From assembly GCA_020444275.1 (NCBI GenBank), contig JAHLLG010000002.1, forward strand, positions 607,991 through 671,990: a stretch of 64,000 bases of DNA. Direction: 5' to 3'. Position 1 is the first letter of the stretch; every line of letters begins with the position of its first letter. Of this stretch, positions 1 to 64,000 are shown piece after piece. A program made the position numbers and the translations under genes. The notes beneath the pieces were generated by a model, which had not been told where the DNA came from, made no database searches, and worked only from the letters and a program-made list of their open reading frames with translations. This DNA is from Bacteroidota bacterium (GTDB lineage Bacteria > Bacteroidota > Bacteroidia > Bacteroidales > UBA12077).

Positions 1-2
1 AT

Positions 3-377
3 GTAGGCTTAGGATTGAAATGGAATTTCTGGGACTGGAATAAAACAAAGCGTGAAAAGCAAATAGTTTCTTTAAATAAGAATCTGATTACCTCACAGGA
101 AAATACGTTCACAAAACAATTAAATATTGCACTTCAGAATGAAAAATCCAGAATGAAATCGCTGGAGGAATCTATTGCCACAGATCAGGAAATAATTAAG
201 CTTCGCGAAGAGGTAACAAAAAGTGCAAGGGTTAAGTTGGATAATGGATCGATCACATCATCAGATTATATTTCGAAATTAACTGCCGAAACACAAGCTA
301 AATTAAAGTTCGAAACTCATAAAATACAGTTAGTTCAGTCAAAAGTTAATTACTTATATATTAAAGGAGAGATTTAA
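3..377 (+). CDS. TolC-type outer membrane efflux protein, C-terminal fragment
   Basis: The reading frame is open from the left edge of the window, so the start is outside and only the last ~124 codons are present. The visible part opens with a strand-like segment (GLGLKWNFWDWNKTKRE) typical of the second TolC repeat, then a long helical stretch rich in Q, E, K and S, ending LVQSKVNYLYIKGEI; this beta-strand then coiled helix pattern is that of OEP/TolC channels. TolC proteins form the outer membrane duct of tripartite exporters. The genes that follow encode the adaptor, ATPases and permeases of one, so this is probably its dedicated duct. A TTG at 15 could be mistaken for a start, but the frame continues upstream with matching sequence. 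Confidence 0.8.
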   Translation, partial: VGLGLKWNFWDWNKTKREKQIVSLNKNLITSQENTFTKQLNIALQNEKSRMKSLEESIATDQEIIKLREEVTKSARVKLDNGSITSSDYISKLTAETQAKLKFETHKIQLVQSKVNYLYIKGEI

Positions 378-386
378 AATAAATAA

Positions 387-420
387 AACCTGACAGAGTC
401 TGTAAGGTCCTGTCAGAGTT
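387..420. repeat. CCTGACAG-type intergenic inverted repeat
   Basis: An imperfect palindrome between the TolC and adaptor genes: CTGACAG and CTGTCAG arms around a ~16-nt centre. Related sequences with the CCTGACAGG core occur at 9265-9297 and 55211-55242, where they are near-perfect hairpins with T-runs. Here the arms are shorter and no T-run follows, so it probably does not terminate the operon. Confidence 0.55.
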
Positions 421-452
421 GAAACAGAAAGGTTGAAACAAAAATAACAAAG

Positions 453-1334
453 ATGAAAAAGATATATTTATTAGCCATTCCACTATTTTTTGCAGCATGC
501 AATGGAAATGATAATGGTTCAGATGCTTACGGAAACTTCGAAGCGAAAGAAATAATCGTAAGTGCAGAAGCACAAGGTAAAATATTAGAGTTTAAAATAG
601 AAGAAGGCGAAACTCTTTCCAAAAATCAGTATGTTGGAGTTATTGATACTATTACTTTATCAATTCAAAAAGAGCAGCTTATGGCACAAAAAAATGCTGT
701 TGCGTCAAAACTAACCAATATACGAGCTCAAATTGCAGTTCAGGAAGAGCAGAAATCAACACTGAAAACTGAAAAAGAGAGGATTGAAAACCTGTATAAT
801 GAAAATGCCGCAACAAAACAGCAATATGATGATATCCAAGGCAAATATGATGTTTTAGTAAAACAAATTGAAGCAACAAAAACCCAAATATTATCGGTTA
901 CACGAGAAATGCAGGTTATCGATAAACAAATTAAGTTACTCAATGAGCAAATTAGAAGGGCAAAAATTATTAATCCTGTAAACGGAACGGTATTGGAAAA
1001 ATATCTTGAAGAGAATGAAATTGCAGTAACAGGCAAAGCGCTATATAAAATTGCCCGCCTTGATGAAATAGAACTGCGTGTATATGTAAGTGGTGCTCAA
1101 TTGCCCAATGTTAAACTGGGCCAAAAAGTCAGTGTTTTTGTTGATAAAGACAAAGAAACAAACCAGGAGTATGAAGGGGAAGTATTTTGGATTTCTGAAC
1201 AGGCTGAGTTTACACCTAAAATCATTCAAACCAAAGAGGAGCGTGTGAATATGGTATATGCAGTAAAAATACGCGTTAAAAACGATGGCAAACTAAAAAT
1301 TGGAATGCCCGGAGAGGCAAAGTTTAATAAATAA
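453..1334 (+). CDS. HlyD/YbhG-family periplasmic adaptor lipoprotein
   Basis: A 293-residue membrane-fusion protein. The N-terminus is a lipoprotein signal (IPLFFAAC, lipid-modified Cys16). A first half-lipoyl segment lies at about residues 28-65, an alpha-helical coiled-coil hairpin at about 70-175, the second half-lipoyl (NPVNGTVLEKYLEENEIA) at about 178-200, then a beta-barrel region to the end. Adaptors of this family bridge the inner-membrane ABC transporter and the TolC duct. It sits between the TolC gene and two ABC ATPases on the same strand, the gene set of the E. coli ybhGFSR exporter. Substrate cannot be read from sequence; family members export drugs, cations or other small molecules. 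The ATG start gives a complete lipoprotein signal. Confidence 0.88.
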   Translation: MKKIYLLAIPLFFAACNGNDNGSDAYGNFEAKEIIVSAEAQGKILEFKIEEGETLSKNQYVGVIDTITLSIQKEQLMAQKNAVASKLTNIRAQIAVQEEQKSTLKTEKERIENLYNENAATKQQYDDIQGKYDVLVKQIEATKTQILSVTREMQVIDKQIKLLNEQIRRAKIINPVNGTVLEKYLEENEIAVTGKALYKIARLDEIELRVYVSGAQLPNVKLGQKVSVFVDKDKETNQEYEGEVFWISEQAEFTPKIIQTKEERVNMVYAVKIRVKNDGKLKIGMPGEAKFNK

Positions 1335-1432
1335 ATGGTCAAATTGTTAAATGGCAGAACAGTTCAAGGGTGCAAACTTTGCGACTTTGCGAGATAAAAT
1401 GGAGTTGCAACCAGAAACCATCAATAGTTAAA

Positions 1433-2353
1433 ATGATTAAACAAACAAAACATATTATAAAAGTAAATCAGCTCAGAAAATCTTACGAAAAAGTAGAAGC
1501 CGTAAAAGGAGTAAGTTTTTCTGTTTCAAACGGTGAGCTGTTCGGATTAATTGGCCCTGATGGTGCCGGCAAAACGAGTATTTTCCGAATTCTAACTACT
1601 CTCATGTTTCCTACCGATGGTAACGTTTCAATGATGGATTTAGATGTAGTTAAGGATTACAGGTTTATACGAAATAACCTGGGTTATATGCCACAGCGAT
1701 TTTCATTGTACCAGGATTTATCGGTTGAAGAAAATCTGGCATTTTTTGCCCGTATTTTTGGAACAACTATAGAAGAAAACTACGATCTGATTAAAGATAT
1801 TTATATTCAGATTGAGCCTTTTAAAAAAAGGTTGGCTGGTCAACTTTCAGGTGGAATGAAACAAAAACTGGCACTTTCCTGTGCATTGATTCATAGTCCT
1901 GAAATTTTAATTCTGGACGAACCAACTACCGGCGTTGATGCAGTGTCGCGAAAAGAATTCTGGGAAATGTTAATCCGGTTAAAAGAAAAGGGAATTACCA
2001 TTTTAGTGTCTACGCCATATATGGACGAGGCCAATATGTGCGATCGTGTTGCTCTGATACAAAATGGAGAGATCATGTCTATTGATACTCCTGCAAAAAT
2101 TATTGACGATTTTGGTCGTAAACTTTGGGCTGTTAAATCGGATAACATCTATCAGTTAATACTGGATTTAAAGAAAATGGAATCAGTTGATACTGTATTT
2201 CCATTTGGCGAATATCTTCACATCACTTCAAAAGCGGATGAGTTTAATGAAGAGAGATTAATTTCAGATTTAGAAAAAGTTGGACATTCTAATATCAGAA
2301 TTCAGCAAATTAAAGCGAATATTGAAGATTGTTTTATGCAATTAATGCAGTAG
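1433..2353 (+). CDS. ABC transporter ATP-binding protein (YbhF first half-like), H-loop His replaced by Pro
   Basis: A 306-residue ABC ATPase starting at ATG 1433; an upstream in-frame GTG at 1370 would add 21 unlike residues. Walker A is GPDGAGKT (41-48), Q-loop Gln88, signature LSGGM (138-142), Walker B ILILDE (158-163). At the H-loop the usual His is Pro195 (VSTPYMDEA). A ~65-residue C-terminal extension follows. It pairs with the next gene; in E. coli both ATPase halves are fused in YbhF. With the neighbour's degenerate signature, this predicts one competent and one degenerate ATP site in the heterodimer. Its role would be powering the efflux complex encoded by the surrounding genes. Confidence 0.88.
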   Translation: MIKQTKHIIKVNQLRKSYEKVEAVKGVSFSVSNGELFGLIGPDGAGKTSIFRILTTLMFPTDGNVSMMDLDVVKDYRFIRNNLGYMPQRFSLYQDLSVEENLAFFARIFGTTIEENYDLIKDIYIQIEPFKKRLAGQLSGGMKQKLALSCALIHSPEILILDEPTTGVDAVSRKEFWEMLIRLKEKGITILVSTPYMDEANMCDRVALIQNGEIMSIDTPAKIIDDFGRKLWAVKSDNIYQLILDLKKMESVDTVFPFGEYLHITSKADEFNEERLISDLEKVGHSNIRIQQIKANIEDCFMQLMQ

Positions 2354-2396
2354 AAACTAAATGCATTTTAGTGCTTATATGGTAAATAATATAACC

Positions 2397-3128
2397 ATGA
2401 TTAAAAACAAAGAGAATATAATTGAGGTAAAGGATCTGGTAAAAAAGTTTGGAAATTTTTATGCCAACGATCATTTAACATTCGAGGTTAAAAAAGGAGA
2501 AATATTCGGATTTTTGGGAGCCAATGGTGCAGGCAAAACAACTGCCATTCGGATTCTCTCGGGGTTATCATATCCAACATCAGGCGACGTAATGGTAGCC
2601 GGATTTGATGTGTATAAAGAGCGTGAAAAGGTTAAAAAAAATATTGGATACATGAGCCAGAAATTCTCTTTATACGAAGATTTAACAGTAAAGGAGAATA
2701 TCCGTTTTTATGGTGGTATTTATGGGTTATCAAATAAATACATTAAAGAGAAAACCGAAAGTATGCTCGAAAGATTGAAAATGAAAGATATTCAGCATAG
2801 TTTAATTGGTTCATTACCATTAGGATGGAAACAAAAGATTGCTTTTTCGGTTGCCATCTTTCATAATCCGAAGATTGTATTTCTCGATGAACCTACAGGA
2901 GGTGTCGATCCTATTACCCGGCGAGATTTTTGGGAAATGATATATGAAGCCTCAAATAACGGGATAACGGTATTTGTAACAACTCACTATATGGACGAAG
3001 CCGAATATTGCGATCGGGTTTCTATTATGGATCGAGGTAAAATAGAAGGATTAGATACTCCGGGTGGTCTAAAAAAGAGATTTAAATCAAATAACATGGA
3101 TGAGGTATTCTTAAAAATTGCCCGTTAA
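2397..3128 (+). CDS. ABC transporter ATP-binding protein (YbhF second half-like), degenerate signature motif
   Basis: A 243-residue ABC ATPase from ATG 2397; a further in-frame ATG at 2361 would add 12 residues and cannot be excluded. Walker A is GANGAGKT (41-48), Walker B IVFLDE (160-165), and the H-loop His197 is present (VTTHYMDEA). The signature motif is LPLGW (140-144) instead of LSGGQ, a variant I recall from the second ATPase half of YbhF-type proteins. It lies 43 nt after the first ATPase gene and before two permeases. It is inferred to form a heterodimer with that ATPase on the YbhR/YbhS-like permeases. Confidence 0.87.
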   Translation: MIKNKENIIEVKDLVKKFGNFYANDHLTFEVKKGEIFGFLGANGAGKTTAIRILSGLSYPTSGDVMVAGFDVYKEREKVKKNIGYMSQKFSLYEDLTVKENIRFYGGIYGLSNKYIKEKTESMLERLKMKDIQHSLIGSLPLGWKQKIAFSVAIFHNPKIVFLDEPTGGVDPITRRDFWEMIYEASNNGITVFVTTHYMDEAEYCDRVSIMDRGKIEGLDTPGGLKKRFKSNNMDEVFLKIAR

Positions 3129-3146
3129 ATTATAAGATAAAATGAA

Positions 3147-3174
3147 GTCATGCTGAGCAAGTCGAAGTATGCAT
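3147..3174. repeat. GTCGAA-type intergenic repeat, single half
   Basis: One copy of a short repeat (GTCATGCTGAGCAAGTCGAA followed by a few bases) in the gap between ATPase and permease genes. Related copies lie at 25625-25680, 27753-27810, 43763-43849 and 63474-63500, mostly as inverted pairs. It is palindromic (TGAGCnnGTCGAA core) and non-coding. Confidence 0.7.
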
Positions 3175-3196
3175 GGTGAAATAAAAAAATAAAGAA

Positions 3197-4303
3197 ATGA
3201 AAAGATTTTTAGGATTTGTAAAAAAGGAATTCCATCATATTTTTAGAGATTATCGTACAATGCTCATTTTATTTGGAATGCCCATTGCTCAAATTCTAAT
3301 ATTTGGGTACGTTGTATCGAACGAAATAACAGATGTTAAAATTGGGATTTACGATAAATCAAAAGATGATATTACGCATGAGATTACCAATAAAATAACA
3401 TCATCAGGTTTTTTTATTCTACACGAAAATCTCAACTCTGACAAAGAAATTGAACAGGCATTTAAGAAGGGAATTATTCGAGAAGTAATTGTTTTTGAGC
3501 CCAATTTTGCAGAAAAGTTACATCGCGATGGAACTGCTTCAGTTCAGATTATTGCCGATGCTTCTGACGCAAACACGGCAAACATCGTAACAAATTATAC
3601 CAAAGGAATCATTAGTAGTTACATGAAAAATGAGCTTATGGCTCAGGGATATCCATACGAAATTATACCCGAAGTTCGCATGTTGTATAATAACGAGCTA
3701 AAAGGGGTTTATATGTTTGTACCAGGAACAATGGCTTTAATTTTAATGCTTGTTTCGGCTATGATGACATCAATTTCTATTGCCCGTGAAAAAGAGATGG
3801 GAACCATGGAAGTACTCCTGGTATCCCCATTACGACCATTGCCAATTGTTATCGGAAAAGTTATTCCATATATGGTTTTGTCATTTATTAATGCCGTTGT
3901 TATTATTGCATTGAGTTATTTCGTATTCGCAATGCCTATTCAAGGAAACCTGGTATTTCTATTGTTAGAAACGCTGCTGTTTATCTTTATGGCATTATCT
4001 CTCGGAATTCTTATTTCTACTGTTAGCGAAAGCCAGATGGTTGCAATGTTTATTTCAATGTTTGCATTAATGTTGCCTACTATGCTTCTTTCGGGTTTTA
4101 TATTTCCAATTGAGAATATGCCCAAGGTGTTACAATGGATAAGTTCTATTATGCCGGCACGATATTTTATAGTCATTGTAAAAAATATAATGATAAAAGG
4201 ATCGGGTATTGGAGTAATCTGGAAAGAAACATTGGTTGTAGCCGGAATGACTATATTATTTCTAATTGTGAGTATCAAAAAGTTCAAAGTAAGACTTGAG
4301 TAA
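3197..4303 (+). CDS. ABC-2 type permease (YbhS/YbhR-like)
   Basis: A 368-residue ABC-2 permease. A cytoplasmic N-terminus is followed by one transmembrane helix (about 20-42), a ~130-residue extracytoplasmic domain, then about five helices from residue 170 onward, with the family's REKEMGTMEVLLVSPLRP segment at the first intracellular loop and a PARYF motif before the last helix. This is the ABC2_membrane_3 layout. It lies behind the two ATPases and before a second permease of the same family, so the two probably form the heterodimeric membrane core of the exporter. Confidence 0.88.
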   Translation: MKRFLGFVKKEFHHIFRDYRTMLILFGMPIAQILIFGYVVSNEITDVKIGIYDKSKDDITHEITNKITSSGFFILHENLNSDKEIEQAFKKGIIREVIVFEPNFAEKLHRDGTASVQIIADASDANTANIVTNYTKGIISSYMKNELMAQGYPYEIIPEVRMLYNNELKGVYMFVPGTMALILMLVSAMMTSISIAREKEMGTMEVLLVSPLRPLPIVIGKVIPYMVLSFINAVVIIALSYFVFAMPIQGNLVFLLLETLLFIFMALSLGILISTVSESQMVAMFISMFALMLPTMLLSGFIFPIENMPKVLQWISSIMPARYFIVIVKNIMIKGSGIGVIWKETLVVAGMTILFLIVSIKKFKVRLE

Positions 4304-4389
4304 TAAAGGATGAATTGTTTTCAAAGGAAAAAAATAAAGCGATTGATATGTGGATGATGAAGTAAAGGATATATGAAAAGCTGATTAAA

Positions 4390-5508
4390 ATGAGAAAGAT
4401 TAGATTTATACTACGAAAGGAATTTACGCAAATATTTCGAAATAAAACCATGCTACCCATGATTTTTGGAATTCCAATAATACAATTGGTTGTTTTGGTG
4501 CATGCAGCTACCCTTGAGATGAAATCTATCGATATGTATATAGTCGATAATGACTTGTCTTCCATGTCATACGAGCTGATAAGTAAATTCAAGGGATCGT
4601 CTTTTTACAATATTTCCGGAAGTTCGTTCTCCATGGATAAGGCAAATAAGGCCATAGAGAAGAATCAAACAGACTTAATTTTACATATTCCATCGGGTTT
4701 TGAACGAAAATTAATTCGCGAAAACGAGTCGAAGGTTCAATTGTTAATTGATGGAATAAATGGCACTGCAGCGAGTTTAATTAATGCGTATTCAACATCT
4801 GTTATTTCAGATTTTAACCGGAATATAATTGTTGATCTAACTCAAATGCCTGCGATAAAAAATATGAATCCGATAAAAATGGAAGAATCATATTGGTACA
4901 ATCCTGAATTAAATTATAAAATCTATATGCTACCAGGGATTCTGGTAATTTTGGTCACTATAATAAGCATGTTTTTAGCTGCAATGAATATTGTCCGAGA
5001 AAAGGAAATTGGAACCATTGAGCAATTGAATGTAACACCAATCAGAAAGTTTGAGTTCATTATTGGTAAACTGGTGCCATTCATAGTGATTGCCTTGTTT
5101 GAGTTAGCTTTTGGATTATTAATTGGAAAAATCTTTTTTCATATCCCTATAGTTGGAAGTTTAGGCCTGTTATTTGGATTTACCATAATTTATTTACTGG
5201 TGGTGTTAGGTATTGGATTATTTATATCCGCAATCTCATCAACACAACAACAAGTAATGTTTATATCGTTTTTCTTTATGCTTGTGTTTATTTTAATGAG
5301 TGGAATTTTTACACCAACCGAAAGTATGCCAGTTTGGGCTCAAAGAATTAATGTAATTAATCCGTTCTATTATTTTATGCGGGTTATACGGATGATTCTG
5401 CTTAAAGGATCAGGTTTTTGGGACATTTCTTACGAATTTTTCAGCTTACTGATATATGCAGCTATTATGTTAAGTTTAGCTGTATGGCGATACAGAAAAG
5501 TAGCTTAA
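4390..5508 (+). CDS. ABC-2 type permease (YbhR/YbhS-like)
   Basis: A 372-residue paralogue of the preceding permease with the same topology: an N-terminal helix, a large extracytoplasmic domain (about 45-170), then five helices. The conserved loop reads REKEIGTIEQLNVTPIRKFE, and the NPFYYFMRVIR motif precedes the last helix. It ends the efflux operon. Its stop codon overlaps the 3' end of the convergent uracil-DNA glycosylase gene by 4 nt, with no hairpin between them. The 86-nt gap before it holds nothing recognisable. Confidence 0.87.
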   Translation: MRKIRFILRKEFTQIFRNKTMLPMIFGIPIIQLVVLVHAATLEMKSIDMYIVDNDLSSMSYELISKFKGSSFYNISGSSFSMDKANKAIEKNQTDLILHIPSGFERKLIRENESKVQLLIDGINGTAASLINAYSTSVISDFNRNIIVDLTQMPAIKNMNPIKMEESYWYNPELNYKIYMLPGILVILVTIISMFLAAMNIVREKEIGTIEQLNVTPIRKFEFIIGKLVPFIVIALFELAFGLLIGKIFFHIPIVGSLGLLFGFTIIYLLVVLGIGLFISAISSTQQQVMFISFFFMLVFILMSGIFTPTESMPVWAQRINVINPFYYFMRVIRMILLKGSGFWDISYEFFSLLIYAAIMLSLAVWRYRKVA

Positions 5509-6194
5509 TTATAAAATTTACACGAAAACCAATCTCCAAAACAGTTGGCTTTTACAAAGTTAATTGGTAATAAGCCTTGATTAAAATTCTTGTGCTGTTT
5601 ACAATTATCAATTAACGGACATTCGGTATGAAGTGTCTTAATAATACTGTAATCTTTTACCAGCTTTGAAAATTGTTTGCTTTTATGAACAACAGTTGCA
5701 GGATGCCGAACAGGTACAATCTTTTTATTTTTAGATATATGTAGTTTTCCAAACGCTTCTCTGAAATCAATTCGTGTTGGAATTTTTAAGCCATAAATCT
5801 TAAAAATAAATTTTGAAACATGATAACCTAATGTTATGATGATTTCTGGTTTTACAAGTTCTATTTCCTTCTTTAAATATAGATGGTAACATGTATTTAT
5901 TTCATCGGTTCTGGGTTTTCTGCATTTGGGCAAGAAACACTTTAACAGATTGGTAATATAAATTTCCTCTCTTTGTAAACCAACCTCACACATTAAATCA
6001 TCAAAAACTTTACCCGATGGTCCAACTAATATTTTGCTTTCGGCATCTTCTGTTCGCCCGGGTGCCTGGGCTATAAACATAAATTTAGATGGTGCGATAC
6101 CTTCGCCACAAACTGCATGAGTTCTTGTTTCATAAAGTCTGCAGTACTGACAGTGCCTTATTTGAGAGTTAATATTTGATAGTAATTCTTTCAT
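5505..6194 (-). CDS. Uracil-DNA glycosylase superfamily protein, family 4-like, with Cys-rich tail
   Basis: A 229-residue protein. Cysteines 15, 18, 86 and 102 match the spacing of the four iron-sulfur ligands of family-4 UDGs. The first catalytic motif reads AQAPG (42-46), where family 4 usually has GEAPG, and the second motif contains HPA (164-166). Such enzymes excise uracil from DNA in base-excision repair. After the domain, residues 190-229 carry four more cysteines (192, 198, 218, 225), not part of the usual fold; they could bind a second metal or be a lineage extension. The Gln for Glu change makes exact activity uncertain. It converges on and overlaps the permease gene by 4 nt. Confidence 0.82.
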   Translation of the reverse strand: MKELLSNINSQIRHCQYCRLYETRTHAVCGEGIAPSKFMFIAQAPGRTEDAESKILVGPSGKVFDDLMCEVGLQREEIYITNLLKCFLPKCRKPRTDEINTCYHLYLKKEIELVKPEIIITLGYHVSKFIFKIYGLKIPTRIDFREAFGKLHISKNKKIVPVRHPATVVHKSKQFSKLVKDYSIIKTLHTECPLIDNCKQHKNFNQGLLPINFVKANCFGDWFSCKFYN

Positions 6195-6288
6195 CTATAC
6201 AAACAAATTTAAAGGAAAATAGCCTGTAAAGCATTTTATACGTCAGGAATTTCTTATTTTTATATTTCAATTCCAAATACTCAAAATA

Positions 6289-7611
6289 ATGCTACAAAAA
6301 GTTTTAGATTTTTTAAAAAAGGATGTTTGGCGCATAACCTTTAAAAATATACCGAAATATCAGGTATTATTAATTAAAACGTTAAGAATTCTGTTATTGG
6401 CATTCAGAGGTTACGATGAAGATAAAGTAAGTTTGCGTTCATCGGCCTTAACGTTTTATTCCATGTTGTCGGTGGTTCCCGTGGCTGCAATGGCTTTTGG
6501 AATATCTAAAATGGTAGGTATTGATAAACAGCTTACCAAGTATTTAAACGAACAATTTGCAGGTCAGCAGGAAGTATTGGATTATATCATACAATTTGCA
6601 AATTCATTTCTTGATAATACAAAAGGTGGTTTAATTGCCGGAATTGGAGCTATTATTTTAATTTGGTCGGTAATGAAAGTATTTGGAAATATCGAAAGCT
6701 CATTTAATGCCATTTGGCAAATTCGGCAAGGAAGAAATTGGTTCAGAAAGTTTAGCGATTATATTTCAATGTTGATTATTGCTCCAATCTTGTTAGTTTC
6801 ATCAAGTAGTGCAACAGTTTTTATTTCAACAGTATTAAAACAATTAGCTGTTGAACACGCAATTGTTGGTGTGCTAAGTCCGCTATTATTTTTATTAATC
6901 AAACTGGTTCCTTACGTACTTATTTGGTTATTGCTTACCATGGTTTATATGGTTATGCCTAATACAAAAGTAAATTTCAAATCGGCATTTGTTGCCGGGA
7001 TCATTTCAGGAACTGTTTTCGTTTTCGTGCAGTGGGCTTATATTCATTTTCAGGTAGGAGTTTCAAAATACAACGCCATTTATGGTAGTTTTGCTGCACT
7101 TCCTTTGTTTCTTATTTGGTTGCAAATGAGTTGGTTAATTGTACTCTTTGGAGCAGAAATATCGTTTGCTGTGCAGAATGTCGAAAAGTATGAGTTTGAG
7201 CCCGATACACAAAATTTAAGTCCATTCAGTTGGCGTGTACTAACTTTAACGGTTGCTCATTTATTAATTAAAAATTTTGCCAATGGAGAAAAAGCTCTAA
7301 CTGCAGAAGAAATTAGTAAACGGCTTGAAATACCAATTCGTGCCGTTCGAGATATTATTTACATGTTAGTCGATAGTGAGATATTATCTGAAGTAAACAC
7401 AAAAAATGAGAAGGAAAAAGCATATCAACCTGCCTTGGATACCAACATATTAACGGTAAGTTATGTGCTAAATGCCCTGGATCATAGAGGTACAGATAAG
7501 ATCTTAGCAATAGCATCTACTGAAAAAGAACACATTATAAAACTGCTTAACGACTTTGATATTGCCATACAGAATGCTAAAGGCACAAAATTATTAAAGG
7601 ATATTAATTAA
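6289..7611 (+). CDS. YihY/BrkB-family inner membrane protein with C-terminal winged-helix-like region
   Basis: A 440-residue protein with the YihY/virulence factor BrkB domain at about residues 45-300: LRSSALTFYSMLSVVPVAAM near the N-terminus, GAIILIWSVMKVFGNIE, and a late GSFAALPLFLIWLQMSWLIVLFGAEI helix. Six hydrophobic segments are visible. Residues ~320-430 are soluble and resemble the winged-helix tail of many Bacteroidota members (EEISKRLEIPIRAVRDIIYML). Despite old ribonuclease BN labels, the family's function is unsettled; it was named for BrkB of Bordetella. It is a single gene with no obvious functional neighbours. Confidence 0.85.
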   Translation: MLQKVLDFLKKDVWRITFKNIPKYQVLLIKTLRILLLAFRGYDEDKVSLRSSALTFYSMLSVVPVAAMAFGISKMVGIDKQLTKYLNEQFAGQQEVLDYIIQFANSFLDNTKGGLIAGIGAIILIWSVMKVFGNIESSFNAIWQIRQGRNWFRKFSDYISMLIIAPILLVSSSSATVFISTVLKQLAVEHAIVGVLSPLLFLLIKLVPYVLIWLLLTMVYMVMPNTKVNFKSAFVAGIISGTVFVFVQWAYIHFQVGVSKYNAIYGSFAALPLFLIWLQMSWLIVLFGAEISFAVQNVEKYEFEPDTQNLSPFSWRVLTLTVAHLLIKNFANGEKALTAEEISKRLEIPIRAVRDIIYMLVDSEILSEVNTKNEKEKAYQPALDTNILTVSYVLNALDHRGTDKILAIASTEKEHIIKLLNDFDIAIQNAKGTKLLKDIN

Positions 7612-7615
7612 TACG

Positions 7616-7645
7616 TTTGAATTTAATAAATCATTCTTATATTTG
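7616..7645 (+). promoter_or_regulatory. Bacteroidota-type promoter of the trp leader
   Basis: TTTG at 7616-7619 and TATATTTG at 7638-7645, separated by 18 nt, match the -33 TTTG / -7 TAnnTTTG consensus of the Bacteroidota housekeeping sigma factor. Transcription would start near 7652, just ahead of the Trp-rich leader peptide. Confidence 0.72.
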
Positions 7646-7667
7646 TAACAAATAAATGCAAAAAGCA

Positions 7668-7736
7668 ATGAAACAGATTTTAAATACAAATTGGTGGTGG
7701 CACATGACATATCATAAAAACAGGTATATGATCTAA
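7668..7736 (+). CDS. trpL: trp leader peptide (three tandem Trp codons)
   Basis: A 22-codon ORF beginning MKQILNTN, then three consecutive TGG codons, then HMTYHKNRYMI and a stop. An in-frame ATG at 7656 could add four residues. It lies directly downstream of a good promoter and 22 nt before a strong intrinsic terminator, ahead of trpB. That is the layout of ribosome-mediated attenuation: a ribosome stalled on the Trp codons when charged tRNA-Trp is scarce. The segment CAGGTATA (7721-7728), in the last leader codons, can pair with TATAACCTG (7771-7779) of the terminator with one bulged base. It is a candidate antiterminator that a ribosome finishing the peptide would cover. Confidence 0.85.
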   Translation: MKQILNTNWWWHMTYHKNRYMI

Positions 7737-7758
7737 CTTTGTATTTTATAATATTATC

Positions 7759-7791
7759 AAGGCCGCAGGTTATAACCTGCGGCCTTTTTTT
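7759..7791 (+). terminator. Intrinsic terminator of the trp attenuator
   Basis: A perfect palindrome, AAGGCCGCAGGTTA and its complement (7759-7786), GC-rich at its base, followed by seven T. It stands between the Trp leader peptide and trpB, so it must be suppressed for trpB to be transcribed from the upstream promoter. Confidence 0.92.
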
Positions 7792-7808
7792 ATGCTAAAA
7801 TTTAAATA

Positions 7809-7880
7809 ATGTATAATTCTCAATATATCATCTGGTGGCGGCGTATTCAGTTTCTGTGGCGTAATTGCCTGTCGAAATAA
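7809..7880 (+). CDS. Second Trp-rich mini-ORF upstream of trpB
   Basis: A 23-codon ORF starting 18 nt after the terminator T-run: MYNSQYII, two tandem TGG codons, RRIQFL, another TGG, then RNCLSK and stop. Three Trp in 23 codons between an attenuator and trpB is unlikely by chance and suggests a second leader peptide, as in the tandem his leaders. The 163 nt from its stop to trpB show no GC-rich hairpin with a T-run, so either the second module has lost its terminator, works by another mechanism, or is not real. Confidence 0.5.
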   Translation: MYNSQYIIWWRRIQFLWRNCLSK

Positions 7881-8043
7881 TCTAATTACAATACCTTATA
7901 AAGAAGAAATAAAAGATCAGAAGTGTCTCTAACCTCAGTTTTCAAACATGGGTTAAAAATCCTTCAATATAGTTGGGCCTTAGCTCATTATTAAATCTTA
8001 GGATATTTCTGACAAAAAATAATAAACAATTAAAACAATAATT

Positions 8044-9258
8044 ATGAATACAATAAATATTAATACAGTTCCAGAAAACATAAATAATACTACTGACAAA
8101 ATAGAGCAAAGCAGACCCGGATACTTCGGAGAGTTCGGTGGAATGTTTGTTCCTCCGGTATTAGAACCTAAACTTCTAAAACTGGCAGAAACTTTTGAAG
8201 AGCTTAAAAACGATGGTGCTTTTATAAAAGAGTTTCATTATTATTTAAATCAGTATGTTGGACGGCCATCGCCGCTTTATTTTGCTGAAAGACTTTCGAA
8301 CGAAGTGGGAAGTCGTATTTATCTGAAACGCGAAGATCTGAATCATACCGGAGCGCATAAAATAAATAATACCATTGGACAGATTTTAGTTGCCAAACGA
8401 ATGGGGGCAAAAGAAATAATAGCTGAAACTGGTGCAGGCCAGCATGGTGTGGCAACAGCAACCGCTGCTGCTCTTATGGGAATGAAGTGTAAAATTTTTA
8501 TGGGTAAGAGAGACGCAGAGCGACAACAGTTAAATGCGTACCGTATAAAATTACTGGGTTCTGATTTTATTACAACCGATCAGGGAACAGCTACTTTGAA
8601 AGATGCTGTCGACGCAGCTTTAGGTTATTATATCGAAAATCCTGATGCATTTTATATTCTGGGTTCAGCGGTTGGGCCTCATCCGTATCCAAATATGGTA
8701 CGTTTTTTTCAGAGTGTAATTGGCACTGAGGCTCGCAATCAGATTCTACAGCAGGAAGGAAGATTGCCTGATTCAATTTTCGCTTGTGTTGGTGGTGGAT
8801 CCAATGCCATAGGACTTTATTCGGGCTTTTTGAATGATAAAAAGGTTAAAATCTTTTCTGCCGAAGGTGGAGGCGAAGGGTTAATTCCGGGAAGAACTGC
8901 ATCGACTTTAGTGATGGGTAAACCGATGGTTTTTCAGGGAACATATTCATATTGTGTTGCAGATGCGCAGGGAAATCCAGTTGACACCTATTCAATAGCC
9001 GCTGGCTTGGATTATCCGGGAGTAGGACCCGAACATGCTTTTTTAAAGGAATCAGGAAGAGCAGAATATCATTGTGTAACTGATAACGAAGCAGTGAAAG
9101 CATTTAAGAAGCTCTCTGCTTTGGAAGGTATTATTCCTGCCATTGAATCATCGCATGCAGTTGCATTGGCTATGAAACTTTTAAAAGATAAGAATCAACT
9201 GAGTATTATAAATCTTTCAGGCCGAGGCGATAAAGATGTGGATAGAAAGTTGGTTTAA
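8044..9258 (+). CDS. trpB: Tryptophan synthase beta chain
   Basis: A 404-residue TrpB. It has the N-terminal GYFGEFGGMFVPPVL motif, the pyridoxal-phosphate lysine Lys106 in NHTGAHKINN, catalytic Glu128 in AETGAGQHG, the phosphate-binding GGGSNAIG loop and a C-terminal SGRGDKD. It condenses indole and serine to tryptophan, normally in complex with TrpA. The sequence is of the TrpB1 type, but no other trp gene is in the window; the next gene is queE. Expression is probably controlled by the Trp-leader attenuator at 7616-7880. It could salvage indole or partner a TrpA encoded elsewhere. Confidence 0.97.
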   Translation: MNTININTVPENINNTTDKIEQSRPGYFGEFGGMFVPPVLEPKLLKLAETFEELKNDGAFIKEFHYYLNQYVGRPSPLYFAERLSNEVGSRIYLKREDLNHTGAHKINNTIGQILVAKRMGAKEIIAETGAGQHGVATATAAALMGMKCKIFMGKRDAERQQLNAYRIKLLGSDFITTDQGTATLKDAVDAALGYYIENPDAFYILGSAVGPHPYPNMVRFFQSVIGTEARNQILQQEGRLPDSIFACVGGGSNAIGLYSGFLNDKKVKIFSAEGGGEGLIPGRTASTLVMGKPMVFQGTYSYCVADAQGNPVDTYSIAAGLDYPGVGPEHAFLKESGRAEYHCVTDNEAVKAFKKLSALEGIIPAIESSHAVALAMKLLKDKNQLSIINLSGRGDKDVDRKLV

Positions 9259-9264
9259 AACAAT

Positions 9265-9300
9265 AATCCTGTTAGGTTTTCAAAACCTGACAGGATTTTT
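9265..9300 (+). terminator. Terminator of trpB built from a CCTGACAGG repeat
   Basis: Near-perfect hairpin AATCCTGTTAGGTTTT / AAAACCTGACAGGATT with one mismatch, followed by T5, seven nt after the trpB stop. It is a close relative of the element at 55211-55242. Confidence 0.85.
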
Positions 9301-9321
9301 AATAAAAATGAATAAATACCT

Positions 9322-9329
9322 TAACTTTG
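9322..9329 (+). promoter_or_regulatory. -7 promoter element for queE
   Basis: TAACTTTG matches TAnnTTTG, 20 nt before the queE ATG. The -33 region is only T-rich (no clear TTTG), so the call rests mainly on the -7 box and its placement after the trpB terminator. Confidence 0.5.
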
Positions 9330-9349
9330 CATCGTTTAAATACTGAGGG

Positions 9350-9982
9350 ATGAAAAATTTTGATGAAGAGATAGCGCGTAAAGGCACAGAATTGCCTTTG
9401 GTAGAAGATTTTTATTCGTTGCAAGGTGAAGGTTATCATACTGGAAAAGCCGCTTATTTTATTCGAATTGGAGGATGCGATATTGGTTGCCGATGGTGCG
9501 ATTCTAAAATGTCGTGGAATCCAAATATTCATCCGTTGGTTTCAATAGATAAAATAGTAGCCAGTGCATTAACCACTGCAGCAAATGCTGTAGTAGTGAC
9601 TGGTGGTGAGCCCAGTTTATTCAATTTAAAACCTCTGACAGACAAACTAAAAACGCATCATATTGAAACATTCATCGAAACTGCCGGGGTTAAACCACTA
9701 ACCGGGCAATGGGATTGGATTTGTTTATCACCTAAAAAACAAAGTCCGCCTGTTGATGAACTATATGAACGAGCAGATGAGCTCAAAGTGATAATTTATG
9801 ATGACGATGATTTTCATTGGGCCGAAGAAGCTGCAAATAAAGTAAACAAAAAATGTAAACTTTATTTACAGTCGGAGTGGAGTCGTTATCAAAAGAATAT
9901 TCCTGCGATTGTCGATTATGTAAAAACCTATCCTAAGTGGAGTGTTTCATTGCAATCGCATAAGTTTATGCACATACCTTAG
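9350..9982 (+). CDS. queE: 7-carboxy-7-deazaguanine synthase
   Basis: A 210-residue radical-SAM enzyme. The cluster-binding cysteines are Cys43, Cys47 and Cys50 in GGCDIGCRWCD (a CxxxCxxC pattern), preceded by DFYSLQGEG, the QueE substrate-loop signature, and followed by TGGEP. QueE converts 6-carboxy-tetrahydropterin to 7-carboxy-7-deazaguanine in queuosine biosynthesis. Other queuosine genes are not adjacent. It follows the trpB terminator and has its own -7 promoter box. Confidence 0.93.
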   Translation: MKNFDEEIARKGTELPLVEDFYSLQGEGYHTGKAAYFIRIGGCDIGCRWCDSKMSWNPNIHPLVSIDKIVASALTTAANAVVVTGGEPSLFNLKPLTDKLKTHHIETFIETAGVKPLTGQWDWICLSPKKQSPPVDELYERADELKVIIYDDDDFHWAEEAANKVNKKCKLYLQSEWSRYQKNIPAIVDYVKTYPKWSVSLQSHKFMHIP

Positions 9983-10186
9983 ATTTCATTTTTTAAGTGC
10001 GTTAAAAGCTGTTAAGCCTGACATAGTTAAAAGGCTTCAAAAATTAATAACCTATTTACCAAATTACTATTTTACCATTTTACGAGTTAACCATCAAACA
10101 AAATAAACATTTCATTAAATTACTGTTCTACTATTTAAGAAATACACTTTTTTTTGTACCTTCAAAGTCCATTAAAACATAAATTT

Positions 10187-12193
10187 ATGAGAAAAGTAAT
10201 AGTTCTATTCCTTATTGTTCTCGTTCCTTTATTATCAAATGCGCAATATAACTATACAACAAAGAATAATAAAGCCATAAAGGCATATGAAGAGGCTCTC
10301 CAGTACTTTAATAGAATGGATTATTTTAGTGCTGTTCAACTAATGAATAAAGCCATAAAATACGATAAGAAATTTATCGAAGCACATCTTGTTTTAGCTG
10401 AAATCTATATTGAAAATAACAATATTGATAAAGCAATTCAATCCTATTATAATGTAATTGATTTAAACCCGGATTTTTTCCCTGGTTTATACTCTTCGTT
10501 AGCACAACTGGAAATGATGCAAAACAATTTTCAGTCGGCAAAAGAGCATTTGGAAAAGTTTCTAACCTATGATAATCTTAAACCGATAACCAGATCCAGA
10601 GCCAAACGAAAAATAGAATCGTGTGAATTTGCAATAGATGCTATAAATAATCCGGTTCCGTTTAATCCGGTAAATTTGAGTGATCATATCAATACATATT
10701 ATGATGAATACTGGCCATCATTAACAGCCGATGAACAAACGCTTGTTATTACCCGGTTAATACCGAAAGAGCTTATACAACATACAGATGATCTGCATGA
10801 TAATCAAGCAGAACAAGAAGGTAATTATGAATCAAACACACCTGTAATACCGGGAAGAAGTGAAGTTCAGGAAGATTTTTACATTAGTGTAAAAGAGAAC
10901 GGTGTATGGTCTGAAGCAATTAATGCGGGCAAACCTCTAAATACCAATGGAAATGAAGGTGCTCAAACCATTAAAGTTGATGGTCGTGTGATGTATTTCA
11001 CTGCATGTAATCGATCCGATGGAAAAGGACGATGCGATATCTATTCAAGTATTAAGGAAAATGGAACATGGTCAGAACCAGTTAATTTGGGTAGCCCGGT
11101 TAACACATCAGACTGGGAGGCGCAGCCATCCATATCAGCCGATGGGAAAACCTTATATTTTGTAAGCAACAGATCGGGAGGTTTTGGACAAAAAGATATT
11201 TGGTACAGCACCTTAAGTGAAGATGGAAACTGGTCGTTGCCAAAGAATTTGGGCGAGAATATTAATAGTGCAGGCCAGGAGCAATCCCCTTTTATTCATC
11301 CCGATAACAAAACGTTGTATTTTGCATCCGATGGTATTATTGGTATGGGAGGGTTTGATCTATATAAAGCAACCATGAATGAAGATGGAACGTGGAGTGA
11401 GCCAATGAATCTGGGTTATCCTATTAATACAACATATGATGAAATTGGCCTGATTGTTAATGCGGTAGGAAATATGGCCTATTTTTCATCCGATAGGTTA
11501 AGTAATAAACGAAGAGATATTTTTCAGTTTGAGCTTTATAAAGAGGCACGACCAAATCCGGTATCGTATATAAAGGGAAAAGTATTTGATGCAAATACAA
11601 AAAAAAGTTTAGTTGCTCATTTCGAATTGATAAATCTGGAGACGAACGAAGTGGTTATGGAAGCAAAATCTGAAGCAATAAATGGAGAGTTTTTGGTTTG
11701 TATTCCTACAGATAATAATTATGCCTTAAATGTTTCTAAAGACAACTATCTTTTTTATTCAGAAAACTTTGAATTAAAAGGAGTTCACGAAATTACCGAT
11801 CCGTATTTAAAAGATGTAGCTTTAAAACCTATCAAACCGGGCGAAAAGATTATTCTGCGTAATATATTTTATGCAACTGATTCGTATGGATTAAAAGATG
11901 AGTCTGTTGCTGAATTAACCAAATTACTTGAGTTTTTAAATAATAATAAAGCATTAAGGATTGAAATTTCAGGGCATACTGATAACGTGGGCACATCAGA
12001 GTATAATATTGAATTATCTGATAAACGGGCAAAATCGGTTTATAATTATTTAGTTGATCATGGTATTAATAAAGACAGGTTAACATACAAAGGATATGGT
12101 GAAACTCAACCAATTAGTACGAATGATAATAAAGAGGGAAGATCTGAAAACAGAAGAACAGAACTAAAAATTTTATCTTCAATTGAGCAATAA
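10187..12193 (+). CDS. OmpA-family protein with TPR, beta-propeller and carboxypeptidase-regulatory domains (PorE-like)
   Basis: A 668-residue protein from ATG 10187, chosen because it gives a clean signal peptide ending LLSNAQ; there is no lipobox. Domains in order: TPR repeats (about 22-155), PD40/WD40-like propeller repeats (about 170-465, with repeated TLYFVSNRSGGFGQKDIW-type strands), a carboxypeptidase-regulatory-like fold (about 470-555), and an OmpA C-terminal peptidoglycan-binding domain (about 560-668, SGHTDNVGTSEYN and SDKRA). This order is that of PorE, a periplasmic component of the type IX secretion system. Many paralogues share it, so assignment to the secretion machinery is tentative. 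Two SiaC-family genes follow on the same strand. Confidence 0.85.
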   Translation: MRKVIVLFLIVLVPLLSNAQYNYTTKNNKAIKAYEEALQYFNRMDYFSAVQLMNKAIKYDKKFIEAHLVLAEIYIENNNIDKAIQSYYNVIDLNPDFFPGLYSSLAQLEMMQNNFQSAKEHLEKFLTYDNLKPITRSRAKRKIESCEFAIDAINNPVPFNPVNLSDHINTYYDEYWPSLTADEQTLVITRLIPKELIQHTDDLHDNQAEQEGNYESNTPVIPGRSEVQEDFYISVKENGVWSEAINAGKPLNTNGNEGAQTIKVDGRVMYFTACNRSDGKGRCDIYSSIKENGTWSEPVNLGSPVNTSDWEAQPSISADGKTLYFVSNRSGGFGQKDIWYSTLSEDGNWSLPKNLGENINSAGQEQSPFIHPDNKTLYFASDGIIGMGGFDLYKATMNEDGTWSEPMNLGYPINTTYDEIGLIVNAVGNMAYFSSDRLSNKRRDIFQFELYKEARPNPVSYIKGKVFDANTKKSLVAHFELINLETNEVVMEAKSEAINGEFLVCIPTDNNYALNVSKDNYLFYSENFELKGVHEITDPYLKDVALKPIKPGEKIILRNIFYATDSYGLKDESVAELTKLLEFLNNNKALRIEISGHTDNVGTSEYNIELSDKRAKSVYNYLVDHGINKDRLTYKGYGETQPISTNDNKEGRSENRRTELKILSSIEQ

Positions 12194-12251
12194 CACGTAA
12201 ATTATTCTTAAATTTATGAATAACAACATTAACTCTAATAAATAGTTTTTA

Positions 12252-12644
12252 ATGAAGCCACTAAAAATTCTAGCAACAGAGTCAAGTCCTGCCGTTAATT
12301 TTGATCCTAAAAAAGGTAAATTTCAAATTGCAGGAAATTCGCTACCGGAAAATTCTAGAGGATTTTACGAACCGGTTATTGATTGGTTGGATCAATATGC
12401 GGAATCTCCAAATCCTGAAACTGAAATAGAGTTCAAGATGATTTTGCTCAATACCTCTTCAACTAAGTTATTTATTGATATATTCAGGAAGATTAATAAA
12501 ATAGTAGATTATAGTGATTCAAAGGTAAACGTTGTTTGGAATTATGTGTATGGCGATGACGACATTCATGATGTAGGTGTTGATTTCAAGGCATTTTGCA
12601 AAGCTTCATTCGAGCTGGTTGCTGTAAACAATGAAGCAATTTAG
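12252..12644 (+). CDS. SiaC-family regulatory phosphoprotein (DUF1987), copy 1
   Basis: A 130-residue DUF1987 protein. It has the VNFDPKKGKFQIAGNSLPEN opening and the LLNTSSTKLFID helix. In Pseudomonas aeruginosa, SiaC is phosphorylated on Thr68 by SiaB and dephosphorylated by SiaA, and its unmodified form binds the diguanylate cyclase SiaD. Here residue 68 is also Thr (Asn67-Thr68-Ser69), so this copy probably keeps the phosphosite. It follows the PorE-like gene by 58 nt and is followed by a terminator and a second copy. No siaA or siaB homologue is in the window; the nearest signalling gene is the convergent nucleotide cyclase at 13132-14544. Confidence 0.88.
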   Translation: MKPLKILATESSPAVNFDPKKGKFQIAGNSLPENSRGFYEPVIDWLDQYAESPNPETEIEFKMILLNTSSTKLFIDIFRKINKIVDYSDSKVNVVWNYVYGDDDIHDVGVDFKAFCKASFELVAVNNEAI

Positions 12645-12671
12645 ATAGCTCTGATATATTTATGATCAAAA

Positions 12672-12700
12672 AAAGATGTTTATACCATAAACATCTTTTT
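12672..12700 (+). terminator. Intrinsic terminator between the two SiaC-family genes
   Basis: AAAGATGTTTAT and ATAAACATCTTT arms around a 3-nt loop, followed by a T-rich run. The second DUF1987 gene starts about 40 nt further on, so the two copies are probably separately transcribed or attenuated. Confidence 0.8.
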
Positions 12701-12738
12701 CTTTTTTTTGTAACTTGTATAATTATATTAAATTTTTG

Positions 12739-13131
12739 ATGATGAATATATTACATGTTAATCAGACCGAAGACACACCATTGGTTCATTTTGACCCAGA
12801 TACCGGTAAGTTTGAGATTAAAGGTAATTCTATTCCTGAAAATATTTATCTGTTTTTTAACCCGATTTTTGAATGGATCGATAAGTATTTAGAACAACCT
12901 TGTAAGAAAACAGAATTTATATTTCAAATGAAAATGATAAGTTCTGCTTCTACAAAAATGTTTTACGAGTTAATGAATAAGATTGACACATTATATGAAA
13001 AATCGGAATGCGAGGTAAAGATTACCTGGTATTATAGCCTTTACGATGATGAAATAAGAGAAATAGGCAACGATTTCAAAGATGGTGTTTTAGTGCCTTT
13101 CGATATTGTTTTAGTTGATTCAGAGAGCTAA
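12739..13131 (+). CDS. SiaC-family regulatory phosphoprotein (DUF1987), copy 2
   Basis: A 130-residue paralogue of the preceding gene: VHFDPDTGKFEIKGNSIPEN and MISSASTKMFYEL. ATG 12739 is followed directly by a second ATG; either may be used. By alignment with copy 1 the SiaC phosphothreonine position is Ser69 here, so the phosphosite is changed but still a hydroxyl residue. Its stop abuts the 3' end of the convergent cyclase-HD gene with no spacer. A pair with different phosphosites suggests two separately tuned inputs; partners are unknown. Confidence 0.85.
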   Translation: MMNILHVNQTEDTPLVHFDPDTGKFEIKGNSIPENIYLFFNPIFEWIDKYLEQPCKKTEFIFQMKMISSASTKMFYELMNKIDTLYEKSECEVKITWYYSLYDDEIREIGNDFKDGVLVPFDIVLVDSES

Positions 13132-14544
13132 TTAATCGTCTTCAATAAGCTTTTTAATACGTTCAATCTGCATTTGCTTGTTTACTTCACGCAGGTTTAA
13201 AGCTGTTTTGGTAAAGAACTGGTGATTTGATAAAAACTTTACCTGCAGTTTATTCCAATCATTCAGATTATCAATTTTATTTTGTTCTTTAAGTTCCTTA
13301 TAAAGCGTGTTAGAAACTGGTATAAAATCACTTCTTCCTAAATAATCCAAATCAGAATCGCACATAATACTTTCCATTAAATTTTTAGGATTTGGTGGTA
13401 ATTTTGTAGCCATAATAAGATCACAAATCTTATCGATTTGTTCTGGTGTATAACGATACTTTGGCAGGTATTCCTTAGCTAACTGTGTTCCGTTATACTC
13501 ATGTTCATCGTAATCAATAATATGTCCAGCATCATGGAACAAAGCAGCGGTTTTTAATAACAAGATAGATTCATCATCAACACCCTCACCATAACCGATC
13601 AGTTCGGCCTGGTTAATAACATCAATTGTATGCTTAAAGTTATGATAATATAAATATGGTGGCAATTCCCTCTCAAGTCGATCAAGTATAATTTCCTGCA
13701 AATCGGTAAACTGTCTTAGTAAATATTTATTCCATAAAATCTGATTCGGTCTTCTGCCTCTTTTTCGATCATCAGAAAATGCAGGTTTTATTCTCTTCAG
13801 AAAATACATTTCCATATCACCTTTATACTTTACCGGAATTTTTCCATTGTATTCGCAAACAAAGTATTGTTTAACAAGCTCGTATGTCATTATGGAAATA
13901 TTAATCTGACCTACCTCGCCAGCCGAAGCCATGCGGGTGGCAATGTTAACCGTATCGCCTTTTAATTCGTAAGAAATCTTTTTTCTTCCGGAGAACGTAG
14001 CAGTTACAGGTCCAGTATGAATGCCCATTTTTAAATCCCAGAATTTTTTGTCTTGGCTTTCATACTCAATTTTTAGCTGGGTTAAATAGTCCTGCATCTC
14101 TAGAGCTGCCAGAACAACGTCAACCGGGTTTGTAATATTTTTAACAGGAACACCACCGGCACACATGTAAGCATCACCAATAGTTTTTATTTTTTCTATC
14201 TTATATTTCTTTACAATGGAATTAAAATGAAAAATAATTTGATCGAGTTCATCAATGATATCACTTGTTCCTGATTGTTCAGCTATGGTTTTAAATCCCT
14301 GTATATCAGCATAAAGAACGGTTGCCATTTCGAACCGTGTAGTTCTGTTTTTTAGTTGACTGCTGGCTTCTTTAGGCAGAACATCAGGAGGAATAGATGA
14401 AATTATATTATCTAATTTCTGGTTTTGTTTAGTAACTTTTTTATTGGTTTCGGTAAGATCTTTAACTTGATTTAAAAGTTTTTTGTTTTCTCTTAGTAAG
14501 TCGGCTATTTTTAAAACGAGTTTTTGTTCTTGTTCTTTATCCAT
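13132..14544 (-). CDS. Class III nucleotide cyclase fused to an HD phosphohydrolase domain
   Basis: A 470-residue protein. An N-terminal coiled coil (about 5-50) is followed by a class III cyclase domain (about 70-235) with metal-binding Asp80 (YADIQGF) and Asp124 (KTIGDAYM), Lys120 and Glu193 at the base-specificity positions, and Asn200/Arg204 in DTVNIATRM; this pattern fits adenylate rather than guanylate cyclase. An HD domain follows (about 280-440): YHNFKHT (His301, His305), HD at 337-338, His341, and Asp at about 396-398. The YHN..H...HD..H spacing recalls class I cyclic-nucleotide phosphodiesterases. There is no signal peptide, so it is cytoplasmic. Synthesis and breakdown of a cyclic nucleotide may thus sit on one chain. 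Confidence 0.85.
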   Translation of the reverse strand: MDKEQEQKLVLKIADLLRENKKLLNQVKDLTETNKKVTKQNQKLDNIISSIPPDVLPKEASSQLKNRTTRFEMATVLYADIQGFKTIAEQSGTSDIIDELDQIIFHFNSIVKKYKIEKIKTIGDAYMCAGGVPVKNITNPVDVVLAALEMQDYLTQLKIEYESQDKKFWDLKMGIHTGPVTATFSGRKKISYELKGDTVNIATRMASAGEVGQINISIMTYELVKQYFVCEYNGKIPVKYKGDMEMYFLKRIKPAFSDDRKRGRRPNQILWNKYLLRQFTDLQEIILDRLERELPPYLYYHNFKHTIDVINQAELIGYGEGVDDESILLLKTAALFHDAGHIIDYDEHEYNGTQLAKEYLPKYRYTPEQIDKICDLIMATKLPPNPKNLMESIMCDSDLDYLGRSDFIPVSNTLYKELKEQNKIDNLNDWNKLQVKFLSNHQFFTKTALNLREVNKQMQIERIKKLIEDD

Positions 14545-14737
14545 TGCTGATTAATTGTAGGATTCTGCTTAAATATATGCTAAACGTAAATTTACTTATT
14601 TTGTTTCCAATTACCAATATAAACCTGCGATAATATTTCGTATACTTCAGTTAATAGAGAAAGGTTATATGATTTTAAAAGATTTTTATGGAAATTTAAG
14701 AATCGTGGATTAAGTTCTTTTATAGCAGGACAAAAGG

Positions 14738-17380
14738 TTATTGCTTTATAAGTTTTTTAGAAATATATATATCTGGTGTAGAGATTTTTAAAATATAAGT
14801 ACCTTTTGGCAAAGAATTTAATTCACTGCTTCCAATAATAATGCTATTGCCAGCTTCAAATGTTTTTAAGGGCTTTTGAACCAATAATTCTCCATTAATT
14901 GAAAACAGGCTTATCATTGTTGGTGATTGTTCTATCTTATCAAACTCAATTAATAATTCGTCATGAAATGGATTTGGATATGCATTAAATACTAACGGCA
15001 TGCCGCTATGTATCGACTGTACTTGTACAACATGAATATCTACAGGCACTTCGGTCTGATCTTCATCATTTTCAATGATTCGTAACATACAGGAATAATT
15101 TCCTGTCACTATGGAAGTAGAATCAATATGTATTAAAATTGAATCTATTTCTTGAATTGCTATTATACCAGAGCTTTTGTTAACAGTTATCCATGTATCT
15201 GATTTTGTTGGAAAATCCAGTTCAACAGTATACTCTAATAATCTGTTTCCGGTATTTTCTATATATATGTTGTAGCTTTTGTTAGAAGATTCTTCAATGG
15301 TGTCACGTATAGATTTAGGTGTTATTACGGCACTTGTGGTATCTTTTACAAAAATGGCAAACACAATTGTATCGTTGGTACTGTTTTCTTTTTCAATTAT
15401 TAAATTACAGTCGAAGTTACCAAATCCAATTTCATTGGTTTCAACAGATGCAGTAACTGTATCAGTTTCAGTTAATGCCAAATTTCCGGAATTTTTATTC
15501 AAACTGATCCAATTGTTCGATTCTGCATCATCAATTTGCAAAGTGTAATTAAATGATAGCAAACCGTTATTTTTTAAATAGATTTCATATTCAGCACTAT
15601 TTCCACTCCACAGCGTATCAGTAATCTCTTGTGGCTCAATATATGTAGATATGGAATCTTTAACAAAAAGATTAATAGTTACCGTATCTGTTTCAGCATC
15701 GGCTGATGTTAAAATTATATTTGCAGAATAGTTGCCGGCAGTTAAATCTATTGTATTAATTGTAGCTTTTACCGTATCGTTCTGTGTTCCATATAAGTTA
15801 CCAGAACTTTTATCTAAACTTACCCAATAATTGGTGGCTGCATTTTTTATCTTGATTTCATAACTTGTACTAACGGCATTGCTATCGTTGTAAATTACAA
15901 TATTATGCGTATTGGTTTCATCAAAAAATAAAGTATCATTGATAATATCTGATTCAACCTTTAGGGCAATTGAATCGGTCAGTTCCTGAGGTGTTCTTAA
16001 TGTAATATTAACCCGGGTTATATTTTTCCAGTTCACATCAACATTATAGATTGTATCATTAACATATCCATCTGCCGAAGCGACAATATTGTATGTCCCT
16101 TTTTCAATTAATCTATGATAATTTCCATGATTAGGATCGGTAAACACCATGGAACTGTCGTCTTCTTCGTCATGGTTTATGATCTCAACCATCGCATCTA
16201 ACGGATCATTGCTTGTGTTTTTTACAATGCCACTTATACCATACAGACACTCATTTATGTAATTCAGAAGAGATTGTTTGTTATAGTTCCAATAATTATT
16301 AAGATTTTCTACTCCCAGTAGTTTTGTTGTAGAAACTTCAATAGTTACCTCTCTGCATTGATGCCAGTAATTCATATAATCTTGTCGGCCACCTCCAATC
16401 TGATACCAGCTTGCTCCATGTGTAACACCATCAGCATAAAGACTAGACATGTAGTTTGTGTTTACGGTTCTTGCTGTAGTAACATAATCAGTGCATATTT
16501 GCTCAAACCAATCTGTATCGGCATGTCGATTTGAACTTAAACTCCACGTATCCCACGGATAATTCATGACTTCAACTCCGCCGTGAAAATTTGCCGACAT
16601 AACAAAGTTGTGTGCATCTGCAAAATCCATCATGGCTTGTGTTTCTGGTTGGTACGGGCTGTTTGCACCTATTCTGGGATCTGGAAAATCTCTGTTAATA
16701 TCTTTTACGCCATTTGATCGAATTGCATCCTGAACGGTCTGGTTTCCGCCATAATATGTTCCATCTGGATTTGCGTTAGGATTAATATATATTTCTACTT
16801 CGTTGACGAGTTCTGTAATTTGTGCAGCACTTCCATATGTTGTAAGTAGCGAATCGGCTAAACGAAGCATTAATATAAAGCCTGTTACTTCGTCGCCATG
16901 CATTGTACTAGTATAGAAGAATTCAGGTTCTGCTTCTTCTGAACTCACATTATCTGAAATTTTCAGTACATATAGTTGGCGGCCATTAGCTGTTTCTCCT
17001 ATTGAATCCAGTTTGCAAAGAGAAGGATAGGAGCTTTCAAAATTTTTCATCATCTCACGATAAACTTCATACGTAGGATATCGATCGAAGTTCTCCATTT
17101 CTCCAATCGTTGTAGCCATTATAATGGATTTAGGAATATCTTTTTGAAGAAATTCAATTTTATATTCTAATTTTTTGAAATCATCCATCTCGTCTGGCAT
17201 TGCATAGGCAAAAACTTCCAGACCTTTTACATTATCAATCGATATTAATTTTGTTATGGTATCTAACTCTGATTGATCATTAATCATGAATTTAAAATAA
17301 TACTCTGGTGTACTATTTTGTGCGAATACCCTAACACAGAAAAAAAGTGAAAATAGCGATATGATAATGGTTTGTTTCAT
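14738..17380 (-). CDS. Secreted M14-family zinc carboxypeptidase with BACON-like repeats and T9SS sorting domain
   Basis: An 880-residue exported protein (signal peptide ending CVRVFAQ). The M14 domain spans about 100-370, with zinc ligands His161, Glu164 (MHGDE) and His266 (NFHGG) and general base Glu348 (VTIEVS). A carboxypeptidase-regulatory-like domain follows (about 373-455), then three tandem ~100-residue beta-rich units (about 470-790) sharing the pattern NYWVSLDKSSGNL...GNY/F, like BACON domains. The last ~80 residues (from NAYPNPFHDELLIEF) are a type A T9SS sorting domain. It is predicted to be exported through the T9SS to the surface or medium and to trim peptides. It lies 35 nt downstream of a serpin gene on the same strand. 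Confidence 0.92.
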   Translation of the reverse strand: MKQTIIISLFSLFFCVRVFAQNSTPEYYFKFMINDQSELDTITKLISIDNVKGLEVFAYAMPDEMDDFKKLEYKIEFLQKDIPKSIIMATTIGEMENFDRYPTYEVYREMMKNFESSYPSLCKLDSIGETANGRQLYVLKISDNVSSEEAEPEFFYTSTMHGDEVTGFILMLRLADSLLTTYGSAAQITELVNEVEIYINPNANPDGTYYGGNQTVQDAIRSNGVKDINRDFPDPRIGANSPYQPETQAMMDFADAHNFVMSANFHGGVEVMNYPWDTWSLSSNRHADTDWFEQICTDYVTTARTVNTNYMSSLYADGVTHGASWYQIGGGRQDYMNYWHQCREVTIEVSTTKLLGVENLNNYWNYNKQSLLNYINECLYGISGIVKNTSNDPLDAMVEIINHDEEDDSSMVFTDPNHGNYHRLIEKGTYNIVASADGYVNDTIYNVDVNWKNITRVNITLRTPQELTDSIALKVESDIINDTLFFDETNTHNIVIYNDSNAVSTSYEIKIKNAATNYWVSLDKSSGNLYGTQNDTVKATINTIDLTAGNYSANIILTSADAETDTVTINLFVKDSISTYIEPQEITDTLWSGNSAEYEIYLKNNGLLSFNYTLQIDDAESNNWISLNKNSGNLALTETDTVTASVETNEIGFGNFDCNLIIEKENSTNDTIVFAIFVKDTTSAVITPKSIRDTIEESSNKSYNIYIENTGNRLLEYTVELDFPTKSDTWITVNKSSGIIAIQEIDSILIHIDSTSIVTGNYSCMLRIIENDEDQTEVPVDIHVVQVQSIHSGMPLVFNAYPNPFHDELLIEFDKIEQSPTMISLFSINGELLVQKPLKTFEAGNSIIIGSSELNSLPKGTYILKISTPDIYISKKLIKQ

Positions 17381-17415
17381 TCTTAATTTTTAAGCTAGTA
17401 TAGAGTATCTTGAAT

Positions 17416-18594
17416 TTATTTTTCAGGATTTGTGATTTTACCCATAAAATAGATCAAATTATTTGCATTGTTTCTTAAAATAAATATAAATGGTTTATCT
17501 ACTTTCACTTTTTCAGAGAAATGAGAAATGGATGTTTTTCTCATGGTCACTGCCGTTGCTGCTGCCGCTTCAGTTCCGTCTTCATCAACTGAAATATTAG
17601 CTTTATGTATTACTTTACTTATATATAGCTTTTCTTGTTTCGTTATTCCTGAAAAATCTGCATTTCCAGTAAAAGCCTCTTTCATACCCAGCTTTTGTAA
17701 TTTGCCATTCAAATCAAATTCCGATTCAATGCTAAATTTTGGAACAGAAAGGTCAACTGTTTTCATCTCTTTCTGTTTTGTATAGTAGGTATAAAAATCG
17801 TAATTGATTAACTTTTCAACTCGTTTTAACTTTTTGTATGATTTCGGTATCACGATCATGAGTGAATATTCCTGATCTTCGTAAGGAATATCAATTACTT
17901 CAATACATTTATCGCTATAATACCATACACTTACAATTTTATTCATAAATGTGGTAGTGACAAAATCTCTTTTACCGGTCTGAAATTGATCTTCGGTGTT
18001 TTGAGACTTGTTAAACGATTCACTCCAAGCACCTTTAAAATATAAAGCATTAACTAATACTAACCGGGTAGATTCATCGATAACCGATGGTTTTAACAAA
18101 TCTTTTATTCTGTTATTGGTATTTTTAGCTACCCAGTTATTGATTTCATTTCTTGATTCTTCAGGATTATTTAGGAAATCTGTGTTATGTAAAGAGGAGT
18201 TAAAATATTTTATATTCTCATCTGTAAAGCTCTTGTTCAGATCTAGAGTCTGTTCTATCCACAATGAATTGGCATTATATAGTTTTATACCTTTTGATTT
18301 TAAATTACGAGCTCCAAAAGTGTTCAGATAACGTTCCCCAAGCTTGATTCTGTCTTTAGTAAAATAGAAGGTGCTGCTTATTTCATCGTATGTATTACCA
18401 TTTGCTCCAATGGTTGTCATTGCAACAGCAGATGTAATACTTGCTGGTGAAAAGATCAAATTAGTACCTGGCTCGTTTAATTGATTATAAACATCGAAAG
18501 CAAATCGATTGTTACTTTCTATAATATTTATGTTACTTTGTCCATTCGTATAAAATGAAACAAGTATCAAAAGAAAAGCTATTATATTTTTCAT
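17416..18594 (-). CDS. Exported serpin-family protease inhibitor
   Basis: A 392-residue serpin with an N-terminal signal peptide (ending YTNGQ). It shows the family landmarks NLIFSPASI near the N-terminus, NALYFKGAW in the middle, and the reactive-centre hinge DEDGTEAAAATAV, small residues that allow loop insertion and hence true inhibitory activity. The scissile bond should lie about 17 residues after the hinge Glu, around MRKTS; I cannot fix P1 exactly. Serpins trap serine (sometimes cysteine) proteases. It is the first gene of a probable two-gene unit with the secreted M14 carboxypeptidase, a metalloprotease that serpins are not expected to inhibit. Protection of the cell surface from host or competitor proteases is one possible role. 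Confidence 0.92.
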   Translation of the reverse strand: MKNIIAFLLILVSFYTNGQSNINIIESNNRFAFDVYNQLNEPGTNLIFSPASITSAVAMTTIGANGNTYDEISSTFYFTKDRIKLGERYLNTFGARNLKSKGIKLYNANSLWIEQTLDLNKSFTDENIKYFNSSLHNTDFLNNPEESRNEINNWVAKNTNNRIKDLLKPSVIDESTRLVLVNALYFKGAWSESFNKSQNTEDQFQTGKRDFVTTTFMNKIVSVWYYSDKCIEVIDIPYEDQEYSLMIVIPKSYKKLKRVEKLINYDFYTYYTKQKEMKTVDLSVPKFSIESEFDLNGKLQKLGMKEAFTGNADFSGITKQEKLYISKVIHKANISVDEDGTEAAAATAVTMRKTSISHFSEKVKVDKPFIFILRNNANNLIYFMGKITNPEK

Positions 18595-18608
18595 AAAAAT
18601 ATTTTATA

Positions 18609-18616
18609 CAAATATA
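18609..18616 (-). promoter_or_regulatory. -7 promoter element for the serpin gene
   Basis: On the minus strand this reads TATATTTG, matching TAnnTTTG, 15 nt before the serpin ATG; the transcript would have a very short leader. No convincing -33 TTTG was seen. Confidence 0.45.
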
Positions 18617-18656
18617 GACATATAGTTGGAGTAAACAGTAAGATTAAGATTGAAGA

Positions 18657-19223
18657 ATGCATACGATTGAACCTTATTACAGATGGCGAAAATACTATAT
18701 AGCATCAGAAGATGAGAAATCGCCCTTTTATGGCAGAATTTATAGTGAGTTCGAGTTTACCAATAAAATATATAATTACTTAATCCATCCACAATGGGAC
18801 GAATTTGGATCAGAAACATTATATCTTAAAATTCTTTATGCCAATTATAATTTAGGATTTGCTATTATTGAATTTATCGGAGAATGGAATGATACATTAT
18901 ATAATGATATTATGTACCTTAAAAGGGAAGTTATCGATAGGCTTGTTTCCAATAACATCAATAAATATATACTTATTGGTGAGAATGTCTTGAATTTTCA
19001 TTCGTCTGATGATTCATATTATGAGGAATGGTTTAGTGATATAGAAGATGGTTGGATTGTTGCAATCAATTTTCAGGAGCATGTTGTCAGGGAGTTTCTT
19101 CAGGAGAATATAGGGTATTATATTACATTTAATTACGAATATAATACAATCAATTGGAGATCGCTAACACCATTGGCTTTGTATAAGTTAATAAATGATT
19201 CAATGCATAAACAAATTGAATAA
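18657..19223 (+). CDS. Hypothetical protein
   Basis: A 188-residue soluble protein that I do not recognise by function. It has no signal peptide or membrane segment and is rich in Tyr, Trp, Asp and Glu (for example YRWRKYYIASEDEKSPFYGR at the start and FHSSDDSYYEEWFSDIEDGW in the middle). An alternation of short hydrophobic strands and helices suggests a compact alpha/beta fold. The start is the first ATG in the frame. It is divergent from the serpin gene (62 nt apart) and upstream of a small T9SS-substrate gene. Codon use resembles its neighbours, so it looks like a genuine conserved gene. Confidence 0.65.
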   Translation: MHTIEPYYRWRKYYIASEDEKSPFYGRIYSEFEFTNKIYNYLIHPQWDEFGSETLYLKILYANYNLGFAIIEFIGEWNDTLYNDIMYLKREVIDRLVSNNINKYILIGENVLNFHSSDDSYYEEWFSDIEDGWIVAINFQEHVVREFLQENIGYYITFNYEYNTINWRSLTPLALYKLINDSMHKQIE

Positions 19224-19282
19224 ATTGTATTAATCTACATTATTTTGTAATTTTAACAACTAACCTGTAAAACTTATATCTA

Positions 19283-19774
19283 ATGAAGAAATTTTATATA
19301 TTCATTGTGATGTGCTTTCTTGGAGTATATGCTTCAGGACAAACCATATCGTCATATGTTATTGCTTCAGCCGGAGAGTCTGCAGAAGCTGATGGGATTA
19401 GCATTAGCTGGACATTAGGTGAATTAGCAATTGAAACTTTTGAAACAAGTGATATTATTTTAACACAAGGGTTTCAGCAGGGGTATTTTGAAGTAACTTC
19501 AGTTGGAGAACCGCTTTCGAATAATTTTGATTTAAAAGTATTTCCAAATCCTGCAACCGAATATGTAATGGTTGAATTGCAATCAGATGAAATAAAAGAC
19601 GGGATAATTCAAATGTACGATATGAATGGACGATTGGTTTATAATGAGAAATTTAATGTAACTCAGGGACCCAATAGAATTGAATTATCCGACTTAAGCT
19701 CTTCGCAGTATATTTTAAAAGTATCGAATTCAAGTGGAGAGGTTTTACAAACGTTTAAATTAATAAAACGTTAA
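19283..19774 (+). CDS. Small exported protein with a T9SS type A sorting domain
   Basis: A 163-residue protein: signal peptide ending GVYASGQ, a short N-terminal region (about 20-75; ISSYVIASAGESAEADGISI, then SWTLGELAIETF and LTQGFQQG) and a C-terminal T9SS type A sorting domain (about 85-163; LKVFPNPATEYVMVEL, MYDMNGRLVY, ending TFKLIKR). The N-terminal module is common as a minimal T9SS cargo in Bacteroidota. The protein should be exported to the cell surface or medium; its function is unknown. It stands alone, 59 nt after the hypothetical gene. Confidence 0.85.
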   Translation: MKKFYIFIVMCFLGVYASGQTISSYVIASAGESAEADGISISWTLGELAIETFETSDIILTQGFQQGYFEVTSVGEPLSNNFDLKVFPNPATEYVMVELQSDEIKDGIIQMYDMNGRLVYNEKFNVTQGPNRIELSDLSSSQYILKVSNSSGEVLQTFKLIKR

Positions 19775-19793
19775 TAAATAAAACCTGGATTGC

Positions 19794-19823
19794 TTGCTTC
19801 ATAGTCCGTAATTCTTATTTTTG
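19794..19823 (+). promoter_or_regulatory. Bacteroidota-type promoter upstream of the SLC13 gene
   Basis: TTG at 19794-19796, 19 nt spacer, then TATTTTTG at 19816-19823, a full TAnnTTTG match. It would start transcription near 19830, giving a ~93-nt leader that contains the terminator-like hairpin at 19880-19912. Confidence 0.6.
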
Positions 19824-19879
19824 CTTTTATTCAGGAAAGAAAAAAGCAAAATTGAAAGGACACGAAAACATAACGAAAG

Positions 19880-19912
19880 CTTTATTAAGTAATTTCTTAA
19901 TAAAGTTTTTTT
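19880..19912 (+). terminator. Terminator-like hairpin in the SLC13 leader
   Basis: CTTTATTAAG and CTTAATAAAG form a perfect 10-bp stem with a 6-nt loop, followed by T7. It ends only 10 nt before the ATG of the SLC13 gene and downstream of that gene's apparent promoter, so it may be an attenuator rather than the end of the preceding gene, which stops 105 nt upstream. Confidence 0.75.
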
Positions 19913-19922
19913 ATTGTGCAGC

Positions 19923-21704
19923 ATGATAACATTTGATTTAATAGTAGTTTTTGTAGTTATCCTATTTATTCTTGTTGTTTTATACAAAGAATTAATTGGA
20001 GCTACTTTTGCATTTGTTATTGCCGTTGTAACTTTAGGTTTTTTTGGAATATTAACTCCTCGTGAGATACTTAGTGGTTTGGCTAACGAGCAGTTAGCTG
20101 TTATTTTGTTATTATTGCTATTAGGTGATATTATCAGACAAACTGCAGTTGTTGAGTTGCTTTTCGATCGTATATTCAAAAATGCTAAAAGCTACAGAGG
20201 CTTTTTAAGCAGAATGACATTAATTATTTCCGGTTTTTCCGCTTTCTTAAATAATACTCCACTTGTTGCTGTTATGATGCCTTATGTGAACAACTGGTGT
20301 AAAAGGAATGATATATCACCTTCAAAATTTTTAATGCCATTATCATTTGCTGCTATTTTAGGTGGCTGTGCTACATTAATTGGTACTTCTACTAACCTTA
20401 TTGTTAATGGTATGGTTGTAGATCAAAATATTATACCGGGATTAGAATCTTTGAATATTTTTGATTTTGCATTTGTGGGGGTGCCAATGATCTTTATTGG
20501 TTTTCTATATCTTTTATTCTTTGGTGAAAAATTGCTGCCTGCCAAGAAAGACATTCTGGATCAGTTCAGTAAAAACACAAGAGAATATTTGGTTGAAGCC
20601 GAAATTCGTAAAGATTCGCAATTAATTGGTAAAACCATTGATGAAGCTGGTTTGAGAAACCTAAAAGGATTGTTTTTAGTAGAAATTATTCGGAAATCAT
20701 TTAAAATATCGTCTGTTAAACCAAATGTAATATTACAGGAGGGAGACTTGTTGATATTTGCAGGTATTACAGAAACAATTGCCGAAATGGTTGAATCGGA
20801 TTTAGGTTTGAGATTGCCATCCGTAGGAATGATGTACAAGAAAAAGCAAACTGAGGTAGTTGAAATTGTAATATCTCATAATTCCCCTATGATTAATAAA
20901 ACGGTAAAAGAAATTCGCTTTAGAGCCAAATATGATGCTGCCGTTATTGCTGTGCACAGAAATGGTGAACGAATTTCTGGTAAAATAGGCGAAATTGAAA
21001 TTAAAGCGGGTGATGTTTTATTATTATTTACCGGTGCTGATTTTGTGAGTAGATCGGCGCATACTCAAGATTTTTATTTCATATCTAAAGTTAAAGATTT
21101 CCAGAAGCTTGAATCATATAAAATATGGACATTGCTTGGAGGAACAATTGGTGTAATACTTTTAGCCGCTTTTAAAATCGTTTCTTTATTTATGGGGCTC
21201 ATGGTACTAATTATGGTGCTTTTAGCTTTAAAAATCGCGAATCCAAAAGAACTATATAAAGCAATTGATTACAGGTTGGCACTAATTATAGCTATGTCGT
21301 TAGCTTTAGGAACAGCCATGATAAAATCGGGTGCAGCAGAACTGTTTGCCGATTCAGTTATTACCATGTTTTTACCGCTTGGAAAAATAGGTCTCCTTTT
21401 GGGTATTTACCTTATAACTGCTGTATTAGCTGCTTTTATCACTAATATTGCTGCAGTAGCAATTCTCTTTCCAATATCATTAACTATGGCTGTAAATCTG
21501 AATTTACCCACGATGCCATTTATTTTAGTTGTTTCGTTTGCAGCAGCAGCAAATTTTATGACACCTATCGGGTATCAAACCAATTTAATGGTTTATGGTC
21601 CGGGAGGATACTCATTTAAAGATTTCTTTAGGGTGGGGTTTCCACTTACTATTATTTATATGATTGTTACAATAACAATTTTAAGTATACGATATTTAAT
21701 TTAA
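19923..21704 (+). CDS. SLC13-family (DASS) transporter with two RCK_C/TrkA-C domains, probable sulfate uptake
   Basis: A 593-residue membrane protein from ATG 19923. The N-terminal half has six or so helices with SLC13 motifs (FLNNTPLVAVMMP and IGTSTNLIVNG), the middle carries two tandem RCK_C domains (about 215-385), and the C-terminal half has the second set of helices with ITNIAAVAILFP and MTPIGYQTNLMVYGPGGY. SLC13/DASS transporters couple sodium to anion uptake; those with RCK_C domains in Bacteroidota commonly lie with sulfate-assimilation genes. The next gene, 15 nt away, is cysQ, which supports sulfate as substrate. A hairpin in the leader suggests attenuation. Confidence 0.88.
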   Translation: MITFDLIVVFVVILFILVVLYKELIGATFAFVIAVVTLGFFGILTPREILSGLANEQLAVILLLLLLGDIIRQTAVVELLFDRIFKNAKSYRGFLSRMTLIISGFSAFLNNTPLVAVMMPYVNNWCKRNDISPSKFLMPLSFAAILGGCATLIGTSTNLIVNGMVVDQNIIPGLESLNIFDFAFVGVPMIFIGFLYLLFFGEKLLPAKKDILDQFSKNTREYLVEAEIRKDSQLIGKTIDEAGLRNLKGLFLVEIIRKSFKISSVKPNVILQEGDLLIFAGITETIAEMVESDLGLRLPSVGMMYKKKQTEVVEIVISHNSPMINKTVKEIRFRAKYDAAVIAVHRNGERISGKIGEIEIKAGDVLLLFTGADFVSRSAHTQDFYFISKVKDFQKLESYKIWTLLGGTIGVILLAAFKIVSLFMGLMVLIMVLLALKIANPKELYKAIDYRLALIIAMSLALGTAMIKSGAAELFADSVITMFLPLGKIGLLLGIYLITAVLAAFITNIAAVAILFPISLTMAVNLNLPTMPFILVVSFAAAANFMTPIGYQTNLMVYGPGGYSFKDFFRVGFPLTIIYMIVTITILSIRYLI

Positions 21705-21719
21705 AATCAACAAAAGTTA

Positions 21720-22520
21720 ATGGAAAACAATTTAACGATATCAATTAAAGCAGCTTTAATTGCTGGTGAAGAAATTTTAAAAGTATATAATAGTGATGAT
21801 TTCGATGTAAAGTTAAAATCAGATGATTCACCATTAACAAAAGCAGATAAAAATGCACATAAGATCATAGTTGAAAATCTTTCTGAAACCAATATTCCTA
21901 TTTTGAGCGAAGAAGGGAAAAATATTCCATTCGAGGAAAGATCAAATTGGAATAAATATTGGCTCGTAGATCCTTTAGATGGGACAAAAGAGTTTATTAA
22001 AAGGAATGGTGAATTTACAGTTAATATTGCACTAATAGAAAATGGTAATCCAATTTTAGGAGTTATTTATGTACCCGTAACTAAAGATTTGTACTTTAGT
22101 TCAAAAGACTTTGGAGCTTATAAAGCAATAAATCAGGATGCAGAATCATTTGACGGAAACCTTAAAAAACTGGTACAATTAAGTTTTAAGTTGCCTTTTG
22201 TGACAGAAAATGAAACATATACCATAGTTGGTAGTAGGTCGCATATGAATAAGGAAACAGAAGATTTTATAGCTAAGTTAAAAACAGAACACGGTGAAAT
22301 AGAATTTATGTCACGAGGCAGTTCACTGAAAATTTGTATGGTAGCTGAAGGTTTAGCAAATATTTATCCACGATTTGCACCAACGATGGAATGGGATACA
22401 GGCGCAGGGCATGCGATAGCTTTAGGTGCAGGTTGTACGGTTACTCAATCCGACGAAAAAACACCAGTAAAATATAACAAACAAGATTTATTAAATCCTT
22501 GGTTTATAGTAAAAAGATAA
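21720..22520 (+). CDS. cysQ: 3'(2'),5'-bisphosphate nucleotidase CysQ
   Basis: A 266-residue inositol-phosphatase-fold enzyme with the metal-binding DPLDGTKEFI motif near residue 80 and WDTGAGHAIA near residue 222. CysQ hydrolyses 3'-phosphoadenosine 5'-phosphate, the by-product of PAPS use, and recycles sulfite-pathway nucleotides. It is 15 nt after the SLC13 gene, in a probable operon, and a terminator follows. cysC and cysDN are not in the window. Confidence 0.93.
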   Translation: MENNLTISIKAALIAGEEILKVYNSDDFDVKLKSDDSPLTKADKNAHKIIVENLSETNIPILSEEGKNIPFEERSNWNKYWLVDPLDGTKEFIKRNGEFTVNIALIENGNPILGVIYVPVTKDLYFSSKDFGAYKAINQDAESFDGNLKKLVQLSFKLPFVTENETYTIVGSRSHMNKETEDFIAKLKTEHGEIEFMSRGSSLKICMVAEGLANIYPRFAPTMEWDTGAGHAIALGAGCTVTQSDEKTPVKYNKQDLLNPWFIVKR

Positions 22521-22526
22521 AAGAAG

Positions 22527-22552
22527 AGCCCTTATTGAAAGGGCTTTTTTTT
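22527..22552 (+). terminator. Terminator after cysQ
   Basis: AGCCCTT and AAGGGCT arms, 5-nt loop, followed by eight T, immediately after the cysQ stop. Its T-run touches the end of the convergent hydrolase gene. Confidence 0.9.
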
Positions 22553-23144
22553 ATAAGGCATTGTCTAACAAAAACATAACGGATTCTAAATCCATTGTAC
22601 TTAGTATATTTTCAATTATATCCGTATATTCTGCATTTGGACTTAATAGTGCATTTTTAATTAAAAATGAATCGTAATCGTGATCTTTCGTGCCAACATA
22701 GGTTGACATTACACATCCGGTGGCACTTAGTCCACAAAGGAATAAAGCATTAATTTCTTTTTCTTTTAATATTTTATCCAGATCTGTTTTTGTAAATGCA
22801 TTACCATAATGCTTAATAACCATTGGATACTCTTCTTTTACATTTACTTCATCAGTAAAATTAAACTCTTCGGAATCTTCGGCAGGTCCCCATTCTTTGT
22901 CCTGATGATAAATGCGAATGATAGGTAATTCATACTTTTCAAATAACCATATAGCCCAGTTTATATGCTTAATAGCTAAATCTTTATCAGATTGATCCAT
23001 TGATGTTAAATATGCATTCTGTACATCAATAACCAATAATGCCGGCTTAAACTCGGTTTTGCTAACAGATTTTGTTTCTTCCTGTGCGTATAATATGCTA
23101 ATTGACAGGATAATACTTGCAAGTAATAAAATTGTTCTTTTCAT
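22551..23144 (-). CDS. Exported isochorismatase-family cysteine hydrolase
   Basis: A 197-residue protein with a clear signal peptide (ending SILYAQ) ahead of an isochorismatase-like domain. The catalytic triad is Asp40 (LLVIDVQNAY), Lys111 (VIKHYGNAF) and Cys144 (GLSATGCVMST). The family includes nicotinamidases, isochorismatases and amide hydrolases, nearly all cytoplasmic; a secreted or periplasmic member is less usual. No catabolic neighbours suggest a substrate. It converges with cysQ and is divergent from the GNAT-nitrilase gene. Confidence 0.85.
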   Translation of the reverse strand: MKRTILLLASIILSISILYAQEETKSVSKTEFKPALLVIDVQNAYLTSMDQSDKDLAIKHINWAIWLFEKYELPIIRIYHQDKEWGPAEDSEEFNFTDEVNVKEEYPMVIKHYGNAFTKTDLDKILKEKEINALFLCGLSATGCVMSTYVGTKDHDYDSFLIKNALLSPNAEYTDIIENILSTMDLESVMFLLDNAL

Positions 23145-23325
23145 TAATTTTTAAGTTTAATTGTTACACACTAAATTTAGTTAGTTAATTTCATATTGGC
23201 AATTATTATTTTTAATACAGGAAAGATTAACAAATGTCGGCTAACCCTACGATAAAAGCACTTTTATTAAAACTTTGTTTCAAAATCTTTGGTATATAAG
23301 CAATAACAATTAGAATCTCTTTTCG

Positions 23326-23333
23326 TATATTTG
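23326..23333 (+). promoter_or_regulatory. -7 promoter element for the GNAT-nitrilase gene
   Basis: TATATTTG, a full TAnnTTTG match, ends 21 nt before the ATG at 23355. The -33 region lacks TTTG at the right distance. Confidence 0.45.
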
Positions 23334-23354
23334 ATATCAATAAAAACCATTTAT

Positions 23355-24890
23355 ATGCATGATATTCAGTCGGTAGAAGTTCGGTATTTAAAAATGTCCG
23401 ATTATAAAGAATTAAAGGCTTCTATGCAAGAAGCTTATGGAAATTGGCCAGGTGCTTATTGGCAAGAATCACATGTGCAGAAATTACTGGATGTTTTTCC
23501 CGAAGGCCAGGTTGCTGTAGTTGTCAACGGAATGGTTGTTGGTAGTGCTCTTTCAATTATTATTAAGTATGATCATTTTGGCGATGAACACACATATAAA
23601 GAGGTAACAGGAAATTATACATTTAATACCCATACGCCGAAAGGAGATGTTTTATATGGCATTGAAGTTTTTGTAAAACCTGAGTTTCGTGGATTAAGAT
23701 TGGCTCGCCGGCTTTATGATACTCGTAAAGAACTATGTGAAAAATTGAATTTAAAAGCCATTGTTTTTGGTGGAAGAATACCATATTATCATAAATATGC
23801 AGATGAGTTAACGCCAAAGGAATACATCCAAAAGGTTAAATTAAAGGAAATTTACGATCCAACCCTATCATTTCAGTTATCCAATGATTTCCACGCAAAA
23901 AAAATACTAACAGATTATCTTCCTGGTGATGAAGAATCTCATGAATATGCAGTTTTGTTGGAATGGGATAATATTTATTATACTAAGAAAACGGTAAAGC
24001 TAACCTCCCAAAAATCAGTAGTACGTTTAGGGTTAATACAATGGCAAATGCGTCAGTATAAAACAGTTGATGAGTTATTTGAGCAGGTAGAGTTTTTTGT
24101 GGATGCTGTTTCAGGGTACAAAAGTGACTTTGCTTTATTTCCCGAATTCTTTAATGCACCATTAATGGCAAAATATAATGATTTGTCGGAGCCTGAAGCT
24201 ATTAGAGAATTAGCCAAGTATACGGATGAAATGCTTGAGCGATTTCTTCAATTGGCTATCAGCTATAATGTGAATATTATTACAGGTAGCATGCCATATA
24301 TGAAAGGCGATTCGCTTTATAATATTGGTTACCTGGTTCGCAGGAATGGAACCTATGAAGAGTACGAAAAAATTCATGTAACTCCCGATGAAACCAAATA
24401 TTGGGGTGTTAAAGGTGGTAAGAAGATCGAGGTTTTTGAGACAGATTGTGGTCCTATTGGAATTATGATTTGCTATGATGTTGAATTTCCTGAACTTTCG
24501 CGTATTCTGGCTCAGGATGGAATGAAAATTTTATTTGTACCATTCTTAACAGATACCCAAAATGGTTATTCACGAGTACGAAACTGCGCTAGAGCTAGAG
24601 CAATTGAAAACGAATGTTATGTGGCTATAGCAGGTGCTGTGGGTAACTTACCAAAGGTTCATAATATGGATATTCAGTATGCTCAGTCAGTTGTATTTAC
24701 ACCTTGCGATTTTTCTTTTCCTACCAATGGTATTAAAGCAGAAGCAACTCCCAACACAGAAATGATCTTAGTTGTGGATGTGGATCTGGATTTAATAGCC
24801 GAACTGAATCGATATGGCAGCGTAAAGAATATCCGTGATCGACGAACCGATTTGTATGAGCTCAATTTAAAGATTAAAAAAGAAGAATAA
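23355..24890 (+). CDS. GNAT acetyltransferase-carbon-nitrogen hydrolase fusion
   Basis: A 511-residue fusion starting at ATG 23355. Residues ~8-200 form a GNAT domain (VEVFVKPEFRGLRLARRLYD-type acetyl-CoA loop near 103-122), and residues ~222-500 a nitrilase-fold amidohydrolase with the Glu264-Lys339-Cys373 triad (LFPEFFN, YEKIHVTP, IMICYDVEFPE). This fused architecture is a recognised but functionally uncharacterised family in several phyla. The hydrolase might release an amine that the GNAT then acetylates, or the two act in sequence on an amide. It is a single gene; a bidirectional terminator separates it from the his operon. Confidence 0.9.
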   Translation: MHDIQSVEVRYLKMSDYKELKASMQEAYGNWPGAYWQESHVQKLLDVFPEGQVAVVVNGMVVGSALSIIIKYDHFGDEHTYKEVTGNYTFNTHTPKGDVLYGIEVFVKPEFRGLRLARRLYDTRKELCEKLNLKAIVFGGRIPYYHKYADELTPKEYIQKVKLKEIYDPTLSFQLSNDFHAKKILTDYLPGDEESHEYAVLLEWDNIYYTKKTVKLTSQKSVVRLGLIQWQMRQYKTVDELFEQVEFFVDAVSGYKSDFALFPEFFNAPLMAKYNDLSEPEAIRELAKYTDEMLERFLQLAISYNVNIITGSMPYMKGDSLYNIGYLVRRNGTYEEYEKIHVTPDETKYWGVKGGKKIEVFETDCGPIGIMICYDVEFPELSRILAQDGMKILFVPFLTDTQNGYSRVRNCARARAIENECYVAIAGAVGNLPKVHNMDIQYAQSVVFTPCDFSFPTNGIKAEATPNTEMILVVDVDLDLIAELNRYGSVKNIRDRRTDLYELNLKIKKEE

Positions 24891-24949
24891 GTAGCTAGCT
24901 AAAAAGGTAAAATACTTATTGAAGATGATCCTGATTGAAATTAGGAGAG

Positions 24950-24990
24950 TGAAGCAATCTGCTTGTAGCTAATAATTATAGATTGCTTCA
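24950..24990. terminator. Bidirectional terminator between the nitrilase gene and the his operon
   Basis: TGAAGCAATCT (24950-24960) and AGATTGCTTCA (24980-24990) form an 11-bp perfect stem with a 19-nt loop, lying between the two convergent transcription units. T-rich sequence follows on the plus strand. Confidence 0.7.
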
Positions 24991-25017
24991 TTTCATTCGA
25001 AATATCCCGTTAATTTG

Positions 25018-25605
25018 CTATTGGTGTCTTTTATTCAAAACATCAACCACATCATTCATTTTAAACCCTTTTGCTGATAATAAAACCTGCAAGTGGTAAA
25101 TTAAATCAGCAGCTTCGTTTAAGAATAATTCATCATTTTGATCTTTTGCTTCAATTACTAGCTCAACAGCTTCTTCACCCACTTTTTGAGCAATTTTATT
25201 AATTCCTTTGCTAAAAAGCTTGGTTGTATATGATCCTTCAGGCATTTCATCGCGACGCTGATCAATGACTTGTTGTAAATAATTCAAGTCAAAGTTTGAT
25301 TTTTGCTCACCGAAGCATGTTTTTCTTCCTGTGTGACAAACAGGTCCTTCAGGTTCAGCCAAAATCAGTAGCGTATCATTGTCACAATCCGAAATAATCT
25401 CTTTTACATGTAAGTAATTTCCGCTGGTATCACCTTTGGTCCATAGTTTTTGCCTGGAGCGACTATAAAAGGTTACCCGGTTTTCTTTTTGGGTTTGCTC
25501 TAAGGCTTCTTTGTTCATAAAACCTAACATGAGTACTTCTCTTGTTTTGTAATCTTGTATGATTGCGGGGATTAACCCGTTTAGTTTATTAAAATCTAAA
25601 TTCAT
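25018..25605 (-). CDS. hisIE: Bifunctional phosphoribosyl-AMP cyclohydrolase/phosphoribosyl-ATP pyrophosphatase
   Basis: A 195-residue fusion. The HisI domain (about 1-105) carries TFYSRSRQKLWTKGDTSGN and the metal-binding cysteines in SDCDNDTLL and GPVCHTGRKTCF. The HisE domain (about 108-195) carries KGINKIAQKVGEEAVELVIE. These are the second and third steps of histidine synthesis, on PR-ATP and PR-AMP. It is the last gene of the his operon, separated from hisF by 81 nt holding an inverted GTCGAA repeat. Confidence 0.97.
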   Translation of the reverse strand: MNLDFNKLNGLIPAIIQDYKTREVLMLGFMNKEALEQTQKENRVTFYSRSRQKLWTKGDTSGNYLHVKEIISDCDNDTLLILAEPEGPVCHTGRKTCFGEQKSNFDLNYLQQVIDQRRDEMPEGSYTTKLFSKGINKIAQKVGEEAVELVIEAKDQNDELFLNEAADLIYHLQVLLSAKGFKMNDVVDVLNKRHQ

Positions 25606-25624
25606 AATTATAAAGTTTGTTTTT

Positions 25625-25680
25625 CACATTTCGACAGGCTCAATGTGACATTTTTTGTCATGCAGAGCTTGTCGAAGCAT
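25625..25680. repeat. GTCGAA-type intergenic repeat, inverted pair (hisF-hisIE gap)
   Basis: Two copies of the repeat in opposite orientation: CACATTTCGACAGGCTCAAT and onward at 25625-25648, and GTCATGCAGAGCTTGTCGAA and onward at 25657-25680. They can fold into a long hairpin around a T6 loop. It interrupts the his operon but no stop-type T-run follows. Confidence 0.8.
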
Positions 25681-25686
25681 TAATGT

Positions 25687-26442
25687 TTATATTCTTACTG
25701 GTATATTTTTCTTGTCTAATCTCTGTTTAAGCTTTGAAATTTCAATCTCTTTATAATGAAAAACACTGGCAGCCAGGGCTGCTTCAACATTTGCATACTT
25801 GAAAACTTCTTCAAAATCCTGAATAGATCCTGCACCACCTGATGCAATCACTGGAATATTTAAGTTTTCAGTAAGCCATTTCAGCGGTTCTAAAGCAAAT
25901 CCATTCTTTGTTCCATCGTGATTCATGGATGTAAACAATATTTCTCCACATCCCAACGATTCTGCTTGTTTTGTCCAAGTAAAAAGCTCCAATCCCGTTT
26001 TTATTCTTCCGCCGTTTTTGTAAACAATCCATTTTTCATTTTCAAATTTGGCATCTATAGCCAATACAATAAACTGACTTCCAAACTTTTCAGCAATTTG
26101 TTGTATCAATTCAGGATTATTGATTGCAGCAGAGTTTACAGAAATTTTATCAGCTCCTGCTGAGAGAATCATATCTGCATCTTCAAGACTAGAGATTCCG
26201 CCACCCACCGTAAAAGGAATGTTGATTTTCCTGGCAATCTTTTTAACTAGATCTGCTAATGTTTTTCGTTTTTCGTGTGATGCTGTAATATCTAGAAATA
26301 CCAATTCATCAGCTCCGTTATCACTGTAAAACTTACCCAGTTCAACAGGATCGCCAACATTTTTTAAATTTTCAAATTCAATTCCTTTAACAGTTTGTCC
26401 GTTGTTAATATCCAAACAGGGGATTATTCGTTTTGCTAACAT
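25687..26442 (-). CDS. hisF: Imidazole glycerol phosphate synthase cyclase subunit
   Basis: A 251-residue TIM-barrel enzyme beginning [12 protein letters not shown], with catalytic Asp11 there and Asp in LAIDAKFEN (about 130), plus the phosphate-binding GGGIS and ASGGAGS loops. With HisH it converts PRFAR to imidazole glycerol phosphate and AICAR. It overlaps hisA by 7 nt, typical of translational coupling. Confidence 0.97.
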
Positions 26443-27158
26443 TGTTTTAGTGTTAAATTTTCAACAGGGATAATATCTTCATAAAATGCTTTTCCTACAA
26501 TTACTGCATCAATACCTACTTTATCCAATTCATAAATATCTTTTTTCGAACTTACACCGCCACTTGCAATGATATATTTGTCCGGGAAAAACTCTTTGAG
26601 TGATTTGTACAATTCAATATTTGCACCTGAAAGCATTCCGTCGCGGGCAATATCGGTACACATAAATTTATCAATTCCCAGATCAGCGTAAGCTGAAATT
26701 AAATCGTAAATCTGAATATTGGTTTCCTTGGTCCATCCATTAATGTAAACCTTCTTATTAAAAACATCCGAGGCGACTATAAATAATTTAGCACCAAATT
26801 CATTAATTAAATTTTTAAATGTTTCGGGTTCTTTGATTGCCAAACTGCCTATTCCAATATAACTGGCACCGGCATTCAAAGCATTTTGAACTTGCTTTTG
26901 AGTTCTAATTCCACCGCTATAATCTACAGTAAGGTTTGTTTTGGAACAGATATCTTTTAAGACATTTATATTTTCGGTTTCGCCCGATTTAGCTCCATCC
27001 AGGTCCACCAGATGTAGGCGTTTATAACCCTGATTTTCGAATGCTTTTGCTACCATAGCAGGCTCACTCGAATAAACTGTTTTTTGATTGTATTTTCCTT
27101 GCGACAGTCGTACGCACTGACCATCCATTAAATCGATTGCTGGTATTATTTCTATCAT
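26436..27158 (-). CDS. hisA: Phosphoribosylformimino-5-aminoimidazole carboxamide ribotide isomerase
   Basis: A 240-residue TIM barrel, paralogous to HisF, beginning [20 protein letters not shown], with catalytic Asp near residue 9 and a second in CTDIARDGM (about 168), and IASGGVSS and GIGSLA phosphate loops. It isomerises ProFAR to PRFAR. It overlaps hisH by 4 nt and hisF by 7 nt. Confidence 0.97.
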
Positions 27159-27736
27159 AACTCTATAAAATTTTTTAAAATGATTTCACCTGTTTTTCCG
27201 CTTCGTTCCGGGTGAAACTGCGTAGCGAAAAAGTTATTCTTTTGTAAAGCAGCACTGAAAGGCTTTATGTAATTGCTTTCAGCAATGCTATACTGACTTT
27301 GATCTGCAAAATAACTGTGAACAAAATAAACATAGCTATCTTCAGTTACATCTTTAAATAATGGTCCTTTGCAGTTGTTAAGTTTATTCCACCCGATATG
27401 TGGGACTTTATTTGCTGCCGGAAATCTTTGAATCAATTCATCGAATATTCCTAAACATGGCGTGTTCCCTTCCATAGAATAGTTACACATGAGTTGCATT
27501 CCTAAGCAAATACCTAAAAAGGGTTGAGTTAAAGTTGGGATTAACTCATTTAGTTTTGTTTGGCGCAGGTAATTCATCGTAGTCGATGCCTGACCAACAC
27601 CTGGAAATATTACTTTGTCTGCTTTTGATATGATTTCTGGATCATCGGTAATAACTGGTTTTACTCCTAATCGCTCTAAAGCAAAGGCTACACTTTGTAT
27701 ATTTCCTGCATTGTATTTTATGATTGCTGTTTTCAT
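27155..27736 (-). CDS. hisH: Imidazole glycerol phosphate synthase glutaminase subunit
   Basis: A 193-residue class I glutamine amidotransferase. Nucleophile Cys is in FLGICLGMQLM (about 77), with His and Glu in ATQFHPERSG near the C-terminus. It supplies ammonia to HisF. It overlaps hisA by 4 nt; the 87 nt separating it from hisB hold an inverted repeat. Confidence 0.96.
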   Translation of the reverse strand: MKTAIIKYNAGNIQSVAFALERLGVKPVITDDPEIISKADKVIFPGVGQASTTMNYLRQTKLNELIPTLTQPFLGICLGMQLMCNYSMEGNTPCLGIFDELIQRFPAANKVPHIGWNKLNNCKGPLFKDVTEDSYVYFVHSYFADQSQYSIAESNYIKPFSAALQKNNFFATQFHPERSGKTGEIILKNFIEL

Positions 27737-27752
27737 ATCTTTTATCTCTTAT

Positions 27753-27810
27753 CATATTTCGACAAGCTCAATATGACAAGTTCAAGTCATGCTGAGCTTG
27801 TCGAAGCATG
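27753..27810. repeat. GTCGAA-type intergenic repeat, inverted pair (hisB-hisH gap)
   Basis: CATATTTCGACAAGCTCAAT and onward (27753-27777) faces GTCATGCTGAGCTTGTCGAA and onward (27786-27810), an inverted pair able to fold into a ~24-bp imperfect hairpin. It is the second copy inside the his operon. Confidence 0.8.
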
Positions 27811-27823
27811 AATAGTTTATAAA

Positions 27824-28918
27824 TTAAAGAACTCCCTTTGTTGAAGGCACTGCAAATGAGTACTCATCTTGTTTAATTGCCATCTTTATGCTTCTTCCTA
27901 AGGCTTTAAAAATGCTTTCAATTTTATGGTGTTCGTTATTTCCTTCAGCTTTTATGTTTAAGTTGCACTGCGCAGCATCAGAAAAGGATTTAAAAAAATG
28001 ATAAAACATTTCCGTTGGCATATCACCAATTTTTTCACGTTTAAATTCAGCATCCCAGACTAACCAGGATCGACCGCCAAAATCTAAAGCTACTTGTGCT
28101 AAACAATCGTCCATCGGTAGAGTAAAGCCATAACGCTCAATACCTTTTTTATTTCCCAATGCTTTGTGAAATGCTTCGCCTAAAGCAATAGCTGTATCTT
28201 CAATGGTGTGGTGTTCATCGATATCTAAATCACCTTTCACTTTAATTTTAAGATCAATGGCAGAGTGTTTTGCCAATTGTTCCAACATATGATCAAAAAA
28301 GCGAAGACCAGTTGAGATTAATGATCTACCAGTGCCGTCCAGAGACATCTCAATATCAATATCGGTTTCATTCGTTTTTCTTGTGTGTTTAGCAGATCTG
28401 TAATTATTTCTAATAACATCTACAATTTCCACCCAATTGTTACAAATTTTAAACTCATTACTGTCCAAGCGAATATCGCCTAACAAGATACCCTGGATAT
28501 TCATATTCTTAGCAAGTTCTAAATCGCTTAAACGATCTCCAATAACGAATGACTTATCGTAATCAAGTAATTCATTTAGATAAGTTTTAACCAAACCAAT
28601 TGCTGGTTTTCTATTAGGACTATTCTCTTCAGGGAATGTCTTATCAATAAGTATTTCTGAAAAGATAATTCCTTCTCCTTTTAAGGTGTTTATAAGTTTT
28701 TCCTGAACTATATTAAATGATTCAGTAGGATAGGAGCTGGTTCCTAAACCATCCTGATTGGAAACCATTACCAGTTCATAGTCAAATTGGTTGATTAGTT
28801 GATAAAGAGCTCGAATTACTCCCGGAACAAACTCTAGTTTTTCCAGGCTATCGATTTGTTCATCTTCTGGTTCTCTGATGATCGTTCCATCACGATCTAA
28901 AAACAATATCTTCTTCAT
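27824..28918 (-). CDS. hisB: Bifunctional histidinol-phosphatase/imidazoleglycerol-phosphate dehydratase
   Basis: A 364-residue fusion. The HAD-type phosphatase domain (about 1-165) begins [17 protein letters not shown] with the DxD nucleophile pair. The dehydratase domain (about 170-364) carries [28 protein letters not shown] and [11 protein letters not shown], the manganese-binding His clusters. It catalyses two steps of histidine synthesis. Its start overlaps hisC by 29 nt. Confidence 0.97.
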
Positions 28919-29978
28919 AACTGGGTTTATTTATTCTTTGGAATTGTTTTAAACAGGTAATCAGCATTAAATTATCCAGCGACTTTCCAATAGTAATGCG
29001 CAGGCATCCTTCACAATTGGGTTCATTGGATCTGTCACGTATGATGATTCCTTCTTTCTTAAGAAATGCATACACTTGATTACTTTTTTTAAACTGTACT
29101 AAGAGAAAATTGGCATCTGACGGCCAAATTTTTTCAACAATTGAGAGTTTATCAAGCTCAGAGATGAGCCATTTTTTTTGTTCCAGGATTGCTTTTATTC
29201 CAGAACTCACAGAATTGTCTTCAAGAGCTTTTAATGCAGCTTGTTGATTGATTTGACTAATATTGTATGGATATTTAATCTTATTTAATATTTGTACAAT
29301 TTCTACATTCATAAAAGCCATTCCCAAACGGATTCCAGCCATAGCTCTTGCTTTTGAGAATGTCTGAAGAACAATTAGGTTTGGATAGTTTTGAATTTCT
29401 GAAATTAAATCCGGATCATCTGCAAAGTCAATGTAAGCTTCATCTACAACTATTAAGCCTTTGAACTGATTTAAAAGTTCTAAAATGGATTCTTTCTTCA
29501 TCAGATTTCCGGTAGGATTGTTAGGCGAACAAATAAAAATGATCTTGGACTGAGCTCCTTTTTTCATTATTTCATTTACATCTATTTGAAAATTAGCGTC
29601 AAGATCTATTTTTATAACATTTACGTTATTAATATTAGCGCATACTTCATACATTCCATAAGTAGGAACATTAACTACTATTGAGTCCTTTTCTGGTTCA
29701 CAAAATGCTCTTATTAACAAATCAATGATTTCATCGCTTCCATTTCCCAAAAAGATATTTTCAATAGGTGCATACTTTACAATACCTAGCTTTTCTTTTA
29801 ATTTTCTTTGTAAAGGATCAGGATAGCGATTGTAACCAATCGGGAATGGATTTTCGTTGGCATCCAGCAAGATAGCATCTGAATCATTCACCAGGTCACG
29901 TGCCGATTGATAAGGTTTTAATCTTAGTACGTTTTCCCGTACCAGTTTATTTATGTTAAAATTGCTCATTGTTTTCAT
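28890..29978 (-). CDS. hisC: Histidinol-phosphate aminotransferase
   Basis: A 362-residue fold-type I aminotransferase: [10 protein letters not shown] near residue 33, [14 protein letters not shown], and the pyridoxal-phosphate Lys in [11 protein letters not shown] (about 210). It transaminates imidazole acetol phosphate. It overlaps hisD by 23 nt if the first ATG is used, 14 nt from the second (residue 4); both starts are plausible. Confidence 0.96.
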
Positions 29979-31260
29979 CTTGTATGTTTTTTAATCTTAC
30001 ACTTACTGCATTTTTGTGTGCTTGTAATTGCTCTGCTTCAGCAATGATTTCAACAAAGGGACCGATGATTTCCAAACCTGTTTTATCAGCTTTCTGGAAT
30101 GTTATTTTTTTATAATATGCATCCATATTCAGTCCGCTGTAACTTCTTGCAAAACCATTGGTTGGTAAAGTGTGATTGGTTCCTGAAGCATAGTCGCCCA
30201 AACTTTCTGGAGTATAATTTCCGAGAAATACTGAACCTGCTTGTGTAATTTGTTCAGCAATATTTTCTGGGTTTTGCATTGCTATAATCAAGTGTTCAGC
30301 TGCATATTGGTTACTCACTTGAATCATTTTTTGCTCATTTTTAAGCAATATTATTGCTCCGGATTTTAAGGATTGCCTTGCAATATCTGCACGTGGAAGC
30401 GCCTTTAGTTGATCATTTAAACTCACCAATGTGCGATTAATAAATTCTTTATTGTTTGTAAGCAATATCACCTGACTATCAATTCCGTGTTCGGCTTGTG
30501 AAAGTAGATCAGATGCAACAAATTCAGGATTAGCAGAATCATCAGCTAGTATTAATAGTTCAGAAGGACCTGCAGGCATATCTATTGCAATTCCTTGGGA
30601 TGAAACGATTTGCTTAGCTAAGGTTACAAACTGATTCCCCGGACCAAAAATCTTATCTACTTTTGGAATGGATTCTGTTCCATATGCCATAGCTGCAATA
30701 GCCTGTGCTCCACCACATGAGTAAATATTAGTAACTCGGGATATTTTTGCAGCATATAAAATAGCCGGATTTATTTCACCAGATTTATCAGGTGGTGTGC
30801 ATAGGATAATTTCTTTGCATCCAGCTAGTTGAGCGGGAATAGCTAACATTAAAACTGTTGATATTAATGGAGCTGAACCACCAGGAATATAGATTCCTAC
30901 TTTTTCAATCGGTAAAGCTTTTTGCCAGCAAGTAATTCCTTTCGTTGTTTCTAATGAAATTGTTTTCGGAATTTGTGCTTTGTGAAACTTGCTAATGTTT
31001 TCTGCTGCTATACGAATGGCATTTTTTAATTCAGGATCAAGTAATAACTCTGATTCGTCGATGATTTCATTATAGACAGATAAGTTATCTAAGATCACCT
31101 GATCAAACTTCTTAGTATAATTGATCAACGCTTTATCACCTTTCTGTTGAACCTGCTTAAGGATTTTTTTAACTGCTTTTTCTAGTTTATCTGCATCAAA
31201 AGCAGGTCTGCCTAAAGCATCTGCTAACTGATTTTTATTTGGGTATTCTAAAATTTTCAT
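29956..31260 (-). CDS. hisD: Histidinol dehydrogenase
   Basis: A 434-residue enzyme with the signature GPGNQFVTLAKQIV, GIDMPAGPSELLILAD, zinc-binding DLLSQAEHG, a catalytic EH pair in YAAEHLII, and a C-terminal GTNHTLPTNGFARSYSGLN. It oxidises histidinol to histidine in two NAD-dependent steps. It is 10 nt after hisG. Confidence 0.97.
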   Translation of the reverse strand: MKILEYPNKNQLADALGRPAFDADKLEKAVKKILKQVQQKGDKALINYTKKFDQVILDNLSVYNEIIDESELLLDPELKNAIRIAAENISKFHKAQIPKTISLETTKGITCWQKALPIEKVGIYIPGGSAPLISTVLMLAIPAQLAGCKEIILCTPPDKSGEINPAILYAAKISRVTNIYSCGGAQAIAAMAYGTESIPKVDKIFGPGNQFVTLAKQIVSSQGIAIDMPAGPSELLILADDSANPEFVASDLLSQAEHGIDSQVILLTNNKEFINRTLVSLNDQLKALPRADIARQSLKSGAIILLKNEQKMIQVSNQYAAEHLIIAMQNPENIAEQITQAGSVFLGNYTPESLGDYASGTNHTLPTNGFARSYSGLNMDAYYKKITFQKADKTGLEIIGPFVEIIAEAEQLQAHKNAVSVRLKNIQDENNEQF

Positions 31261-31270
31261 TATTGTTGGT

Positions 31271-32128
31271 TTATAAAATCATTTTCTCAATTGGAATTAC
31301 TAAGATGCCTTGTGCACCTGCTGATTTTAACTGGTCAATTACTTCCCAGAACTTCTCTTCGTTAACCACAGAGTGCAGCGAGCACCAATTATCATCGACT
31401 AAAGGCATAATGGTCGGACTTTTCATTCCGGGTATGATTTCAATAATTTCTTTTAATTTTTCATTAGGTGCATTTAACAGAATGTATTTGTTTGATTTTG
31501 CTTTTTGTACCGATTTTATTCGAAAGATGAGTTGATCCAGAATTTCCTGTATTTCGGGATTTAGCTTTTCTTTACCAATAATAATTGCTTCGGATTCTAT
31601 CACCTTTTCTACTTCTTTGAGTCCGTTGCTGATTAAAGTGCTCCCTGAACTAACAATATCGAAAATACCATCGGCAAGCCCAATACTTGGTGATATTTCA
31701 ACCGAACCACTTATTTGGTGTATTTCTGCGTTAATGTTATTGTCTTGAAGGAATTTCTTTAGAATGAAAGGATAGGAGGTAGCAATGCGCTTATTCTGGA
31801 AGTAATCTACTGAATTATACTTTTCAGATTTTGGAATGGCTAAGGATAACCGGCATTTAGCAAAACCTAATCGCTGATAAACTGATAGTGGATAGCCTTT
31901 TTCGAGCATTTCATTTTCACCTACAATTCCAATATCAGCTACTCCATCATTGATGCATTGTGGAATGTCATCATCTCGTAAATAGAGAATTTCAATAGGG
32001 AAATTTGACGAAACCGATATAAGTTTCCGATTTCCATTGGTTAATTTAATATTGCATTCCTGCAATAATTGAAGCGATTTTTCGCTTAGTCTTCCTGATT
32101 TTTGTACTGCAATTTTTAGTTTTTCCAT
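31271..32128 (-). CDS. hisG: ATP phosphoribosyltransferase, long form
   Basis: A 285-residue long-form HisG with a catalytic bilobed domain (about 1-205; IAVQKSGRLSEKS, DIGIVGENE, ASGSTLISNGL-type PRPP loop SSGSTLISNG) and a C-terminal ACT-like regulatory domain (about 215-285) that binds histidine, so no HisZ is needed. It catalyses the first, feedback-regulated step of histidine synthesis. It is the first structural gene of the operon; its expression passes two leader-peptide attenuators in series. Confidence 0.96.
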   Translation of the reverse strand: MEKLKIAVQKSGRLSEKSLQLLQECNIKLTNGNRKLISVSSNFPIEILYLRDDDIPQCINDGVADIGIVGENEMLEKGYPLSVYQRLGFAKCRLSLAIPKSEKYNSVDYFQNKRIATSYPFILKKFLQDNNINAEIHQISGSVEISPSIGLADGIFDIVSSGSTLISNGLKEVEKVIESEAIIIGKEKLNPEIQEILDQLIFRIKSVQKAKSNKYILLNAPNEKLKEIIEIIPGMKSPTIMPLVDDNWCSLHSVVNEEKFWEVIDQLKSAGAQGILVIPIEKMIL

Positions 32129-32151
32129 AATATTTTTAAATGTGATTAAAC

Positions 32152-32179
32152 AAAAAAGGTCTGCAGAGAACTGCAGACC
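32152..32179 (-). terminator. Proximal intrinsic terminator of the his attenuator region
   Basis: On the minus strand GGTCTGCAG, loop TTCT, CTGCAGACC, followed by six T and 23 nt before the hisG ATG. A perfect 9-bp stem. The leader segment GCAGAAGA (32219-32226) can pair with its loop and 3' arm (TTCTCTGC) with one mismatch, a possible antiterminator. Confidence 0.93.
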
Positions 32180-32210
32180 TTTAATTTCATTTATCGAACC
32201 TTAAAACAAG

Positions 32211-32282
32211 TCATAGTATCTTCTGCCGGGTGCGGTGCGCACTCGAATGATGATGATGAATATGATGATGTTTTTGGTTCAT
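32211..32282 (-). CDS. hisL: Proximal his leader peptide
   Basis: A 23-codon minus-strand ORF: MNQK, three His, Ile, four His, then SSAHRTRQKIL and stop. It has eight His codons. It lies 31 nt before a strong terminator and then hisG. A small hairpin (GTGCG/CGCAC, 32230-32242) falls right after the His run, a possible ribosome or polymerase pause site. This is the canonical layout of His-specific, ribosome-mediated attenuation. The segment GCAGAAGA in its last codons is the candidate antiterminator strand. Confidence 0.92.
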   Translation of the reverse strand: MNQKHHHIHHHHSSAHRTRQKIL

Positions 32283-32315
32283 GTTGTTTTTATTGTATTA
32301 TAATTTTATTAAATG

Positions 32316-32345
32316 AAAAAGGACCTGCAAATTTGCAAGCCCTTT
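32316..32345 (-). terminator. Distal intrinsic terminator of the his attenuator region
   Basis: On the minus strand AAAGGGCTTGCAA and TTGCAGGTCCTTT form a 13-bp stem with two G-T wobbles, followed by five T. It lies between the two His leader peptides. Its 3' half contains AAATTTGCA (32326-32334), complementary over nine bases to TGCAAATTT in the last codons of the distal leader. Confidence 0.88.
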
Positions 32346-32372
32346 AATTATGTTATTATATTTTTTAGGAAT

Positions 32373-32450
32373 CTACAAAAATTTGCATACACTGCCATTA
32401 CCAGCATAATGATGGTGATGATGAATAGTATGTACAAATTGTAAATTCAT
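32373..32450 (-). CDS. Distal his leader peptide
   Basis: A 25-codon minus-strand ORF: MNLQFVHTI, five tandem His, then YAGNGSVCKFL and stop. It has six His codons. It is the first leader met by RNA polymerase. TGCAAATTT (32379-32387), spanning the Cys-Lys-Phe codons near its end, can pair perfectly over nine bases with the following terminator. A ribosome finishing the peptide would mask this strand (termination); one stalled at His would leave it free (readthrough). It duplicates the proximal leader in design but not in sequence. Confidence 0.9.
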   Translation of the reverse strand: MNLQFVHTIHHHHHYAGNGSVCKFL

Positions 32451-32838
32451 TTTTTTCTGTTTTGATCGTGCAATAATAAGTACAAGATTTAAAAAAACAA
32501 AATTTTTATAACATTACATTCAATAAATATGAATATGAGTGACTTGGAAAAACTCAAATATAAGAACAGAACTGGCAGGAAAATAACAACTAGCGGGAAT
32601 AAAAACCAGTGAAGAACGAAAAAACGAATTGCAATATTTTTTTAGATTATCTGGTTTATAACCCTTTGTATTGCTGATTTTATCCTTAGTTGAAGAAAAA
32701 ATTAATTTAGTTCTTCGGAATTGTTAGAATAATATTCCAATAAATAAGTACACAAATCCTTAAATTGGTTAACATTTTCTGATTTTCATTGTTTATCAAA
32801 ACAAGAGATAAATAATGTTTAATATAAAATAATCAGAT
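32451..32838. other. Divergent intergenic region between the his leader and the UbiA gene
   Basis: 388 nt without a convincing gene. It must hold the promoter of the his leader (a -7 box at 32555-32562) and that of the prenyltransferase gene. A 27-codon ORF from 32529 on the plus strand (MNMSDLEKLKY and on) has no supporting signal. No hairpin of note was seen. Confidence 0.6.
32555..32562 (-). promoter_or_regulatory. -7 promoter element of the his operon leader
   Basis: On the minus strand this reads TATATTTG, identical to the -7 box of the trp leader, about 105 nt before the distal leader ATG. No good -33 TTTG at 18-20 nt was found, so it is tentative. Confidence 0.4.
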
Positions 32839-33837
32839 ATGTTCAAAATATGGATAAATGCATTAAGAGTTATTCCCAGAGTTACTAAGGAAGAATGGAA
32901 TAGTTATGATTTAATTTCTCGTTGGCTGATTGCAACTCGTGCAGCGGTTTTTGTTATGACAGCTATTGCCGCAGGTATTGGTGGCTTGCTGTCTTATCGC
33001 GACGGAAATTTTTCATGGCAGATATTTGTGTTAAGTTTCTTCGGTTTAATATTGGCCCACGCTACGAATAATTTATTAAATGATTTTGTTGATTTCAACA
33101 AAGGAGTTGATAAGGATAATTATTATCGTGCTCAGTACGGGCCGCATCCATTAGAAAACGGTTTTATGAGCAAGGGTAAGTTTATTGTATTTATTGTGGT
33201 AACCGGATTACTGGCACTATTTGCAGGGTTGATGATTACCTACCAGGTAGGATTACAGACGCTTTGGGTTTTAATACCTGGTTTATTCTTCCTCTTATTT
33301 TACACATGGCCATTAAAATATTTTGGTTTAGGAGAAATTTCCGTTGTTTTGGTGTGGGGACCTTTAATGATTGGAGGAACCTATTTTGTGGTTTCAGGCG
33401 GACAGTGGAGTAATTGGGTTGCACTGGTAAGTTTGGTATATGCCTTTGGTCCAACAACTGTTTTGCTAGGAAAGCATACAGATAAATTGCAAGAGGATAA
33501 ATCCAAAGGAATAAAAACCTTACCTGTTATTATTGGCGAAAAAGCATCTCGTTACACAGTAATTGGTTTATGGATACTTCAATATGCATTGGTCATTTAT
33601 CTTGTGCTTACAGCGCAGCTGGGACCTGCTATCTTACTGGTTCTTATATCAGTTCCTAAGTTCATCAAAGAATCGAAAGTAATTGCTAAGAAACGTCCTG
33701 AAAAAGCACCTGAAGGTGAATTGGGGCAAGGCTGGCCTTTGTATTTGGTTCATAGGGCTTTTGTATTTAACCGATCATTCGGAATGCTCTTCTTATTAGG
33801 TTTAATCATCGATGTGGTAATTTACAAATTGATTTAA
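32839..33837 (+). CDS. UbiA-family prenyltransferase (MenA-like)
   Basis: A 332-residue integral membrane protein with about eight helices. The first aspartate-rich motif is in NNLLNDFVDFNKGVD (about residue 75), the second in KHTDKLQEDKSKGIKTLP (about 213). UbiA enzymes attach a polyprenyl chain to an aromatic acceptor; MenA does so with 1,4-dihydroxy-2-naphthoate in menaquinone synthesis. The N-terminal extension and PHPLENGF insert are unlike classical MenA, so the acceptor is uncertain. It opens a plus-strand run that ends in mevalonate-pathway genes, whose products feed polyprenyl synthesis. Confidence 0.82.
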   Translation: MFKIWINALRVIPRVTKEEWNSYDLISRWLIATRAAVFVMTAIAAGIGGLLSYRDGNFSWQIFVLSFFGLILAHATNNLLNDFVDFNKGVDKDNYYRAQYGPHPLENGFMSKGKFIVFIVVTGLLALFAGLMITYQVGLQTLWVLIPGLFFLLFYTWPLKYFGLGEISVVLVWGPLMIGGTYFVVSGGQWSNWVALVSLVYAFGPTTVLLGKHTDKLQEDKSKGIKTLPVIIGEKASRYTVIGLWILQYALVIYLVLTAQLGPAILLVLISVPKFIKESKVIAKKRPEKAPEGELGQGWPLYLVHRAFVFNRSFGMLFLLGLIIDVVIYKLI

Positions 33838-33840
33838 GAT

Positions 33841-33929
33841 AACATACATCTGTATGATCGTTTTTGAAAGTACAGATATGTTAACAAAGGAAATGCTGAT
33901 TATTACTTGAAAAGTAACATTCAGCATAT
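33841..33929 (+). other. Two hairpins between the UbiA and carboxylase genes
   Basis: Hairpin 1: AACATACATCTGTA (33841-33854) with TACAGATATGTT (33871-33882). Hairpin 2: ATGCTGA...TTACTT with AAGTAA...TCAGCAT (about 33893-33927). Neither has a strict T-run, though TTTT follows the second, so a weak terminator or an RNA-processing structure is possible. Confidence 0.5.
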
Positions 33930-33955
33930 TCCTGTTTTAAAAAGAGGATAATAAA

Positions 33956-35587
33956 ATGAATATAACAGCAACGCTCAACTATTTTAAAACGAATGAAATG
34001 AACGATTTAACGGTTTTAAAATCTGAAATAAAATCCGGTTCTGACGAATATAGACGTAATTATAACGAGACCATCCAAATTATGGATGATTTTAAAAGAA
34101 GACTGCAAAATACAATTGAAAGAAATGATGATCCATATGTAAAAAAGCACAAATCAAAAGGGAAACTGTTAGCCAGGGAAAGGATTAATGCATTAATAGA
34201 TCCTGAAACGGAGTTCTATGAATTCTCAGCTTTAGCAACCAATGATCTGTATGAAGGAAAGTTTCATTCTGCAGGAATTGTAACCGGAATTGGAATTATT
34301 CATGGTATTGAAAGTGTTATTATAGCTAATGATCCTACAGTTAAAGGTGGTACATACGTTAAAGAAACCATTAAAAAGCATTTAAGAGCGCAGGAAATTG
34401 CCTATGAGCATCATTTGCCATGTGTTTATATTGTTGAGTCAGGTGGAATTTTCTTACCGGAACAGGCCAATGTTTTTGCCGACAGAGATCATTTTGGAAA
34501 AATATTTTACAACCAATCTCGTTTGTCAGCAGCAGGAATTCCGCAAATTGCTATGGTTATGGGTTCGTGTACTGCTGGTGGCGCTTATATTCCTGCCATG
34601 AGCGATGAATCGATTATTGTCGAAAACCAGGGAACCATATTTTTAGCCGGACCACCATTAGTTAAGGCGGCCATTGGAGAAACCATTTCTGCCGAAGATC
34701 TAGGTGGAGCTTATGCACACACACATATATCGGGAGTTGCAGATCACATGGCAAAAACTGAGAATGAAGCCATACAAATTTGTAGAAGCATTTTTGAAAA
34801 TCTCCCTAAACCCAGAAAAACAGTTCAAATTTCTGAAAAGTTTGAAGAGCCGGTATATCCCGCAAAGGAATTATACGGAATTATCCATTCTCAAAGTTCA
34901 CGCTGGATGAATCCATACGAAATTATAGCTCGAATTGTGGATGGAAGCAAGTTCAGAGAATTTAAACCAAATTATGGAAAAACATTGGTGACAGGTTTTG
35001 CTAAGATCAAGGGACAAACCATAGGAATTGTTGCAAATAATGGTGTGTTATTCTCTGACTCGGCTCTAAAAGGAACGCATTTTATTGAGATGTGCAGTGT
35101 TCGGAAAATACCATTAATCTTTCTTCATAATATTTCTGGATTTATGGTGGGGAAAGATGCCGAACATAAAGGAATTGCTAAGGATGGAGCTAAAATGGTT
35201 CATGCGGTGGCTAATACTAATGTTCCTAAAATCACCATCATTTTTGGGCGCTCGCATGGGGCTGGAAATTATGCAATGGCAGGTCGTGCTTATAATCCGA
35301 ACTTATTATTTACCTGGCCTAACGCAAAAATATCAGTGATGGGAGGTAGACAGGCTGCAGAAGTTTTATGGAGCGTTAAGAAGAATGGATCGGATAATGA
35401 GGAAGAACTGAAAAAACAAATTAGTGAACGATATGAGCAGGAAGGTTCAGCTTATTACAGTACATCCAGGATATGGGATGATGGAATTATTGATCCGGTA
35501 GATACTAGAAAGATGATTGCCCTGGGGCTTTCCATTGCTGCCAATAAAGAAATACCTGATTACAAACCCGGAATTTACAGAATGTAA
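33956..35587 (+). CDS. Acyl-CoA carboxylase beta subunit (methylcrotonyl-CoA carboxylase type)
   Basis: A 543-residue carboxyltransferase with two crotonase-like halves. The sequence follows the methylcrotonyl-CoA carboxylase beta type: HSAGIVTGIG, ESGGIFLPEQANVFADRDHFG, GSCTAGGAYIPAMSDE, FLAGPPLVKAAIGE, HISGVADHMA and GRSHGAGNYAMAGRAY. It moves carboxyl from biotin to 3-methylcrotonyl-CoA, giving 3-methylglutaconyl-CoA in leucine breakdown. The biotin-carboxylase/carrier alpha subunit is not in the window. An AGAGG stretch 11 nt before the ATG is a rare visible Shine-Dalgarno; an internal ATG at 33992 is the alternative start. The hydratase gene follows within 5 nt. Confidence 0.9.
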   Translation: MNITATLNYFKTNEMNDLTVLKSEIKSGSDEYRRNYNETIQIMDDFKRRLQNTIERNDDPYVKKHKSKGKLLARERINALIDPETEFYEFSALATNDLYEGKFHSAGIVTGIGIIHGIESVIIANDPTVKGGTYVKETIKKHLRAQEIAYEHHLPCVYIVESGGIFLPEQANVFADRDHFGKIFYNQSRLSAAGIPQIAMVMGSCTAGGAYIPAMSDESIIVENQGTIFLAGPPLVKAAIGETISAEDLGGAYAHTHISGVADHMAKTENEAIQICRSIFENLPKPRKTVQISEKFEEPVYPAKELYGIIHSQSSRWMNPYEIIARIVDGSKFREFKPNYGKTLVTGFAKIKGQTIGIVANNGVLFSDSALKGTHFIEMCSVRKIPLIFLHNISGFMVGKDAEHKGIAKDGAKMVHAVANTNVPKITIIFGRSHGAGNYAMAGRAYNPNLLFTWPNAKISVMGGRQAAEVLWSVKKNGSDNEEELKKQISERYEQEGSAYYSTSRIWDDGIIDPVDTRKMIALGLSIAANKEIPDYKPGIYRM

Positions 35588-35591
35588 CAGA

Positions 35592-36386
35592 ATGAAAGAT
35601 TATAATACAATACAAGTTGATATTCAGAATCAAACGGCAACAATATGGTTGAACAGGCCTGATGTTCAAAATGCGGTAAACAATGAAATGCTGCAGGAGT
35701 TGACTGACAGCTTTCAGCATTTGGACAATGATAAAAATGTTCGCCTAATTGTACTAAGAGGAAAAGGCAAATCATTTAGTGCAGGAGCAGATTTAAAAAA
35801 GATGCTGGCTTCTAATAAATCAGGTTTTGATATAAATCTGAAAGATGGAAAGCTTTGGACTCAATGCTTAGGTCAGATTTATCATTGTTCGAAACCAGTG
35901 ATAGCTGTAGCAACGGGAAATGTGTTCGGTGGAGGTAATGGATTGTTATCGGCAGTAGACATAGTTATTGCTGAAACAGAAACCATTTTTTCATTCTCAG
36001 AAGTGAAAATAGGTTTGGCTCCATCAACAATTTTACCATATGTGTTAACTCGTTTAAATGAGCATAAAGCCAAATTATTGATGTTTACAGGTAAAAAAAT
36101 TAAAGCGCGTGAAGCTTTACAATATAATATGGTTGATTTTGTAGTAGATCAGAACGATGTTGAATCAACTTTAGAAAACTTAGTGAAAGATATTATGAAA
36201 GCATCGCCTAATGGAATTAAAGAAATTAAATTTTTAGTCAGAGAACTAAAGAAAGGATTGAATCATGATCAAACGAATGATTTAACGGCAAATTCTATAG
36301 CTAACTTAAAGATATCAGAAGAAGCATTCGAAGGTATATCAGCCTTCATAGAGAAAAGAACACCATTGTGGAACAACAGTAAATGA
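35592..36386 (+). CDS. Enoyl-CoA hydratase/isomerase family protein, methylglutaconyl-CoA hydratase-like
   Basis: A 264-residue crotonase, starting at ATG 35592, just after the carboxylase stop. It has the oxyanion-hole segments GKSFSAGADLKKM and VFGGGNGLLSAVDI and the SEVKIGLAPSTILPYV motif; the FGGGNGL and EVKIGLAP pattern resembles LiuC/AUH, which hydrates 3-methylglutaconyl-CoA to HMG-CoA. Following a methylcrotonyl-CoA carboxylase-type subunit, this assignment is coherent, but other enoyl-CoA substrates cannot be excluded. Its product, HMG-CoA, is the substrate of mvaA 2.3 kb downstream. Confidence 0.82.
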   Translation: MKDYNTIQVDIQNQTATIWLNRPDVQNAVNNEMLQELTDSFQHLDNDKNVRLIVLRGKGKSFSAGADLKKMLASNKSGFDINLKDGKLWTQCLGQIYHCSKPVIAVATGNVFGGGNGLLSAVDIVIAETETIFSFSEVKIGLAPSTILPYVLTRLNEHKAKLLMFTGKKIKAREALQYNMVDFVVDQNDVESTLENLVKDIMKASPNGIKEIKFLVRELKKGLNHDQTNDLTANSIANLKISEEAFEGISAFIEKRTPLWNNSK

Positions 36387-36416
36387 TTTTAGTAGTTATT
36401 CAAAAATGAATAGGTA

Positions 36417-37577
36417 ATGAACAATAATATATATCATCCATTATTAAACGAAAAACACCAAAAATTAAGATCTCAGATCAGAGAATTTACAAAACAGGAG
36501 ATTAAACCAATTGCCCAAAAATTAGATGAGCATTCTGAGTTTTCATCAGAGATAACCCGTAAAATGGGTAAGTTAGGATTGTTTGGAATAACGATTCCTG
36601 AAGAATATGGCGGACAAAAACTGGATACTTTGTCCTATTTAATTGCCGTTGAAGAACTTGCAAGAGTTGATAGTTCACAAGCTGCAACTATTGCGGCTCA
36701 TAACTCATTAGGGCTAGCTCCAATTCATAATTATGGAAGTAAGGAACAAAAGGAAAAGTTACTTCCAAAGTTAACAACAGGTGATCATCTTTGGGCTTTT
36801 GGTTTAACAGAGCCTAACGCCGGATCAGATGCAAAAGCCGTTGAAACTAAAGCTCAGCTGCATGGAGATCATTGGATATTGAATGGTAAAAAGGTGTTTA
36901 TTACCAACTCGGCTTCAGAACTATCCATAGGAATAACCGTTTTGGTTGATACCAGTGATAATCCGAACGAGAAAGAGTTTTCAGCTATTCTGCTGGAAAA
37001 AGATGTTGCTAATTATCATACTGAAAGTATCAAAAACAAAATGGTTTGGCGTGCAGCCGATACAGGAAGAGTATTTTTTAATAACTCAAAAGCTCCAAAG
37101 GAAAACTTGTTGGGTGAGCGAGGAAAAGGCTTAAAAATTATGTTGGAAACTCTGGATTCAGGAAGACTTTCTATTGCGGCTATTGGACTCGGACTAGCTC
37201 AAGGAGCATTGGACATGGCTCGTGAACATGCACTCAGGAGAAAGCAGTTTGGAAAAAGCTTATCGAAATTTCAAGCTATAGCTGATAAATTGGTGGATAT
37301 GGATGTGAAACTTGAACTGGCCCGAAATTATCTTTACAATAGTTGTTGGTTAAAAGATAATGGTTTGCCTTTTACTAAACAAGCAGCTATTTCCAAGTTA
37401 TATACTTCGGAAATTGCCAAGGAAATAGCCGATGAATCAGTACAGATTTTTGGTGCTTACGGGTTGTTTAAGGATAACGATATAGAAAGATTCTATCGTG
37501 ATCAACGAATTCTAAGAATTGGAGAAGGAACATCCGAAATTTTAAAAATGGTGATTGGTAAAGAGATGGGTATATAA
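36417..37577 (+). CDS. Acyl-CoA dehydrogenase
   Basis: A 386-residue flavoprotein with the N-terminal helical, beta and C-terminal helical domains of the family: EEYGGQ, LTEPNAGSDAKAVET, and RFYRDQRILRIGEGTSEI. The catalytic base is the usual Glu in GEGTSEI. Isovaleryl-CoA dehydrogenases instead have Ala there and place the Glu earlier, where this protein has SGR. It is therefore more likely a butyryl-, 2-methylbutyryl- or short-chain enzyme than isovaleryl-CoA dehydrogenase. FAD-linked alpha-beta dehydrogenation of an acyl-CoA is its expected reaction. It is 12 nt before fni. Confidence 0.88.
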   Translation: MNNNIYHPLLNEKHQKLRSQIREFTKQEIKPIAQKLDEHSEFSSEITRKMGKLGLFGITIPEEYGGQKLDTLSYLIAVEELARVDSSQAATIAAHNSLGLAPIHNYGSKEQKEKLLPKLTTGDHLWAFGLTEPNAGSDAKAVETKAQLHGDHWILNGKKVFITNSASELSIGITVLVDTSDNPNEKEFSAILLEKDVANYHTESIKNKMVWRAADTGRVFFNNSKAPKENLLGERGKGLKIMLETLDSGRLSIAAIGLGLAQGALDMAREHALRRKQFGKSLSKFQAIADKLVDMDVKLELARNYLYNSCWLKDNGLPFTKQAAISKLYTSEIAKEIADESVQIFGAYGLFKDNDIERFYRDQRILRIGEGTSEILKMVIGKEMGI

Positions 37578-37589
37578 AAATCCAAAATT

Positions 37590-38585
37590 ATGGAAAAACG
37601 CAAAAAAGATCACATCGATTTGGCATTAAACTCGCAGTCATCGGGTATTGAGCATGATGATAGGTTTAACTACGAACCTATGCTAAGAAGACATCCTAAG
37701 GAGGGTGATTTGTCTATTGAGTTTTTGGGTAAGAGGATGAAAAATCCAATTTGGATTTCAAGCATGACAGGTGGAACGGAATATGCCAAAATCATCAATA
37801 CCAATTTAGCTAAGGCTAGTAATGAGTTTGGTTTGGGTATGGGGTTAGGATCTTGTCGTGCTTTACTAGAGAGCGATGAGTATTTGAGTCATTTCGATTT
37901 ACGAAATATTATTGGCGATGATTATCCTTTTTATGCAAACCTGGGAATAAGTCAGGTAGAACAAGCTATTGAGCAAAATAAAATTCAGCAAATAGTTGAT
38001 ATGGTGAATAAGCTAAAAGCGGATGGTTTGGTAATCCATGTAAACCCGATACAGGAATGGTTGCAACCTGAAGGAGATGTTCTACTTAAATCTCCCGTAG
38101 AAACTATCAAGGAATTTTTAGATCAAACCCAATTAAAAGTTATTGTGAAGGAAGTAGGTCAAGGCTTTGGTCCTGAAAGTCTGAAAGCTTTGCTAAAATT
38201 GCCTTTAGAAGCTTTAGAGCTGGGAGCTTATGGAGGAACCAATTTTTCAAAAGTAGAACTAAAGCGAAGCATGCCAATTGTACAAGAAATGCTGGAACCT
38301 TTTTCCAAAGTAGGAAATAGTGCTGAACAAATGATTGATGATATCAACTTGATTGTTTCTGATTCAAGTGATGTATTGTGTAAACAAGTTATTATTTCTG
38401 GTGGAATTCGGTCTTTTTTAGATGGTTATTATTTGATGCAAAAGAGCCAGCTGCCATCTATTTATGGACAGGCTTCCACAATGCTAAGATATGCCCGTGA
38501 AGATTACGAAAAATTACGCGAATATATTCAGTATCAGATTAAAGGTTTACAAATGGCTTATACTTATTTAACATTAAAGATGTAG
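37590..38585 (+). CDS. fni: Type 2 isopentenyl-diphosphate delta-isomerase
   Basis: A 331-residue FMN-dependent TIM barrel: RKKDHIDLAL at the N-terminus, ISSMTGGTEYA, GLGMGLGSCRALLES, VKEVGQGF and IISGGIRS. Fni interconverts IPP and DMAPP using reduced FMN. It heads the mevalonate cluster; a 97-nt gap with an inverted repeat separates it from mvaA. Confidence 0.93.
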   Translation: MEKRKKDHIDLALNSQSSGIEHDDRFNYEPMLRRHPKEGDLSIEFLGKRMKNPIWISSMTGGTEYAKIINTNLAKASNEFGLGMGLGSCRALLESDEYLSHFDLRNIIGDDYPFYANLGISQVEQAIEQNKIQQIVDMVNKLKADGLVIHVNPIQEWLQPEGDVLLKSPVETIKEFLDQTQLKVIVKEVGQGFGPESLKALLKLPLEALELGAYGGTNFSKVELKRSMPIVQEMLEPFSKVGNSAEQMIDDINLIVSDSSDVLCKQVIISGGIRSFLDGYYLMQKSQLPSIYGQASTMLRYAREDYEKLREYIQYQIKGLQMAYTYLTLKM

Positions 38586-38595
38586 GTTATGAAGC

Positions 38596-38639
38596 AAATC
38601 AATTTGCTACCTTTAGGGTTGGGGCAAACAAATTGATTT
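38596..38639 (+). other. Inverted repeat between fni and mvaA
   Basis: AAATCAATTTG (38596-38606) and CAAATTGATTT (38629-38639), perfect 11-nt arms around a 22-nt spacer. No T-run follows. It may be an operator or a weak RNA hairpin. Confidence 0.5.
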
Positions 38640-38682
38640 AAAACACTAATGATACAAAACGAATATAGTAAAAAAACGAATC

Positions 38683-40011
38683 ATGGCACAACATAAGTAT
38701 ATCAAAGGATTTTCAAAATTAAGTAATCAGGAAAAACTCGATTTAATTGCAGAACGGCAGAAGAAAGAAATAGAAAGTTTTCAAATTTTAGAAGATTTTA
38801 AAGTAAAAGACAACCATATTCAGTCAAGATTGGAGGAGATTAGCGAGAATGTAATGTCAAACTACTTTTTGCCTTATAGTATCGCGCCGAACTTTATGAT
38901 TAATGGGAAATATCATTTTGTTCCAATGGTTATAGAAGAGAGTTCGGTTGTTGCGGCAGCTTCGGCAGCAGCAAAATTTTGGTTCGATAAAGGTGGATTT
39001 TCATCCAAAGTTATTTCTACAACCAAAGTAGGACAGGTTCATTTTCAGTGGAATGGCGATTCATTCAACCTGTTCAATTATTTTGATGCGTTGAAAACTT
39101 TTTTGTTAAAAGATTCTGAACCGTTGCTAGTCAATATGAAAAAGCGGGGTGGTGGAATTTCTAATATTGAACTGATTGATTTTACCGATGAAATGGCAGG
39201 TTATTATCAACTAAAAGTTTCATTCGAAACGGTTGATGCTATGGGAGCTAATATCATTAATTCGGTGTTGGAACAAATGGCTGATTCTTTAAAACAGTAT
39301 ATCCATAGCAATTGTAGCGTTGAAGAAAAGAACTGTGAAATTATTATGGCGATTTTATCGAATCATACACCTGAAAGTATTGTAGAGTGTTCTGTTGAAT
39401 GCTCCATTGATCAGTTAGCCGAAATATCCGGAGAACTATCTCCGGAAGATTATGCCAACAAATTTAAAATGGCTGTAGATATTGCTAATATCGATATTTA
39501 CAGGGCAACAACGCATAACAAAGGTGTTTACAACGGAATAGATGCTGTGGTACTGGCTACGGGTAATGATTTTAGGGCCGTTGAAGCTTGTGGCCATTCC
39601 TATGCAGCAAAAAGCGGGCACTATAAAAGCTTGACAGAAGTCGAAATTGAGAATGAGAAATTTAAGTATACACTTAAAATCCCTATGGCATTAGGAACAG
39701 TTGGAGGATTAACCTCGATGCATCCTTTAGCAAAACTTTCCCTGGATATTTTAGGAAACCCTTCGGCACGTGAGCTCATGGAAATAACTGCTGCAGTAGG
39801 TTTAGCCAATACATTTTCTGCTGTTAAAGCACTTACCACATCAGGAATACAAAAAGGACATATGCGTTTTCACCTGAATAACATTCTTAATTCTCTGAAT
39901 GCTGATGAAACAGAGAAAGAAAAGGCAACAACGTATTTTTCGGATAAGAAAGTTTCATACAAAGCTGTGCAGGATTATTTAGCATCTCTAAAAGTGAATT
40001 CAGTGGGATGA
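38683..40011 (+). CDS. mvaA: Hydroxymethylglutaryl-CoA reductase (class II type)
   Basis: A 442-residue class II HMG-CoA reductase: EESSVVAAASAAAKFW with catalytic Glu85/86, Lys280 in THNKGVYNGID, Asp296 in LATGNDFRAVEA, and the C-terminal GHMRFH catalytic His. Although often annotated degradative from the Pseudomonas enzyme, here it lies with mevalonate-consuming genes, so reduction of HMG-CoA to mevalonate is inferred. Its stop overlaps the next start by 4 nt (ATGA). Confidence 0.94.
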   Translation: MAQHKYIKGFSKLSNQEKLDLIAERQKKEIESFQILEDFKVKDNHIQSRLEEISENVMSNYFLPYSIAPNFMINGKYHFVPMVIEESSVVAAASAAAKFWFDKGGFSSKVISTTKVGQVHFQWNGDSFNLFNYFDALKTFLLKDSEPLLVNMKKRGGGISNIELIDFTDEMAGYYQLKVSFETVDAMGANIINSVLEQMADSLKQYIHSNCSVEEKNCEIIMAILSNHTPESIVECSVECSIDQLAEISGELSPEDYANKFKMAVDIANIDIYRATTHNKGVYNGIDAVVLATGNDFRAVEACGHSYAAKSGHYKSLTEVEIENEKFKYTLKIPMALGTVGGLTSMHPLAKLSLDILGNPSARELMEITAAVGLANTFSAVKALTTSGIQKGHMRFHLNNILNSLNADETEKEKATTYFSDKKVSYKAVQDYLASLKVNSVG

Positions 40012-40922
40012 GCAATGAGTTTTATTCAAGGGGTAAACTGTTATTAACCGGAGAATACTTTGTTATGGAAGGTTCTCAGGCTTTGGCTGTGCCTTTAAAT
40101 GTAGGACAGCGTTTATTTGTGGAAAAATGCTATAGTACTAACCTTGAAATTAATTGGAAATCCTATGCTAAAAATAAGCTATGGTTTGAAGCTACGTTTG
40201 ATTTAAAATCATTGAATATAGTTGCTACAAACGATCTGCATATTGCAAATTATCTTCAAAAACTGTTGAGTTACGTTAAAAATAAAAGTGTTGTGATGGA
40301 AGGAAATCAGGCCATCCAAATCAAAACGTATTTGGATTTTTTACCTGAATGGGGATTTGGAAGTAGTTCATCCCTAATATCCAATTTGGCATACTGGGCC
40401 AATATAAGTCCATATGACCTGTTTTTTTCGGTTTCTGAAGGTTCAGGCTATGATATTGCTTGTGCACGTTCAGATACTCCAATTTTGTATCAATGGAAGC
40501 AAGAACCGATTATACATTCAGTAAAATTTGAACCTAATTTTTTGGATTACATCTACTTTGTTTATCTCGGGAAAAAGCAGGATTCTCTAAAAAGCGTTCA
40601 GGAAAATAAAGCTAACATAAAAGGTAAGAAATCTGAGATGAACAGAATTACTGAGCTAACGAAATCTATAACTGAAATTAACACACTGGATGAATTTGAT
40701 GAAATAATTAAAGAGCATGAAGAGATCGTTTCTAAATCTATAAAAGAAGAAAAAGTGAAATCAAAATATTTTTCTGATTTTCAGGGAGTCATAAAATCGC
40801 TGGGAGCATGGGGAGGAGATTTTATTCTGGTAACGCACAAAGGTGATCCGGATTATATAAAAAACTATTTCAATAAAAAAGGGTTGGATGTCATCTTTCC
40901 TTATAAAGAATTGGTATTATGA
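40008..40922 (+). CDS. GYDIA-type GHMP kinase, candidate phosphomevalonate kinase
   Basis: A 304-residue GHMP-superfamily protein. It opens GKLLLTGEYFVMEGSQALAVP, has GFGSSSSLISNLA in place of the classic PxxxGLGSS loop, and contains GSGYDIACA, the motif that names the Bacteroidota GYDIA group. It overlaps mvaA and mvaD by 4 nt each, so it is tightly coupled into the mevalonate operon. The operon has mevalonate kinase and diphosphomevalonate decarboxylase but no classical phosphomevalonate kinase; by elimination this protein may supply that step. That is an inference from context. Confidence 0.85.
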   Translation: MSNEFYSRGKLLLTGEYFVMEGSQALAVPLNVGQRLFVEKCYSTNLEINWKSYAKNKLWFEATFDLKSLNIVATNDLHIANYLQKLLSYVKNKSVVMEGNQAIQIKTYLDFLPEWGFGSSSSLISNLAYWANISPYDLFFSVSEGSGYDIACARSDTPILYQWKQEPIIHSVKFEPNFLDYIYFVYLGKKQDSLKSVQENKANIKGKKSEMNRITELTKSITEINTLDEFDEIIKEHEEIVSKSIKEEKVKSKYFSDFQGVIKSLGAWGGDFILVTHKGDPDYIKNYFNKKGLDVIFPYKELVL

Positions 40923-42025
40923 GTGATTACCATTTTTCGGATCAATATAAACAAGATGCAACAAATCTAAACGATTTTAAATTGGTTGGCATAAAATCAG
41001 TAGGCTGGGAAAGTCCCTCGAATATTGCTTTGATAAAATACTGGGGGAAACATGGCGATCAATTGCCACAAAATCCTTCGTTGAGTTTTAACTTGAAGAA
41101 CTCGAAAACTAAAACTAAACTCATTTATCAGCAGAAAGAAAGCGACGAACCAACAATTCGATATTTTTTTAAAGAGAAACGAAATACACCTTTTGAAAAA
41201 CGTGTGGAAAGCTATTTTGAGAAGATTGCTATTTATTTACCTTTTATTAAAAAGCTGGATTTCACGATTAACAGCAACAACACTTTTCCACATTCAGCAG
41301 GTATAGCATCTTCAGCTTCTTCGTTCAGTGCTTTGGCACATGGTTTATGCAGTGTTGAACAGGAACTGTTTCAAACTCTTTCTAATCAGGAAGAATTTTA
41401 CAGGAAAGCTTCTTTTTTAGCACGATTGGGATCTGGTAGTGCTTCCCGGTCAATTCCCGGGGAAACCATTTTGTGGGGTAAATCAGATTTAATGAAAGAA
41501 TCTTCTGACGAATATGCTATAACTATTGATAATCAAATACATCATGTTTTTAAATCATACCATGATGCTATTTTAATTATTGATTCAGGTCAGAAATTGG
41601 CTTCAAGTTCCAAAGGACATGCTCTTATGGAGAATCATCCTTTTGCAAAAGCCCGGTATCAGCAGGCCCGGGTAAACCTGGAAAAATTGCTGCTGGCATT
41701 AAAATCGGGAGGTGAAAAGCTGTTTGCCGAGATTGTTGAAAATGAAGCCATGACATTGCATGCTCTGATGTTGTCGTCGAATCCTTCAGTGTCTTTAATG
41801 AAACCCAACACATTAGTCGTTATTGAAAAACTAAAAGAATTCAGGCGAAAACAGCGTGTAAATTTTACTTTTACGCTGGATGCCGGATCTAATATTCATA
41901 TTCTTTATCCGAACAAAATACGGAATAAAATGGTTTCTTTCATTGAAAATGAATTAACGGAGTTTTGCGAAAATGGTAAATGGATAGATGATACCATTTC
42001 GGAAGGACCAATACAAGTTGAATAG
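40919..42025 (+). CDS. mvaD: Diphosphomevalonate decarboxylase
   Basis: A 368-residue GHMP enzyme with the decarboxylase signatures SPSNIALIKYWGKHGD, PSLSFNL, SAGIASSASSFSALA and RLGSGSASRSIPGE (catalytic Asp/Arg/Ser region). It converts diphosphomevalonate to IPP with ATP. It overlaps the GYDIA kinase gene by 4 nt and directly abuts the mevalonate kinase gene. Confidence 0.95.
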   Translation: MSDYHFSDQYKQDATNLNDFKLVGIKSVGWESPSNIALIKYWGKHGDQLPQNPSLSFNLKNSKTKTKLIYQQKESDEPTIRYFFKEKRNTPFEKRVESYFEKIAIYLPFIKKLDFTINSNNTFPHSAGIASSASSFSALAHGLCSVEQELFQTLSNQEEFYRKASFLARLGSGSASRSIPGETILWGKSDLMKESSDEYAITIDNQIHHVFKSYHDAILIIDSGQKLASSSKGHALMENHPFAKARYQQARVNLEKLLLALKSGGEKLFAEIVENEAMTLHALMLSSNPSVSLMKPNTLVVIEKLKEFRRKQRVNFTFTLDAGSNIHILYPNKIRNKMVSFIENELTEFCENGKWIDDTISEGPIQVE

Positions 42026-42934
42026 ATGAGTTTTAATGCAAAAATATTATTGTTTGGAGAATACCTGGTGTTGCATAATTCAGATGCATTGTTAATTCCT
42101 TTATCGAGGTATTCCGGTGAGTTGGCTTTTATCAATACGCTGGATGGTGACAGTGACAATACGCATTCCAATCGAATTTTGGTTGATTTTTATAATGATC
42201 TGATCAAAGAATATCGACCTGAAAGTTTAACCGGCTGGTTTGACCTGACCCAACTTAAACATGACGTGGATGCAGGGCTTTATTTCGATTCGGATATTCC
42301 TGTGGGTTACGGAGTGGGAAGTTCAGGGGCTTTAGTTGCTGCTTTATTCGATAAATACAGCAAATTTCCATTGGAGCACTGGAAAAAGGATTTAACTGCT
42401 CTCAAAACAAATCTTTCTGTGCTGGAATCTTATTTTCATGGAAAAAGCTCCGGGCTGGATCCATTGTTGAGTTATCTGGATAGCCCTATATTTTTGCAGA
42501 ATAACAAGATCATTCTGGATGAAAATCATTATGCTGATTTTAATCCTTTTCTGATTGACACCAAAAAATCAAGAGCAACGGAAGGTTTGGTGAACTTATT
42601 TAACGAAAAATGCCTGAGCACGGCATATTTTAATATTATCCAAACCAGGTTGATAACAGCTAATAATCAATGTATTCAATTTTTGAGAAAAGGAGATAAG
42701 GATAGATTTTTTAGTTCGCTAAAAGAATTATCCGTATTACAACTGGAGTATTTCAGGGAGATGATTTTACCCGAGTATGAATCGGTTTGGATGCAGGGAT
42801 TAGACTCCGGCGAGTTTTACCTGAAATTGTGCGGTGCCGGAGGCGGTGGATATTTGTTAGGATTTGCAACTGATAAGCAGGTTATTAAACAGTTAAAAAA
42901 TGAAGTTCAATCGGAAGTGATTGAAATAATTTAG
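42026..42934 (+). CDS. mvk: Mevalonate kinase
   Basis: A 302-residue GHMP kinase: FNAKILLFGEYLVL, the phosphate loop PVGYGVGSSGALVAAL, FHGKSSGLDPL with the catalytic Asp, and LCGAGGGGYLLGF near the C-terminus. The HGKSSGLDP motif points to mevalonate kinase. It starts right after the mvaD stop and its end overlaps the convergent TauE/SafE gene by 4 nt. No terminator hairpin separates them. Confidence 0.9.
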   Translation: MSFNAKILLFGEYLVLHNSDALLIPLSRYSGELAFINTLDGDSDNTHSNRILVDFYNDLIKEYRPESLTGWFDLTQLKHDVDAGLYFDSDIPVGYGVGSSGALVAALFDKYSKFPLEHWKKDLTALKTNLSVLESYFHGKSSGLDPLLSYLDSPIFLQNNKIILDENHYADFNPFLIDTKKSRATEGLVNLFNEKCLSTAYFNIIQTRLITANNQCIQFLRKGDKDRFFSSLKELSVLQLEYFREMILPEYESVWMQGLDSGEFYLKLCGAGGGGYLLGFATDKQVIKQLKNEVQSEVIEII

Positions 42935-43746
42935 AAATTTTTAATCAGTTCTGGAATATTCAATAGATATGCTGAGAACAGTATTATGACAACCATTAAA
43001 ACCCAACGAACGAAATTGCTTCCCCAGCTAATCGCCATTTTGGAACCTACATAACCCCCAAAAACATTTCCTATGGCTGCAATTAGTCCCATGCCATAAT
43101 GTACCTGGTCGTTCATCATAAAAACCGCTAAGGCAAATGGACTGTATAAGAATACAGTCATTACCTTAATTGCATTAGCTTTAACCAAATCATAACCTGC
43201 ATTTAAAACCAAAACAGAAAGCATAAATATGCCGACACCTATGTGAATGAACCCACCATAAATACCAATAATGAAGAAAAGTAATAATTGGACTATAGTT
43301 GGTTTGCTCTGGATTTTGTGCATCTGGTCTTTTAACCAACGTTCAGGTCGATAGAAGATAAAAAACAGCATGATCAAAAGAATCCCTGCAAGTATCTTTT
43401 CAAAAATGGCCTCATTAATTTCCACTGCTATTTGAGCACCAATAATGGAACCAATAACAACAGGTAAAGCCAATTTAAATCCTTTTTTCCAGTCAAGTGC
43501 ATTGTGCTTTTTAAAGTTTAGGGTAGAGGTAAGTGTTTGCATAATAACTCCTAACCGGATAGTTCCGTTGGCTAAATTAACTGGTAATCCTAGCATCATA
43601 AATAGGGAATAAGTAATTACCGTTCCACTGCCAGCAATGGTGTTTATTATACCTACTAAAAATCCTGCAAGAATTAGTAAAGCAATTATTCCCGGAGAAT
43701 AAATATTAGCATCTTTTAGTATATCGATTGATACAGTCAGTAACAT
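42931..43746 (-). CDS. TauE/SafE-family membrane transporter
   Basis: A 271-residue protein with eight hydrophobic helices and the family's two-fold pattern: GFLVGIINTIAGSGTVITYS near the N-terminus and GGFIHIGVGIFMLSVLVL in the second half. TauE/SafE proteins are putative exporters of sulfite or other organosulfur anions. No sulfur genes are adjacent (the SLC13-cysQ pair is 20 kb away), so the substrate is open. It converges with mvk. Confidence 0.85.
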   Translation of the reverse strand: MLLTVSIDILKDANIYSPGIIALLILAGFLVGIINTIAGSGTVITYSLFMMLGLPVNLANGTIRLGVIMQTLTSTLNFKKHNALDWKKGFKLALPVVIGSIIGAQIAVEINEAIFEKILAGILLIMLFFIFYRPERWLKDQMHKIQSKPTIVQLLLFFIIGIYGGFIHIGVGIFMLSVLVLNAGYDLVKANAIKVMTVFLYSPFALAVFMMNDQVHYGMGLIAAIGNVFGGYVGSKMAISWGSNFVRWVLMVVIILFSAYLLNIPELIKNF

Positions 43747-43762
43747 ATTTTATTATAACTAT

Positions 43763-43849
43763 GCATCCTTCGACAGGCCTGTCTGCCGACAAGGCAGGCT
43801 CAGGATGACACTTAAGTCTAGGTTTATGTCACACTTGTCGAAGTGTGAC
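43763..43849. repeat. GTCGAA-type intergenic repeat cluster
   Basis: Between pepD and the TauE gene: CATCCTTCGACAGGCCTGTC and onward with an inserted CTGCCGACAAGGCAG palindrome (43763-43808), then GTCACACTTGTCGAAGTGTG and onward (43828-43849), itself a palindrome. A further CCTGCCTGCG...GCAGACAGGG hairpin lies at 43861-43885. Confidence 0.75.
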
Positions 43850-43913
43850 TTATAAAAAATCCTGCCTGCGTTATGCAGACAGGGCAACAATATTAAATAA
43901 AAATTCTAATATT

Positions 43914-45374
43914 CTATTCAGTTGGGATATTTTTTAGTACATCCAATAATAGATCCCAGAATTTAACTGTTGTTTCAATATTAATTCTCTCTTCAGGAGT
44001 GTGAGCACCTTTAATGGTTGGTCCAAATGAAATCATATCTAAATAGGGATATTTTTCAAGGAAAAGCCCACACTCTAAACCAGCATGAATAGCTCTTACA
44101 ATCGGTTTGTTTCCAAATAGTTTTTCATACGAATTTTCTGTTATTTTCATGATTTCGGAATTGGTATTGGGTTTCCATCCAGGATATCCTTCACCATGTT
44201 TTACTTTTGCCCCGGCCAAACGGAAAACACTTTCAACCTTACTTGCAATATCAAATTTTGCTGTTTCAATTGAGCTTCGTTGACTGGTTGTAATAAAAAT
44301 CTGGTTATTTTCAATAAATTTTATCGAAGCTAAGTTGGTTGATGTTTCAACTAAACCTTCAATAGCCATACTCATTGCATACACACCATGAGGGCATGCG
44401 TACAGGCCATTTAATAATGCAAATTGAGTGTCTTCGTCAATTACAAAGCTCGGTAAATCAGTATCTTCAATAGCTAACGCTAATTTTGGTTCTGTAATTT
44501 CCAGTTCTCCTTTAATTGCAGGAATAAAATCGTTAAAAAGTTGAATAAACTCATCTTTTTCATCTTTATGAATGGTAATGTGAGCAAATGCTTCGCGAGG
44601 AATCGCATTTCTTGCTTTACCACCATCAAATTCTGCAATACGTAAATCAAATTCATTACCTGCATTCCATAAGAAACGGTTCATTATTTTAATGGAGTTA
44701 CCTAAACCTTTATCTATTTCGTCGCCAGAGTGACCGCCGTTTAAACCGGTAACACTAATTTTAATTCCAACATGATTCTCGGGTACTTTTTCCTGATCAT
44801 ATTCAAAAGTAGCTAACGTATCAATACCGCCGGCACAACCAATAAATAGTTCACCTTCATCTTCAGAATCCAGATTAATCAAGATTTTACCTTCGAAAAA
44901 TCCTGATTGTAAAGCAAATGCTCCGGTTAAACCAGTTTCTTCATCAACAGTGAATAAACATTCGATAGGGCCATGTTCAATATCTGTTGAAGTTAGAATA
45001 GCCATTTGTGCTGCTACGCCGATACCATCATCGGCTCCTAAAGTTGTACCTTTTGCTTTAACCCAATCACCGTCAATAACGGGTTGAATAGGATCTGTAT
45101 CAAAATTATGATCAGTACCTTCGTTTGCTTCACATACCATATCAATATGACTTTGAAGAACAACTGTTTTTACGTTTTCATTACCTGGCGTAGCAGGTTT
45201 TGAAATAAGAATATTTCCAATTTCATCGCGTTTGGTTTGCAGGTTATGTTCTTTTCCAAAATCCATTAAGAACTGTATAATTTTTTCTTCTTTTTTAGAT
45301 GGTCTTGGCACCTGACAGATATCTTCAAAATAATCCCAAACTACTTTAGGTTCTAAATTACTGAGTACTTTCAT
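43914..45374 (-). CDS. pepD: Aminoacyl-histidine dipeptidase (M20C)
   Basis: A 486-residue cytosolic dipeptidase: LQSHIDMVCEAN (zinc His/Asp), GADDGIGVAAQMAI (bridging Asp), TVDEETGLTGA (catalytic Glu), and a dimerisation-lid region GLNGGHSGDEI. PepD cleaves Xaa-His dipeptides such as carnosine and other short peptides. It stands alone, divergent from the PagL-like gene. Confidence 0.94.
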   Translation of the reverse strand: MKVLSNLEPKVVWDYFEDICQVPRPSKKEEKIIQFLMDFGKEHNLQTKRDEIGNILISKPATPGNENVKTVVLQSHIDMVCEANEGTDHNFDTDPIQPVIDGDWVKAKGTTLGADDGIGVAAQMAILTSTDIEHGPIECLFTVDEETGLTGAFALQSGFFEGKILINLDSEDEGELFIGCAGGIDTLATFEYDQEKVPENHVGIKISVTGLNGGHSGDEIDKGLGNSIKIMNRFLWNAGNEFDLRIAEFDGGKARNAIPREAFAHITIHKDEKDEFIQLFNDFIPAIKGELEITEPKLALAIEDTDLPSFVIDEDTQFALLNGLYACPHGVYAMSMAIEGLVETSTNLASIKFIENNQIFITTSQRSSIETAKFDIASKVESVFRLAGAKVKHGEGYPGWKPNTNSEIMKITENSYEKLFGNKPIVRAIHAGLECGLFLEKYPYLDMISFGPTIKGAHTPEERINIETTVKFWDLLLDVLKNIPTE

Positions 45375-45520
45375 TATTTATTGAATTAATTGTTATTACT
45401 ATTTAATTTCTGTAAACATACAAAACAATATAAAACGGGCAAAAATTATATACAGTATTTTAATGCTAAAGAGATGAAATTGTTTAATTTCGTGTTATTT
45501 TATTTTTAGAAGAAACAATT

Positions 45521-46591
45521 TTGCGCACACTAGTATTTGCATGTTTTTGTATTTTAGGTTTGAATACTGCTATTAGTCAAAATAATAGTGAATCACCTTA
45601 CTTCATTGAAACCAATTATCAATATGGTTTTATCTGGCAGCATAAACCATCTTTAGAAAGCATTTTAGGCGGTAACATAAATGTAGTTCAGCTTAATCTT
45701 GGTAAAGAAACATACGGTAAATCATATTGGGATCAACTGTATAGATATCCTGATTGGGGAGGAGGCGTGTATTTTGCAAATTTGGGTAACCAGGAAGAAC
45801 TGGGTTATGCTAGTGCAATTTATGCTTATGTAAATGTACCTCTTATCTCAAGAAATAAATTTGAGCTAAGATATAGTGTATCCGGAGGTTTAGCTTATTT
45901 AACAAAAGGAAATATTGCAGTGGGAACACATGTAAACCTTTACTTTGATGCCAATATAAATGCCAGAATTTTTTTAACAGATAGATTATATTTAATCAAT
46001 GCCTTTGGAGCTACACACTTTTCAAATGGAGCAACAAAAATGCCTAACTTGGGGTTAAATCTTTTTGCTTACAGGTTAGGATTTCATTATTCGTTAGCAG
46101 ACGTGCAACCTTCAAAAGTTACCAAACAACTTCCACAAAATACTAAGAAAAATTGGTTTAATATGATTATTAATGCCGGATTAAAAGAGGCAAAATTCAA
46201 CCCGGGAACAAAATATTCTGTTTTATCTTTTTCTGCGAATTACTTAAGAAGTTTTGGGTATAAACATAAAATTGGAGTTGGTTTAGATTATTTCTACGAT
46301 GAATCGCTATACAAACTTATGAATAGTGATATTGCTTCAAGTTATTCCAGAAGCGAAACATTTAGATATGGTATTCACTTAGCTACCGAATATCGAATTA
46401 ATAAAATTTGTTTAGATGTGCAATTAGGTACTTACTTATATTCAAGATATGAAGATGATGGTTTATTCTATGAGCGAGTTGGAATTCGCTATCTTATTTA
46501 TAAAGATTTGTTTTTAGGAGTTTCACTCAAAGCAAATAATGAAGTGGCAGATTTTATAGAATGGGGAGTAGGATATCAATTTCCTTGGTAA
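45521..46591 (+). CDS. PagL-like acyloxyacyl hydrolase, outer membrane barrel, TTG start
   Basis: A 356-residue protein. A TTG at 45521 is taken as start because it gives a good signal peptide ending NTAISQ and no in-frame ATG is nearby. The N-terminal ~190 residues resemble the lipid A 3-O-deacylase PagL barrel, with the active-site His166 and Ser168 in ATHFSNGATKMPNLGLN. The remaining ~165 residues hold a second set of amphipathic strands and end in the aromatic QFPW typical of outer membrane barrels, making it twice the length of PagL. It probably trims acyl chains from lipid A. Confidence 0.82.
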   Translation: MRTLVFACFCILGLNTAISQNNSESPYFIETNYQYGFIWQHKPSLESILGGNINVVQLNLGKETYGKSYWDQLYRYPDWGGGVYFANLGNQEELGYASAIYAYVNVPLISRNKFELRYSVSGGLAYLTKGNIAVGTHVNLYFDANINARIFLTDRLYLINAFGATHFSNGATKMPNLGLNLFAYRLGFHYSLADVQPSKVTKQLPQNTKKNWFNMIINAGLKEAKFNPGTKYSVLSFSANYLRSFGYKHKIGVGLDYFYDESLYKLMNSDIASSYSRSETFRYGIHLATEYRINKICLDVQLGTYLYSRYEDDGLFYERVGIRYLIYKDLFLGVSLKANNEVADFIEWGVGYQFPW

Positions 46592-46721
46592 AAATGCGTG
46601 GAGGAAAGAGTATTTTCTTGGTTACGAAAAACATTCAGATCATTTTGTTTGAATAATTTTTATTCTATTTTTACGATGTTTAAATTTTGAAAATTGAAAT
46701 AACCCAAAAAACAAATTTAAT

Positions 46722-47921
46722 ATGGCAAAAAGGACAATAGTATCGATGCCTGGTGATGGTATCGGAAAAGTAGTTTTAGAAGAGACAATACGCGTTTTAG
46801 AAGCTGCTGGCTTTGAAGCTGATTATGTAGAAGGCGATATAGGCTGGGAATTTTGGTGTAAAGAGGGAAATCCACTTCCACAGCGAACAATTGATTTAAT
46901 TGAGAAACACAAAATCGCACTTTTTGGAGCAATTACTTCAAAACCTAAAGATGAAGCTGCAAACGAGTTAATTCCTGAATTACAAGACAAAGGTTTAATC
47001 TATTCAAGTCCGATTGTTGGATTACGTCAACATTTTGGATTGGATATCTGTATGCGTCCTTGTAGATCATATAAAGGAAATCCATTGAATTTTATTCGCA
47101 GAGGACCAAATGATACCATCGAAGAACCAAAAATTGATGCAGTAATTTTCCGTCAAAATACTGAAGGTTTATATGGTGGTGTTGAGTGGAGTAATCCTGA
47201 TGATACTGTTTATCATGCATTAATGACACACCCTAAATTTGTAAAGAATTTCGGTAAAACACCAAGAGAAGAGATTTCAGTATCTACTCGAATTTTTACA
47301 AAAAAATATACAGAACGAATTCTAAGAGCTGCTTTCGAGTATGCTAAAGAGAACGGATATAAATCAGTTACAGTTTGTGAAAAACCAAATGTAATTCGCG
47401 AAACATCAGGTATGATGTACAAAATGGCACAACAAATTCAGAAGGCTGATTATCCTAATATCGAGCTATGGAATACAAATATAGATGCTCAAATGATGTG
47501 GTTAACAAAGAATCCTGAAACTTACGGTGTTATCGTTGCAGGTAACATGTTTGGCGATATCGTATCGGATGGTTTTGCAGGCTTAATCGGTGGATTAGGA
47601 TTTGCTTCAAGTGCACAAATGAACCCGGAATCTGGTGTAGCTGTATTTGAGCCTACACACGGGTCTGCACCAAAATATGCCGATTATGATGTTTCAATTG
47701 TTAATCCGATAGCTATGATTGAATCTGCATGTTCAATGTTAGATTTTATTGAAGAAAAGGAAAAAGCAGAAAAAATTCGTAAAGCAGTTGCTGAAGTTGT
47801 TGAAGAAGGAAAAGTTCGTACATATGATATGATGAAAATGTCTGGTCGACCAGATGTTGTTGAAAAAGGTGCTGCTTCAACACAGCAAATGGCAGATGCT
47901 ATTATAGCTAAGTTATCGTAA
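46722..47921 (+). CDS. Isocitrate/isopropylmalate-family dehydrogenase, probable NADP isocitrate dehydrogenase
   Basis: A 399-residue decarboxylating dehydrogenase: MPGDGIG near the N-terminus, FRQNTEGLYGG, ARIF-like STRIFTKKYTERI, metal-binding NMFGDIVSDGFAG (Asp pair), and EPTHGSAPKYADYD. The Lys-Tyr after APK matches NADP-specific isocitrate dehydrogenase (Lys344/Tyr345 in E. coli); NAD enzymes usually have Asp-Ile. Substrate assignment to isocitrate over isopropylmalate rests on these features and lack of leu genes nearby; homoisocitrate remains possible. A strong terminator follows. Confidence 0.8.
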   Translation: MAKRTIVSMPGDGIGKVVLEETIRVLEAAGFEADYVEGDIGWEFWCKEGNPLPQRTIDLIEKHKIALFGAITSKPKDEAANELIPELQDKGLIYSSPIVGLRQHFGLDICMRPCRSYKGNPLNFIRRGPNDTIEEPKIDAVIFRQNTEGLYGGVEWSNPDDTVYHALMTHPKFVKNFGKTPREEISVSTRIFTKKYTERILRAAFEYAKENGYKSVTVCEKPNVIRETSGMMYKMAQQIQKADYPNIELWNTNIDAQMMWLTKNPETYGVIVAGNMFGDIVSDGFAGLIGGLGFASSAQMNPESGVAVFEPTHGSAPKYADYDVSIVNPIAMIESACSMLDFIEEKEKAEKIRKAVAEVVEEGKVRTYDMMKMSGRPDVVEKGAASTQQMADAIIAKLS

Positions 47922-47937
47922 TTAATTGAAATAAGAT

Positions 47938-47970
47938 AGGGGATTGTCATAGAATGACTCCCCTTTTTTT
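47938..47970 (+). terminator. Terminator after the isocitrate dehydrogenase gene
   Basis: AGGGG...GTCAT and ATGAC...CCCCT arms around AGA, followed by T7, 16 nt after the stop. Confidence 0.92.
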
Positions 47971-48135
47971 ATTCATGTTATTTTAGAAATTTCAAACCAC
48001 AAATTCCAAACTACAAATAATGATCAAATCCCAAAAACACAACATGTACTGTTCATTGGTTATTGGAATTTAATTGTAATTTGTATATTGTTATTTAGAA
48101 TTTATTATAGTGTAAAACAAAATAATATAAAGTAT

Positions 48136-48678
48136 ATGAACCCAAAAGTATTAGAATTATGGCCTGAGCTTGAATGGATTCAGGATAACGACCTAAGAGA
48201 AAAAACTGCAAAAACATGGGAGCTTGCTTTAGAGCGAAGTGTTTTAACTGTAAAAGATCTGCAAACCATTCCTTTTACTTTGCTTGTGCCAACAAAAGTA
48301 ACATTTATGGCACATAAGCGCGCTGTTGTACATATTGCCCGCGATGCTGGATTAAAATGCAATGAGTTTTTTAAAGATGATCTTCCTGTAAATATGGATG
48401 TTGTTATCGCAGGAGCTATTCTTGCTGATGTAGGTAAATTATTAGAATACGAAATGGTTGATGGAAAATCAGTACAAGGAAGCTATGGAAAATATTTACG
48501 TCATCCTTTCTCCGGAGTTTCAATTGCTGAAGAATGCGGAGTACCAGCTGAAGTATGTCATATTATTGCAACACATGCTGGTGAAGGTGATATGGTGAAG
48601 CGAACAACAGAAGCATACCTGGTTCATCATGCTGATTTTATGACATTCTTACCTTTTAAAAGTAGATTACAGATTTAA
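48136..48678 (+). CDS. HD-domain protein with a degenerate HD motif
   Basis: A 180-residue protein from ATG 48136; the frame extends upstream to 48088 without similarity. It follows a known HD-phosphohydrolase family (His60 in FMAHKRAVVHIA, LLEYE, His123 in LRHPFSG, His142/147, HHADF at 164-168), but the central HD pair is Ala97-Asp98 (GAILADVGK), where the family has HD. One metal ligand is thus missing. It may be a non-catalytic regulator or use altered metal binding. It is a single gene between two terminators. Confidence 0.8.
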   Translation: MNPKVLELWPELEWIQDNDLREKTAKTWELALERSVLTVKDLQTIPFTLLVPTKVTFMAHKRAVVHIARDAGLKCNEFFKDDLPVNMDVVIAGAILADVGKLLEYEMVDGKSVQGSYGKYLRHPFSGVSIAEECGVPAEVCHIIATHAGEGDMVKRTTEAYLVHHADFMTFLPFKSRLQI

Positions 48679-48698
48679 TACAATAATTTTTCTTTAAG

Positions 48699-48723
48699 AA
48701 ACCGCCAGTTTGGCGGTTTTTTT
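48699..48723 (+). terminator. Terminator after the HD-domain gene
   Basis: AACCGCCA and TGGCGGTT arms with a 3-nt loop, then T8, 22 nt after the stop codon. Confidence 0.92.
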
Positions 48724-48756
48724 GTATATTTAAACTCCAACCTAAATAGTATAATA

Positions 48757-49113
48757 ATGAGCTACTATCAGAAAGCAAAAGATCTGTTCAAAATGATCGA
48801 AGAGGGTAAGCTTCTCGATGCCCTGGATAAATACTACAACGATAAGGTTATCATTATAACCGACGAAGGAAAAATACGAAACGGGAAAGAAGAAGCACGT
48901 GAGTATGATGCACGTTTAATAAAAGAGATAGAAGAGGTATTAGGCGGAGGTGTGAAAACAATTACAGCCGATGAAGAACGTGGAATAACCATGGTTGAGT
49001 TTTGGATCGAGCTTAAATTTAAGAATGGATATAAAAAGAAAATTGAAGAAGTGGCTGTTCAACAGTGGGAGGACGATTTAATTATTGAAGAAAAGTTTTA
49101 TTCTAGAAATTAG
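48757..49113 (+). CDS. SnoaL/NTF2-like protein
   Basis: A 118-residue protein with the NTF2-like cone fold pattern: an N-terminal helix (YYQKAKDLFKMIEEGKLLDAL), a YYNDKVIIITDEG strand region, and a VEFWIELKFKNG / EEVAVQQWEDDLIIEEKFY beta sheet. Members bind or convert small hydrophobic ligands or serve as dimerisation modules; the specific role is unknown. It is flanked by terminators on both sides, so it is its own transcription unit. Confidence 0.78.
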   Translation: MSYYQKAKDLFKMIEEGKLLDALDKYYNDKVIIITDEGKIRNGKEEAREYDARLIKEIEEVLGGGVKTITADEERGITMVEFWIELKFKNGYKKKIEEVAVQQWEDDLIIEEKFYSRN

Positions 49114-49138
49114 AGTATTTTGACTATTTATTGAACTG

Positions 49139-49169
49139 AACCTGTATGCATATAACATACAGGTTTTTT
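49139..49169 (+). terminator. Terminator after the SnoaL-like gene
   Basis: AACCTGTATG and CATACAGGTT form a perfect 10-bp stem with a 7-nt loop, followed by six T. Confidence 0.92.
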
Positions 49170-49259
49170 ATTTTGTAGAAAATAGAAGGTGTGTGGTCGA
49201 AAAGCATTCTAATGATATAAAATAATTAAGATTCAGTAACTATCTTGCAATTAAAAACA

Positions 49260-50453
49260 ATGAAAATAAACACAAAAATCGTACTGATTTATTTACTTGG
49301 TTTTTTATGGATAAATCCATTAATGGCAAACTCAGATACTTTATTATTAAAAAGCCTGCACTACGAAAACTCTTCTGGTGAGCAGGGGAGAACAGATTTT
49401 TATTACAGTGAGTCGAAAATAAACTATAAAGCACATTGGTTTCTTCTGGATGATAGCAGATATTCCATTAATTATCATTTTTTAGATTCGGAAGGTAATC
49501 TGATTAGGAAATACCGAGAATTTTCCGATAGCATTACATCAAATAATTTTTATAAATATGATCAGGATGGAAATCTTATTGAAGATTATTTTGAACGCAG
49601 CGATGGAGTAAAAGGAGTTGTTTGGTATACCTTTGCAGATAATAAAAAAATTGAAGCCGAATGCCGCGGATTAAACGGATGGTTTTTCGGTTTTATAAAA
49701 TATAAATATAGTGGAGACACTCTTATAAGTGGTTTAATCTATAAGGAAGGCAGAGAAATTGGACAAATAAACTATGAATACAATATAACGGGATATTTGA
49801 TAAAAGAACATTGGGATTTTGGAGGTAAGTGGACACAAACGTTTACCTATGAATATTTTAAACCAGAAAATAAAAAGCCAAAAGCTTATACTTATTCAAG
49901 TCCATTTCTAAATGAAACTGAAGTATTTCTTGTGCAAACTGAAAAGTACGATTGGAATAATGAAAAAGGTGGCCCTTCTATTTATGAGTATGAAGGAAAT
50001 AAACTGGTAAGAAAAATTTATAGATATGATAGTTTAGAAACTGTTACTATATACGAGTACGATCGAGATGGCTTATTGATGAAATCATTTAGAAGCTACA
50101 GTGATGGTAGAAAGGCAGAGTTTTCTTATCACTATAATAAGAACAGACAATTGATTCGAAGGTTATTTCACAATGAAAATGGTTTTTTTGGTAGTGAAAC
50201 GTATCAATACGATGAGCTCGGAAAGCTTTTAGAGGCGAAATGGAATAAGTTTGATAGTTGGTTAACAGGAACTATCACTTTAAATTACGATGAAAACAAC
50301 AGGCTAAAATCAGGTTTCTTTGATGGAGAAGATGGATTTAATGCAGATATTCACTTTGAATCTGATGCTAACCATAACATCAACACGATTAAATGGGATT
50401 TTTCTTTTGGTAAAACACAAACATATTGGTTTGAATATGATGAGATAAAGTAA
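49260..50453 (+). CDS. Exported repeat protein of unknown function
   Basis: A 397-residue protein from ATG 49260, with a signal peptide ending NPLMANSD. The body is built of ~20-residue repeats of the form YxYDxxGxLxxxxWxxxDG (for example YEYDRDGLLMKSFRSYSDG, YQYDELGKLLEAKWNKFDSW, NYDENNRLKSGFFDGEDG), resembling YD/RHS-like or MORN-like beta hairpins. I cannot name a family. It has no sorting domain, so it is probably periplasmic. A bidirectional hairpin follows. Confidence 0.75.
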   Translation: MKINTKIVLIYLLGFLWINPLMANSDTLLLKSLHYENSSGEQGRTDFYYSESKINYKAHWFLLDDSRYSINYHFLDSEGNLIRKYREFSDSITSNNFYKYDQDGNLIEDYFERSDGVKGVVWYTFADNKKIEAECRGLNGWFFGFIKYKYSGDTLISGLIYKEGREIGQINYEYNITGYLIKEHWDFGGKWTQTFTYEYFKPENKKPKAYTYSSPFLNETEVFLVQTEKYDWNNEKGGPSIYEYEGNKLVRKIYRYDSLETVTIYEYDRDGLLMKSFRSYSDGRKAEFSYHYNKNRQLIRRLFHNENGFFGSETYQYDELGKLLEAKWNKFDSWLTGTITLNYDENNRLKSGFFDGEDGFNADIHFESDANHNINTIKWDFSFGKTQTYWFEYDEIK

Positions 50454-50477
50454 AGCCGTGCACAAAATGCACGGCTT
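50453..50477. terminator. Bidirectional terminator between the repeat protein and M13 peptidase genes
   Basis: AAGCCGTGCA and TGCACGGCTT, a perfect 10-bp stem with a CAAAA loop, starting at the last base of the plus-strand stop codon. T-rich sequence is weak on both sides, but its position between convergent genes supports termination. Confidence 0.75.
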
Positions 50478-50504
50478 GGCTTATCTTTTATGTATTTGCT
50501 CTGA

Positions 50505-52538
50505 TTACCAGATAGAAGCTCTTTCTTCTTCTGGTAAATAAAGTACGTTACCTTCTTTTACATCAAATGCAGCATGGAATTCAGGCATATTAGCAATCGG
50601 ACCGTGAACACGGTTAATTCCTAATGAATGAACATCTTCTTTTGTTCTTCGAATCATTTCTTTTTCGCGAATATTCTGAGACCAAACTCTTGCCCAACTT
50701 AGGAAAAACCGTTGATCAGGAGTATAACCATCAATTGTTTCCGGTTGAGGATTGTTTTCTCTGGCATTCTGGAATGCTGTATAAGCAATACTTAATCCAC
50801 CAAGGTCGGCAATGTTTTCTCCTAACGAAAGTTTTCCGTCTGCGTGTAAATCATCTACAATAACAATTTCGTTAAATTGATCAACCAGTACCTGTGAACG
50901 CTTATCAAATTTTTCAGAATCTTCATCAGTCCACCATGTTTCTAAATTTCCATATTTATCGTATAATCGTCCTTTATCATCAAATCCGTGCGACATTTCA
51001 TGCCCGATTACAGCACCAATTCCACCATAGTTAATGGCATCGTCGCCATTTAAATAAAAGAAAGGAGGTTGTAAAATACCCGCAGGGAAACAAATTTCAT
51101 TCAACGACGGTGCATAGTAAGCGTTTACTGTTTGAGGGGTCATAAACCATTCTTCTTTATTAACAGGTTTGCCTATTTGACTTAGGTCGTATTCTTTGTT
51201 AAATCTTCTACCATTTAACACGTTAATTACATAAGCTTCGCGACCAACTTCCAAAGTTGAAAAATCTCTCCATTCATCAGGATATCCTATTTTAACTCGA
51301 ACAGCTTTTAGTTTATCCAGCGCTTTTTCTTTTGTTTCATCACTCATCCACTCGAGTTTTTCAATTCGTTGTGCATAAGCTGTTTTAAGGTTGTTTACCA
51401 ATGTAATCATGCGTTCTTTAGCTTCAGCAGGAAAGTATTTTTCTGTAAATTTTTTGCCTACCGCCATACCTAATGCATTATTTGTAGAGTTTAAAACCCT
51501 TCTCCATCGTTCTCTCATTTTTTTACTACCCTGCATAGTTTTGCCATAGAACTCAAAATCCTGAGCTACAAAATCAGAACTTAAATAGTTGGCAGTAGAG
51601 TTAATTAAATTCCAGGTAAAATAAACTTTCCATTCCTGAACTGGCACATCAACTATCATTTTGTTAAGCTCATCAAAAAACAGCGGTTGACTTACATCAA
51701 TATCACCCGGATTTTCAATGGATAATCCTGCAAAATAATCTTCCCAATTCATATTATTATAACGAGATTTAACATCGTTATATGTCATTTTATTATATGT
51801 AGCATTCGGATCGCGTCTTTCCAACCTGGTCATAGAAGCTTTAGCTAGTCTTGTCTCAATGCTCATCACTGTGTTGGCATTTTCTTGAGCTTTTTCTTCA
51901 TCAATGCCCATGAGCTTGAACATTTCTGTCAAATGTGAAACATACGCTTTTCTAATTTCTTTTGTTCTATCATCTTCATTAAGATAATAATCGCGATCAT
52001 TCATTCCTAAACCACTTTGATTAAGTGTGCTAATAATCATTTCGCTGTTTTTTGCATCTGCGGTTCCTCCATAATAGAACATGGATCCAATACCATATAA
52101 ATGGAAATGAGCTACTTGATCTAATAGGTCTTGTTGAGTATTGATCGTTTTTATTTTTTCTAATTCATGCTGAATTGGTTCCAACCGTTGTTTGTTAATT
52201 TTAGCAGTATCCATTCCTAAAGCATAAAAATCACCAATTTTTTGTTCAATTGAACCTTGCTCAAATTCACTTTTTGATAACTCAATAACAAGGGTTTGTA
52301 CCTTTTTACTTGTTTCTTTAGCCAGTTGATCAAATGATCCGTATCTACTTTCGTCATCGGGTAATGGATATTTTTGTAACCATCCATTGTTGGCAAAATG
52401 GTAAAAATCTTCAGTAGGGTCAAATGAAGTGTCAATCAGACTTACATCTAAGGTGATTTTTTCTTTAACCTCTTTTTGTGTGCATGAATTAATTAATGTC
52501 ATTGCAATAAGTGTAATAAAAACTAGTTTAAATTTCAT
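50505..52538 (-). CDS. M13-family metallopeptidase, lipoprotein
   Basis: A 677-residue neprilysin-like peptidase with a lipoprotein signal (TLINSC, lipid-modified Cys19). The zinc site is GHEMSHGFDD (HExxH), the third ligand Glu is in ENIADLGG, and NAYY and the C-terminal CxxW-like end RASIW are family marks. M13 peptidases degrade small peptides; lipidation anchors it in the periplasm or outer membrane. It lies downstream of rocD but behind a terminator, and so is a separate unit. Confidence 0.94.
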   Translation of the reverse strand: MKFKLVFITLIAMTLINSCTQKEVKEKITLDVSLIDTSFDPTEDFYHFANNGWLQKYPLPDDESRYGSFDQLAKETSKKVQTLVIELSKSEFEQGSIEQKIGDFYALGMDTAKINKQRLEPIQHELEKIKTINTQQDLLDQVAHFHLYGIGSMFYYGGTADAKNSEMIISTLNQSGLGMNDRDYYLNEDDRTKEIRKAYVSHLTEMFKLMGIDEEKAQENANTVMSIETRLAKASMTRLERRDPNATYNKMTYNDVKSRYNNMNWEDYFAGLSIENPGDIDVSQPLFFDELNKMIVDVPVQEWKVYFTWNLINSTANYLSSDFVAQDFEFYGKTMQGSKKMRERWRRVLNSTNNALGMAVGKKFTEKYFPAEAKERMITLVNNLKTAYAQRIEKLEWMSDETKEKALDKLKAVRVKIGYPDEWRDFSTLEVGREAYVINVLNGRRFNKEYDLSQIGKPVNKEEWFMTPQTVNAYYAPSLNEICFPAGILQPPFFYLNGDDAINYGGIGAVIGHEMSHGFDDKGRLYDKYGNLETWWTDEDSEKFDKRSQVLVDQFNEIVIVDDLHADGKLSLGENIADLGGLSIAYTAFQNARENNPQPETIDGYTPDQRFFLSWARVWSQNIREKEMIRRTKEDVHSLGINRVHGPIANMPEFHAAFDVKEGNVLYLPEEERASIW

Positions 52539-52580
52539 TATTTTGAGTTTTTGTTAATAAATCGTTAAACCTGAGCAAAT

Positions 52581-52618
52581 AAAAAAGCTGCCCAATATGA
52601 CATTGAGACAGCTTTTTA
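52581..52618 (-). terminator. Terminator after rocD
   Basis: On the minus strand an imperfect stem AAAAAGCTG...CAAT / ATTG...CAGCTTTTTT with a T6 run, 30 nt after the rocD stop. Confidence 0.75.
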
Positions 52619-52647
52619 TATAAAAGGTTTAATGATAATCAATAATA

Positions 52648-53868
52648 CTATTCGAATTTTTTAAATACTTCTTTGATCTTATTCATAGCATCGCGTAATT
52701 GCTCTTCATTAATTACTAGAGGAGGAGCAAAGCGGATAATGTTACCATGTGTTGGTTTTGCTAGTACACCAGCTTCAGCCATTGCAACGCAAACATCCCA
52801 GGCAGTTTTACCTTCCTTGTTTTTTATAACTACAGCATTTAATAAACCTTTACCACGAACTAATTCGATCATGTCTGATTTTATGCTATTAAATTCATCG
52901 CGGAAAATCTGACCTAAACGCTCAGCATTTTCTTCTAACTTTTCTTCTTTAACTACATCTAAAGCAGCCATTGCAACTTTACCGGCAATTGGGTTACCAC
53001 CAAAAGTAGAACCGTGTTCGCCCGGCTTAATGGTTAACATGATATCATCGTTAGCTAAAACTGCAGAAACAGGGAATACACCACCTGAAATTGCTTTACC
53101 TAAAATTAAAACATCAGGTTTAACACCTTCGTGATCACAAGCTAACATTTTACCTGTACGAGCAATACCTGTTTGTACTTCGTCGGCAATAAAAAGAACG
53201 TTGTGCTTTTTACAGAGATCATATGATTTTTTAAGGTATCCATCTTCTGGAACGTAAACACCAGCTTCACCTTGAATAGGCTCTACTAAAAATGCAGCTA
53301 CATTCGGATCTTGTAATTCTTTTTCTAACGCTTCAAGATCATTGTAAGGAATCTTAACAAATCCCGGAGTATATGGTCCATAATCACTATATGCATCTGG
53401 ATCAGTTGACATAGAAATGATTGTAATTGTTCTTCCGTGGAAGTTTTCATTACAAACGATAATTTTAGCTTCGTTTTGAGGAATACCTTTTACTTTATAT
53501 CCCCACTTACGAGCTAGTTTAAGTGCTGTTTCGTCTGCTTCAGCACCAGTATTCATAGGTAATACTTTATCAAAACCAAAATATTTGGTTACATACTCTT
53601 CATATTCACCTAAAACACTGTTGTAAAATGCACGAGAAGTTAATGTAAGCTTATTAGCTTGCTCTGTCATTGCATTTACAATTTTTGGATGGCAGTGCCC
53701 TTGGTTAACTGCAGAATATGCAGACAAAAAATCGTAATATTGTTTTCCTTCAACGTCCCAAACATAAACTCCTTCTGCTCTTTCAAGAACAACAGGAAGC
53801 GGATGATAATTATGTGCTCCATATTTATCTTCTCTTTTGATATAATCCTGACTTGTCATTTTTGCCAT
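52648..53868 (-). CDS. rocD: Ornithine--oxo-acid transaminase
   Basis: A 406-residue class III aminotransferase: [56 protein letters not shown], and the pyridoxal-phosphate Lys in [10 protein letters not shown]. It converts ornithine to glutamate semialdehyde, linking arginine and proline metabolism. The [13 protein letters not shown] segment is characteristic of RocD. A promoter-like -7 box lies 82 nt upstream. Confidence 0.94.
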
Positions 53869-53949
53869 AATTTTGATTTTTAAATTGTTATATAATTGAT
53901 TATCTTTTTTCCTTCAAGCTACAATTCTAAGAAATCCTTTCCTGATTAT

Positions 53950-53957
53950 CAAACCTA
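53950..53957 (-). promoter_or_regulatory. -7 promoter element for rocD
   Basis: On the minus strand TAGGTTTG (TAnnTTTG), with TTTA 18 nt upstream in place of TTTG. It would give a leader of about 75 nt. Confidence 0.45.
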
Positions 53958-54021
53958 AACTAAAGATTTTGCACATAAAGTGGATATTATAAAACATATT
54001 TAATAAATTAAGGGTGCGAAG

Positions 54022-54053
54022 TTTGTAATGTGTTGAACTCTTTTTTATACTTG
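54022..54053 (+). promoter_or_regulatory. Promoter of the nitroreductase gene
   Basis: TTTG (54022-54025), 20-nt spacer, TATACTTG (54046-54053; one mismatch to TAnnTTTG), 34 nt before the ATG. Confidence 0.55.
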
Positions 54054-54087
54054 TTGTTTATAGTTTATAATCAAAAAATAAACAGAT

Positions 54088-54633
54088 ATGAGCAAAATAC
54101 ATTCAATTATTAGGGAACGTTACAGTCCGGTTATATTTTCTTCAAAGAAAATAGATGAACAGAAACTGGAATCGCTTTTTGAAGCCGCCCGGTGGGCTCC
54201 ATCAAGTTACAATGAACAACCCTGGCGATTTATAGTGGGTATTAAAGATCAAAATGAGATCTATCAAAAATTGTTAGATTCTCTTGTGGAGGCTAACCAA
54301 AACTGGGCAAAATATGCACCGGTTTTAGTGATGAGCTTAGCAAAAAAGAATTCATCGGTTAAACATAAACCAAACCGATTTGCTCAATACGATACAGGAA
54401 TGGCTGTTGCTAATATACTGGCACAAGCAACGTCATTGGGTCTTTATGTGCATCAAATGGGTGGTTATAACATTGAAAAAGCGAAAGAATTACTGCAAAT
54501 TGATGATGATTACGAACCCATGGCTGTTATGGCCATAGGGTATAAGGGTGATATTGATTTGTTTCCTGATGAATTAAAAGATCGTGAGTTAAGTAAACGA
54601 TTTAGAAAACCGCTGGATGAAATAATTTTGTAG
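54088..54633 (+). CDS. Nitroreductase-family protein
   Basis: A 181-residue FMN-dependent oxidoreductase: RERYSPVIFSSKKID near the N-terminus, ARWAPSSYNEQPWRFIV (FMN phosphate loop), YDTGMAVANILAQATSLGLYVHQMGGY, and a C-terminal RKPLDEII. The family reduces nitro compounds, quinones or flavins with NAD(P)H; the physiological substrate is not deducible. It has its own promoter and no linked partner. Confidence 0.88.
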   Translation: MSKIHSIIRERYSPVIFSSKKIDEQKLESLFEAARWAPSSYNEQPWRFIVGIKDQNEIYQKLLDSLVEANQNWAKYAPVLVMSLAKKNSSVKHKPNRFAQYDTGMAVANILAQATSLGLYVHQMGGYNIEKAKELLQIDDDYEPMAVMAIGYKGDIDLFPDELKDRELSKRFRKPLDEIIL

Positions 54634-54658
54634 TTGCCATTTTAATTGAATTTTTCTG

Positions 54659-54688
54659 TTGGATAATTATGAAAAAGGGCTACTTTTG
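54659..54688 (+). promoter_or_regulatory. Promoter of the DUF4293 gene
   Basis: TTG (54659-54661), 19-nt spacer, TACTTTTG (54681-54688), a full -7 match, giving a ~36-nt leader. Confidence 0.65.
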
Positions 54689-54730
54689 CAGTAAAATTAA
54701 GTGGGTTAAAATTTTTATTGTTAAAGTGTT

Positions 54731-55189
54731 ATGATTCAAAGAATTCAATCAATATATTTATTAGTGATTTCACTATTGATGGCATCGCTTTTTATTTATC
54801 CTTTTGCTGAATTGTTAGGAGCAGACGGACAGCTTTTTGTTTTTAATTTTAATGGTTTATCGGTGCATGGTGAAGAGGGATTATATTTACAAACCATACC
54901 ACCATTTATTTTGTTATCGATTATTGTTTTTGTAGCATTTATTAGTATTTTTTTGTATAAGAAAAGAATGCTTCAAATTCGTTTGAACATTTTTAATATT
55001 ATTCTGCTGTTAGGGTATTTGGGATTAAATTATTACTATATTCAAAATTTCTCAAAACAGTTGGATGGTATTGTAAGTTACCACATTACAGCAATATTTC
55101 CGGTTATCAGTGTAGTTCTTACTTATCTGGCTATAAGAGCTATTGGTAAGGACGAAGCTTTGGTGAGAAGTATGGATAGAATAAGATAA
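54731..55189 (+). CDS. DUF4293 membrane protein
   Basis: A 152-residue protein with four transmembrane helices and the Bacteroidota family opening MIQRIQSIYLLVISLLMASL. The two central helices flank a short basic loop (YKKRMLQIRLN), and the C-terminus RAIGKDEALVRSMDRIR is the conserved tail. Function is unknown; members are widespread in the phylum and often near transcription-termination or basic cellular genes. A CCTGACAGG hairpin follows. Confidence 0.87.
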   Translation: MIQRIQSIYLLVISLLMASLFIYPFAELLGADGQLFVFNFNGLSVHGEEGLYLQTIPPFILLSIIVFVAFISIFLYKKRMLQIRLNIFNIILLLGYLGLNYYYIQNFSKQLDGIVSYHITAIFPVISVVLTYLAIRAIGKDEALVRSMDRIR

Positions 55190-55210
55190 TTAGTTACTAA
55201 ATATATGTAT

Positions 55211-55242
55211 AATCCTGTCAGGTTTTGAACCCTGACAGGATT
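55211..55242. terminator. Bidirectional terminator built from a CCTGACAGG repeat
   Basis: AATCCTGTCAGG and CCTGACAGGATT, a 12-bp perfect stem around a TTTTGAAC loop, between the convergent DUF4293 and pyrI genes; T- or A-rich flanks serve both strands. Same family as 9265-9297. Confidence 0.85.
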
Positions 55243-55269
55243 ATTTATTTTTATACCAGACAAGTTTTA

Positions 55270-55731
55270 TTAATTAATCTCCATATGTTCTGCATCGGTA
55301 ATTTTCTCGCAGTAATGACACTTAATGGCTACATCCTTTTTCGAAATAACAGTAAACTTGGTTTTAATACCTTCGTGGTTTGTAATACATTTCGGATTCA
55401 TACATTTAGCAATTCCTTTAATACTATCAGGAACAACAACCACTTTTTTCTCAACAACTTTATAATCTTTTATAATATTCAATTTAGCTTCAGGAGCAAC
55501 CAGAGCAATTTTATTAATATCATCATCTTCAAAAAAAACATCAGATAACTTTATTATGGCTTTAAGTCCCAATTTTTCACTTTCAAAATTAGAACCAAAT
55601 GTCATTTGAGTTTCTACCTTATCCAAATTCAAAATATTAATTACTTTAAAAAGGTGATTTGCAGGGATATGGTCAATTACAGTGCCATCTTTAATCGCAC
55701 TAACCTGGAGTTTTTTATCGTGCATTTCCAT
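55270..55731 (-). CDS. pyrI: Aspartate carbamoyltransferase regulatory chain
   Basis: A 153-residue PyrI, taken from ATG 55731; a second ATG at 55725 aligns better with E. coli PyrI, while the frame also opens with TTG at 55740. It has the nucleotide-binding KLQVSAIKDGTVIDHI region and a C-terminal zinc site (CMNPKC, then CHYC). It binds ATP/CTP and couples allosteric control to PyrB. It sits just after pyrB, in operon. Confidence 0.95.
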   Translation of the reverse strand: MEMHDKKLQVSAIKDGTVIDHIPANHLFKVINILNLDKVETQMTFGSNFESEKLGLKAIIKLSDVFFEDDDINKIALVAPEAKLNIIKDYKVVEKKVVVVPDSIKGIAKCMNPKCITNHEGIKTKFTVISKKDVAIKCHYCEKITDAEHMEIN

Positions 55732-55743
55732 AATTTTCAATAA

Positions 55744-56652
55744 TTATTTAAGTCCTAAAATGTGAGTTATAATAGCCTGGCGAGTATATACACCATTTAA
55801 TGCTTGTGTAAAGTAATATGCTTTTTCATTTTCATCCACATTGGTATGAATTTCATTTACCCTGGGGAGAGGATGTAGAACTTTCATATTCTCTTTTGTA
55901 TTTTCTAACATGTTGTTTTTAAGAACATATGAATTTTTGGTTCTTTCATATTCAATCGGATCAGAAAAGCGCTCTCTCTGAATACGTGTCATGTAAACAA
56001 TATCTGCATGCTTTAGTACTTCATCAAGCTCTTTATGCTCGTAGTATTTTAAATCTTTTTTATCAAGATATAGTTTATATTCGTTTGGTATTTTCAGCTC
56101 GTCGGGCGAAACAAAATTATATGTTGTATTAAACATAGCCATTGCTTGTAGCAAAGAATGTACTGTTCTTCCATATTTTAAGTCACCCACAAAGCATATA
56201 TTCAAATTGTCTAATGTCCCCTGAGTTTTTCTTATGGAATACAAATCGAGCAGAGTCTGTGTCGGATGCTGATTGGCACCATCGCCTGCATTAACAATAG
56301 GTACATTAGATACCTCGCTCGCCCACCGTGCGCTTCCTTCAATAGGATTCCGCATAATGATCATATCGCTGTAATTGGCAACCGTCATAATGGTATCTTT
56401 TAACGATTCACCTTTCTTAACACTTGATGATCCAGCATCGGTAAAGCCAATGTATTTCCCACCTAACCGACTAATTGCACTTTCAAAGCTTAGTCGTGTA
56501 CGTGTTGATGGTTCAAAAAATAGGGTAGCAATAACCTTATTGTCCAAAAGGTTTTGATTCGGATTTTTTTCAAATCCTTCCGCAAGATCCAAGATGCGAA
56601 AGATTTCTTCTTTTGAAAAATCCGTAATTGAAACTAAGTGTTTGTTTTCCAT
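55744..56652 (-). CDS. pyrB: Aspartate carbamoyltransferase catalytic chain
   Basis: A 302-residue catalytic subunit: carbamoyl-phosphate loop [14 protein letters not shown] (residues 46-59), [26 protein letters not shown], and HPLPRVNEI. It condenses carbamoyl phosphate and aspartate, the committed pyrimidine step. With pyrI it forms the allosteric holoenzyme. An 81-nt gap separates it from yigZ. Confidence 0.97.
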
Positions 56653-56733
56653 TAATCCGAAGTTTTATTTGTTGTTTTATAATTTTTTATAATGTTATTA
56701 TCTAATTTGAAATTTTTAATTTGAAACCTGAAA

Positions 56734-57351
56734 TCATCTGGTTTCTATATATTCTATTTTTAAGTTTTCAACTCTGTCGAATTTACTTAATACTTTATCT
56801 ACATCAGCTTTTCGCAGTGCCAGTGTGATTGTACATGAAAGCTCGAAATTCTGATCGATTTGTTCTATCTGTTCTTCTTTCATAATACGCATGATTTCGT
56901 TCATTTCAGGATATTCAAACTGTAACTCGTAAATATCATGCAACGTTTTTTTTATGATTTTTGCATTTTTAATGGCTTCCTCGGCAGCTGTTTTATATGC
57001 ATTGATTAAGCCACTTACACCCAGTTTGGTACCGCCAAAATACCTGATCACTACAATTAATATGTTGGTTAAGTCGTGTGATCTTATTTGTCCTAATATT
57101 GGTTTGCCAGCAGTACTCGAAGGTTCCCCATCGTCGTTAGCACGAAAAACATTTTTATCTTTTCCTAACATGTAAGCATAACAATGGTGTCTTGCGTCGT
57201 GATAATCGCTGCGCAGTTGGTCTTGAATTGCTTTTATTTCATCTTCAGTTGAGACAGGATGAGCAAAAGCCAAGAATTTACTTCCTCTGTCTTTAAATAA
57301 ACCTTCGCTTGGTTTACTTATGGTTAAATATTCGTCTACAAATTCTGCCAT
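56734..57351 (-). CDS. YigZ/IMPACT-family protein
   Basis: A 205-residue protein with the N-terminal UPF0029 domain (KDRGSKFLAFAHPV, DARHHCYAYML, NDDGEPSSTAGKPIL, VIRYFGGTKLGVSGLINAY) and a C-terminal ferredoxin-like DUF1949 region. The eukaryotic IMPACT homologue binds GCN1; the bacterial role is unclear, possibly RNA- or ribosome-related. It starts one base after the DMT transporter stop, so the two are co-transcribed. Confidence 0.92.
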   Translation of the reverse strand: MAEFVDEYLTISKPSEGLFKDRGSKFLAFAHPVSTEDEIKAIQDQLRSDYHDARHHCYAYMLGKDKNVFRANDDGEPSSTAGKPILGQIRSHDLTNILIVVIRYFGGTKLGVSGLINAYKTAAEEAIKNAKIIKKTLHDIYELQFEYPEMNEIMRIMKEEQIEQIDQNFELSCTITLALRKADVDKVLSKFDRVENLKIEYIETR

Positions 57352-58233
57352 CTAAGTAATTGATAATATATAAATTGCTACTAATGATAGAACTATTCCT
57401 ACCCAATTAATCTTTAAAAATTTCTCTTTAAATACAGTCATTCCAATAATTACAGAAAGCACTATAATGCCTAAGTTATTGATTCCAAAAACTATTGACC
57501 CGTCAATTGAATCGCCCAATTGTGATTTATAATTTAGTGCTTTAATTAAGAAATATAATGATCCGTAATTGCTTATTCCCAGGGCTATTCCCCACAATAA
57601 ATTATTCTTATTTACCAACTCCTTAAATGAGGTTCTTCTTAATGCTTTGGTTACCAGGCCAGCAACAGCAGCCATAGCAAATAAAATCACAGTAAATACT
57701 GGTAATACATCATCAGCTACATGATATTGCTGTGCATATTTTACAAACGAATCAACTAACCCCATTCCTAAAAAGAGGATTATAGGAAGATATATGTTCC
57801 TGGGGTCAAATTCCACTTTTCGTTTCCTGTAAACAGAAAGAAAAACAGCCAGTACTGCCAAAATAATTCCGGTTGCCTTAAGATTAGTTAAAACATCTAA
57901 AGGATCAATGAGTATAGAAACAATTATTGGAATAATCACCGACATTTTATTCGAAATAGTTGTAATTGCTATGCCCACAACTTGCGATGATATGGCAATT
58001 ACAACAAACATGATAATAAACATAACTCCAATTAAAATGGAGTATGGAAACCATGCTTTTTGATAAATTGGAAATATATCTACTGATGAATTTGTAAGTA
58101 GAATACCTAAAATTGTAGCAGTAATATAGTTGATAATGATAATATTAAATGTTTTGATCTTAAACCTGTCAAGGAATTTGAAGATCACATATATTGCTGC
58201 TGAAGAAAGAATGCTAAATAATAAAAATATCAT
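57352..58233 (-). CDS. EamA/DMT-superfamily transporter
   Basis: A 293-residue membrane protein with about ten helices, taken from ATG 58233; an upstream in-frame GTG at 58251 would add six residues and falls at the edge of a terminator. Two EamA-like halves are seen, the second ending VFKEKFLKINWVGIVLSLVAIYI. DMT proteins export or import amino acids, nucleotide precursors or other small metabolites. A promoter, a 20-codon ORF and a terminator hairpin precede it, suggesting attenuation. yigZ follows directly. Confidence 0.87.
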   Translation of the reverse strand: MIFLLFSILSSAAIYVIFKFLDRFKIKTFNIIIINYITATILGILLTNSSVDIFPIYQKAWFPYSILIGVMFIIMFVVIAISSQVVGIAITTISNKMSVIIPIIVSILIDPLDVLTNLKATGIILAVLAVFLSVYRKRKVEFDPRNIYLPIILFLGMGLVDSFVKYAQQYHVADDVLPVFTVILFAMAAVAGLVTKALRRTSFKELVNKNNLLWGIALGISNYGSLYFLIKALNYKSQLGDSIDGSIVFGINNLGIIVLSVIIGMTVFKEKFLKINWVGIVLSLVAIYILSIT

Positions 58234-58251
58234 GCTCGTTCGTTTATGCAC

Positions 58252-58284
58252 AAAAAAAACAGGTTCCTAAAAAAGAAACCTGTT
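58252..58284 (-). terminator. Terminator hairpin directly upstream of the DMT gene
   Basis: On the minus strand AACAGGTT and AACCTGTT arms with an 11-nt centre, then eight T, ending 18 nt before the DMT ATG. A second hairpin, GGGTCCATTGACCC (58290-58303), precedes it. It could end the XdhC transcript or act as an attenuator of the DMT gene. Confidence 0.85.
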
Positions 58285-58292
58285 TTTCGGGG

Positions 58293-58355
58293 TCAATGGA
58301 CCCTTAAATTTTGTTCTGTTGACTCTATTTTGTCTTTGAATATTTTTAAATTCAT
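58293..58355 (-). CDS. Possible leader ORF upstream of the DMT transporter
   Basis: A 20-codon minus-strand ORF, MNLKIFKDKIESTEQNLRVH, whose stop codon lies inside the GGGTC/GACCC hairpin and 8 nt before the terminator's first arm. It has no amino-acid run, so any regulation through it would differ from the his and trp leaders. It may be fortuitous. Confidence 0.3.
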   Translation of the reverse strand: MNLKIFKDKIESTEQNLRVH

Positions 58356-58383
58356 GTTTAAATATCAAAAATCATAATCTGAG

Positions 58384-58391
58384 CAAAGATA
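58384..58391 (-). promoter_or_regulatory. -7 promoter element for the DMT leader
   Basis: On the minus strand TATCTTTG (TAnnTTTG), in the gap downstream of the XdhC gene. Transcription would begin near 58377, giving a ~145-nt leader holding a mini-ORF, two hairpins and a T8 run. The -33 region is only T-rich. Confidence 0.4.
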
Positions 58392-58444
58392 AATAAAAGT
58401 TGATGATAAAAAACAGAAAAATGAATTATCTATTAACATATTTA

Positions 58445-59395
58445 TTAACAATTCCTAATCTGAACTACCTTGGCTGCAATGCTTATTCCAATTTCGGCTG
58501 TTGTTTTACTATTGATATCCAAACCTATTGGCGAATCAACCTTTTTTAAGTCACTTTCTTGAATACCTTGTTTTTTCAGCGATTCGAAAGTATTTTGAAC
58601 TTTCTTTTTGCTGCCAATCATTCCAAGATATTTTAGGTCCTTCGTAACCAGTTGCTTTAAAACAATTTCATCGCTTTTATGACCAACAGTCATGATTACT
58701 GCATAAGACCTGTTTCCTTCAGGAACAATATTACTAATATTCTTAAAATCAACAAGCTTTTTCTGATGCGCATACATGTTGTTTTCAAATGTTGGCAAAT
58801 CTTTTCGGTCGTCGAGTAAAACAACCTTAAAATCAAGTAATCTGAAGATTTGACTAACAGGAACACTAACATGACCAGCACCAAATATATAGATGGTGTC
58901 TTTTAATCCTATTTGCTCTGTATATTCCCAATTTTCATCATCTTTTTTCTGATATTCTATTCCGTTATCAGTATTGATTGTATCATTAAATGTAATACCC
59001 TTGTTATTTAGCTGAAGCAATCCGTTTTCTCCAATATCCAGTTTTATTACAATATTATTTATAGTTTCGAAATCCGATTTATCGAGTGGCAGAAAAGCAT
59101 GTGTTTGTTCTCCTGAACACATTAATCCCGATTTATCTTTTCCCGCATCAGGCTGGTGTACTTGATGTTTAATAAATGGTTTAAGATTACTCTTTTGTAA
59201 TTCTTTACGGGCAAGATTAACCATGTTATATTCCATTACGCCGCCACCTATAGATCCTGACATTTCTCCAGATTCTGATACAGCCATCTTGAATCCAACT
59301 ACTCCGGGACTACTGCCATTGCGTTCAACAACGGTAACAAGCATTACTTTTTGTTTTTCACTGAGCTCTTCGCGAATAAAATTCCAAACTTTCAT
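58445..59395 (-). CDS. XdhC/CoxI-family protein
   Basis: A 316-residue protein starting at ATG 59395 (MKVWNFIREEL), an in-frame ATG at 59437 being less likely. The N-terminal XdhC_CoxI domain has ERNGSSPGVVGFKMAV and GSIGGGVMEY; the C-terminal Rossmann domain has IFGAGHVSVPVSQ and LGMIGSKKK. XdhC proteins mature and insert sulfurated molybdenum cofactor into xanthine-dehydrogenase-type enzymes. No molybdenum hydroxylase is in the window, but the divergent ygeY-ygeW genes belong to a selenium/molybdenum purine-degradation neighbourhood. Confidence 0.9.
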   Translation of the reverse strand: MKVWNFIREELSEKQKVMLVTVVERNGSSPGVVGFKMAVSESGEMSGSIGGGVMEYNMVNLARKELQKSNLKPFIKHQVHQPDAGKDKSGLMCSGEQTHAFLPLDKSDFETINNIVIKLDIGENGLLQLNNKGITFNDTINTDNGIEYQKKDDENWEYTEQIGLKDTIYIFGAGHVSVPVSQIFRLLDFKVVLLDDRKDLPTFENNMYAHQKKLVDFKNISNIVPEGNRSYAVIMTVGHKSDEIVLKQLVTKDLKYLGMIGSKKKVQNTFESLKKQGIQESDLKKVDSPIGLDINSKTTAEIGISIAAKVVQIRNC

Positions 59396-59661
59396 AGGGT
59401 TATTTTTATCGATTAGGTAACTCAAAAATACAACCATTTCAGGTATTTAATTGCTTTTAATAAAGATTTTATATGATATTGATGAATTAAAGAATCGATT
59501 TTTAGAAATTATTGTTTAAATAGAAAATAATTCTTAAAGAATAGAGTGAAATGTTAAAACATTCTATATTAATAAGACTTTAGCATAAAACTATCCTATG
59601 TATATGCGTTTAGAAATAAAAAATGTAATTTTAGCAATCATAAATTTTAAGACAAATCGAA

Positions 59662-60849
59662 ATGGAAAATATCTATCAAAAAATAAATGAGTTAGCTGAT
59701 AAATACAGGGATTATACTGCGGAGAACTTATCAAAATTAGTTCAAATAAAATCATTAAGCCTGGGAGAAAAAGAAGTACAGCTTGAATTAAAGCACCAGA
59801 TGGAAGAAGCTGGTTTTGACGAAGTACGTATTGATGGATTAGGAAATGTACTTGGACGAATTGGAAATGGAAAGAAAATTTTAGCTATCGATGGTCATAT
59901 GGATACGGTAGATATGGGAAATATGGATAACTGGGATTTTGATCCGCTGGGAGGAGAAATAAAAGATGGCTTTGTACATGGGCGCGGTACGGTTGACCAG
60001 GAAGGAGGACCAGCGGCTTTTGTAACAACTGGTAGAATTTTAAAAGAATTGGGATTTGATAAAGATCTTACCATATATTTTGTGGGTAGTGTAATTGAAG
60101 AAGATTGTGATGGTTTATGCTGGAAATACATTGTAGAAGAAGAAGGAATTAAACCTGATTTTGCTATTAGTACAGAGCCTACAAATCTGAACATTTACCG
60201 TGGTCATCGTGGCCGCATGGAAATGAAAGTTCATTTTTATGGTACATCGTGCCATGGATCAGCACCAGAACGAGGCGATAATGCAATTTATAAAGCCGCT
60301 AAAGTAGCATTGGAAATTGAGAAGTTAAACGAGCGATTAAAAGATGATGCATTTCTTGGTAAAGGAACAGTAACTATTTCAGAAATAATTTCAGGTAGTC
60401 CTTCATTATGCGCTGTGGCTGATTACGCTGCATTTCATTTAGATCGTCGTTTGACCTGGGGAGAAACCAAAGAATCAGCAGTAGCAGAAGTTGAAGCTCT
60501 GCTCGAAGGAATGAATGCCAAGGTAGAAGTATTGGAATACAAAGAAACAGCATACACCGGATTGGAATATGGCATGGAAAAATATTATCCGACATGGAAA
60601 ATACCGGAAGATTCAGAAATAGTTCAAAAAGGAGTGCGGGCTTTTGAAAAGCTTTATAATAAAAAACCAAAGGTAGACAAATGGACCTTCTCTACTAATG
60701 GAGTTACGATTAATGGAATGTATGGTATTCCTTTAATTGGATTTGGACCAGGAAATGAAGTGTTGGCGCATGCTCCGAACGAAAAGGTTGCTATTGATGA
60801 TTTGGTGGTTGCTTCAGCTTTTTATGCTGCATTTGCATACGATATTTAA
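59662..60849 (+). CDS. ygeY: YgeY-family selenium metabolism-linked hydrolase (M20)
   Basis: A 395-residue M20 peptidase-fold enzyme: LAIDGHMDTVDMG (zinc His/Asp), GRGTVDQEGGPAA (bridging Asp), EEDCDGLCWKYI, RGHRGRMEMKVHFYGTSCHG, and KWTFSTNGVTINGMYGIPLIGFGPG. These closely track E. coli YgeY. In the recently described anaerobic purine degradation pathway, ygeY lies with ygeW, ygeX, ssnA and hyuA and acts in nitrogen-ring breakdown. It is 18 nt before ygeW. Confidence 0.93.
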   Translation: MENIYQKINELADKYRDYTAENLSKLVQIKSLSLGEKEVQLELKHQMEEAGFDEVRIDGLGNVLGRIGNGKKILAIDGHMDTVDMGNMDNWDFDPLGGEIKDGFVHGRGTVDQEGGPAAFVTTGRILKELGFDKDLTIYFVGSVIEEDCDGLCWKYIVEEEGIKPDFAISTEPTNLNIYRGHRGRMEMKVHFYGTSCHGSAPERGDNAIYKAAKVALEIEKLNERLKDDAFLGKGTVTISEIISGSPSLCAVADYAAFHLDRRLTWGETKESAVAEVEALLEGMNAKVEVLEYKETAYTGLEYGMEKYYPTWKIPEDSEIVQKGVRAFEKLYNKKPKVDKWTFSTNGVTINGMYGIPLIGFGPGNEVLAHAPNEKVAIDDLVVASAFYAAFAYDI

Positions 60850-60867
60850 AAAATAAATAATACATAT

Positions 60868-62055
60868 ATGAGTTTACAGGACAAAATTCAAAAATTAGGT
60901 CAATTAAAGACTGATTTATATCAAAAGGATTTTTTACTGACCTGGGAGAAAAGTCAGGATGATTTAAAAGCGATCCTAGAAGTCGCTGAGATATTAAAAG
61001 AGATGCGTGATAATAATGTTTCTCCGCGTGTTTTTGATTCAGGGTTAGCAATTTCTAATTTCAGAGATAATTCAACTCGAACAAGGTTTTCATTTGCATC
61101 GGCAAGTAACCTGTTAGGTTGTGCTGTTCAGGATTTAGATGAACAAAAGTCGCAAATTGCACATGGCGAAACGGTTCGCGAAACAGCAAATATGATTTCT
61201 TTCTTATCCGATTTTATTGGTATTCGTGACGATATGTACCTTGGCGAAGGAAATAAATACATGCGCGAAGTAGGTGATGCTTTGGATGAAGGTTATAAGA
61301 CAGGTGTTTTACCAACTCGTCCTGGAATTGTGAACTTACAGTGTGATCAGGATCACCCGACACAATCAATGGCTGATTTAATGCACTTGCAAAATCAGTT
61401 TGGTTCGTTGGAAAACCTGAAAGGTAAAAAGATTGTGATGAGCTGGGCTTATTCGCCAAGTTACGGAAAACCATTATCCGTGCCACAAGGGATAATCGCT
61501 TTAATGTCTCGTTACGGAATGAACATCGAATTAGCTTATCCTGAAGGATATGATTTAATTCCTGAGATTGTAGATATTGCAAAGAATAATACACAACAGA
61601 GTGGTGGTTCGTTCAATATTAGTCATTCTATGGAAGACGCCATGAAAGATGCTGACATTGTATATCCAAAAAGCTGGGCACCTTATCATATCATGCAGCA
61701 AAGAACAGAATTATTAAAGAATAAAGATGTTGAAGGATTAAAAGCTCTTGAACAAACTTGTTTGGCCAATAATGCAAAGTATAAGGATTGGGAATATGAT
61801 GAAGCTAAAATGAAATTAACTAAAAATCAGGATGCTTTGTATATGCACTGTTTACCTGCTGATATTAGCGGAGTTTCGTGCAAAGAAGGGGAAGTAAATG
61901 CTGATGTTTTTGAGAAATACAGAATCAGAACATATCTCGAAGCCGGTTTTAAGCCGTATATTATTGCCGCAATGATGTTTACCAATAAATTCAAGAATCC
62001 GTCCGAAGTTTTAGATAATATCCTTAAAAGGGATAGAAGAAGAGTAGGTTTTTAA
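60868..62055 (+). CDS. ygeW: Knotted carbamoyltransferase YgeW
   Basis: A 395-residue carbamoyltransferase matching E. coli YgeW along its length: KDFLLTWEKSQDDLKAILEV, FRDNSTRTRFSFASA (residues 65-79), VQDLDEQKSQIAHGETVRET, DQDHPTQSMADL, TWAYSPSYGKPLS-like SWAYSPSYGKPLSVPQG, and MHCLPADISGVSCKEGE. YgeW has the knotted fold of AOTCase-like enzymes and is linked to purine breakdown. A terminator overlaps its stop codon. Confidence 0.96.
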   Translation: MSLQDKIQKLGQLKTDLYQKDFLLTWEKSQDDLKAILEVAEILKEMRDNNVSPRVFDSGLAISNFRDNSTRTRFSFASASNLLGCAVQDLDEQKSQIAHGETVRETANMISFLSDFIGIRDDMYLGEGNKYMREVGDALDEGYKTGVLPTRPGIVNLQCDQDHPTQSMADLMHLQNQFGSLENLKGKKIVMSWAYSPSYGKPLSVPQGIIALMSRYGMNIELAYPEGYDLIPEIVDIAKNNTQQSGGSFNISHSMEDAMKDADIVYPKSWAPYHIMQQRTELLKNKDVEGLKALEQTCLANNAKYKDWEYDEAKMKLTKNQDALYMHCLPADISGVSCKEGEVNADVFEKYRIRTYLEAGFKPYIIAAMMFTNKFKNPSEVLDNILKRDRRRVGF

Positions 62056-62067
62056 CCTGCTCTTTTT
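62041..62067 (+). terminator. Terminator overlapping the ygeW stop codon
   Basis: AGAGTAGGTT and AACCTGCTCT (one G-T pair), 3-nt loop, then T5-6. The TAA stop lies in its loop and 3' arm. It also touches the convergent hydA stop. Confidence 0.8.
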
Positions 62068-63436
62068 ATTTAACAGGTCTCTTTAAAAACTTTCCTTTGC
62101 TTTCATAAACCAATTTATTATTCTCCACTTTTATTTCTCCATTAGCAATAACAATTTCAGGTTCACCAATAGTTTTAAATCCTTCATAAATTTCCAAATC
62201 GCAATTTTGGTGATGATTATCAACGAAAATTTCATTTTCAGTTTTAGGATTCCAAATTAACAAATCGGCATCGGAACCAACTGCAATTTCTCCTTTTTGT
62301 GGATATAAACCAAAGGTTTTAGCAGCTTGAGTGGAGGTGATATCCACAAATTGGTTATAACTAATCCGGTTTTGCAGTACACCATAGGTAAAAAGTAATT
62401 TCATTCGATGCTCCACACCACCAGCACCGTTGGGAATGTTCCTGAAATCATTTTTTCCTTTAAGTTTTTGTTCCAAATTAAACGGACAATGATCTGTTCC
62501 AATAGTTTTAACAATGCCTTTGCTTATGGCATTCCAAAGGGTTAGCTGGTCTTCTAATTTTCTCAAAGGAGGGCTCATTACATATTTACAAGTTTCTTCA
62601 AATCTTCCATTATATTTTGAATCATCTAAAAGTAAATATTGAGGGCAGGTTTCAGAATAAATTGGATAACCTTCTTTTTGTGCTTTCTCAATAATTTCAA
62701 TGGACTCACTAGTTGAAGTATGAACAATGTAAATAGGACATTTTGTTATTTTAGCCATTTCTATGGCCATTTGAACAGATTCTGATTCGGTATATGCCGG
62801 ACGAGAGACTGGATGAAATTCCGGGCTTAATTTGCCCTTTACTGCCAATTCATTTCTTAGTTTTTCTATTTCATCACCATTTTCACAATGCAATGTAACC
62901 ATTCCACGATTTTTGCCAACAACGTGCATTACTCTGAATATATCATCATCATTTAATCCGATACTGTCTTTATAGGCCATGTAAACCTTAAAGGATGTAA
63001 TTCCGGAATCGATACAATCTTTTATCTCCTGTTCGGTTGATTTGGTCCATTCTATTGGACTTACATGAAAAGAATAATCACAAAGAGATTGATTAGCTTC
63101 TGCTTTACGGTCAATTAATGCATCAATTAACGATTGTCCTTTTTGAGGAGTAACAAAATCCAGTAAGCTGGTAGTTCCTCCCAGCAGTGCAGCTTTACTT
63201 CCCGTATCAAAATCATCTGCAGAAAATCCGGCAGGCGTAGGGAGGTGCATATGAACGTGAGGATCAATACCCCCGGGAAAAATGAAGCGCCCTTTAGCAT
63301 CAATTGTGCGATCTACAGGTTCAAGAATATTTAGTGAAGTTCTAATTTGTACTATTTTTCCTTCCGAAATATAAATGTCGGCATTAAAAGCATTTCTGGA
63401 TGTAACAATTGTTCCGTTTTTGATTAAGATGTTCAT
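62066..63436 (-). CDS. Dihydropyrimidinase/hydantoinase-like amidohydrolase
   Basis: A 456-residue amidohydrolase from ATG 63436; a longer frame to 63478 is less likely. Metal ligands His60 and His62 are in GGIDPHVHMHLP, and carboxylated Lys150 in SFKVYMAYKD, at the position usual for D-hydantoinase and dihydropyrimidinase. It opens cyclic ureides or imides. Converging with ygeW, it matches hyuA/hydA of the anaerobic purine pathway. A GTCGAA repeat follows at the 5' end. Confidence 0.9.
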   Translation of the reverse strand: MNILIKNGTIVTSRNAFNADIYISEGKIVQIRTSLNILEPVDRTIDAKGRFIFPGGIDPHVHMHLPTPAGFSADDFDTGSKAALLGGTTSLLDFVTPQKGQSLIDALIDRKAEANQSLCDYSFHVSPIEWTKSTEQEIKDCIDSGITSFKVYMAYKDSIGLNDDDIFRVMHVVGKNRGMVTLHCENGDEIEKLRNELAVKGKLSPEFHPVSRPAYTESESVQMAIEMAKITKCPIYIVHTSTSESIEIIEKAQKEGYPIYSETCPQYLLLDDSKYNGRFEETCKYVMSPPLRKLEDQLTLWNAISKGIVKTIGTDHCPFNLEQKLKGKNDFRNIPNGAGGVEHRMKLLFTYGVLQNRISYNQFVDITSTQAAKTFGLYPQKGEIAVGSDADLLIWNPKTENEIFVDNHHQNCDLEIYEGFKTIGEPEIVIANGEIKVENNKLVYESKGKFLKRPVK

Positions 63437-63473
63437 ATCTGTAAATGTAGTGAATCTTTTGAGAAATTTCATT

Positions 63474-63550
63474 GTCATATTGAGCTGGTCGAAATATGAC
63501 TTCTGTGTTATTCATCTTCTCTCGATGTTATTGGGAATTCTCAGAATGAC
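63474..63550. repeat. GTCGAA-type intergenic repeat
   Basis: GTCATATTGAGCTGGTCGAA and onward (63474-63500, with self-complementary ends) and, after 20 nt, a second variant ending GAATTCTCAGAATGAC (to 63550). It lies upstream of the dihydropyrimidinase-like gene. Confidence 0.7.
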
Positions 63551-63558
63551 AAAAGTTT

Positions 63559-63999
63559 TTATTTTGTTTTATCCAAAACTTTAAAAAACATTCCTTCTGA
63601 GTCTTCGGTAAATCCAAGTTTTTTTAAATACTGGCAGTACTTCTCGCTTTTAGCAGAAGCTTTTACAATATCAAATCCATCTTGAATAAAATGTTTTCGG
63701 AGTCGCATATAAATAAATCGACCATTCTTAAAATCGCGATATTCAGGAATAACATAATCCAGTCCAACACGTAAAACATTGTCTTCCTCCCTATGAGCTA
63801 AAAAAAGACCTGTAACTGCCATATTTCGTAATACAAAGAAGCTGATTGTATTCATTTCAGGATTGTATTTAAAACCCGGAAAAAATCTTTGAATTTCTTT
63901 ATTGTGAAACTCTAAAAAACGCATTAAATATTTATTATCTGCACGTACTGCTAAAGTCTCAAATGTTTCTTTTTTGGAGTATATCTTCATTAAATAGTA
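63559..63999 (-). CDS. C-terminal part of a YgjV-like membrane protein (5' end outside window)
   Basis: At least 147 codons, open to the right edge. ATG 63990 opens a 143-residue ORF, but the frame continues upstream as YYL, recalling the end of a YgjV-type membrane domain (YYLMKIYSKKETFETL). The visible part is soluble and GNAT-like (GLDYVIPEYRDFKNGRFIY; a KHFIQDGFDIVKASAKS-type fold with YCQYLKKLGF). YgjV proteins are inner-membrane proteins of unknown function. The N-terminal half would lie beyond the window. Confidence 0.55.
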   Translation of the reverse strand, partial: YYLMKIYSKKETFETLAVRADNKYLMRFLEFHNKEIQRFFPGFKYNPEMNTISFFVLRNMAVTGLFLAHREEDNVLRVGLDYVIPEYRDFKNGRFIYMRLRKHFIQDGFDIVKASAKSEKYCQYLKKLGFTEDSEGMFFKVLDKTK

Positions 64000-64000
64000 A

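Follow-up and report, generated by a model that had tools for sequence, protein, structure and literature searches.

Two His leader modules in series ahead of the his operon of a Bacteroidota bacterium

Two His leader modules, each a short ORF with clustered His codons followed by its own intrinsic terminator, stand in series ahead of the his operon in the 64 kb stretch of Bacteroidota DNA analyzed here (the window). This observation is confirmed, and the two modules are very probably classical ribosome-mediated His attenuators acting in series on one transcript, with the predicted behavior of a double lock that reads the same signal twice. A classical his attenuator combines a run of His codons in a leader peptide, alternative protector, antiterminator and terminator helices, and placement of the terminator before hisG. 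The arrangement is real and conserved; its parts are ordinary and its serial layout is unusual. An initial annotation of this DNA had reported two minus-strand mini-ORFs with six and eight His codons, each with its own terminator within 27-31 nt, and both ORFs lie where it had placed them (Table 1), with 27 nt in module A and 28 nt in module B between the stop codon and a terminator that precedes hisG.

Read along the minus strand, the promoter motif is followed by ORF A, terminator A, ORF B, terminator B and then hisG at 32128, and the his operon downstream of both modules is complete. Folded alone, terminators A and B have predicted energies of -15.9 and -19.1 kcal/mol. A caller that looked for short ORFs in which His codons cluster, with a terminator no more than 95 nt from the stop codon, returned exactly modules A and B from both strands of the 64 kb, and 1000 dinucleotide shuffles of the 750 nt 5' of hisG gave zero modules in 999 cases, a single module in one and a double in none. 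Two features of a classical His attenuator, a short leader ORF with consecutive His codons ahead of a his gene (hisG) and an intrinsic terminator between the leader ORF and the first gene, are thereby present, the latter in both modules.

Table 1. Positions of the leader modules, the promoter candidate and the his genes in the window
Feature	Position	Strand	Details
Promoter candidate TTG-N19-TATTATTG	32471..32500	-	sole motif match in 750 nt 5' of hisG
Leader ORF A	32373..32450	-	25 codons, 6 His; sequence MNLQFVHTIHHHHHYAGNGSVCKFL
Leader ORF A His codons	32432-32430, 32423-32409	-	single codon, run of five
Module A strand 1 (outer protector arm)	32439..32448	-	GAATTTACAA, first codons; pairs with 32378-32369
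Module A strand 2	32367..32390	-	final codons with the stop and the bases after it; candidate antiterminator strand, also the protector partner
Terminator A (strands 3 and 4)	32318..32345	-	12 pairs, T-rich tail after
Leader ORF B	32211..32282	-	23 codons, 8 His; sequence MNQKHHHIHHHHSSAHRTRQKIL
Module B strand 2	32196..32227	-	GGCAGAAGATACTATGACTTG and following GGTTC; candidate antiterminator strand, protector partner of ORF B start
Terminator B	32155..32182	-	12 pairs, T tract after
hisG, first structural gene	31271..32128	-	TIGR00070, 186.7 bits
hisD	29956..31260	-	TIGR00069
hisC	28890..29978	-	TIGR01141
hisB, bifunctional	27824..28918	-	NF003937
hisH	27155..27736	-	TIGR01855
hisA	26436..27158	-	TIGR00007
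hisF	25687..26442	-	TIGR00735
hisIE	25018..25605	-	NF002747

The position of a promoter motif argues that the modules share one transcript. The upstream region was scanned for TTG-N17..22-TAnnTTTG with one mismatch allowed, a motif that we take to be of the Bacteroidota promoter consensus type, and the match ahead of ORF A is putatively the actual promoter. At the aligned place, TTG-N19-TATAATTG is found in five of the six other genus members (L007 has no match) and TTG-N19-TATATTTG in all three tandem members of the sister genus, giving a spacing of 19 in 6/7 genus members and 3/3 tandem sister-genus members. Across 25 tandem regions the motif lies 8-40 nt 5' of leader A in 20 (vs 2.1% of shuffles) and between the modules in one (L125; vs 2.3% of shuffles). 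It is quite unlikely that the modules instead belong to separate transcripts, with a small RNA that ends at module A and an operon driven from another promoter, located between the modules or after B. A consensus scan can miss promoters, and such a layout would accommodate the five tandem regions in which no motif was found before leader A (L007, L008, L124, L142 and L177), the motifs located between modules (L125), inside a module (L004, L180) or after module B (L002, L121), and the ~185 nt that separate the two modules of L012. It is opposed by the motif's frequency before A, which is at least ten times the shuffle rate, by its absence between the modules in 24/25 regions, and by a gap of just 35 nt from terminator A to ORF B in the window. 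For two attenuators acting as a double lock, then, the two-module anatomy is present and the evidence for one transcript is the position of the promoter motif. In L012, L013 and L014 the second box of the promoter motif upstream of module A starts just 14-15 nt before the leader start codon, and the leader mRNA may therefore be almost leaderless in these loci.

Within each leader lies a protector helix. In module A, GAATTTACAA pairs with the stop-codon region TTGTAGATTC over ten positions with one G-U, and module B has a similar helix. The window protectors rank 0.01 (A) and 0.02 (B) in swap tests and beat all 30 shuffles of strand 2 in both modules (p 0.03 each, the floor of the test), so that the 1:2 helix of a classical His attenuator is found in the window as well. 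The attenuator reading of the initial annotation stands, and its structural account was incomplete because this helix had been missed. It had also placed the partner of TGCAAATTT in the 3' half of the terminator; read from the sequence, the partner AAATTTGCA takes in the final base of the terminator 5' arm and the loop, and reaches just four bases, the top ones, into the 3' arm, and the best longer duplex of this strand extends across the 5' arm too. The antiterminators of the window are predicted to form (0.64 and 0.60, with strand 2 shuffles at 0.58 and 0.42), no better in the window alone than with shuffled strand 2 (p 0.45 for A, 0.29 for B), and their swap ranks are ordinary (0.40 and 0.30).

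Examined across 178 modules, leader-terminator and leader-internal pairing is module-specific; taken by itself, the window gives a significant protector and a non-significant antiterminator. In 54 of the 178, pairing of strand 2 with its own terminator ranked within the top 5% relative to dissimilar terminators, compared with 14 for a same-length control taken before the ORF; for its own upstream (protector) arm the top 5% was reached in 43, with 9/178 for the control. In 25 mutually dissimilar modules both preferences have a permutation p of 5e-5, the floor of 20,000 permutations, and the pre-ORF control has 0.59; the duplexes contact five or more bases of the terminator 5' arm in 20/25 and five or more of the 3' arm in 11/25. 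The swap and permutation tests were added because single-duplex shuffles have little power on near-palindromic terminators: p <=0.05 was reached among the 178 by strand 2 in 52, by the stretch before the His codons in 8 and by the spacer in 28, and the window modules gave 0.62 and 0.27. A three-strand design lacking the protector was dropped for the window's clade on the protector preference in the permutation and rank tests.

Folding of 174 modules agrees in direction, with the stalled-state antiterminator at 0.52 vs 0.30 when strand 2 is shuffled (above the shuffle mean in 137) and the untranslated-state protector at 0.36 vs 0.26; individual modules reach shuffle p <=0.05 in 27/174 cases for the antiterminator and 33/174 for the protector. 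When stalled, tandem modules give a weaker signal (0.41 and 0.49 vs 0.30 and 0.37 shuffled) than single ones (0.54 vs 0.29), and some tandem modules are low (L002 A 0.05, L005 B 0.13, L008 A 0.08, L012 A 0.01). In nascent-RNA folding of the window, strand 3 is held by strand 2 with a mean probability of 0.56 in both A and B when the ribosome is stalled, 0.06 (A) and 0.00 (B) when it is at the stop codon, the contrast between these two states being in part a product of the mask, which covers strand 2, and 0.05 (A) and 0.00 (B) with no ribosome. The complete terminators persist in the stalled-state minimum-energy fold (12/12 and 11/12 pairs), and antitermination would therefore have to be kinetic. 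As bare duplexes, strand 2 of A pairs more strongly with terminator B (-16.3 kcal/mol) than with terminator A (-13.7 kcal/mol), and the modules may therefore not be independent. In Carboxylicivirga (L027, which is Carboxylicivirga linearis, L033 and L044), strand 2 occupies strand 3 in five of six modules even with no ribosome present (0.60-0.82); these attenuators may, according to the folding model, be on by default, unlike those of the window, and with five of six modules having no working protector, default termination is not general.

Conservation in close relatives supports both modules. The hisG gene is present in 7/20 genomes of the genus, and the outcome that the initial annotation had named as speaking against its reading, leaders not conserved where hisG is, was not seen within the genus, as both modules occur in 7/7. 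In the sister genus hisG occurs in 4/5 genomes, with two modules in 3/4 and only the hisG-proximal module in L102. The outer protector of module A retains its ten pairs in 6/7 genus members and lacks one of them in the remaining member; terminator A retains all 13 pairs in 7/7. Two members each lack two pairs of the five-pair inner helix of module A, and one or more of the antiterminator pairs derived from the window are lost in several (position 70-119 in 5/7); covariation within the genus says little because the changes are mostly one-sided. Scans with CAYCAYCAYCAY of five sister-genus genomes and the window's own genome were uninformative.

These data bear on two further readings. Module B might regulate alone, with module A a leftover duplicate without effect, as the B-type module of L102 and the lack of a specific preference of strand 2 of A for terminator A in the window would allow. 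This is unlikely, as module A is kept in all seven genus members with its protector and terminator pairs, the promoter motif stands before A, and the genus terminator A scores nearer to the upstream modules of 5/8 other groups than to its own neighboring terminator B. Poly-His binds metals, and the His-rich peptides might be functional themselves, for instance in metal binding, with the terminators ordinary. We consider this very improbable: the peptides vary between families outside the His run while leader-terminator complementarity persists in the set, and invariant columns continue beyond the stop codon. Two separate His attenuators in series, as the initial annotation had proposed, remain the best-supported reading because the modules are conserved, the promoter motif lies before A and only rarely between the modules, and the complementarity across the set is module-specific.

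The window's own genome (G000; 4.2 Mb, rated 98.87% complete) retains the full his operon. Its ilvD model gave no match and its trpE model one match below the cut-off (L247); the aspartokinase model gave one match above the cut-off and one below, and a crude look recognized no leaders 5' of the trpE-like and aspartokinase genes. Several genus genomes rated 95-100% complete (G006, G007, G012, G014, G018) are missing hisG, and the his operon has therefore been lost or exchanged within the genus.

Order-wide, hisG was found in 195/393 genomes searched, and upstream DNA was examined for 30 loci from the hisG search and 100 further regions out of these 195, together with the best 80 of 589 confirmed titled loci. 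Removal of repeats and of regions shorter than 350 nt left 214 upstream regions. His leader modules occur in 154/214 of these Bacteroidota regions, a sample weighted to the window's order, with a lenient caller assigning two modules to 25, one to 129 and none to 60, and finding no module in reverse-complemented, reversed or shuffled controls (214 each). A stricter caller applied to 219 regions gave 22 with two, 135 with one and 62 with none, and its controls gave 0/223 for reverse complements and 3/223 single calls for reversed sequences. One of the 22, L126, was dropped after its upstream module was judged spurious by eye, and the double call in L054 represents two ORFs on one shared terminator. 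L006, with a short T tract, was assigned to the tandem class by hand for the tree; the lenient caller finds both of its modules. Two modules occur in 7/53 families (137 loci, titled records apart). Among the best 80 of 589 titled loci they occur in three Carboxylicivirga and one Salinivirgaceae record, and in 0/38 of those from Cytophagia, Flavobacteriia, Saprospiria and Chitinophagia.

Titled Flavobacteriia loci (e.g. L065, L075, L101) carry single His leaders with a conserved H-T-C-T/S-Q-A-S-like tail, whose codons look by eye complementary to the terminator 5' arm. Cytophagales upstream regions had no full module in 12/13 cases. L040, L060, L061, L062, L073, L074 and L092 have leader-like ORFs whose last residues before the stop are HHFHHSS or close to it, with no terminator called, and a different, perhaps translational, control is possible for such ORFs. 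In the hisG tree the record L030, titled 'MAG: Bacteroides fragilis', sits with other families and may carry a misassigned name.

A FastTree phylogeny of hisG (213 rows, L008 left out), which follows one protein, requires 10 or 11 changes of the tandem state, a count in which gains and losses are inseparable. Terminators were compared among nine groups, with same-position scores required to exceed cross-position scores by a chosen margin of 2. Such an excess was seen in 11/36 group pairs. Seven of the 10 pairs formed by the window's genus, the sister genus, f14 plus f40, f47 and the Salinivirgaceae record show it, whereas 0/15 pairs involving Carboxylicivirga or family f32 do. This pattern of terminator similarity suggests one old tandem plus at least two further origins. 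A broader scheme is put forward only tentatively, as one that may well prove wrong: two old and distinct kinds of module, one upstream (the GGCTTGCA type) and one downstream, would have been retained together in several families of the order, Carboxylicivirga and another family would have acquired their tandem arrays separately, and the whole would represent a recurrent two-stage histidine sensor of Bacteroidia whose gates have different thresholds.

No title or abstract describing tandem His leaders or a Bacteroidota his attenuator was found in the open-licence literature, and priority cannot be claimed because the search covered open-licence papers only. Lopatovskaya 2010 may treat single Bacteroidetes leaders. 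At the gathering threshold no Rfam model matched in the window; RF00514 (His_leader) scored 32.1 bits on module A and 23.6 on module B vs a gathering score of 49. A Thr_leader match on module B (28.9 bits, gathering 55) and small-RNA matches, from a search admitting E up to 10, were below threshold and set aside. Twenty chosen loci, each with at least one called module, likewise gave no match to any Rfam model at threshold. His leaders in Bacteroidota that Rfam does not match at threshold (0/20 loci) contrast with the suggestion, made in the available part of an Rfam-model survey (PMC3766115), that amino-acid attenuators may have originated in gamma-proteobacteria. Naville and Gautheret (2010; PMC2965389) were aware of no leader-peptide system demonstrated beyond Proteobacteria and Actinobacteria, the atypical ermC leader aside. 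A 2022 study (PMC9413887), which describes the classical his attenuation scheme, extends his attenuators to Firmicutes; the string 'Bacteroid' is absent from its accessible text.

Tandem attenuators as such are already known, and what is described here is two His leaders in series. The classical hisL attenuator (RF00514 His_leader) shares the His codon run, the terminator before hisG and the alternative helices, and differs in being single and in another phylum. According to the portions available of the respective papers, the mefA/msrD operon (PMC10314930) has two erythromycin-sensing leader peptides, termed a double-lock system by its authors, and resembles the present case in having two leader-peptide attenuators for one signal and one operon; it senses an antibiotic, and its first attenuator controls both genes and its second msrD only, whereas here both precede the first gene. 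The tandem attenuators of Salmonella mgtCBR (PMC3641672, where a single attenuator is called normal) also comprise two short ORFs in one leader, but sense two different signals, proline and ATP, rather than one. Tandem His T-boxes in Enterococcus (PMC9413887) and tandem glycine riboswitches (PMC3766115) duplicate a sensor of one signal, as here, but recognize the tRNA or ligand itself and use no leader peptide. In an attenuation model (PMC1183508), sensitivity is linked to how many regulatory codons there are and to their share; the phrase 'two attenuators' is absent from its accessible text.

The double lock would operate as follows. RNA polymerase would start just 5' of module A. With charged His-tRNA, the ribosome would reach the stop codon of leader A and cover strand 2, and terminator A (3:4) would form; with His-tRNA scarce, it would stall at the His codons, free strand 2 would pair with strand 3, and polymerase would pass, to meet the same test at module B and then enter hisG. 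In the absence of translation the protector (1:2) would form and termination would result by default. Because both gates would see the same signal, leak-through in histidine-rich cells would be about the product of the two. Function of both terminators, control by stalling, and multiplied repression or a broader response range are here predictions from sequence. The arrangement found in several families probably works as a double lock on the histidine pathway, and, being natural and conserved, it lends itself to asking what a second attenuator for the same amino acid would add: less leakage, greater steepness of the response or another threshold.
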